A DNA stretch of 32,912 nt from the NCBI GenBank assembly GCA_937866945.1, contig CALMKU010000022.1:1-32912 (forward strand), given 5' to 3'. This document shows positions 1-32,912 of the stretch, one piece after another. Below the pieces are notes generated by a model. The model saw only the letters and a program-made list of their open reading frames with translations. It searched no databases and was not told the DNA's origin. Positions within the stretch are counted from its first letter, which is position 1. Each line of letters begins with the position of its first letter. This DNA is from an uncultured Tolumonas sp. (GTDB taxonomy: Bacteria > Pseudomonadota > Gammaproteobacteria > Enterobacterales > Aeromonadaceae). Both the position numbers and the translations under genes were made by a program.

Positions 1-2
1 CG

Positions 3-1157
3 AAAGTCTTTATTGAGATGATCAAGATCCTGCTCAATTTGGCGAATCAGGGGGTAGATGTTCTGCGTCTTGATGCTGTGGCTTTCATGTGGAAAAAATT
101 GGGCACGCAAAGCCAGAACTTAGACGAAGCGCATATCCTGCTGCAGCTGTTTAAGGCGTGTACCAAAATTGCTGCACCGGGTGCGATCTTCAAAGCCGAA
201 GCCATTGTTCAGCCGATTGAAATCGTCAAATACCTCGGCGGTGGCACCGTTGATGAGTGCGAAATTGCCTATAACGCTTCCTACATGGTGTATTTGTGGG
301 ATGCGATGGCAACGCAGAACAAACGTATTCTGGAACATGGTCTGCAGAATATTCCACGCTTGCCGAAAGGTACTACATGGATCAACTACATTCGTTGTCA
401 CGATGATATCGGTTTAGGTTATGCCGATCAGGATATTTTGGCCGCCGGTTACAATCCGTTTGACCATAAACAATTCATGATCTCTTATTACGTAGGTGAA
501 TTTGCCGGTAGTCCGGCAAAAGGCCAACGGTTCATGTATAACCCGAAAACGCAGGATGCTCGCATTACCGGGGCGACAGCCACTTTGCTGGGTCTGGAAA
601 AAGGGTTGGAAGAGGATAATGCTGAGCTGATCGAACAGGCGATCCGGAAAACCTTGCTGATGCACAGCGGAATTATGTCATTCGGCGGTATTCCGCTGAT
701 TTATTATGGCGATGAATTAGCGTGTACGAATGATTATTCATTCCTGGAAGACCCAAGTAAACAGGATGATAACCGTTGGTTGAACCGTCCGATCATCGAC
801 TGGAAGAAAGCCGCAAAACGTAACGATGCCGGTACTATCGAACATCGGGTGTTCAGTGTGCTAAAACACATGATCGCATTGCGCAAATCCATCCCTGAGT
901 TTTACAACGAAAATAACTACCAACTGGTTAAAAATGAAAATCAGCATGTATTTTCATTCCTACGTGAACGTGACTGGCACAAAACCTTGGTGCTGATGAA
1001 TATGTCTGCTCAACAGCAAACGTTGTCGCAAGCTATTCTGGAACAAACTGGTTTTGGTCACTACGTTTATGACCAATATCAGCAGCAAGATGTTGTGCTG
1101 GAAAATGGCGTACTCACTTTGGAACCTTTCCAATTCCTCTGGCTGAAACAGAAGTAA
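3..1157 (+). CDS. Amylosucrase-type GH13 glycoside hydrolase, 5'-truncated by the window edge
   Basis: This is the C-terminal part of a glycoside hydrolase family 13 enzyme of the amylosucrase/sucrose hydrolase type, which acts on sucrose to build alpha-glucan or release its sugars. The frame is open to the first base, so the true start lies upstream. The visible part covers the end of the (beta/alpha)8 barrel and the C-terminal beta domain. DVLRLDAVAF carries the nucleophile Asp (about nt 72-74), FKAEAIV the acid/base Glu, and YIRCHDDIG the third carboxylate. The pattern GVD(I/V)LR(M/L)DAVAF(I/M)WK and the later RND motif match Neisseria amylosucrase as I remember it, better than ordinary alpha-amylases. 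No signal peptide can be judged. A strong terminator follows directly. Whether the enzyme polymerises or only hydrolyses cannot be told from this fragment. Confidence 0.85.
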   Translation, partial: KVFIEMIKILLNLANQGVDVLRLDAVAFMWKKLGTQSQNLDEAHILLQLFKACTKIAAPGAIFKAEAIVQPIEIVKYLGGGTVDECEIAYNASYMVYLWDAMATQNKRILEHGLQNIPRLPKGTTWINYIRCHDDIGLGYADQDILAAGYNPFDHKQFMISYYVGEFAGSPAKGQRFMYNPKTQDARITGATATLLGLEKGLEEDNAELIEQAIRKTLLMHSGIMSFGGIPLIYYGDELACTNDYSFLEDPSKQDDNRWLNRPIIDWKKAAKRNDAGTIEHRVFSVLKHMIALRKSIPEFYNENNYQLVKNENQHVFSFLRERDWHKTLVLMNMSAQQQTLSQAILEQTGFGHYVYDQYQQQDVVLENGVLTLEPFQFLWLKQK

Positions 1158-1178
1158 TTCACCCCAAGTGAAATGTTT

Positions 1179-1203
1179 GACCGCCTATTGGCGGTCTTTT
1201 TTT
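1179..1203 (+). terminator. Rho-independent terminator of the amylosucrase-type gene
   Basis: A perfect 7-bp stem (GACCGCC/GGCGGTC) with a 4-nt loop is followed by seven T residues. It starts 22 bases after the stop codon. Confidence 0.9.
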
Positions 1204-1243
1204 ATCAGATAATCGATATTTGTTTATCTTTGTGTACTGCACT

Positions 1244-1747
1244 TTATAGGAAAAGATCCGGCTTTTGCCAGCCATTGTCCTGCCAGGCTTGTAAAACGCT
1301 AACAATCAATGCATGGTCATCAAATTCTGGCATACCTGAAACGGTTATTGAACCGATACAGCCGGAACCTAAAATGCGAAGTGGAAAGCTCCCACCGTGA
1401 GGAGCATAGTCACGGTCTGGTAACCCCATTTTGCGCTGCAGATCTGTGTCGTCCCGTTTTAAACCAAGCCCGATAGCTAAAGAACTTCTCTGTAAGAGTT
1501 GTACTACATTACGTTTACGACGGGCCCAATCAGCATTGCTTGGTGCACTGCCGGGCATGGCGCAAACAAATAATGTCCGGCCAAAAGCCTCAATTTCAAT
1601 ATGCACAGCGGCTTCATTTAATGCAGCGGCTAATTGCAATGTGCAGCCCAATTCCCACGCTAACGCTTCATTGAATACAGGCCATTGCAGAGATTCTTCC
1701 TGTTGACGTATTTCAATCAACGAATCATTCAATTCCAGCAAATTCAT
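1244..1747 (-). CDS. UPF0303 family protein (GlcG/HbpS-like fold)
   Basis: This 167-residue soluble protein resembles the UPF0303 family, related to the GlcG/HbpS (DUF336) fold. Family members are about 160 residues and have no settled biochemical role. Recognisable stretches are the GRTLFVCAMPGSAPSN segment in the middle, the WARRKRNVV helix, and a Gly-rich C-terminal part (YAPHGGSFPLRI, GCIGSITVSG) typical of the family. There is no signal peptide or membrane segment. The ATG is preceded by GGAG at a 7-base spacing, which supports this start. It is encoded convergently to the upstream amylosucrase-type gene and in the same direction as the DUF2750 gene, from which a MITE-like repeat separates it. 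Family assignment is by pattern memory; function is unknown. Confidence 0.75.
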   Translation of the reverse strand: MNLLELNDSLIEIRQQEESLQWPVFNEALAWELGCTLQLAAALNEAAVHIEIEAFGRTLFVCAMPGSAPSNADWARRKRNVVQLLQRSSLAIGLGLKRDDTDLQRKMGLPDRDYAPHGGSFPLRILGSGCIGSITVSGMPEFDDHALIVSVLQAWQDNGWQKPDLFL

Positions 1748-1788
1748 ATTTCATCTCCGGATAATATTGAGCTCATGCATGGCCTGAT

Positions 1789-1868
1789 TATACCCTCCGT
1801 ACTTGAAGTAGCTGCATCGCTGACGCGTTCACTTGTGCATTGCTGCAACGTCAATTACTTTGGGTATA
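1789..1868. repeat. MITE-like imperfect inverted repeat (TATACCC ... GGGTATA)
   Basis: This 80-bp element begins TATACCC and ends GGGTATA. The 28-bp arms pair at about 21 positions (TATACCC....GTACTTGA against TATACCC....GTAATTGA on the other strand). The sequence resembles the short palindromic repeats starting ATACCC..AGT.ATT that are scattered in intergenic regions of several Gammaproteobacteria. It lies between the DUF2750 gene end and the UPF0303 gene start and carries no coding capacity. Confidence 0.6.
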
Positions 1869-1888
1869 TAAGTATTTTCTTTTCAGGT

Positions 1889-2290
1889 CTATTCCTGAGC
1901 GTATTGTTCTAATTTTTTGTTCAGCGCTTCTGCCAGTTCTGTTGGTTCTTCCACCAGATTTTCTTCACCCTGAAGGGGGAATACAGTCACGGAAATACCG
2001 TCTTGTGTCAGACCATCAGTCCAGCGCTCCAGCCAAATTTTCAGGGTAATAGCTTGCGGCTGATAACGTTCCAGATCACCAACGGCCCATAATTTGGCAT
2101 AGTCAGCATGGGGCCACACTGGCAGGCATGTTTCGTCATTATCAGAATTGAGGAACAGCAGGCCATTGTCATCTTTTAATGCCCATAATTCACCGCTGCG
2201 GGCGACTTTGCTGATGAAATGATCATAGCGATAATCAGCATTCAGTCTCAGTGCAGCATTGCGTTCCAGATCTGTCAGTTCATAGCTCAT
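1889..2290 (-). CDS. DUF2750 domain protein
   Basis: This 133-residue acidic soluble protein matches the DUF2750 pattern. It has an N-terminal helix with RYDHFISKVARSGELWAL, followed by a strand-rich part with PVWPHADYAKLW and a C-terminal LKIWLERW segment. Members are usually 110-140 residues and uncharacterised. I chose the ATG giving MSYELTD, because GAGA lies about 8 bases before it; an in-frame TTG four codons upstream is a less likely start. It lies 69 bases upstream of a same-strand diguanylate cyclase gene's stop, so the two might be co-transcribed, although a short hairpin overlaps the cyclase stop codon. No function can be assigned. Confidence 0.75.
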   Translation of the reverse strand: MSYELTDLERNAALRLNADYRYDHFISKVARSGELWALKDDNGLLFLNSDNDETCLPVWPHADYAKLWAVGDLERYQPQAITLKIWLERWTDGLTQDGISVTVFPLQGEENLVEEPTELAEALNKKLEQYAQE

Positions 2291-2363
2291 ACATTGTCTC
2301 AAAAAATAATAGATAAGTTGTTATGATCCCATCTGTTGGCTTGCTTGTCCAAAACAGAATACG

Positions 2364-2380
2364 GCCACTTATTAAGTGGC
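2364..2380 (-). terminator. Possible weak terminator at the diguanylate cyclase stop codon
   Basis: A perfect 7-bp stem (GCCACTT/AAGTGGC) with a 3-nt loop overlaps the stop codon of the minus-strand cyclase gene. The downstream tract on that strand is only moderately T-rich, so it may be a weak terminator or an mRNA-end hairpin. Confidence 0.3.
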
Positions 2381-3640
2381 AATGACTATCTGGTCTCGTC
2401 CCTGATTTTTTGCCTGATACAGCGCATTATCAGCCAATGAATAAAGCTGTTGGTTGCTTTGCGTTGGTTCCCATTGCACAAAGCCGGCACTGCACGTTAT
2501 ATGGATTTCAATCTGTTGCCACTTAAATGTATGGTGCCGTAAAACGGATAAAATACGTTCTAATACAATGCTGGCTTCCTGTTGGTCTGTGTTTCCCATG
2601 ATCAGGAAAAACTCCTCGCCGCCAATCCGGCCTAAGTAGTCCAGTTTTCGGATCTGTTGCTGGCATAGCAACGCAAATTCTTTTAACACCAGATCGCCAG
2701 CGGCATGTCCCCATGTGTCATTCACGTTTTTGAAATAATCGAGATCGAGCACCGCTACAGATAAAGGGGATGATTGCCGGTTAGCCCGCAGGATCTCTAG
2801 GTCCAGACATTCCATCACTTTGCGGCGATTAAATAATCCCGTCAGCGGGTCGCGTTCTGCGAGAATGCGAAGGTTTTCCTCCTGATTTTTCTGGTCGGTC
2901 GTGTCATAAGTAATATCAACAATACCGGTCACATTGTGGTGTTGATCAAAGCAGGGAATATAAGCACCGTGAACAAATTTGATGGGGCTCTCTTCACTAG
3001 GGCCTTGATCATCAAAGTGCTGAGTTTCGCCATGCAATGCCTTATGCAATAGGTTCATATGCCGTTCTTTAAGCGATGGTGGCAGAATATCGCTAACATA
3101 AGACCCCTCAATGTCGGAACGTGAAATACCAAGATGTTGTTCGTAATATTGATTGGCGATAACGAATTGAAGATTGGTATTCAACAACGACACGAAGCAG
3201 GGCATCGCATCAATCATGGTTTGTAGCTGGGAATAATGCAGTGCGGATATTTGCTCTTGCTTGGCTTTACGAGTGATGTTGTAAATACAGTGAACAAAAC
3301 CACCGGATGGTAAAGGCTGATGTTTAAACTCAAGCGTATCATCGTTGTGTTTTACCCGAGTGTAATGCCGTTGTTGTGCCGTCATGGCAGCATCGAATTC
3401 AATTAGCCAGAGCCTTGATAAACCTTGAGAGTCACTCCACGATGATAAAAGATGGAAGTAATTGATTGGCTGATGGCTGGGGTATTCAAGTGCGAATAGC
3501 TTTTGGCAAAATGGATTGTAGTAACGAAGAATGCCCTGAGCATCAACAAATAACACGCCATGATCCACAACGTTAAGATATTCTTCTGTATTAAATTCAA
3601 GAGGCAGCCGCAGCGGTGATGGAGAGTTAGGCGTCGTCAT
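2372..3640 (-). CDS. Diguanylate cyclase with two PAS domains (PAS-PAS-GGDEF)
   Basis: This 422-residue soluble enzyme should make cyclic di-GMP from two GTP in response to a signal sensed by its PAS domains. PAS-like regions lie at about residues 18-122 and 140-250, and the GGDEF domain at about 262-420. The active-site signature is GGEEF (340-344). The metal-binding Asp is in LDLDYFK (299), and RDPLTGLFNRR opens the domain. An RxxD inhibitory site (RKLD, 331-334) sits five residues before the signature, so product feedback inhibition is expected. There are no membrane segments and no EAL domain. The ATG is preceded by GGGA at a usable distance. The PAS ligand cannot be predicted from sequence. 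Confidence 0.92.
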   Translation of the reverse strand: MTTPNSPSPLRLPLEFNTEEYLNVVDHGVLFVDAQGILRYYNPFCQKLFALEYPSHQPINYFHLLSSWSDSQGLSRLWLIEFDAAMTAQQRHYTRVKHNDDTLEFKHQPLPSGGFVHCIYNITRKAKQEQISALHYSQLQTMIDAMPCFVSLLNTNLQFVIANQYYEQHLGISRSDIEGSYVSDILPPSLKERHMNLLHKALHGETQHFDDQGPSEESPIKFVHGAYIPCFDQHHNVTGIVDITYDTTDQKNQEENLRILAERDPLTGLFNRRKVMECLDLEILRANRQSSPLSVAVLDLDYFKNVNDTWGHAAGDLVLKEFALLCQQQIRKLDYLGRIGGEEFFLIMGNTDQQEASIVLERILSVLRHHTFKWQQIEIHITCSAGFVQWEPTQSNQQLYSLADNALYQAKNQGRDQIVIAT

Positions 3641-3785
3641 TTCGGATCCCTAGGTATCATCCTGAAATTTAGTTCCTCTTTATGTAAAGAATAGAACGCT
3701 TATTTAGATAAGCGTTGGAATCCGCGCTGTTTTTGAGCGAATAGTTTATTTATTCGCCATGCAGAGTACGATAATGAAAAAGAGC

Positions 3786-3814
3786 TTGCTTGTTTCGGTC
3801 GCGCTGACTAATAT
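3786..3814 (+). promoter_or_regulatory. Sigma70 promoter of the first tRNA-fMet gene
   Basis: TTGCTT (3786-3791) and TAATAT (3809-3814) are separated by 17 bp. A C-rich discriminator (CCGCCCC) follows, as expected for a stringently controlled stable-RNA promoter. The second tRNA copy has a matching arrangement. Confidence 0.7.
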
Positions 3815-3826
3815 CCGCCCCACTGA

Positions 3827-3903
<77 letters not shown>

Positions 3904-3911
3904 AATCAGAG

Positions 3912-3940
3912 AAGGCCGCTTTTAAAAGCGGCCTTTTTTA
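3912..3940 (+). terminator. Rho-independent terminator of tRNA-fMet copy 1
   Basis: The perfect palindrome AAGGCCGCTTTT/AAAAGCGGCCTT runs into a T tract, eight bases after the CCA end. Confidence 0.9.
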
Positions 3941-4079
3941 TTTCGGTTAATTTAGATACGTGTATCATCATGTTGTTCAAATGAATATGTGTCTGGTTTT
4001 AGCAAGCTGATTACACTACTGTTTGATGAAGCAGATAGCTGATTGATTCGCTATCATTAAATTGATTGTAATAAAAACC

Positions 4080-4108
4080 TTGCTAATTCAATACTTTCAG
4101 CTTATTAT
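4080..4108 (+). promoter_or_regulatory. Sigma70 promoter of the second tRNA-fMet gene
   Basis: TTGCTA (4080-4085) and TATTAT (4103-4108) are separated by 17 bp, the same geometry as the first copy's promoter but with different flanking sequence. Together with the terminator before it, this implies separate transcription of the two tRNA genes. Confidence 0.65.
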
Positions 4109-4119
4109 TCTTTCACTGA

Positions 4120-4196
<77 letters not shown>

Positions 4197-4202
4197 AATC
4201 AG

Positions 4203-4233
4203 AAAAGGCCGCTTTTAAAAGCGGCCTTTTTTA
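4203..4233 (+). terminator. Rho-independent terminator of tRNA-fMet copy 2
   Basis: The same GGCCGCTTTT/AAAAGCGGCC palindrome as after copy 1 is followed by six T residues. It also lies at the 3' end of the convergent permease gene, and its A-rich left flank could let it act in that direction too. Confidence 0.88.
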
Positions 4234-4257
4234 TTGTTCAAATTCCCTATGATTGCC

Positions 4258-5346
4258 TCAATCGTTGCTCTTATCTTGAGGCTCTGTTGTTTGTAATTCA
4301 GCTTCCTCCAGCCATTCTTGCCAGACGGCTATCAGCACTGCCAGAATCACTGGACCAAGAAAGAGGCCAATTAAGCCGAATGCGGCTAGCCCACCCAGCA
4401 CGCCAAACATCACCAGCAAAAAAGGAATGCGGGTTGCATTACTGATCACCATCGGCCTGACCAGATTATCTACTGAGCTTACGGCTAAACTTCCCCAAAG
4501 AATTAAGATGATACCGTTGAAGTAGTGTCCTTCCGCTAATAAAACGAGAGAAATTGTTACCCAGACAAACGGCGCACCGAATGGGATCAAGGCGATCAGC
4601 GCAGTAACCGCACCGAATAGCATGGGGGCGGGAATGCCTGTCCACCAATAACCCAGCCCGGCAACCAGACCTTGTGCCAACGCGGTGATGATTAACCCCC
4701 AAACAACAGCTTTCGTCATTCCCCCGACGGCGGTCAGATAGTTGTCGATCCGTGCCCCGAGAAAACGAAATAACACCTGATGTATCTGTTTTAGCAGATG
4801 TTCACCATCCCGAAACAGAAAGAACAGAGTGATCAGGGCAAACCCCATTTTGGCTGCGTTACGGCCTACATCTCCCAACACCGAGATCAACTGATTTGAG
4901 CTTTCGCTTACCCACGTTGAGACTTTAGTTTGAAAATCCACAGGATCAGCGGTGATTTGGGTGAGTAGATCATTCAGCCAATGACCCAACCAAGGTAAGG
5001 TGCGGATATATTTCGGTAGTTCCGGCGGTGCTTGTGTCAGTCGGGCACTCAGCTCGATAAATGCGAGACCAATTTCATCGTGGAGTAATGAAAGCATCCA
5101 TAGTGTGGGTAATACAAATGCGGTAGTTAGTAAGAGAGTCATCAGCAATGCACTGAGTGTTTTCCTGCTATGAATATATCGGCATAACAACGAATATACC
5201 GGCCAGGTGGCATAGGCGATAACCATGGCCCAGATAACGGGGATAACAAAGGGCTGCAGCACGATATAGCCGAGAATGAGTAAGCCGCCTAGCAGTAAAC
5301 CAACAATAATGCGGCGAATAGAACGAGCGGTGACCTGATCAAGCAT
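4258..5346 (-). CDS. AI-2E family transporter (YdiK/PerM-type membrane protein)
   Basis: This 362-residue polytopic inner-membrane protein belongs to the AI-2E transporter family (PF01594). Members are linked to autoinducer-2 export, small-solute efflux or Na+/H+ antiport, and the substrate is usually unknown. Two N-terminal hydrophobic hairpins (about residues 11-50 and 60-90) come first, then a soluble region around 95-150, then a hydrophobic C-terminal half. The half contains the family-typical LIALIPFGAPFVW, DNLVRPMVIS and GVLGGLAAFGLIGLFLGPV stretches. Length and motif order resemble E. coli YdiK. It stands alone, divergent from the chemotaxis receptor gene. The ATG at the window's minus-strand 5346 follows the last upstream stop closely. 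Substrate cannot be inferred. Confidence 0.87.
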   Translation of the reverse strand: MLDQVTARSIRRIIVGLLLGGLLILGYIVLQPFVIPVIWAMVIAYATWPVYSLLCRYIHSRKTLSALLMTLLLTTAFVLPTLWMLSLLHDEIGLAFIELSARLTQAPPELPKYIRTLPWLGHWLNDLLTQITADPVDFQTKVSTWVSESSNQLISVLGDVGRNAAKMGFALITLFFLFRDGEHLLKQIHQVLFRFLGARIDNYLTAVGGMTKAVVWGLIITALAQGLVAGLGYWWTGIPAPMLFGAVTALIALIPFGAPFVWVTISLVLLAEGHYFNGIILILWGSLAVSSVDNLVRPMVISNATRIPFLLVMFGVLGGLAAFGLIGLFLGPVILAVLIAVWQEWLEEAELQTTEPQDKSND

Positions 5347-5548
5347 GGTGATTCCCTGCTAAGTCATGAATCGTAGAAATAATTTTTACATCAATATCAT
5401 TATAGTGACTGATGTTTTCACATGATGCTTATTCTCCGAGCTATCGCTTAAATGGAATAAATCGTTGCCATAAAAATTTAATAAATGAAGTTGGTGCTAT
5501 AGTCTAAAATCAGATTTTAGTTACAAATACAGAGGGTCATAGTTTCCT

Positions 5549-7180
5549 ATGTCTATTAATCGTTCATTGCGTAGTCAATTGCTCACATTGCAAGGAGCTA
5601 GCGTCTTCCTCGTCATTCTTATTGCATTATTTTGTTTCCGATATTTGTCACATGCTGTTACCGCTTATAGTGATCTGATGTCTGGAACGCTTAAGTCCTC
5701 TCAAATGGTAGATACCGCAAATCTGGAATTTAAAATTCAGGTACAAGAATGGAAAAATGTTCTGTTACGGGGAAGCAAGCCGGAGAATCTGGATAAGTAC
5801 TGGAAGCAGTTTGAGTCTCACGAATCGAAAGTTAATGCTCAATTGACAGCATTACAGACATTGGCAACAAATCAAAACGATCCGATGTTAGTTTCTCAAA
5901 TAAAAGAGCTGCTTGATGAACATACACAATTAGGCGTTGCCTATCGTAAAGGCAAAGATGTTTTTTTAGCGGCCGGAGCTGATCCAACTGTAGGAGACAA
6001 AGCGGTAACGGGTATTGACCGTGGTGCGAGTGACAAAATGTCTGCGCTGGTTAAGTTGTTACATGGAAAAGCCGACAAAGAATCATTACTTATTCGTGAA
6101 CATGCTAATGACGCTATTTTCCTTGGCATTGCTACTATTATTGCCTCGAGTGTCTTGGTGATTGTATTTGGTATCTGGCTGATCAATCGTCGGATTATTC
6201 TCCCTATCCGCGATGTAATTGGTTATATAACGCAACTCAGTCAGGGCCATTTCGAACGTGGCTTCCAGATCCAACGGCAAGATGAATTAGGTTCATTGGC
6301 TAAAGCGGCTAATATCCTGCGCGATTCTTTATTTAGTACATTCACCCAACTGAAACAAAGTATCGATCAGCTCGATCAATCTAGCTCAAAACTAAAAAAT
6401 ACCTCCAGTATTATGGCTGGCAGTGCCCGTGATCAATTAGGGAGGACTGATTTAGTCGCGACAGCAATGCATGAAATGTCTGCCACTGCCCAGGATGTCG
6501 CGAATAGTGCAGCGACAGCGGCTGTCGCTGCAAATCAAGCTGATCGCGCAGCGCAAGAGGGCGAGCAGGTGATGCAGTCAACTATTACTATGATCACCCG
6601 AATGAGTGGAGAGATAGAGAATACTGCCGGTGTTATTCAGCAGTTAGATGAAGATAGTCGTCGGATCAGTACGGTGTTAGAAGTGATCCGTAATATTGCT
6701 GATCAGACTAATTTACTCGCCTTAAATGCGGCCATCGAAGCAGCGAGAGCTGGTGAACATGGGAGAGGTTTCGCGGTTGTTGCGGATGAAGTTCGCACAT
6801 TGGCAAAACGTACAGCAGATTCTACGGCTGAAATTAATACCATCATCACAACCGTACAAAGTGGAACAAAAGATGCGGTACAGGCTATTGAGAGTAGCCG
6901 GTTATTGAGTGGTGATAGTGTTGAAAAAGTCACGGAAGCCGGTGATATGTTGCAACAAATTACGAAAGCAATCAGTGAAATCCATAACATGACTCAACAG
7001 ATAGCAACAGCCGCTGAAGAGCAAACATCGGTCGTTGAAGATATTTCTCGCAACTTAATTGAGATTAAAGATATTGCTACTGACAATCAGGACAATGCGA
7101 ATGTGACTGAAGGAACGAGCCATCAATTACATACTATTTCGTCTGAATTACATCAGACTATGCATAAATTGATGAACTAG
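5549..7180 (+). CDS. Methyl-accepting chemotaxis protein
   Basis: This 543-residue transmembrane chemoreceptor passes ligand signals to CheA/CheW. TM1 is at about residues 16-33 and an all-helical periplasmic domain at about 35-188. TM2 is at 189-212, HAMP at about 213-266, and the cytoplasmic signalling hairpin runs from about 280 to the end. The highly conserved hairpin tip reads [20 protein letters not shown] followed by [12 protein letters not shown]-like sequence (here [15 protein letters not shown]). The periplasmic start carries the [12 protein letters not shown] motif common in receptors of this group. No C-terminal NWETF-type CheR tether is present. AGAGGG lies about 12 bases before the ATG, slightly far. 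It is a single-gene unit ended by a strong hairpin. The ligand is unknown. Confidence 0.95.
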
Positions 7181-7196
7181 TTTTTATCTTATTACA

Positions 7197-7231
7197 ACAG
7201 AGCTAATTAGTCTTAATAGCTCTGTTTTTTT
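7197..7231. terminator. Bidirectional terminator between the chemoreceptor gene and the lipid-transport operon
   Basis: ACAGAGCTA pairs with TAGCTCTGT across an 11-base loop, followed by a run of T on the plus strand. It lies between two converging transcription units, ending 6 bases before the stop codon of the minus-strand lipoprotein gene. The minus-strand side has a poorer T tract. Confidence 0.8.
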
Positions 7232-7237
7232 AAACTG

Positions 7238-7855
7238 CTATGGTCGCTTACTGTTGATCGTCCAATCAACCACTTCACGACTCAAGCTATCGCAAGCCAG
7301 CCCAAAGGCTTGAATGACAGATTTAGCATCACTATTTTTACTTATTTGGCGAATGTCGAATCGATGGCTTGTTACAACCTGCTGACTTTGTGATTTGACC
7401 AAATGCATATCCAGTATGATCCGTATTTCTGGTTTGCCATTGCGATATTCACTTTGGAAAGCTGCCAACTCACTGGTTAGCTCCACATCCACATTAAAAG
7501 TACTGGTGTCGCTGGTGATAGTTTGGAGCCGCCCATCAGTTTGAAATGCATCCAGTAACCGATCCCGTAATAGAACCGGTGCCCGTTCACTCCAGCGAAT
7601 ACCTTTGTAATTGGTGATCAGGTTCCCTTCAGGAATGACAGCAATACGCACACTATCAAGTGTCTGATTGGTATGAGGGGTCATCAGTCGCAGCGACCAG
7701 TTTAGAGTTTCTGCCTGATTATGTGCAGATGTGACGGTCGGTAGACGATAAATCTGTACTTGCTCCGAAGTGGGAAGCAGAGAGCAGGCACTGAGTAAGC
7801 AAGCCAGTAACAGTGAACTGATAATATGAGGCAATAGTTTGAAGTGAATGGTCAT
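7238..7855 (-). CDS. ABC-type transport auxiliary lipoprotein (PqiC/YmbA-like)
   Basis: This 205-residue protein belongs to the ABC-transport auxiliary lipoprotein family (DUF330, PF03886), whose members partner MCE systems at the outer membrane. The N-terminus is a lipoprotein signal with lipobox LSAC, giving the lipidated Cys at residue 24. The next residue is Ser, not Asp, so outer-membrane sorting is expected. Family-like features include the VQIYRLP start, the RIAVIPEGN and YKGIRWSERAPVLLRDRLLDAF region, and a central strand-rich part. It is the last gene of the seven-gene operon and overlaps the MCE gene by 4 bp. I infer it forms the outer-membrane end of a lipid path with the MCE protein; the cargo is unknown. 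Confidence 0.85.
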   Translation of the reverse strand: MTIHFKLLPHIISSLLLACLLSACSLLPTSEQVQIYRLPTVTSAHNQAETLNWSLRLMTPHTNQTLDSVRIAVIPEGNLITNYKGIRWSERAPVLLRDRLLDAFQTDGRLQTITSDTSTFNVDVELTSELAAFQSEYRNGKPEIRIILDMHLVKSQSQQVVTSHRFDIRQISKNSDAKSVIQAFGLACDSLSREVVDWTINSKRP

Positions 7856-8790
7856 GGCTGAAACTCCTGCTTTTTCTCTCTATCGAGTAAAAAACCGGAC
7901 GGATCTTCTTCAAGACGGTGGCTTAACCGGTTCAGAGAACTCAGTGCGGCACGTAATTCCTGTAAGGCGGGACCAAAATTATTGAGGCTTTGTATGCCAT
8001 TTTGGAGCGGCGCCTGATTGTTATTGAGTAGTTGTTCTAATTGATGGGTAACACGTTCTAAATTAGCCATCGATAGTGCGGTGCTGTTGAGTACACTGCG
8101 TCCTTGATTATCAAGCAGCTTGTCGGTGTTCTTTGTGAGGCGGGAGATATCGGTCATGACGGCGCTGGCTTGCTGACTCAGTGTACTGATTTGTCTGATT
8201 GTTTCTGCCAATTCATTGCGATGTGTGGAGAACACATTGGTAACTTGTTCTAAATGATTTAGCGTTAAACTTAGGCTACGCACATTCTCATCTGAGAGCA
8301 TTTTATTCAGATTGTTGGCCATACTGTCGATATTTCCCATCAGATTTTCACCATTCGCCAGTAGACGACTGATAGGGGATTTATCGGCAATGATCACAGC
8401 GTTTTTGCCATCAATTCCTTGTAATATCGGGCTATTGGGTGAACCACCAAATAAGCGGATCAAGGCGCTGCCTGTAATATTGGCTAAAGACAAACGAGCA
8501 TGAGTATCTTGCTTAACTGGGGTTCCGCCAGAAAGGCGAATTCGAGCCCATACTTTACGTGGATCTTGCTGATCGAGTTGCAGACTTTCAACTTCACCCA
8601 CTTTTATGCCACTGAATTCCACGGCACTACCCGCAGTCAAGCCACTCACTTCTTCGTTGAACAGTACGTCGTAATAGACCAGTTCCAGTTTAGAGCTGGA
8701 TTTACCCAGCCAGAGTGAAAATAACAATATTCCCGCGATTGCTACAACGAGAAATAAACCAATAAACACATGATGAGCACGCGTTTCCAT
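7852..8790 (-). CDS. MlaD-type MCE-domain protein
   Basis: This 312-residue protein is an inner-membrane-anchored periplasmic MCE protein, the family that forms hexameric rings and tunnels for lipid transfer. One N-terminal membrane helix (about residues 8-26) is followed by a single MCE domain at about 38-118, containing GLTAGSAVEFSGIKVGEV. A long helical, coiled-coil-like tail runs from about 140 to 300, rich in polar heptads with several NL/QL repeats. The tail is longer than in E. coli MlaD (about 180 residues) and more like single-MCE proteins that could extend across the periplasm. The gene lies 7 bases after the ATPase gene and overlaps the lipoprotein gene by 4 bp. Cargo is probably lipid, by family. 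Confidence 0.9.
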   Translation of the reverse strand: METRAHHVFIGLFLVVAIAGILLFSLWLGKSSSKLELVYYDVLFNEEVSGLTAGSAVEFSGIKVGEVESLQLDQQDPRKVWARIRLSGGTPVKQDTHARLSLANITGSALIRLFGGSPNSPILQGIDGKNAVIIADKSPISRLLANGENLMGNIDSMANNLNKMLSDENVRSLSLTLNHLEQVTNVFSTHRNELAETIRQISTLSQQASAVMTDISRLTKNTDKLLDNQGRSVLNSTALSMANLERVTHQLEQLLNNNQAPLQNGIQSLNNFGPALQELRAALSSLNRLSHRLEEDPSGFLLDREKKQEFQP

Positions 8791-8797
8791 CTCAGAC

Positions 8798-9586
8798 TTA
8801 CTCCTTCTGTGTTCCGGCTATTTGTTTCACTGCCCGCCCGCGGGGGCCGTGGAAATAGTCTTGTATCCAGGGATCATCCATTGCTGCGACAGCCTCAAGT
8901 GTGTCGGTAATCAGCACCCGTTTTTGTGCCAGTACGGCCACGCGGTCGCAGATGGTATAAAGCGTATCGAGATCATGAGTAACCAAAAAAACAGTAAACC
9001 CCAATGCATCGCGTAAAGTGAGGATCAGTTGATCGAATGCAGCCGCACTGATCGGGTCTAAGCCGGCTGTCGGCTCATCAAGAAACAAAATTTCAGGATC
9101 AAGCGCTAACGCGCGCGCCAATGCAGCACGTTTAATCATGCCACCGGATAATTCATCAGGATATTTTCTGTAAGCATCTGGCGCTAATCCAACCAGTGAC
9201 AATTTCATTCTGGCTAAATGTTCCGCATCGATCCGGTTAAGGCTTGTATGTTCAATCAGCGGCAGGGCGGTATTTTCTAGCACCGTGAGCGAAGTAAATA
9301 AGGCACCTTGCTGAAATAAAATGCCAAAGCGTTGCTCTAACTGTGACCGACGCTCTGCAGAAAGTGTATTCAATTGTTCGCTGAAGAGCTGAATATCACC
9401 GGCATCAGGGTTGTGCAGACCTACAATGCTACGCAGCAGCACCGATTTTCCGGTGCCGGAACCACCAACCACCCCCAGTATTTCACCGCGGCAAACATCC
9501 AGATCGAGATTTTCATGCACAATCTGGTTGCCAAAGCGGTTAAGTAAGCCGCGAACCTGAATAAGCGGTTGTTCTGTTTTTGTCAC
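8798..9586 (-). CDS. MlaF-type ABC transporter ATP-binding protein
   Basis: This 262-residue cytoplasmic ATPase should power the adjacent MlaE-type permease. Walker A is GGSGTGKS (41-48), and the Q-loop follows in FQQGALF (about 91-97). The signature is LSGGM (146-150), Walker B ends in ILFLDE (166-171), and the switch His is in LVTHD (204). The LSGGM signature and the FQQGALF Q-loop are typical of MlaF/Mkl ATPases and separate it from the LolD-type ATPase two genes upstream. It overlaps the permease gene by 4 bp (ATGA) and precedes the MCE gene, so translation is probably coupled. The C-terminal extension after the switch region (PWIQDYFHGPRG) is like MlaF. Confidence 0.92.
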   Translation of the reverse strand: MTKTEQPLIQVRGLLNRFGNQIVHENLDLDVCRGEILGVVGGSGTGKSVLLRSIVGLHNPDAGDIQLFSEQLNTLSAERRSQLEQRFGILFQQGALFTSLTVLENTALPLIEHTSLNRIDAEHLARMKLSLVGLAPDAYRKYPDELSGGMIKRAALARALALDPEILFLDEPTAGLDPISAAAFDQLILTLRDALGFTVFLVTHDLDTLYTICDRVAVLAQKRVLITDTLEAVAAMDDPWIQDYFHGPRGRAVKQIAGTQKE

Positions 9587-10749
9587 CAGCTCATCTCCAT
9601 AAAGAATAGTGCTGCAAGTGCATCTAATAGGATCACCATAAAGATAGATTGAACGACGCTGGATATTGTGTGCTCACCGACAGATTGCGCACTGCCGCCG
9701 ACTTTAAATCCTTCCAGACAGCCGATCACCGCCACAATGAAGGCAAATACCGGTGCTTTACCTATTCCGACCAGGAAATGATTCAGACTGATATCGCGCT
9801 GTAAAATAGTTAGGAATAGGGTCGGGGAGATATCTAATGTGAGTGAGCAAACTACGGCGCCACCCAACATGCCGCAACACATCGCAATAAAGGTGAGAAT
9901 TGGCAGACTGATCAACATCGCTAATACACGGGGAAGCACCAGCAGTTCAATGGGATTTAACCCCAAAGCGCGTATTGCATCGATCTCTTCGTTAGCTTTC
10001 ATCGAGCCAATCTGTGCCGTAAACGCACTGGCGGTCCGTCCGGCCATCAATATGGCGGTTAGCAACACACCAAATTCTCGCAGAAAAGCGAAAGCCACTA
10101 AATTCACGGTATAAATGCTGGCCCCGAAATTAGTTAATACCGTTGCGCCAAGAAAAGCGACAACCGCTCCCACTAAAAAAGTGAGCAGGGAAATAATCGG
10201 GATCGCGTTAAAGCCGGTTTGTTCAATATGGGCGATTAATGAGGTGATGCGCCAGCATCGGGGTCTTAAAACGGTTTTGATGAGCGTTTCAACGGTGAGC
10301 CCTATAAAACCCAGCAGGTCAATTTGCTGCTTGCCTATTTGTTCTGTTGTTTTACCGATGCGAGCTAATAGGTCATTAATTATCGAATTTCTGGGCACAG
10401 TCTCTTTATCTGTCATCGCATCTAACGCACGTGCTACACACTGTAACAACGCTAAACGTTCGGCAGACAGCGGGGCATTATTTTCCGTCAACTGTAGTAG
10501 ACGAGTTGGCCCGATGAGTTCGATTATCAATGTGGCACCGGCTGTATCCAGTACACCAAGATCATCCCAACTGATTTGCACATTGTCATTGAGTTGGTTG
10601 TGATGAAGCGCGATCTGTTCCTGTAAAATTGTATAGTGAGGAAGTGTCCAGTCACCACTAATACGCAGTAACGAAGAGAGTGTGCCTTGCTGTAAAGACA
10701 GAGCGCCGGGTGAGTGAGATAGCATTGAACTTGAGTTTTCTCTCATCAT
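9583..10749 (-). CDS. MlaE-type ABC permease fused to an N-terminal STAS domain
   Basis: This 388-residue protein has a STAS-like domain at about residues 25-115 (VQISWDDLGVLDTAGATLIIEL). An MlaE/DUF140 permease domain with about five membrane helices follows, at about 150-385. In E. coli the STAS partner MlaB is a separate protein; here it appears fused to the permease, as in some other bacteria. Permease features include FLREFGVLLTAILMAGRTASAFTAQIGSMKANEEIDAIRALGLNP, in which the E-I-D-A helix contacts the ATPase. The start ATG overlaps the stop of the LolD-type gene (ATGA). It likely works with the MlaF-type ATPase and the MCE protein to move phospholipid or similar lipids. Direction of transport is not predictable. 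Confidence 0.9.
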   Translation of the reverse strand: MMRENSSSMLSHSPGALSLQQGTLSSLLRISGDWTLPHYTILQEQIALHHNQLNDNVQISWDDLGVLDTAGATLIIELIGPTRLLQLTENNAPLSAERLALLQCVARALDAMTDKETVPRNSIINDLLARIGKTTEQIGKQQIDLLGFIGLTVETLIKTVLRPRCWRITSLIAHIEQTGFNAIPIISLLTFLVGAVVAFLGATVLTNFGASIYTVNLVAFAFLREFGVLLTAILMAGRTASAFTAQIGSMKANEEIDAIRALGLNPIELLVLPRVLAMLISLPILTFIAMCCGMLGGAVVCSLTLDISPTLFLTILQRDISLNHFLVGIGKAPVFAFIVAVIGCLEGFKVGGSAQSVGEHTISSVVQSIFMVILLDALAALFFMEMSW

Positions 10750-11420
10750 GGCACCAATCGTCCATCGACTAAATGGATCTGCCGATCAGCCACTTTGGCA
10801 AATTCAGCATCGTGTGTAACGGCGATAATTGCACACTGATGATTTTGGGTCAGGTCATGCAATATAGTGCGGACGTTCTCGCTGGATTTGGTATCTAAAG
10901 CGCCCGTAGGTTCATCGGCCAAAATCAACACCGGATCATTCGCGAGTGCCCGGGCAATCGCTACGCTCTGTCGTTGCCCGCCGGAAAGCTGGCTGGGCAA
11001 TTTGTGCTGGTGGTCTTGCATGTCCAGATTTTCCAGCAACTGGCTCGCTTTCTGTTTTGCCTGTAGTTCAGAAAGCTGACCCAATTTTCGCATCGGTAAC
11101 ATCACATTTTCCAGCGAAGAGAATTCTGCCAGCAGGAAATGAAACTGAAATACAAAACCAATTCGCTGCAGCCGGATCCGTGCCAGTTGGTTATCACTAA
11201 ATTGGCTGGTTTCTTCTTCATCTAACCATAATTTGCCGGAAGTGGGCGAATCCAGCAGACCTAGCAGATAAAGCAGTGACGACTTACCTGAGCCGGAAGG
11301 GCCCATGATCGCCACGAACTCGCTTTGCCCAATCGTAATATCAATGTCTTGCACCAGCGTTACTGGTATTTCATTGGGTAAGATCCGGGTTAGTTTTTCC
11401 GTGCGCAGGACGTTTTTCAT
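10746..11420 (-). CDS. LolD/MacB-type ABC transporter ATP-binding protein
   Basis: This 224-residue ATPase is of the LolD/MacB/FtsE class, which powers mechanotransmission-type permeases rather than classical transport. Walker A is GPSGSGKS (40-47), the signature is LSGGQ (145-149), and Walker B ends in LILADE (165-170), followed by PTGALD, typical for this class. The Q-loop is [29 protein letters not shown] is LolD-like. It sits between the FtsX-type permease gene and the STAS-MlaE gene, overlapping both by 4 bp. It presumably forms a dimer with the adjacent LolC/E-type permease. The chromosome's housekeeping lolCDE genes would be expected elsewhere, so this is probably a paralogue. Confidence 0.9.
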
Positions 11421-12661
11421 TCGGCACCCCGCAGAATATCGACAGGCCGAACGCGCCCACCTTTACGTGCGGGTAACCAGGCTGCAAATAAAGCCGACAG
11501 CATCGCAAAGGCAATGGCGATCAAGATCTGGTCAGTGCTCCAATCAATGGGTAAGAACGCACTGGTGGTATTGAACGGACTTTTAATTGCAATACGACTT
11601 AAGCCATACATTAATGTTAAGCCGACTGCCGAACCGGAAATGCTGCCGATCAAACCCAAAATCGCGCCTTCAATCAGAAATATCCGCTCAATATCGCGGG
11701 CCTCAAAACCGATCGATTTCAAAATGGCGATATCTTTGGTTTTTTCCAGCACGACGGTAGAAATAACGTTATAAATGCCGAATGAAGCAACGAGTAAGAT
11801 AGCGCTGACCACACTATACATGATCAAGTTGCGGATCAGCACCAGATTCATCAGATCCTGACTGGCTTCCTGCCACGACTGGGTTTTATAACCGAGTTCC
11901 CGTTCAATTTGATGGGCAACCACCGCGGATTGCTGTGGGTCTTGCAGTTTTAAGATAAACCGATTGGCGACATTCGGGCGCTCTAACAGGTTTTGTACCC
12001 GGTTTAATAATGCAAAGGTCTGTGATTCATCATAATTAGTGGTACCGGTATTAAATAACCCGACAATTTTCATCAGATGTATCGTCCCGGATGGCGATGT
12101 GATGGACAGTTTGTCACCCATTTTAAGTTGGAATTTATCAGCCAGACCGACACCGATAATGATGCCACTGGGGTTCGCTGACAGACTATCGAGCGAGCCA
12201 GTCACGAAATAATCTTCTATCCGGCTGACATTTTTCATCTGCTCTGGCTTTACGCCCGTAATGGAAACGCCGCGTGTCATGCCAGCAAATGACGCGATCA
12301 CTTGCCCTTGTAACACTGCCGCAATTTGCAAATCAGTACGACGAGCAATCAACGCCAATTTCTCTTTATATTGGCGGATGCCACGTAACTCGGTTCGTGG
12401 CTTCATGCCATGAATATCGGCGATAGCAGAAGGGAAGGCGATTTGGACCGGTTGCTGACGTGGATTTCGATATTCGTCATATACGGTGACATGCGGTGAA
12501 TTATCGACTAAACGTTGCATAAAATCGTTTTCTGAACCGCGCATCATGGCTGAAATCGCGAGGAAAAATGAGACACCTAAGGTAATGCCAAGCACAGAGA
12601 CAATGGTTTGCCGCCGCCGCGATAATAAGTGGCTGATCGCGATTGAGGCGGCAAGGCTCAT
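11417..12661 (-). CDS. LolC/E-type (FtsX family) ABC permease
   Basis: This 414-residue inner-membrane protein has the layout of LolC/LolE and MacB-like permeases. A first membrane helix (about 18-40) is followed by a large periplasmic domain (about 41-270), then three C-terminal helices (about 280-305, 332-358 and 375-398). Family signatures include the N-terminal AISHLLSRRRQTIVSVLGITLGV, DIAILKSIGFEARDIERIFLIEG before the third helix, and a C-terminal WLPARKGGRVRPVDILRG. Length equals that of LolC/LolE rather than MacB, and the ATPase is a separate subunit. It overlaps both neighbours by 4 bp. With the HlyD-like adaptor next door it could extrude a lipidated or hydrophobic substrate from the inner-membrane outer leaflet. 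That is inference. Confidence 0.9.
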   Translation of the reverse strand: MSLAASIAISHLLSRRRQTIVSVLGITLGVSFFLAISAMMRGSENDFMQRLVDNSPHVTVYDEYRNPRQQPVQIAFPSAIADIHGMKPRTELRGIRQYKEKLALIARRTDLQIAAVLQGQVIASFAGMTRGVSITGVKPEQMKNVSRIEDYFVTGSLDSLSANPSGIIIGVGLADKFQLKMGDKLSITSPSGTIHLMKIVGLFNTGTTNYDESQTFALLNRVQNLLERPNVANRFILKLQDPQQSAVVAHQIERELGYKTQSWQEASQDLMNLVLIRNLIMYSVVSAILLVASFGIYNVISTVVLEKTKDIAILKSIGFEARDIERIFLIEGAILGLIGSISGSAVGLTLMYGLSRIAIKSPFNTTSAFLPIDWSTDQILIAIAFAMLSALFAAWLPARKGGRVRPVDILRGAE

Positions 12662-13683
12662 GATTGTGCTCCCGCTGTTTCCTGCAATGTGGCATTAACG
12701 GGCTGGTTTGGTTTTAAAGACAGTGGCGGGTCAACAATAAGTAGATCCTGCTCAGAAAGTCCTTCTGTTATTTCTGTTTTGTCCGCACTTTTTGCTCCGA
12801 TTTTCACCGGTTGCTGCACGGCTTTATCTGCTTTGAACAGCCAGACTGAGTTATTGATAAGCGCCGAGTTCGGGAGCAATAGCGCATTATCTCGCTGCGC
12901 CGTAATGATGTTGGCTTCTGCCGTCATGCCAATTAAAAACGGTAAGCTGGCTGGCAAGATGACCCGCACTCGATAACTGCGCGTGACTGCATCACCTTTC
13001 GGCGTGATATCGGAAACCGTGGCGTGGAATACCTGCCCTGAGAACGCATCGGTCGTGATCAACACCGGCTGGCCGGGTTTAACCGCAGGAATATCTTCTT
13101 CATCGACATCGACCACTAAACGCAGCTGCGCATTGGCTTTGCGAAGATAAAATACCGGCTGATTAACCGGAATGTAATCGCCGACTTCACCATCACGGCG
13201 GATGATTTCACCCTCAACCGGGCTTGATAAAGTCAGTGAATTGACCTGCACTTGCAAACGCTGGGTTACAGCTCTCGCTGCATCAGCATCGGTTCGCGCT
13301 TGTTCCAGTAGCTCGATACTCGTTGCACCGCGCTGATATAATTTTTCCATACGAAAAACATGTTGTTCAGCATTACGCTGACGAATGCGCATCTCCTGCA
13401 GGTTGGCTTGTAGCTCCGCATCATCAAACCGGGCGAGGGGCTGACCGGCGTGGACTTTCATATTTTCATCAGCCGTTAGTGCGACTAATCGAGCCGCACG
13501 TTCAGTCGCAATGCGGATCATAATGCTGGATTCCACCGTGCCGGTAGCATATACCGCCTCTATCGCCTGACCATGGCTGGGATGAGTAACGATGACTGAT
13601 GGCGGTTTTTGAAAGTAAAAGATACCTGCTGCTACAAATAGCAAAAGCACGAATAAACTTGCCACCTTGCGCCAGGTCAACAC
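12658..13683 (-). CDS. HlyD/MacA-type periplasmic adaptor (membrane fusion protein)
   Basis: This 341-residue protein has one N-terminal membrane anchor (about 8-26) and a periplasmic body of the RND/MacA adaptor type. The first lipoyl half is at about 55-90 (AARLVALTADENMKVHAGQPLARFD), a short helical hairpin at about 92-150, the second lipoyl half at about 150-185 (LSSPVEGEIIRRDGEVGDYI), then beta-barrel and membrane-proximal domains. The hairpin is short compared with MacA. It is the first gene of the operon and overlaps the permease gene by 4 bp. No outer-membrane factor is encoded in the window, so a TolC-like partner would come from elsewhere. The upstream 130-base gap to the divergent small-protein gene should hold the operon promoter; I see no convincing -35/-10 pair. 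Confidence 0.9.
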   Translation of the reverse strand: MLTWRKVASLFVLLLFVAAGIFYFQKPPSVIVTHPSHGQAIEAVYATGTVESSIMIRIATERAARLVALTADENMKVHAGQPLARFDDAELQANLQEMRIRQRNAEQHVFRMEKLYQRGATSIELLEQARTDADAARAVTQRLQVQVNSLTLSSPVEGEIIRRDGEVGDYIPVNQPVFYLRKANAQLRLVVDVDEEDIPAVKPGQPVLITTDAFSGQVFHATVSDITPKGDAVTRSYRVRVILPASLPFLIGMTAEANIITAQRDNALLLPNSALINNSVWLFKADKAVQQPVKIGAKSADKTEITEGLSEQDLLIVDPPLSLKPNQPVNATLQETAGAQS

Positions 13684-13859
13684 AGGCTTCCCCTGATTTC
13701 ATTCAAGTCTGAATTAAGTATAGATAGTGTTGATTTCTGTGTAGTGAGCTGGGCAGTGATCATTAAAATTAGAAATTGTTAATTTAAGTAAACTATACTT
13801 ATTAGTGAACATTCACCTGAATGCGAACATCGCTTCTTCGTAAAACAGAGGAATCCAAA

Positions 13860-14272
13860 ATGCCATCTAATATGTTGATTAAATCTGCATTGTTCGGTCT
13901 GGTATTGCTCCCGTTTTTAAGTCTGGCTGCAGAAAAAGCAACACCGGCAGTACCTGCTACGCCTGCCATGCCTGCGACACCGGCGGTTCCTGCCGAAAAA
14001 GAAACTATCTTTGGATCGCAATTAATGACCGCTGAAGAGCGAACTGCTTCCGCACACAAATGCAAAATGCCACCACCGAAGAGGATCGTCAGAAAATCCG
14101 TCTTGAACACCGCACTCTGATGCTGGAACGCGCCAAAGCTAAAGGCGTTACTTTATCCGATACTCCGATGATGAATGGGCAAGGTATGGGAAATGGTAAA
14201 GCGACTGGTATGGGGATGGGTGGCGGAATGATGAATAACAACGGTAAAGGATCTGGAAAAGCTAAGAACTAA
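13860..14272 (+). pseudogene. Small secreted protein gene with an apparent one-base frameshift
   Basis: Two overlapping frames together spell one periplasmic protein of about 137 residues. The first frame starts at an ATG with AGAGG 8 bases upstream. It encodes a signal peptide (MPSNMLIKSALFGLVLLPF then SLAAEKA), a Pro/Ala/Val repeat (TPAVPATPAMPATPAVPA), and IFGSQLMTAEERTA. It then goes off-family and stops at 14120. Adding one base between 14049 and 14050 (TTCC to, for example, TTACC) would read ERTAYRTQMQNATTEEDRQKI and join the second frame, which continues with LEHRTLMLERAKAKGVTL and a Met/Gly/Asn-rich tail to 14272. The pattern GSQLMT..ER..YR..M..A...E.R...R.EH...M..RAK..GV.L is known from small periplasmic proteins of unknown role. 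Whether this is a real mutation, a sequencing error or a recoding site is unresolved. Confidence 0.7.
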
Positions 14273-14300
14273 CAGAATCAAGGCCGAGAGTATAAGAACA

Positions 14301-14338
14301 ATCCGAAGTCAGACCAGTGGTCGGCTTCGGATTTTTTA
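14301..14338 (+). terminator. Rho-independent terminator after the small secreted protein gene
   Basis: ATCCGAAG pairs with CTTCGGAT around an inner GACC/GGTC stem. A T-rich tract follows, about 28 bases after the end of the small-protein gene. Confidence 0.8.
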
Positions 14339-14479
14339 TTGATAACTAAAATCAAAAAACCGCTCCTTTCCTGCCCGCGCAATGTTGTATGATGAGATCA
14401 AGATCAAATCTGGTCGTTTTTTTCGGCTGGCAGTTTCACTTTATTATTTAGCTATAAAACGCTGAGGTATAAGGACATT

Positions 14480-15565
14480 ATGAAGAAAGTGTACAATTTC
14501 TGTGCTGGTCCGGCTATGTTGCCGGTGGAAGTGATGCAGCAAGCACAAAGCGAATTCATTGATTTCGCAGGTTTAGGTGTTTCTGTGATGGAACTTTCCC
14601 ACCGTGGCAAGGAATACATGGTGCTGGCAGCGGAAGCTGAGCAAGATCTGCGTGATCTGCTGAACGTACCGGATAACTATAAAGTATTGTTCATGCATGG
14701 CGGTGGTCGTGGCCAGTTTGCAGCGGTTCCATTGAATCTGCTGGGTGGCGATAATAAAAAAGCGGATTACCTGATCTCTGGCGTATGGTCTAAAGCGGCA
14801 CTAACCGAAGCACATAAATATGCTGATGCAGTTGCGGTGGCGGGTGTACAAAAAGACGAACAGGGTCGTTTTACGCTGATCGAAAAACCACAGTTCCGTG
14901 CAGATGCAGCTTATGTTCACTACTGTCCGAATGAAACCATTGAAGGCATCGAAATGTTCGATATACCTGATACTGGTGATATTCCTTTGGTGGCAGACCT
15001 TTCTTCTACTATTCTTTCTCGCCCGATCGATGTTTCTAAGTTCGGCATTATCTATGCTGGCGCACAAAAGAATATCGGCCCTTCTGGTCTGTGTATTGCC
15101 ATTGTTCGTGACGACTTATTGAATCAAGCTCGTGCAGATGTGCCAGCTATTTTTGATTACAAACTGACTGCTGAAAACGACTCCATGTTCAACACGCCGC
15201 CAACTTATGCATGGTATCTGGCGGGTTTGGTGTTCAAATGGCTGAAACGTATTGGTGGCTTAGAAGCCATGAATAAGCTGAATCAAGAAAAGGCTGATTA
15301 TCTGTATAACTACATTGATAACAGCACTTTCTACAGCAATAACGTTGATCCAAAATGCCGTTCACGCATGAACGTTGCTTTCCATCTGGCTAATCCAGAA
15401 TTGGACGCAGCATTCCTGACTGAATCGAAAGCGGCTGGTTTGATGGCGCTGAAAGGTCATCGTATCGCAGGTGGTATGCGTGCGAGTATCTACAATGCAA
15501 TGCCGCTGGAAGGTGTTAAAGCTCTGGTTAGCTTTATGGACGATTTTGCTAAGAAACGCGCTTAA
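14480..15565 (+). CDS. serC: Phosphoserine aminotransferase
   Basis: SerC is the PLP enzyme that makes O-phospho-L-serine from 3-phosphohydroxypyruvate and glutamate, step two of serine synthesis. It also acts in pyridoxal phosphate synthesis. The 361-residue length is normal for the family. The N-terminus [17 protein letters not shown] is diagnostic. [17 protein letters not shown] forms the phosphate-binding region, and the PLP lysine is K197 in [17 protein letters not shown] lies a few bases before the ATG. aroA follows on the same strand as in E. coli, but a terminator-like hairpin sits between them. serA, the preceding pathway step, is encoded nearby on the other strand. Confidence 0.98.
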
Positions 15566-15641
15566 GCAACAAATCAGTCTGAAATCTGGTGTGATTTAAG
15601 ACGGCGTTCCTCCGCGCCGCGGTGTAAAATAAAAGAAGAGG

Positions 15642-15671
15642 ATAACGCCGGATTATCCGGCGTTATTTTTA
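15642..15671 (+). terminator. Terminator-like hairpin between serC and aroA
   Basis: ATAACGCCGGA pairs perfectly with TCCGGCGTTAT around a 3-nt loop and is followed by five T residues. It starts 77 bases after the serC stop and ends about 66 bases before the aroA start. It should end or reduce read-through from serC into aroA. Confidence 0.85.
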
Positions 15672-15736
15672 TGCGGAATGCATGAGCGTTGCTCATTGCC
15701 CGAACAATAAGAATTTTTCGTTGTAACAGGAATATT

Positions 15737-17020
15737 ATGAAAACCCTGACTCTGGAACCGATTGCGCGCGTTGAAGGGACGGTTAACCTGCCTGGATCCA
15801 AGAGCGTTTCCAATCGTGCATTATTGCTGGCGGCATTGGCTCATGGAACGACCCGCCTGACTAATTTGCTGGATAGCGATGATATCCGCCATATGCTGAA
15901 CGCCCTGAAAACATTGGGTGTCAAATATGAGCTTTCTGCAGATAAAACGGCCTGTACCGTGCATGGCTTAGGTCGTTCATTTTCTTCGACAGAACCTGTT
16001 AGTTTATTTCTGGGAAATGCGGGTACAGCAATGCGCCCTTTATGTGCCGCACTTTGCCTGAGTAATGGTGAGTTTACGCTGACTGGTGAACTTCGAATGG
16101 AAGAGCGCCCAATTGCTCATCTGGTTGATGCATTACGTCAGGCTGGCGCGCATATTCATTACCTGAAAAAAGAAGGTTATCCGCCACTCACGATTGAAGG
16201 CAAAGGCCTGTGGGGTGGGGAAGTCGTTATTGACGGTTCCGTGTCGAGTCAATTCCTGACAGCATTCCTGATGGCTGCGCCGCTGGCCTCCGGTGATGTG
16301 CGCATTCGTATTCGTGGTGAACTGGTTTCTAAACCATACATCGATATTACGCTGCACATCATGAAACAGTTTGGTGTGACCGTAGAGCACGACAATTATC
16401 AGGTGTTCTATGTGCGCGGGAATCAGACTTATGTTTCTCCGGGTAAATTTTTGGTGGAAGGTGATGCCTCTTCTGCTTCTTATTTCCTCGCTGCTGGCGC
16501 GATTAAAGGCAAAGTACGCGTAACTGGTATTGGTAAAGACAGTATTCAGGGCGATATTCGTTTTGCTGACGTGCTGGAAAAAATGGGTGCGAAAATCACT
16601 TGGGGTGATGATTTCATCGAAGCGGAAAATGTAGGTGAGCTGCAAGCTGTTGATTTAGATCTGAATCAGATCCCTGATGCAGCGATGACAATTGCGACTG
16701 CTGCCTTGTTCGCGAAAGGTAAAACAGCCATTCGTAATATCTATAACTGGCGTGTAAAAGAAACCGATCGTCTGAGTGCCATGACCACTGAGTTGCGTAA
16801 AGTCGGTGCGGAAGTAGTTGAAGGGCACGATTTCATTGAAATCACACCGACTGTAGAATTGAAACATGCGGCGATTGATACCTATAACGACCATCGTATC
16901 GCGATGTGTTTCTCGCTGGTGGCATTGAGTGATACACCGGTGACCATTAATGATCCGGGTTGTACTTCAAAAACCTTCCCAGATTATTTCACCAAGTTTG
17001 CCTCAGTATCTAAACACTGA
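15737..17020 (+). CDS. aroA: 5-enolpyruvylshikimate-3-phosphate synthase, class I
   Basis: AroA transfers enolpyruvyl from PEP to shikimate 3-phosphate, the sixth step of the shikimate pathway. I place the start at the ATG giving [14 protein letters not shown], because AGGA lies 5 bases before it and the family begins there; an upstream in-frame ATG would add 16 unlikely residues. The protein has 427 residues. Substrate-binding K22/S23/R27 are in PGSKSVSNR. The PEP loop [12 protein letters not shown] has G96, T97 and P101, the glyphosate-sensitive class I form. D314 (IPDAAMT) and E342 (RVKETDRL) are the expected catalytic residues. It follows serC, separated by a terminator-like hairpin. Confidence 0.98.
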
Positions 17021-17031
17021 TCCTGAAATAT

Positions 17032-17070
17032 AAAAAAGGCTGCCTATCACTCTTGGGGCAGCCTTTTTTT
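17032..17070 (+). terminator. Rho-independent terminator after aroA
   Basis: AAAAAAGGCTGCC pairs with GGCAGCCTTTTTT. A strong GC stem flanked by A and T tracts makes it usable in both directions. Confidence 0.92.
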
Positions 17071-17098
17071 ATAGTCGTTATATTGCAAATTACTGCTA

Positions 17099-17128
17099 AT
17101 AAAAAAGCCTGATATTGAGTCAGGCTTT
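17099..17128 (-). terminator. Rho-independent terminator after serA
   Basis: Read on the minus strand, AGCCTGA pairs with TCAGGCT and is followed by six or more T residues. It lies 36 bases beyond the serA stop codon. Confidence 0.88.
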
Positions 17129-17163
17129 CAATTAACTGCTTTTAAGGCAGCTATAACAGCAAA

Positions 17164-18396
17164 TTAGAGCAGAATACGCGCTTTTAATGTGCCATCAATT
17201 TCTTTCAGACGAGCCAGCGCGATATCGCTATGTTCAGTTTCCACTTCAATCACAACATAACCGATGTTGGCGTTGGTTTGCAGGAACTGACCGGCAATGT
17301 TGATACCTTCATCAGCAAATGCCTGGTTGATCTTATTCAGAACACCTGGCTGATTGCGGTGGATGTGCAGCAGACGGCTGGTTTTACGACCCAGTTCTGG
17401 CAGTGATACTTCAGGGAAGTTAACTGCGGACAGTGTAGAACCGTTATCAGAGTATTTGATCAGTTTGCTGGAAACTTCGATACCGATGTTTTCCTGCGCT
17501 TCTTCAGTAGAACCACCGATGTGCGGAGTCAGGATCACGTTATCAAACTTCTGCAGTGGAGAAACGAAGCGTTCGCCATTTGCTTTTGGTTCAACAGGGA
17601 ATACGTCGATAGCTGCACCAGCCAGATGACCACTTTCCAGTGCATCAGCCAGATCATCAATTTTCACCACAGTGCCGCGCGCTGCGTTGATGAAAATAGA
17701 GTTCTTTTTCATCTTAGCGAACTGTTCTGCACCAAACATGTCTTTAGTAGACGCTGTTTCTGGTACATGCAGGGTGATCACATCAGACTGCGCCAACAAC
17801 TCATCCATGGTAGCTACCTGAATAGCATTACCCATAGACAGTTTGTTTTCGATGTCGTAGTAAAAAACTTTCAGACCAATGCTTTCAGCGATAACACTCA
17901 ACTGGCTACCGATATGGCCGTAGCCCACGATACCTAATTTTTTGCCACGCGCTTCAACAGAGTTTGTTGCGCTCTTATCCCAGTCACCACGATGTGCGCC
18001 AGCGTTTTTATGTGGAATGCCACGCAGCAGCAACAGAATTTCGCCCAACACCAGTTCAGCAACGCTACGGGTGTTAGAGAATGGGGCGTTGAATACAGGA
18101 ATACCGCGTTTTTCTGCTGCAGCCAGATCAACCTGGTTGGTGCCGATACAGAAGCAACCGATAGAAACCAGTTTCTGAGCAGCATCAAGAACACGTTCAG
18201 TCAGATGAGTACGAGAGCGGATACCAATGAAATGTACATCGCGGATTTTTTCGATCAGCGCTTCTTCTTCCAGTGAACCTTTCACATATTCCACGTTGGT
18301 GTAACCAGCAGATTTAAAGTTATCTACTGAGTTTGGATGCACACCTTCCAGCAGTAATACCTTGATCTTGTCCTTATCCAGAGAAAATTTGGTCAT
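17164..18396 (-). CDS. serA: D-3-phosphoglycerate dehydrogenase
   Basis: SerA oxidises 3-phosphoglycerate to 3-phosphohydroxypyruvate with NAD, the committed step of serine synthesis. The 410-residue length equals E. coli SerA and the catalytic numbering matches it: R240 (NAAR), E269 (PVEP) and H292 (LTPHIGG). The NAD-binding fingerprint is VGYGHIG (157-163). The C-terminal ACT domain (about 335-410, LLHIHRNQPGVLNKIN) is the serine-feedback site in this class. The ATG is preceded by AGGGAG at an 8-base spacing. The gene converges on aroA/serC and diverges from a HAD phosphatase gene. An ACGCAA/TTGCGT inverted repeat lies in the leader just before the ribosome-binding site. Confidence 0.98.
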   Translation of the reverse strand: MTKFSLDKDKIKVLLLEGVHPNSVDNFKSAGYTNVEYVKGSLEEEALIEKIRDVHFIGIRSRTHLTERVLDAAQKLVSIGCFCIGTNQVDLAAAEKRGIPVFNAPFSNTRSVAELVLGEILLLLRGIPHKNAGAHRGDWDKSATNSVEARGKKLGIVGYGHIGSQLSVIAESIGLKVFYYDIENKLSMGNAIQVATMDELLAQSDVITLHVPETASTKDMFGAEQFAKMKKNSIFINAARGTVVKIDDLADALESGHLAGAAIDVFPVEPKANGERFVSPLQKFDNVILTPHIGGSTEEAQENIGIEVSSKLIKYSDNGSTLSAVNFPEVSLPELGRKTSRLLHIHRNQPGVLNKINQAFADEGINIAGQFLQTNANIGYVVIEVETEHSDIALARLKEIDGTLKARILL

Positions 18397-18412
18397 GTCA
18401 GCGCTCCCTTTT

Positions 18413-18434
18413 ACGCAACGTCATTGGATTGCGT
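18413..18434 (-). other. Leader hairpin before the serA ribosome-binding site
   Basis: ACGCAA (18413-18418) and TTGCGT (18429-18434) form a 6-bp inverted repeat with a 10-base spacer. It would fold in the serA 5' leader immediately upstream of AGGGAG. It could be an operator or an mRNA hairpin; the sequence does not distinguish them. Confidence 0.35.
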
Positions 18435-18498
18435 AGTAAATTAACAAAAAAGGGGAGGCTGCGCCAAGGAAGAATGCCTTTGCGTAATACAAATTTTC

Positions 18499-18524
18499 TA
18501 TAGGTGTAACTCGTAATACCTATA
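18499..18524. promoter_or_regulatory. Inverted repeat in the serA / HAD divergent intergenic region
   Basis: TATAGGT (18499-18505) and ACCTATA (18518-18524) are perfect 7-bp inverted arms 12 bases apart. They sit between the two divergent genes, about 105 bases from each start, a suitable place for a dimeric regulator. I do not recognise the regulator. Confidence 0.35.
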
Positions 18525-18632
18525 TCACTAAAACCATGCAAAACATGTACCTTAAACACATTCTGTACTAACACGCTGGACTCTGCAGCAGGTTGGTCAT
18601 ATGGTTATCGACAATAAGAGATGAGGGTAGCT

Positions 18633-19247
18633 ATGAATATTATTTTTGATATCGGTAATGTGTTGGTGAAATGGGATCCGGTAGAAATCGTGCGTTCAGT
18701 GATCACAACTGCGGGCGCGGTAAGGGTTGCAGAACATTTGTTTGCGCATCAGGACTGGCATGAAATAGACCGTGGTGCGCTGACTATTCCTGAGGTAATT
18801 CAGCGCGCTGTAGAGCGTACTGATATAGACGAAGATATTGTTGCTGCTATTTATCACGCTGTTCCAGCTTCTTTAACACCGATCCCGGAAAGTATTCTTC
18901 TGTTAGAACAGCTTAAACGAGCCGGACATGGCATTTATGCGTTATCCAATATGGGGCACGATAATGCAGCATATCTGGCGGAAACGGCATCATTCTGGCG
19001 TGAATTCGATGCGAAAGTGATCTCTGCAGAGGTCAAGTTAATTAAACCTGATCCGGCAATATATGAATATTTGCTTAACAAAAATGGTCTGACCAATTCT
19101 AATTGTATTTTCATCGACGACTCATTGGTTAATGTTAAAACCGCAGAAAGTTTAGGTATAAAAAGCATCCATTTTCATTCAGCAGCTCAGGCCAGAGATG
19201 AGTTGAGAAGCTATATATCATGGCCTGAACAGCAAGGTGTTAACTGA
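18633..19247 (+). CDS. HAD-superfamily phosphatase (HAD-IA, YihX-like)
   Basis: This 204-residue soluble protein has the haloacid dehalogenase fold and probably dephosphorylates a small phosphorylated metabolite. Motif I is FDIGNVLVKWD, with the nucleophile Asp at residue 6 and a Gly rather than the usual second Asp. Motif II is ALSNMG, the motif III lysine is in LIKPDPAIY, and motif IV is FIDDSLVN. A helical cap lies at about residues 15-85. YihX and related glucose-1-phosphate phosphatases share the FD.GNV start, so a sugar-phosphate substrate is possible but unproven. I prefer the ATG at 18633, with GAGG 5 bases upstream, over an in-frame ATG four codons earlier. It is monocistronic and diverges from serA. 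Confidence 0.88.
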   Translation: MNIIFDIGNVLVKWDPVEIVRSVITTAGAVRVAEHLFAHQDWHEIDRGALTIPEVIQRAVERTDIDEDIVAAIYHAVPASLTPIPESILLLEQLKRAGHGIYALSNMGHDNAAYLAETASFWREFDAKVISAEVKLIKPDPAIYEYLLNKNGLTNSNCIFIDDSLVNVKTAESLGIKSIHFHSAAQARDELRSYISWPEQQGVN

Positions 19248-19251
19248 AAAA

Positions 19252-19263
19252 TGATCTAAATCA
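19252..19263. promoter_or_regulatory. FNR-like site upstream of ackA
   Basis: TGATCTAAATCA keeps the FNR core TGAT-N4-ATCA as a perfect half-site pair; the outer bases are A and T. AT-rich -10-like sequence (TAATTTAATT, 19281-19290) lies at about the spacing expected for a class II activated promoter. It sits 5 bases after the HAD gene stop and about 500 bases before ackA. Confidence 0.4.
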
Positions 19264-19720
19264 TCTATCGGTATTAACGATAATTTAATTCATTGCGAAA
19301 TAGGTGACTCATCGACAGGAATAAGGGAGAATAACCTGTCAAGTCAGTTACGTATTGGTCTTACCAATTTGTTGTGCTAAACCCGACAGTAATGTGACAT
19401 CCTGTCGATGCGTGTGATGTTTGCTGCAGGCATGTACATAGGCAAAACACAGATTAAACGTATTTTTACCTTGGATCTGTGGGCATCGATGGCGGATATG
19501 TTCATATTGCTGGATTGGCATAAATAATGATGCTTGGCGATGAGAACTGTCGGAATTGCATTATGCAGTTTTGCAGGAATTTCAGGCTGCATCTAAAAGC
19601 TGAAACTTATGATCAGTAAGCATGAGCGTAATGAACATAAGTGGTTGAGCCAGTTTTTAGACGTTACCTTTAGCAGGCCATCGCTGAACGATAATGTGTC
19701 GTTCGCCCTGACCTTGAACC

Positions 19721-19745
19721 GCTTTGACGCTTCGCGTCTGAAAGC
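19721..19745 (+). other. Stem-loop immediately upstream of the ackA ribosome-binding site
   Basis: GACGC-TTC-GCGTC forms a tight hairpin, extended by GCTTT/AAAGC across a 2-base bulge. It ends 5 bases before the GAGGAAAG ribosome-binding site. There is no T tract, so it is not a terminator. A second stem-loop (GAACGA/TCGTTC, 19686-19704) precedes it. Confidence 0.55.
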
Positions 19746-19759
19746 AATGCGAGGAAAGA

Positions 19760-20968
19760 ATGGAAGCAACAATCAATCCAACCGTTCTGGTTGTTAACTG
19801 TGGCAGTTCATCTCTGAAGTTTGCCATTGTCGATCCGGTAACGGGCGATCAATATCTTACTGGTTTAGCGGAAGCTCTGGGTTTGCCTGAAGCGCAAATC
19901 AGCTGGCGTTTCGGTGAAGATGATAAGAAAAAAGCTGCTTTGCCAGCAGGTGCTAACCACACCGTGGCGTTAACTTATCTTGAAGAGCAAATCCTTGAAG
20001 GTAAGCCTGAGCTGATTAAATCGTTTATCGCTGTTGGTCACCGCGTCGTTTCTGGTGGTGAGTTATTCACCCACCCAACATTGATTACCGATGAAGTAGT
20101 GAAAGGCATCGAGCAATGCATTCCACTGGCACCACTGCATAACCCGGCTCACTTGCTTGGTATTGCTGCTGCTCGCCGTCTCTTCTCCGCTTTGCCTCAC
20201 GTCGCTATTTTTGATACTGCTTTCCACCAGACTATGCCACCTAAAGCGTTCATGTATCCGCTCCCGAACGAGCTTTACACTGAACACGCGATTCGTCGTT
20301 ATGGCGCGCACGGCACCAGTCATTACTATGTCACTACTGAGGCTGCGAAGCTGTTGGGTAAACCAATGTCTGAGACCAATATCATTACTGCGCATTTGGG
20401 TAATGGTGGTTCGGTTAGTGCTATCAAAAATGGTAAATGTGTTGATACCAGTATGGGGCTGACCCCGCTGGAAGGTATCGTAATGGGTACCCGTTGTGGT
20501 GATATCGACCCATCTATCGTGTTCTTCCTGATCGACACTCTGGGTTACACCGTCGAAGACGTGCGTGACACGCTGAACAAAAAATCAGGTCTGCTGGGTC
20601 TGTCTGGCAAAACCAGCGATTTCCGCGGCATCATTGAAGGTGTTGAGCAAGGTGATGAGCAGTGCAAACTGGCGTTTGATATTTTCTGCTATCGTCTGGC
20701 GAAATACATTGCTTCTTACTATGTAGCTGTCGGTAAAGTTGATGCGTTGATCTTCACTGGCGGTATCGGTGAAAACTCACTGCCAATGCGCAGCGCTGTG
20801 CTGAAATTACTGGAAGGCTTCGGGTTTGTTGAAGACGCTACTGCGAATGCGGCTGCTCGTTTCGGTAACTCTGGCCTGATCACTGCGGCTGATAGTACCA
20901 AAGCGTTCGTTATTCCAACTAACGAAGAGCTGGTTATTGCACAAGGTGCTGCTGAGTTTGCTAAGTAA
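19760..20968 (+). CDS. ackA: Acetate kinase
   Basis: AckA interconverts acetyl phosphate + ADP and acetate + ATP, the energy-yielding end of the acetate overflow route. At 402 residues it is normal length. Family signatures are [15 protein letters not shown] near the N-terminus, [11 protein letters not shown], the [11 protein letters not shown] phosphate-binding loop, [20 protein letters not shown], and FTGGIGENS near the C-terminus. GAGGAAAG directly precedes the ATG. In many relatives pta follows ackA. Here a terminator and the opposing cstA gene follow, so phosphotransacetylase must be encoded elsewhere. A 512-base leader region with hairpins and an FNR-like site suggests oxygen-linked or post-transcriptional control. 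Confidence 0.98.
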
Positions 20969-20990
20969 GTTTTAGTGACAGTGACCAATA

Positions 20991-21016
20991 AAAGCGGCCC
21001 GTAATGGGCCGTTTTG
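20991..21016. terminator. Terminator between ackA and cstA
   Basis: CGGCCC pairs with GGGCCG around a 5-nt loop, flanked by AAAA(G) and TTTT. It lies 22 bases after ackA and 19 before the end of the converging cstA gene, and could serve both. Confidence 0.8.
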
Positions 21017-21035
21017 CTATTCAGTGTTTGAATGT

Positions 21036-22856
21036 TTAACTGAGTTGTTCAGCGACTGTTTCAGTGGCGGCAGCACGACGTTGTGCGGGTGATTTGCTCA
21101 ACAGTTCTTTCCATTTCCGCATGGCTGAGATCAGGATGATGATCCCCAGCACCAGCATGATGATAGAGATACAGCCGTTGAAAATGTTGTAACCTTTCGC
21201 TACTGGATTGAAGTAAACGTTTTTGATCATCCAGTAACCGGCATATTGTACGGTCACAAACAGGTAAGCCAGTGGGATCAAACAGGTTAGCGCATAGCGA
21301 CGTTTAGTTGATAACCGCAGGATGATGGTAGTACCGATAATTAAGCCTACGGATGCCATCAGCTGATTAGAAACCCCGAACAGTGCCCATACTGAACCGA
21401 TATCGCCAGACATCAGCAGATAACCCCACATCACACAAGCCAGTACGCTTGCGCCGATAGCGCCGGGCATCCAGTCGATCCGTTTTAGAGGGGAATAGAA
21501 TTCACCAAAGAAATCCTGGATCAGATAGCGCGATACACGAGTGCCTGAGTCAACGGCGGTCAGAATAAATACCGCTTCAAACATCACCACGAACTGGAAA
21601 AAGTAAGAAGCCAGCGTGTTGAACCAGCTGATTTTGGTGAAGATGTAAGACATACCGACTGCCAGTGTTACAGCACCACCAGTACGACCATACAGATCCA
21701 AGCCAATTTCTTTCGACAGTTGTGGCAAATCAACCACATTCATACCCAGACTGGCAAAAGCAGCAGGTGATGAGTTGATCGCGAAATAATCAGCAGGGTG
21801 TAACGCAGTCGCTGCAATCAATGCCATCACACCGACCACACATTCAGCCAGCATGGCACCGAAAGCAACCGGCAGAATATCACTCCATTTATCGACCAAT
21901 TTAGGTGTGGTGCCGGAACCAATAAAGGCATGGAAACCAGAGATTGCGCCACAAGCGATAGTGATAGAGATGAACGGCCATACCGGGCCACCCAGAACCG
22001 GGCCACCGCCATGAATAAATTGAGTCAATGCTGGAAATTGAATTTCAGGGTTGATAAACACCACACCGATAATCAACGCACCAAATACGCCAATTTTCAT
22101 GAAGGAAGAGATGTAACCGCGCGGAGTTAACAGCAACCAAACTGGCAGGGCTGTTGCGAAGAACGCATAGATTGGTAGCGCTAAACTGATCGTGGTTTCG
22201 TGCAGGGTTAGCCAGTCACCGAATACGGTGCCCTGAATGTAAGGACCGAAGAATACGCAGGCCAATACCGCGATAAAACCAACAATCGAGGAGTTTTTCA
22301 GATCGCCAGTGGCTTTGTGATACAAGCCAACCAGCATGGAAATCGGGATGGTCATGAAGACGGCGAACGTGCCCCAGGCATTACGTTCAAGAGCATGAAC
22401 CACCACCATCGATAAACCGGCCATGGTAATAGTGATGATGAACAACATCGCTAAACCAGTACACCAGCCAGCCACTGGGCCCAGTTCCGCTTTCGCGACT
22501 TCCGACAGTGATTTACCCTGATACTTCATGGAAGCAAACAGCACGACAGTGTCGTGTACCGCACCACCAATTACACAACCAATGAGTAACCAGAGGAAGC
22601 TCGGTAGATAGCCGTATTGTGCCGCCAGCACGGGCCCAACCAGTGGGCCTGCAGCCGCAATTGCAGCAAAATGCTGACCGAAGTTAACCCAACGGTTAGT
22701 AGGAACGTAATTTTTACCATCAGCTAACGCATGAGAGGGCGTTACCTGACTGTCATCGGCTTGTAGCACTTTGCGAACAAAGAAAATGCCGTAAAACCGA
22801 TAGCAGATGGCAAGAATACACAGTGCGCTGATGACAAACGTAATCGCATGCGTCAT
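21036..22856 (-). CDS. cstA: CstA-family transporter, probable pyruvate transporter of the BtsSR regulon
   Basis: This 606-residue inner-membrane protein with many helices belongs to the CstA family, whose studied members take up pyruvate (BtsT, CstA) or peptides. Family stretches include NRWVNFGQHFAAIAAAGPLVGPVLAAQYGYLP near the N-terminus, GAISGFHAFIGSGTTPK in the middle, and FGVSNQLMASVGLIIGTT in the C-terminal part. It is shorter than E. coli CstA or BtsT (both about 700 residues). It is encoded directly downstream of btsS-btsR, and BtsR-like direct repeats lie before its -35 region. I therefore infer pyruvate uptake induced by extracellular pyruvate. AGGAG lies 8 bases before the ATG. 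Calling it btsT would be equally defensible. Confidence 0.88.
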   Translation of the reverse strand: MTHAITFVISALCILAICYRFYGIFFVRKVLQADDSQVTPSHALADGKNYVPTNRWVNFGQHFAAIAAAGPLVGPVLAAQYGYLPSFLWLLIGCVIGGAVHDTVVLFASMKYQGKSLSEVAKAELGPVAGWCTGLAMLFIITITMAGLSMVVVHALERNAWGTFAVFMTIPISMLVGLYHKATGDLKNSSIVGFIAVLACVFFGPYIQGTVFGDWLTLHETTISLALPIYAFFATALPVWLLLTPRGYISSFMKIGVFGALIIGVVFINPEIQFPALTQFIHGGGPVLGGPVWPFISITIACGAISGFHAFIGSGTTPKLVDKWSDILPVAFGAMLAECVVGVMALIAATALHPADYFAINSSPAAFASLGMNVVDLPQLSKEIGLDLYGRTGGAVTLAVGMSYIFTKISWFNTLASYFFQFVVMFEAVFILTAVDSGTRVSRYLIQDFFGEFYSPLKRIDWMPGAIGASVLACVMWGYLLMSGDIGSVWALFGVSNQLMASVGLIIGTTIILRLSTKRRYALTCLIPLAYLFVTVQYAGYWMIKNVYFNPVAKGYNIFNGCISIIMLVLGIIILISAMRKWKELLSKSPAQRRAAATETVAEQLS

Positions 22857-22887
22857 GAGTGTTACTCCTGAGTGTAAGTTGATACTG

Positions 22888-22906
22888 CACCAGATCCTTT
22901 CTGGTG
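22888..22906 (-). other. Hairpin in the cstA 5' leader
   Basis: CACCAGA and TCTGGTG form a perfect 7-bp stem with a 5-nt loop between the putative promoter and the cstA ribosome-binding site. There is no T tract; a post-transcriptional role is possible. Confidence 0.4.
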
Positions 22907-22921
22907 TGACAGATTCACCTT

Positions 22922-22951
22922 AGAACAGTGTTTTCAGGAATAACATTTCAA
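22922..22951 (-). promoter_or_regulatory. Probable activator-dependent cstA promoter
   Basis: On the minus strand, TTGAAA (22951-22946) and a poor -10, TGTTCT (22927-22922), are 18 bp apart. A good -35 with a weak -10, 6 bp downstream of the BtsR-like repeats, fits a promoter needing activation. Confidence 0.45.
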
Positions 22952-22957
22952 ATCCAG

Positions 22958-23006
22958 TGAGTGGTTGTATGGCGCAATAAGCGGTCATTATCCGTGATAA
23001 AGCGGT
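22958..23006 (-). promoter_or_regulatory. Three BtsR-like direct repeats upstream of cstA
   Basis: Read on the minus strand, the order is ACCGCTTT (23006-22999), 13 bases, ACCGCTTA (22985-22978), 12 bases, ACCACTCA (22965-22958). The E. coli BtsR (YehT) target, as I recall it, is ACC(G/A)CT(C/T)A repeated in tandem with a 13-base spacer. Two copies match that octamer fully and the third differs only at the last base. The repeats recur at two helical turns on one DNA face, between btsR and cstA. Confidence 0.7.
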
Positions 23007-23014
23007 TTTGCGAT

Positions 23015-23746
23015 TTAGGGGATATTCAGACTCTGTTTGAGTGGTTTCAGATATCGGCGGCTGACCGGAATGCGCTGTTGGGCTCGGGTGATCACTTCCG
23101 CACCGCCATTTTCCAGCAACTGAATTTCGGCCACTTGATCGGGGTTGATCATGTATTGTCGGTGGCAGCGCAAGAACGGTGTTTTTTCCTCTAATGTTCG
23201 CAAGGTCAGTTGTGTGACACCCGCTTGTTTGGCACTGAACACATGTACGCCAGCCAAATCGCTGTGGATATATTCCACTTCGGTCAACGGCACTAAAAAA
23301 ATACGGTTGTGGCCACAACAGGGAATAGAACGTAATGGTGCTAACTCGACTAATGGCTGGTATGACGGTGGCGCTAACTCTTTGCGTAAGCGGCCTAATG
23401 TCTTTTCCAAACGAGCCGGCTCTATGGGTTTCAGCAAATAATCAAACGCATTTTCTTCGAATGCTTTCAGCGCAAATTCATCGTAAGCGGTAATAAAGAC
23501 AATGGCAGGTAAATGTTCTGGGTCAAGCATACTGACCATTTCCAACCCACTGATGCGGGGCATCTGAATATCTAAAAACACCACGTCAGGGCGGAGTTTA
23601 TGGATTGCCGGAATTGCTTCCAGTGCATTACTGCATTCACCGATGATCTCCAGTTCAGCATCGTTTTTCCGCGTATAGCTTTCCAGAATACTACGCAGCT
23701 CTTCTCTGGCTGGTAATTCATCATCGACAATGATCACTCGCAACAT
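23015..23746 (-). CDS. btsR: LytTR-family response regulator (BtsR-like)
   Basis: This 243-residue response regulator has a receiver domain (about 1-120) and a C-terminal LytTR DNA-binding domain (about 140-243). Acidic D8/D9 lie in IIVDDE, the phosphoacceptor is D59 in VVFLDIQMP, the Thr is in FITAYDEF, and the Lys is in LLKPIEP. LytTR features include VEYIHSDLAGVHVF, FLRCHRQYMINPDQVAEI and RIPVSRRYLKPLKQ. Length and gene order match E. coli BtsR. The ATG lies inside the end of btsS (13-bp overlap), so the two are co-translated. It most likely activates cstA through the repeats that follow its own stop codon. Confidence 0.93.
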   Translation of the reverse strand: MLRVIIVDDELPAREELRSILESYTRKNDAELEIIGECSNALEAIPAIHKLRPDVVFLDIQMPRISGLEMVSMLDPEHLPAIVFITAYDEFALKAFEENAFDYLLKPIEPARLEKTLGRLRKELAPPSYQPLVELAPLRSIPCCGHNRIFLVPLTEVEYIHSDLAGVHVFSAKQAGVTQLTLRTLEEKTPFLRCHRQYMINPDQVAEIQLLENGGAEVITRAQQRIPVSRRYLKPLKQSLNIP

Positions 23747-25455
23747 GGTTCAACCTCAGAAAACGGCAAATTAATAATGACCTGAGTGACAATGTCGGGC
23801 TGACACTGCACCTGCACACCGAACTGGTCGCCGTAATGGGCCTTGATGCGGCGATCAACCAGATTCATGCCCAAACCATTACTACTTTCATCTTTATCGG
23901 GCGCAGCAGGGGCATCAAATAAACCAGCATCATCGGCAACAACTAACTGCCAACCGTCATTTTTTCGCTGGCCGGAAATGGTCACGGTGCCACCATTTAT
24001 CGTTTGAGAAATGCCATGCTTTATCGCATTTTCCACAATCGGTTGCAGTGAGAAGGCCGGCAATTTTTGATTCAATAACAAATCGTCGACCTGAAACAAG
24101 ACTTTCAGTCGATCAGGGAAGCGGGCCAATTCGATCTGTAAATAACTGTTTACGTGTTCTAATTCCTCTTTCAGAGTTACTTCCTCGGTACCTCGTCGTA
24201 GATTTTTCCGAAAGAATAACGACAGATGCTGGACAAGTTGCCGTGCATGTTCCGGATCTCGACGTATCACCGAACCCAGCGTGTTTAAGGCGTTAAACAG
24301 AAAATGCGGGTTCACTTGTGCGTGGAGTAATTTGATTTCCGATTGCGCCAACAGCTCGCTTTGGGCGGAATATTTTCCCGCCAGAATTTGTGTGGAAAGC
24401 AATCTTGCCATGCCTTCACCCAAAGTGCGGTTGAGAGAAGAGAAGAGTTTTCTTTTCGGCTCATAGAGTTTGATGGTGCCAATTACTCGATTGTCTTCAC
24501 CGCGTAGTGGTATTACGAGTGTAGAACCCAACTTGCAGTGCGGATCTAACGTGCAGTGATAGCGGATCAGATTGCCATCGGCATACACAACTTCATTATT
24601 TGCGATAGCGCGCAAGGTGTGAGATGAGGTGATGGCTGTACCGGGAAGATGATGGTCTTCACCAATGCCGATAAAGGCGAGCAATTTTTCCCGATCGGTG
24701 AGAGCGACGGCGCCGACATTGGTTTCTTCCAATAAGATCCGTGCTAGTTGCGCGCAATTTTCCTGATTAAAGCCTTTGTTCAATATTCCCATTGAACGCT
24801 CTGCTATTTTTAAGGCGCGGGCAGAGAAAGCGACCGAATATTTTTCATACATGGCGCGACGGTCGAGCAGCATACGCATCAAGATAGCGGCCCCAAAGCT
24901 GTTCGCCAGCATCATCGGTAATGCAATGTTTTGTACCAGATGCCAGGCTTGATCAAACGGACGAGCTAACAGCAGGATGATACCCATTTGCATGAACTCT
25001 GCGACAACGGCGACTGAAAAAACGATCCAGGGGTTAAACAATTGATCTGGCCGTCGACGTTGCAGGAAATAGCGATGCACTAAACCGCCTAACAAACCTT
25101 CAGCGATGGTCGAAATCATACATGCAAAAGAGGTAAAACCACCGAGACTGTAACGATGAACGCCACCGGTTAATCCGACTAGAAAACCGACCACAGGCCC
25201 GCCGACAATTCCTCCAAGTACGGCTCCTGTGGCGCGGGTATTGGCAATCGAATTATCGATTCGGAGGCCAAAATAGGTTCCCATAATGCAAAAGGCGGAA
25301 AAGGTTAAATAACAGAGAATTTTATTTGGCAGACTAATGGTAACTTGAGTGAGTGGCTGAAAAAGTGGTGTTTTACTCAACAGATAGACGATAACCACAT
25401 AGACACACATCTGCTGCAATAACGAGACAATAAGCGTGATTTGTTGAAGGCTCAT
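23734..25455 (-). CDS. btsS: LytS-type sensor histidine kinase (BtsS-like, pyruvate sensor)
   Basis: This 573-residue membrane kinase has an N-terminal 5TMR-LYT multi-helix sensor (about 1-200), a GAF-like domain (about 225-350), and a His-kinase/ATPase part (about 370-565). The phospho-His is in AQVNPHFLFNALNTLGSV. The ATPase has N-box LQPIVENAIKHGI and a glycine box GLGMNLVDRRI. R74, R101, C112 and S115 align two residues after E. coli BtsS R72, R99, C110 and S113, the reported pyruvate-binding residues as I recall them. This supports pyruvate as its ligand. It overlaps btsR. No clear ribosome-binding site precedes the ATG. Confidence 0.92.
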   Translation of the reverse strand: MSLQQITLIVSLLQQMCVYVVIVYLLSKTPLFQPLTQVTISLPNKILCYLTFSAFCIMGTYFGLRIDNSIANTRATGAVLGGIVGGPVVGFLVGLTGGVHRYSLGGFTSFACMISTIAEGLLGGLVHRYFLQRRRPDQLFNPWIVFSVAVVAEFMQMGIILLLARPFDQAWHLVQNIALPMMLANSFGAAILMRMLLDRRAMYEKYSVAFSARALKIAERSMGILNKGFNQENCAQLARILLEETNVGAVALTDREKLLAFIGIGEDHHLPGTAITSSHTLRAIANNEVVYADGNLIRYHCTLDPHCKLGSTLVIPLRGEDNRVIGTIKLYEPKRKLFSSLNRTLGEGMARLLSTQILAGKYSAQSELLAQSEIKLLHAQVNPHFLFNALNTLGSVIRRDPEHARQLVQHLSLFFRKNLRRGTEEVTLKEELEHVNSYLQIELARFPDRLKVLFQVDDLLLNQKLPAFSLQPIVENAIKHGISQTINGGTVTISGQRKNDGWQLVVADDAGLFDAPAAPDKDESSNGLGMNLVDRRIKAHYGDQFGVQVQCQPDIVTQVIINLPFSEVEPCCE

Positions 25456-25572
25456 AATGGTGAGAGGTTCATTTGGTGTGCCCCATTGTAGGGAGAGTTA
25501 AAGTCGTTAACTTTGTACTAGCTCATTTTTTTACAATAAAGCGCTGGAACAGCAAGTTTTAAGGTAAAAAAC

Positions 25573-25600
25573 TTGACCAAAACTCTGTACTTCATAGACT
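25573..25600 (+). promoter_or_regulatory. Probable promoter of the BMP transporter operon
   Basis: TTGACC (25573-25578) and TAGACT (25595-25600) are 16 bp apart, about 50 bases before the binding-protein start. A GCCCG-AAT-CGGGC hairpin (25611-25623) would form at the start of the leader. Confidence 0.4.
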
Positions 25601-25653
25601 TATATATTGTGCCCGAATCGGGCTCAGGCCGATTAACCTGGAAGGATAAGAAG

Positions 25654-26655
25654 ATGAATAAGATTCTGAAAATGGCAGCTGTAGCAACGTTTACTCTGAC
25701 CGCTTTAAGCGCTCACGCTAAAGCGGCAGAACCAGCTGTTATTTACGATACAGCAGGTAAATTTGATAAATCGTTCAACGAAGCCGTTTTCCGTGGTGGT
25801 GTTGAAGAATATAAGAAAGCTAAAAAAATCACCGTTAAAGAATTTGAACCACAAAATGAAGCGCAACGTGAACAGGGTCTGCGTCGTTTAGCCAGTCGTG
25901 GTTATAGCCCGATCGTGGCAGTAGGTTTTAACTTCTCATCCTCTGTAGAAAAAGTTGCGGCTGAATTCCCAAAAATTCAATTTACTATCATCGATTCTGT
26001 GGTTGATAAACCAAATGTGCAATCGGTGGTATTTAAAGAACATGAAGGTTCTTTCCTGGTTGGCGCACTAGCAGCTCAAGCATCTAAAACTGGCAAGGTC
26101 GGTTTCGTTGGCGGTATGGATATTCCGCTGATCCGCAAATTCGAATGTGGCTATGAGCAGGGTGCTAAATATATCAACCCGAAAGCAGAAGTATTCCAGA
26201 ACATGACTGGTTCTACACCTGCTGCGTTTGCTGACCCAGCTAAAGGTGCGGAACTGGCTAAAACCCAATTCTCTAAAGGTGCAGATGTTGTTTATGCTGC
26301 CGCTGGCGGCACCGGTTTAGGCGTTTATCAAGCCGCGAAAGATGCGGGTAAGCTGGCAATCGGTGTTGATTCCAACCAAAACCATTTGCACCCAGGTACT
26401 ATGCTGACCTCAATGGTGAAAAGTGTGGGTTTAGCTGCATTCCAGAGCTGGAATGAATCCGTGCAAGGTAAATGGACTGGCGGTGTGAAAGCACTGGGTT
26501 TGGCTGAAGGTGGTGTAGATTGGGCGCAAGATGAAAATAACGCCAAGCTGATCACGCCGGAAATGAAAACCAAAATGGACAGCATCAAGAAAGATATCAT
26601 CGCGGGTAAAATCAAGATCCACGATTATATGGCTGATAACACCTGTAAATATTGA
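25654..26655 (+). CDS. BMP-family (PnrA/Med-like) periplasmic binding protein of a nucleoside-type ABC importer
   Basis: This 333-residue exported binding protein belongs to the BMP/PnrA family, whose characterised members bind purine nucleosides. A signal peptide (MNKILKMAAVATFTLTALSA then HAKA) precedes the mature AEPAVIYDTAGKFDKSFNE. The D-x-x-G-x-x-D-x-S-F-N segment is the family's first ligand-contact motif. Others are GFNFSSSVEKVA, the GFVGGMDIPLIRKFECGY stretch and IGVDSNQNHLHPG. There is no lipobox, unlike many Gram-positive members. I chose the ATG with AAGGA 7 bases before it; an upstream in-frame ATG would add 27 residues without a signal-peptide start. The ATPase and two permease genes follow. 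Nucleoside is the likely cargo by family. Confidence 0.92.
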   Translation: MNKILKMAAVATFTLTALSAHAKAAEPAVIYDTAGKFDKSFNEAVFRGGVEEYKKAKKITVKEFEPQNEAQREQGLRRLASRGYSPIVAVGFNFSSSVEKVAAEFPKIQFTIIDSVVDKPNVQSVVFKEHEGSFLVGALAAQASKTGKVGFVGGMDIPLIRKFECGYEQGAKYINPKAEVFQNMTGSTPAAFADPAKGAELAKTQFSKGADVVYAAAGGTGLGVYQAAKDAGKLAIGVDSNQNHLHPGTMLTSMVKSVGLAAFQSWNESVQGKWTGGVKALGLAEGGVDWAQDENNAKLITPEMKTKMDSIKKDIIAGKIKIHDYMADNTCKY

Positions 26656-26680
26656 TCCACAAATTTTTAGCTAATCCGGA

Positions 26681-26703
26681 ACCGGCCATCAGGGCCGGTT
26701 TCG
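26681..26703 (+). other. Hairpin between binding-protein and ATPase genes
   Basis: ACCGGCC pairs with GGCCGGT across a 5-nt loop, with only a weak T tract after it. It may stabilise the binding-protein mRNA end or partly end transcription, giving excess binding protein over ATPase and permeases. Confidence 0.5.
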
Positions 26704-26737
26704 TGTATTTATTAACCCGTGTTCTGGAAATCATACT

Positions 26738-28300
26738 GTGGCGCAATTAGACTCATATGCGTTAGAGCTAAGTGGTGTTGATAAACGATTTGGTGAAGTT
26801 CACGCCAACAAGCATATTGACCTGCAAGTTCGTAAAGGCTCGATCCATGGCATCGTCGGAGAAAACGGTGCCGGGAAATCGACATTAATGAGCATTATCT
26901 ATGGTTTTTATCACGCCGATAATGGCGAGATGAAAGTCAAAGGTGCTCCTTATAAGCCTGGGGGATCGCAGGATGCGATTGCCGCCGGTATCGGCATGGT
27001 GCATCAGCATTTTATGTTGGTGAACACCTTCACAGTATTAGAAAACATCATTCTGGGTGTAGAACAAGGTTTTACGCTGGCGCCAAGTTTAGCGGCTGCG
27101 AAAAAGAAACTGAAAGAACTGGCCGCACAATATGGCTTGGATGTACCGCTGGATGCTGTGGTTGAAGATTTGCCAGTAGGCCTACAACAGCGCGTAGAAA
27201 TTCTGAAGGCGCTCTATCGCGGTGCTGAAATTCTGATCCTAGATGAACCAACGGGCGTGTTGACGCCGCAGGAAGCTGAACATCTGTTCGCTATTCTGGC
27301 GAAACTGAAAGATCAGGGTACGACCGTCATTTTGATTACGCACAAACTGCGTGAAATCATGGCCATCACCGATCAGGTTTCTGTCATGCGTCGTGGTGAA
27401 ATGGTCGCGCATGTTGCGACGGTGAATACGTCTCGTGAAGATCTGGCCGAGTTAATGGTTGGGCGTAAAGTTCGCCTGACGGTCGATAAAGAAGACACCC
27501 AAGCGGGCGATGTGCTGCTGCAAGCCGATAAGCTGCGTTATGTCGATGGCAGTGGTGTTGAGCGAATTAAATCGGTTTCCTTCAAGGTACGAGCGGGTGA
27601 AGTGGTTGGTATAGCTGGCGTATCAGGAAATGGTCAGTCGGAATTGCTAGAACTACTCAGTGGCATTATCAAGCCAGCCAGTGGTTCGTTTTCTATTGGT
27701 TCCCATCAAATCGATGCTAATAACCCTGCAGATGCGAGTGAGATCCGTGACTATGGTCTGGGGCATGTGCCGGAAGATCGGCACAAAATGGGCCTGATCA
27801 ACAAGTTTTCCGCGCAAGAAGCCTTCATTATGGGTTATCACAATCATGCGATGTATAACCGCGGTCTCTTACAAGATAAGAACGCTATTCTGCGTGATTG
27901 TCAGGAAAAAATGGATAAATGGGATGTGCGCCCAGCGAATCCACAATTAAAAACCGCCAATTTCTCCGGTGGAAATCAGCAGAAATTGGTTATTGCCCGC
28001 GAAGTCGAAAAAAATCCCGATGTCTTGTTGATTGGCCAGCCAACGCGAGGGGTCGACATCGGTGCTATCGAATTTATTCATAAGCAAGTGATTGCCATGC
28101 GCGATGCGGGGAAAGCCGTGTTGCTGGTTTCTGTCGAGTTGGATGAAATCTTGTCTTTATCTGATCGCATTCTGGTGATGTTTGATGGCGCGATTGTCGG
28201 CGAAGTCTCTGCGGCACAGGCCGATGAAAAAACACTGGGCTTAATGATGGCCAATATCATTCCTGAACATTTGCAGGCGCAACAAGGGGTTCAAGCATGA
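26738..28300 (+). CDS. Double-domain ABC ATPase of the BMP importer (NupA/RbsA-like)
   Basis: This 520-residue cytoplasmic ATPase has two nucleotide-binding domains (about 5-245 and 255-510), the layout of ribose- and nucleoside-type importers. The first half has Walker A GENGAGKS (41-48), signature VGLQQ and Walker B ILILDEPT. The second half has a degenerate Walker A (GVSGNGQS, without the Lys), signature SGGNQQ, and LIGQPTRGVD. There Gln replaces the catalytic Glu, so only one site should hydrolyse efficiently; this is usual in the family. The start is GTG, with GGA about 9 bases upstream. It overlaps the first permease gene by 4 bp (ATGA). Confidence 0.93.
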   Translation: MAQLDSYALELSGVDKRFGEVHANKHIDLQVRKGSIHGIVGENGAGKSTLMSIIYGFYHADNGEMKVKGAPYKPGGSQDAIAAGIGMVHQHFMLVNTFTVLENIILGVEQGFTLAPSLAAAKKKLKELAAQYGLDVPLDAVVEDLPVGLQQRVEILKALYRGAEILILDEPTGVLTPQEAEHLFAILAKLKDQGTTVILITHKLREIMAITDQVSVMRRGEMVAHVATVNTSREDLAELMVGRKVRLTVDKEDTQAGDVLLQADKLRYVDGSGVERIKSVSFKVRAGEVVGIAGVSGNGQSELLELLSGIIKPASGSFSIGSHQIDANNPADASEIRDYGLGHVPEDRHKMGLINKFSAQEAFIMGYHNHAMYNRGLLQDKNAILRDCQEKMDKWDVRPANPQLKTANFSGGNQQKLVIAREVEKNPDVLLIGQPTRGVDIGAIEFIHKQVIAMRDAGKAVLLVSVELDEILSLSDRILVMFDGAIVGEVSAAQADEKTLGLMMANIIPEHLQAQQGVQA

Positions 28301-29403
28301 GTCAACAACGGATCCCGCTTTGGATCAATGTCGGTGTAATTCCGCTGGTTAACCTGTTAATGGCATTCGCTGTTTCAGGCTTGCTGTTTTATTACATCGA
28401 TATTAACCCGTTAGATGCTGTAAACGTAATGTGGCAAGGTGCTTTTGGTTATGCCGAAGGGATCGGCTTTACCCTCTATTATGCGACAGGTTTTATCTTT
28501 ACCGGATTAGCCGTTGCCGTCGCTTATCACGCTGGTTTATTCAACATCGGTGGTGAAGGGCAGGCTTATGTGGGCGGGTTAGGCGTCGGTTTAGTCTGTT
28601 TGTGGTTTGGTGATAAATTACCTTTGATATTGTTATTACCACTAGCCGCTATCGCTGGCGGTTTGTTTGGTGCGGCATGGGCGTTTATACCTGCGTATCT
28701 GCAAGCCAAGCGTGGTAGTCATATCGTCATCACAACTATTATGTTTAATTTCATTGCCTCTTCGCTGATGGCGTACCTGTTGGTGGATGTGCTGAAGCCT
28801 GCCAACACCATGGCGCCGGAAAGTGCCGTGTTTGCTGAGGCCAGCTGGTTACCGAAAATTCACTCGGTATTAGATCTGATTGGTATTGATATGCCAGAGA
28901 GCCCGGTGAATATCAGTTTGTTATGGGCACTATTGTGTGCGGTATTTGTGTGGATTTTCCTTTGGTACACCCGTTGGGGTTATCAGATCCGCTCTGTCGG
29001 TGCCAATGTCCAGGCTGCTGGCTATGCTGGTATTTCTTATTCCAAAGTTACCATCATGGCGATGGCATTATCAGGGATGCTGGCTGGCTTTTTTGCGCTG
29101 AATGTTATTCAGGGTGAATTACACCAGATCAAACTGAACTATGTTGAAGGTTTCGGTTTTACCGGTATTGCCGTTGCCTTGATGGGACGGAATCATCCTA
29201 TTGGGGTCATTCTGGCCAGCTTACTGTTTGGTTTTCTCTATCAGGGTGGGGCAGAGCTCAGCTTCGAATATGGCGTTGATCGCAATATCGTTGTGGTGCT
29301 GCAAGGGTTGGTGATCTTGTTCTCCGGTGCATTGGAACACATGTTTAAACCGAAGTTGGAAGCCTTATATCTGAAACTCACTAGCAAGCAGGAGGCAGCA
29401 TAA
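28297..29403 (+). CDS. First permease of the BMP/nucleoside-type ABC importer
   Basis: This 368-residue inner-membrane permease of the BPD_transp_2 family has about ten hydrophobic helices. FNIGGEGQAYVGGLG in the first third and RSVGANVQAAGYAGIS in the later cytoplasmic coupling helix are family signatures; the second contacts the ATPase. A periplasmic insertion lies at about residues 165-200. ATGA overlap with the ATPase gene and TAATG overlap with the second permease gene point to coupled translation. It should form a heterodimer with the next permease. The cargo is inferred from the BMP binding protein. Confidence 0.93.
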   Translation: MSQQRIPLWINVGVIPLVNLLMAFAVSGLLFYYIDINPLDAVNVMWQGAFGYAEGIGFTLYYATGFIFTGLAVAVAYHAGLFNIGGEGQAYVGGLGVGLVCLWFGDKLPLILLLPLAAIAGGLFGAAWAFIPAYLQAKRGSHIVITTIMFNFIASSLMAYLLVDVLKPANTMAPESAVFAEASWLPKIHSVLDLIGIDMPESPVNISLLWALLCAVFVWIFLWYTRWGYQIRSVGANVQAAGYAGISYSKVTIMAMALSGMLAGFFALNVIQGELHQIKLNYVEGFGFTGIAVALMGRNHPIGVILASLLFGFLYQGGAELSFEYGVDRNIVVVLQGLVILFSGALEHMFKPKLEALYLKLTSKQEAA

Positions 29404-30368
29404 TGTTTGATACATTGATATTAATGCTGGATTCAACCATCCGTGTTGCTACACCGCTGATTTTTGCTGCCTTGGCCGGTTTGTTCTGCGAACGTTCTGG
29501 TGTTGTTAACATCGGGTTAGAAGGTAACTTACTGGCTTCTGCTTTTGCTGGGGCGGCAACGGCTTCCGTAACGGGTTCAGCTTGGGAAGGCGTGGCTGCT
29601 GGTATTCTGGTGTCTATTGCAATGTCATTATTGCATGGTTTCGCCACCATTACTCATCGTGGTGATCAGGTAGTCAGTGGTATGGCGGTTAATATTCTGG
29701 CGGCAGGGTTAACGGTCACGCTTGGTCGGTACTGGTTCGATCAAGGTGGCCAAACTCCTGCTTTAGATGGCGCGGCTCGTTTTGCGCCCCTGCATTTTCC
29801 GTTTGAAAAAGAACTTTATGATGTACCGGTGATCGGTCAACTGTATTCCGAATTACTGAGCGGACACTCCGTTCTGGAATATCTCGCATTACTGGCTGTG
29901 CCTGCAGCATGGTGGATTTTATATCGTACGCGCTTCGGTTTACGGTTACGTGCGGTTGGTGAGGCGCCTGCGGCAGTCGATACGGCAGGGATCTCGGTCA
30001 TCCGCTTGCGTTACAGCGCGATCCTGATCTGTGGTTTTCTGGCTGGTCTTGGTGGTGCTTATTTATCTATTGCCCAGACTGCACAGTTTATTCCCAATAT
30101 GAGTGCAGGGAAGGGCTATATGGCACTAGCAGCATTGGTGTTTGGTAAATGGCGACCGTGGACGGCAATGAGTGCCTGTTTATTGTTTGGTTTCCTGGAT
30201 GCACTAGCGATCCGTTTGCAGGGTGTTGAAATTGCAGGCCATACGATTCCTGTGCAAATCATCGAGGCCATGCCTTATCTGCTGACCGTATTCCTGCTGG
30301 CTGGGTTTATTGGTAAAGCGGTGGCACCAAAAGCCTTAGGTACTGCGTATGTAAAAGAACGAGAATAG
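29403..30368 (+). CDS. Second permease of the BMP/nucleoside-type ABC importer
   Basis: This 321-residue BPD_transp_2 family permease has about eight to nine helices. Its signature segments are VVNIGLEGNLLASAFAGA near the N-terminus and RAVGEAPAAVDTAGISV in the coupling helix, paralogous to those in the preceding permease. It starts on the last base of the previous stop codon (TAATG). It is the last gene of the importer operon, and a strong terminator with a UUCG loop follows 27 bases later. Confidence 0.93.
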   Translation: MFDTLILMLDSTIRVATPLIFAALAGLFCERSGVVNIGLEGNLLASAFAGAATASVTGSAWEGVAAGILVSIAMSLLHGFATITHRGDQVVSGMAVNILAAGLTVTLGRYWFDQGGQTPALDGAARFAPLHFPFEKELYDVPVIGQLYSELLSGHSVLEYLALLAVPAAWWILYRTRFGLRLRAVGEAPAAVDTAGISVIRLRYSAILICGFLAGLGGAYLSIAQTAQFIPNMSAGKGYMALAALVFGKWRPWTAMSACLLFGFLDALAIRLQGVEIAGHTIPVQIIEAMPYLLTVFLLAGFIGKAVAPKALGTAYVKERE

Positions 30369-30395
30369 AATATTTCCGCTATTTTTAAATTATAC

Positions 30396-30425
30396 AGAGC
30401 AGTCTTCGGACTGCTCTTTTTTTTA
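30396..30425 (+). terminator. Rho-independent terminator of the BMP importer operon
   Basis: AGAGCAGTC pairs perfectly with GACTGCTCT around a TTCG tetraloop, followed by a run of T. Confidence 0.95.
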
Positions 30426-30477
30426 GGGCTTGCAAAACTGGCTGATACTGGTATTTTGTCGTTGGAGCTAGTGCTAA

Positions 30478-30507
30478 TTCAGAATTATGTCAATACATGA
30501 TTAAAAT
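30478..30507 (+). promoter_or_regulatory. Possible aroF promoter
   Basis: TTCAGA (30478-30483) and TAAAAT (30502-30507) are 18 bp apart. They would put the transcript start near 30514, so the TyrR box would lie just downstream of it. An alternative pair, TTGCAA/TATTTT (30430-30457, 16 bp), exists upstream. The choice is uncertain. Confidence 0.3.
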
Positions 30508-30524
30508 TCAAGATGCGGTATTGG

Positions 30525-30542
30525 TGTAAAGATTAGTTTACA
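30525..30542. promoter_or_regulatory. TyrR box upstream of aroF
   Basis: TGTAAA-GATTAG-TTTACA is a perfect match to the TyrR consensus TGTAAA-N6-TTTACA. It ends 13 bases before the aroF ATG. Known TyrR boxes control aroF-tyrA in E. coli, and a perfect palindrome there can bind TyrR without a tyrosine-dependent second box. Confidence 0.88.
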
Positions 30543-30555
30543 GTGTGGTGCTATC

Positions 30556-31623
30556 ATGCAGAAAGATTCGCTGAATAATGTTCATATCCAATCAGAAAAA
30601 GTATTACTGACCCCTGAAGAACTGAAAGCCAAAGTGCCGGTATCTGAAGATACATTGTCCTTTATCGCCGATGCCCGTCGTCAGATCGCCGATATTGTAC
30701 ATCATCAAGATCACCGTCTTCTGGTTATCTGTGGTCCTTGTTCAATCCATGATATGGATGCAGCTAAAGACTATGCGACACGTCTGAAGGCCCTGCATGA
30801 TAAATATTCTGACACTCTGTATATCGTGATGCGTGTTTATTTTGAGAAACCACGTACAACCGTTGGCTGGAAAGGGTTCATTAACGATCCGAATCTGGAT
30901 GGAACTTTTGATATCGAACTGGGTCTGCAGAAAGCGCGTGAACTGCTGAGCTGGTTGGGTGAGCTGCGTCTGCCATTGGCAACAGAAGCATTAGATCCAA
31001 TCAGCCCACAATATCTGGCCGATCTATTTAGCTGGTCAGCAATTGGTGCACGTACCACCGAATCGCAGACTCACCGTGAAATGGCGTCCGGTTTATCAAT
31101 GCCAGTTGGCTTTAAAAATGGTACTGACGGCAATCTGGACACGGCGATTAATGCACTGAAAGCAGCATCGTCTTCTCATACTTTCATGGGTATCAACCAG
31201 CAGGGTCAGGTGGCATTATTGCAGACCCAAGGAAACCCGGATGGGCATGTGATTTTGCGTGGCGGTAAACAGCCAAATTATGATTCAGTAAACGTTGCTG
31301 TTGCTGAACAAGAATTGGCAAAAGCTAAATTACCAGCGAGTCTGGTGGTAGATTGCAGCCATGGTAACTCGAATAAAAACCATCGCTTACAGCCACTGGT
31401 TGCAGAAAACGTCATCCGTCAGATCCAGGATGGTAACAAATCAATTATCGGTATCATGCTGGAATCCAATATTGGTGAAGGCGCGCAATCAAGTGAGCAG
31501 CCAAAATGCGATATGACCTACGGCGTATCTATCACCGATGCTTGTATCGACTGGCACGCTACGGAAAAATTGCTGGCAGGTTGCTTTGAAGAGCTGAAAG
31601 AGCCGTTGAAAGATCGACTCTGA
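30556..31623 (+). CDS. aroF: 3-deoxy-D-arabino-heptulosonate-7-phosphate synthase, tyrosine-sensitive type
   Basis: AroF condenses PEP and erythrose 4-phosphate, the first step of aromatic amino acid synthesis. The 355-residue sequence matches E. coli AroF from its first residues (MQKD.LNNVHI). Asn8, whose change is known to relieve tyrosine inhibition in E. coli, is kept. Signatures are [12 protein letters not shown] (metal-ligand Cys), [37 protein letters not shown] and [10 protein letters not shown]. The operon with tyrA and the TyrR box support the tyrosine-regulated isoenzyme. No good ribosome-binding site precedes the ATG; the TyrR box takes up the usual leader space, so translation may be weak or initiated unusually. 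Confidence 0.97.
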
Positions 31624-31646
31624 ACCTGAACACAATGCATAATGTA

Positions 31647-31673
31647 CTCCGGCCCGATGGCCGGAGTTTTTTT
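31647..31673 (+). terminator. Terminator-like hairpin between aroF and tyrA
   Basis: CTCCGGCC pairs perfectly with GGCCGGAG around a 4-nt loop and is followed by seven T residues. It meets every criterion for an intrinsic terminator, yet lies inside the aroF-tyrA unit, ending 15 bases before the tyrA start. Confidence 0.88.
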
Positions 31674-31688
31674 AATGGAAGCACACGG

Positions 31689-32816
31689 ATGAATGAAGAG
31701 CTGAATGCGTTGCGTGATCAAATCGATCATGTTGATAAGCAACTGGTTGATCTTCTGGCACAACGTCTGAAATTGGTTGCCGGAGTAGGGGAAGTTAAAA
31801 GCCGATACGGTATCCCTGTTTATGCCCCAGATCGTGAAGCTGCTATGCTGGCCAGTCGTCGTGCAGAAGCTGAATCGGTCGGTATTCCCGCTGATTTGAT
31901 TGAAGATGTTTTGCGTCGAGTCATGCGCGAATCATACAGCAGTGAAAACGATTCTGGTTTCAAATGTGTAAAACCAGATTTACGTCGTATTATTGTGGTT
32001 GGTGGTAACGGTCAACTGGGGCGGTTATTTGTTCAGATGTTCCGCCTTTCCGGTTATCAGGTTGATGTGCTGGAAAAAACCGACTGGGAACGTGCAGATA
32101 GTTTATTGTCAGATGCCAGCTTGGTTTTAGTGGCTGTACCAATCGATATTTCCTGCCAGATCATTGATAAACTGAGTAATTTGCCAGCTGATTGCCTGCT
32201 CGTTGATATTACCAGTATCAAGCAAAAACCATTAGAACATATGCTAGCTGTACATGCAGGCCCGGTGCTTGGTTTGCATCCGATGTTTGGCCCAGATGTC
32301 ACCAGCCTGGCGAAACAGGTCATTGTTTGTTGCGATGGCCGGGGAGCCGAGCAATATCAGTGGTTACTGGAACAGATGCAGATCTGGGGGGCCCGACTAC
32401 ATAGCGTCACGGCGAAAGAGCATGACGATGCAATGAGCTTTATTCAGGCATTACGTCATTTCACCACTTATGCCTATGGTTATCATTTGTTTGAAGAAAA
32501 AGCAGATATCAAATGTCTGCTGGCGTTAAGTTCCCCGATCTATCGTTTGGAACTGGCGATGGTAGGGCGTCTGTTTGCTCAGGATCCGGCATTGTATGCG
32601 GATATTATTCTGTCCTCTGAGCAAAATCTGGTGTTGATCCGCCGTTATCATCAACGAATGGGTGAAGCGATCCAGCGATTGGAGAAAGGCGACCGACAAG
32701 CCTTCATTTCTCATTTTGAGGAAGTATCAGCCTATTTCGGCGACTATGCGCAGCAATTCCTGAAAGAGAGCAAGCAATTGCTGGCACAGGCAAGTGACCG
32801 CCGTCATCACGATTGA
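31689..32816 (+). CDS. tyrA: Bifunctional chorismate mutase / prephenate dehydrogenase
   Basis: TyrA converts chorismate to prephenate and then 4-hydroxyphenylpyruvate, the tyrosine branch. The 375-residue protein has an N-terminal chorismate mutase domain (about 1-90, [20 protein letters not shown]). A prephenate dehydrogenase domain (about 99-375) follows, with NAD fingerprint [21 protein letters not shown] and [20 protein letters not shown]. It is collinear with E. coli TyrA. I chose the ATG giving [11 protein letters not shown] because the family starts there; an upstream in-frame ATG lies before the terminator hairpin. GGAA lies about 9 bases before the start. Expression should depend on read-through from aroF or on an unseen promoter. 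Confidence 0.97.
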
Positions 32817-32872
32817 TATCAAAACGCGATATAAAAAGATAAGGCCAGCTAAATTAGCTGTAACCGTTCACC

Positions 32873-32898
32873 AGCCCCGGCTTGACTAAGCCGAGGCT
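32873..32898. other. Hairpin near the window end, downstream of tyrA
   Basis: AGCC-C-CGGCTT pairs with AAGCCG-A-GGCT across a 4-nt loop with one mismatch. No T tract follows on either strand within the window. It may be an mRNA-end structure for tyrA or belong to the next gene. Confidence 0.4.
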
Positions 32899-32912
32899 AG
32901 GTTGAATACGTC

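Follow-up and report, generated by a model that had tools for sequence, protein, structure and literature searches.

Three phased BtsR-like boxes between btsR and a CstA-family transporter gene as a probable BtsR operator in a Tolumonas-like bacterium

In a Tolumonas-like bacterium, three octamers arrayed between btsR and a CstA-family transporter gene are highly likely to form a BtsR operator with its promoter, within a compact pyruvate-sensing locus. Three boxes at a phase of 20–21 bp are a common form of the BtsR operator, E. coli btsT included, and the locus illustrates a known circuit well, not a new one. The window, that is, the whole 32,912-bp stretch of DNA that was analysed, belongs to a 2.76-Mb draft genome consisting of 413 contigs. 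The gene order on its minus strand is btsS (25455–23734), encoding a LytS-type sensor kinase and assigned by sequence and domain profiles; btsR (23746–23015), encoding a response regulator with a LytTR domain and assigned by sequence and a curated model; and cstA (22856–21036), a CstA-family gene for a 606-aa transporter, assigned by sequence and a domain profile. The gap between btsR and the transporter gene is 158 bp long and contains all three octamers. An acetate kinase gene on the plus strand (19760–20968) converges on the transporter gene. The Rfam scan of window positions 20000–26000 yielded no family.

All three octamers are read on the minus strand, where the positions and gaps given by the initial annotation were verified. 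The distal box, ACCGCTTT (22999–23006), agrees with ACCRCTYA in seven of eight positions and is supported by sequence, shuffling and conservation in the genus. The middle box, ACCGCTTA (22978–22985), and the proximal box, ACCACTCA (22958–22965), were identified by sequence and are identical to the middle and proximal boxes of E. coli btsT, respectively. The gaps of 13 and 12 bp correspond to 21 and 20 bp from start to start, and 6 bp separate the proximal box from the hexamer TTGAAA (22951–22946). One box had been described as slightly degenerate. One indeed is off consensus, and this is the distal ACCGCTTT, which departs at the last base, given that the other two match the proximal E. coli btsT octamers letter for letter. 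The BtsR consensus, reportedly derived by Kraxenberger in 2012, is said to comprise two repeats of ACC(G/A)CT(C/T)A with a spacer of about 13 bp. The window has boxes of this form, with about 13 bp between them, upstream of the transporter gene, and the three octamers are very probably bound by BtsR.

A chance resemblance of this intergenic stretch to an operator has one point in its favor: the 7-base motif as such is common, with 24 matches in the window versus 12.2 expected. The arrangement of the boxes is far more specific. The sense strand of the 158-bp gap contains three boxes, two phased pairs and one phased triple, and the antisense strand none. Dinucleotide shuffling of the gap, repeated 20,000 times, gave a phased pair on either strand in 28 cases and never a triple. 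Outside the array the whole window contains neither phased pairs nor a triple, and 100 shuffles of the whole window gave 0.13 phased pairs on average and no triple. Together with the conservation of the array at all ten btsR-bearing loci of the genus and the comparison of loci with and without a neighboring transporter gene described below (17 of 23 vs 0 of 57), these counts reduce the probability of a chance origin to almost nothing; conservation and the latter control refute it.

The initial annotation took the sensor and the regulator for BtsS and BtsR, and this identification holds. BtsR reaches 372.7 bits with NF008677, the NCBIfam equivalog model for this regulator (cut-off 246), and its receiver (PF00072, 77.3 bits) and LytTR (PF04397, 85.3 bits) domains exceed their cut-offs. 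It is 58% identical to BtsR from E. coli and 98% and 77% identical to BtsR proteins from Tolumonas sp. metagenome genomes, which places the organism in or close to this genus. BtsS, 62% identical to its E. coli counterpart, contains the 5TM-5TMR_LYT (PF07694, 210.1 bits) and His_kinase (PF06580, 90.5 bits) domains; the GAF models score 25.9 bits (PF13185, cut-off 28.6) and 25.3 bits (PF13492, cut-off 27). The consulted part of PMC10653868 names Arg72, Arg99, Cys110 and Ser113 as the pyruvate-binding residues of E. coli BtsS. All four are retained in the window protein, as R74, R101, C112 and S115.

The transporter scores 589.6 bits against the CstA family (PF02554, cut-off 27) and 459.3 bits against the equivalog of E. 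coli-type CstA (NF011590), which is below the cut-off of 1188. It is 40.3% identical to BtsT and 40.0% to CstA, and these two are 61.6% identical to each other. Orthology to either protein was therefore rejected. The 606-aa transporter is the sole member of the CstA family in each of the seven genus genomes searched, and pyruvate is its likely, predicted cargo. Relatives of this transporter with 81–86% identity (over the part within the locus) adjoin btsSR at five loci, L145, L181, L185, L190 and L215, with record titles naming Formivibrio, Pseudogulbenkiania, Jeongeupia, Mangrovibacter and Azospirillum. This distribution suggests a transfer of the btsS-btsR-transporter cassette between classes.

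According to the initial annotation, absence of the octamers from related species would have spoken against the site. In fact, the three-box array is located downstream of btsR in all ten genus genomes with a btsR match. A scan for phased pairs recovered both pairs at the locus in nine of these genomes and one pair in the tenth; it detected no such array in the eleventh genus genome, which has no btsR match. The ACCRCT core of the distal box and its phase of 20–21 bp are kept at all ten loci.

Core triples were then sought in 394 whole genomes of the order independently of btsR, and 69 genomes had a match. Many of these matches are tandem repeats with a 7- or 10-bp unit; such microsatellites were set aside by eye, leaving 59 sites in 58 genomes. 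The pattern read backward also matched in about 33 of the 394 genomes (counted by hand, tandem repeats included), and hence the argument is carried by the location of the sites, not by their bare number. For 41 of the sites, btsR or a btsT-type gene is no more than 10 kb away, and 11 of the remaining 18 are just upstream of a CstA-family gene. Seven sites show no visible relation to btsR (G265, G192, G322, G269:C1, G202, G321 and G103). Of the triple-bearing genomes, 55 of 58 are btsR-positive, compared to 178 of 394 overall.

The latter association bears on whether the octamers could be bound by a regulator other than the adjacent BtsR, for instance, by another LytTR protein. The genome does encode other response regulators, and binding of BtsR to these boxes is predicted from sequence. 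However, the arrays track btsR-positive genomes, and the next best match to BtsR in this genome is no more than 30% identical within the initial 144 residues, making a different regulator very unlikely.

A natural control was provided by 80 named loci that were retrieved solely for their similarity to BtsR. In 23 of them a CstA-family gene directly follows btsR; at least two phased boxes were found at 17 of these loci and at least three at ten, six having fewer than two boxes at the threshold used. None of the 57 loci without a CstA-family gene next to btsR has even two phased boxes. Judging by record titles, some of the 23 loci are beta- or alphaproteobacterial (for example, Propionivibrio, Formivibrio, Jeongeupia, Azospirillum), and thus this type of operator extends beyond gammaproteobacteria.

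For the comparison of promoters, 40 btsR loci were hand-picked from btsR-positive genomes with listed coordinates. Among 70 btsR loci, a CstA-family gene follows btsR in 55; the other 15, having no downstream CstA-family gene within the stretch, were dropped from the box comparison (L018, L048, L049, L054, L061, L064–L072 and L074). The promoter set comprises 91 promoters in 32 genus groups, one genus being divided into its two paralogous loci. Since 13 of the 91 promoters were chosen because they carry triples, separate counts were made for the remaining 78. Five enterobacterial btsT starts were set by position only. The group names Aeromonas and Vibrio used below for the compared genomes are presumed.

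Distances between boxes on the sense strand of the 91 promoters have maxima at 20/21, 40/41 and 60/61 bp, and the antisense strand has no peak. The best position of a −10-like hexamer is 33–35 nt past the last box in 69 of the 91 promoters, and 25 of the 32 genus groups have one or more such promoters. Following 500 shuffles of the downstream stretch, the hexamer occurred there in 7.9 promoters on average and in 20 at most. Four Aeromonas-type promoters (L020, L024, L027 and L029) were chained on the upstream pair of boxes and are scored as misses in this count.

The −10-like hexamer of the window, TAAGGT (22917–22922, minus strand), starts 35 nt after the last box and was assigned by the conservation of this offset: TAAGGT, TAAAGT or TAAATT occupies the position at all ten genus loci. 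TTGAAA, which had been proposed as the −35 box, is retained at only five of the ten loci and ends 23 bp ahead of the conserved hexamer, and on both grounds it was rejected, being unlikely to function as a −35 box. The hexamer located 17 bp ahead of TAAGGT is TGTTAT and does not resemble a −35 box either. Because TTGAAA is misplaced and half-conserved and TGTTAT is not −35-like, the boxes probably replace the −35 box at this promoter. A scan with the σ70 pattern found no promoter at the site, as would fit a promoter lacking a −35 box.

The closest known system is BtsSR-btsT of E. coli (formerly YehUT-yjiY), which shares with the window the sensor, the regulator, the box sequence, the 20–21 bp phase and the array of three boxes. 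According to the initial annotation, E. coli has two repeats and the third is an addition in the window. This proved incorrect: the K-12 btsT promoter reads GCCGCTCA-N12-ACCGCTTA-N13-ACCACTCA, with an identically phased third box, and such triplets were found in 13 of the 16 btsT promoters examined from enterobacteria; therefore the third box was not added in the window organism. The oligonucleotide used for surface plasmon resonance on E. coli yjiY includes the third box, as given in the consulted portion of Behr 2016. In both promoters the last box is located 35 nt before a −10-like hexamer. The two systems differ in that btsSR (2.21 Mb) and btsT (4.59 Mb) lie far apart in E. coli, whereas the corresponding genes of the window adjoin, and in that the window transporter, 40% identical to BtsT, is 110 residues shorter. 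Furthermore, a perfect palindrome, which we take to be of the CRP type, is located upstream of the boxes in E. coli. In the window, by contrast, the frequency of CRP-type matches does not exceed the chance level, and the nearest one (23036–23051) has two mismatches.

The distal box of E. coli K-12, GCCGCTCA, is one base off consensus, and three of four other E. coli strains have ACCGCTCA in its place. In L038 this box is located at −184 from the btsT start codon, and its first base is polymorphic (A or G). Twelve rows were sampled at regular intervals from the list of 4958 E. coli genomes with a match; five alignments span the whole distal box, six start at its second base (as in K-12), and one starts beyond it, which allows for a rough estimate only.

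These variants are relevant to the main rival of the three-box operator, in which only the two proximal boxes work, as in the published two-site description for E. coli, and the distal box is a relic or a weak accessory element. This is a real possibility, although not the one we favor. E. coli btsT has exactly the same two proximal octamers, and the distal box is off consensus at the last base at nine of the ten genus loci (all but L017). In E. coli, roughly half of the genomes (6 of 12 sampled rows) seem to have a substitution at the first base of this box, and some groups have two boxes only, such as g4 (7 of 8 promoters). On the other hand, the distal core and phase are kept throughout the ten genus loci, at least three boxes are present in 38 of the 78 promoters not selected for triples, and four to five phased boxes precede the CstA-family gene in L050 and L052 (f6), L155 and L158 (Photobacterium) and L128 (f22).

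The initial annotation also presented the compact locus as a novelty. The sensor, regulator, site and transporter do adjoin, but this layout is already known: for both Aeromonas hydrophila and Vibrio harveyi, Behr 2017 (PMC5552118) marks the target gene as lying near those of the two-component system, and most of the 70 btsR loci considered above are arranged in the same way. The Aeromonas and Vibrio BtsSR loci thus resemble the window in layout. In that paper the BtsR motif was not identified in A. hydrophila and the E. coli reporter was not induced there, whereas our presumed Aeromonas group has degenerate phased boxes, for example, ACCACTCG, GCCGCTCA and GCCACTGA at 21-bp steps, followed 34 nt further on by the −10-like hexamer TAGAGT.

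Operators of other LytTR regulators are built in a similar manner. The consulted text of PMC11347149 describes three direct repeats about two helical turns apart in the operators of the one-component regulators RcoM1 and CoxC, and reports that all three are needed for CoxC; the window likewise has three direct repeats, at 21 and 20 bp. However, the RcoM1/CoxC motif, TTCNNGCA / TTNNNGCN, is different, and these are CO-responsive regulators of cox genes, CoxC being a repressor. YpdAB (PyrSR), which controls yhjX, is a pyruvate-responsive LytS/LytTR system with a direct-repeat site, like that of the window. Its repeat is GGCATTTCAT, according to PMC4847170, whereas the regulator of the window scores as BtsR; the same paper states that YpdB fills two sites sequentially and cooperatively. 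By analogy, BtsR may fill its boxes cooperatively, as YpdB does, or may need all three, as CoxC does.

Under the three-box reading, external pyruvate would be bound by BtsS in its membrane domain, and BtsS would then phosphorylate BtsR. The regulator would occupy all three boxes, which are arranged head to tail at intervals of two helical turns and share a single face of the DNA. Since the last box ends 35 bp before TAAGGT, the proximal BtsR would be placed at the upstream edge of the −35 region, from where it could recruit RNA polymerase to a promoter without a usable −35 box and so switch on the downstream transporter gene. BtsR binding, activation, and the roles of pyruvate as signal and as cargo are thus predictions.

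The value of the locus is in the comparison it prompted, which revealed a third phased box in K-12 btsT and at least three boxes in about half of the promoters. The new element may be that BtsR operators generally are arrays of up to five phased boxes, as opposed to the two-site description. A statement to this effect was not found in the literature searched, which included neither Kraxenberger 2012 nor the work on Vibrio campbellii. As a tentative generalization, with somewhat less than an even chance of being right, the proteobacterial BtsR operator may comprise three to five boxes that share a helical face, being filled head to tail and replacing the −35 box at a fixed distance from the −10 box, the number and quality of boxes setting the pyruvate threshold. 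If the third box is confirmed, two-site models of pyruvate-induced expression will need a third BtsR site, and natural variants of it, with either A or G as the initial base of the distal box, already exist in E. coli strains.

A fourth octamer, a perfect ACCACTCA, is located at the 3'-end of btsR (23045–23038, minus strand). Were it a true site, the operator would comprise four boxes and reach into the btsR coding region, which we consider improbable. It is kept at six of the ten genus loci (L001, L009–L012 and L014), and the position reads ACCGCTTA at L013. However, it falls on the conserved codons of Lys-Pro-Leu-Lys (KPLK), has no full match in L015, L016 and L017, and is 39, 40, 41 or 70 bp from the next box, depending on the locus; moreover, this proline is encoded by CCC or CCT at Aeromonas-type loci. 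The octamer was therefore rejected as a member of the array and is probably a by-product of the KPLK codons, which explain it best, as relatives keep the peptide and not the octamer.

Phased pairs besides the cstA array occur in ten of the 11 genus genomes (all but G068). Those in the window genome (C259, C260 and C179) are inside coding frames and were rejected as targets. In four genomes (L101–L104 in G071–G074), a conserved phased pair is located in a short gap between two reading frames; it was not called a BtsR target because G072 has the pair but no btsR match. At contig ends of two f19 genomes (L131 and L121), a 21-bp repeat with ACCACT mimics the BtsR phase; neither btsR nor a CstA-family gene was found at these ends.

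The cstA leader contains AGGAG (22865–22869, minus strand), the likely ribosome-binding site judging by sequence. Ahead of it is a hairpin, CACCAGA-AAGGA-TCTGGTG (22888–22906, minus strand), with a 7-bp stem and an AAGGA loop; it resembles what we presume to be a CsrA site and may be one. The loop GGA is absent in L014 and shifted in L016, and the fold of the single sequence is not unusual. All seven pairs are kept in nine genus sequences, one pair showing a compensatory change. In E. coli, cstA and btsT are both named as under CsrA control in PMC7730263.
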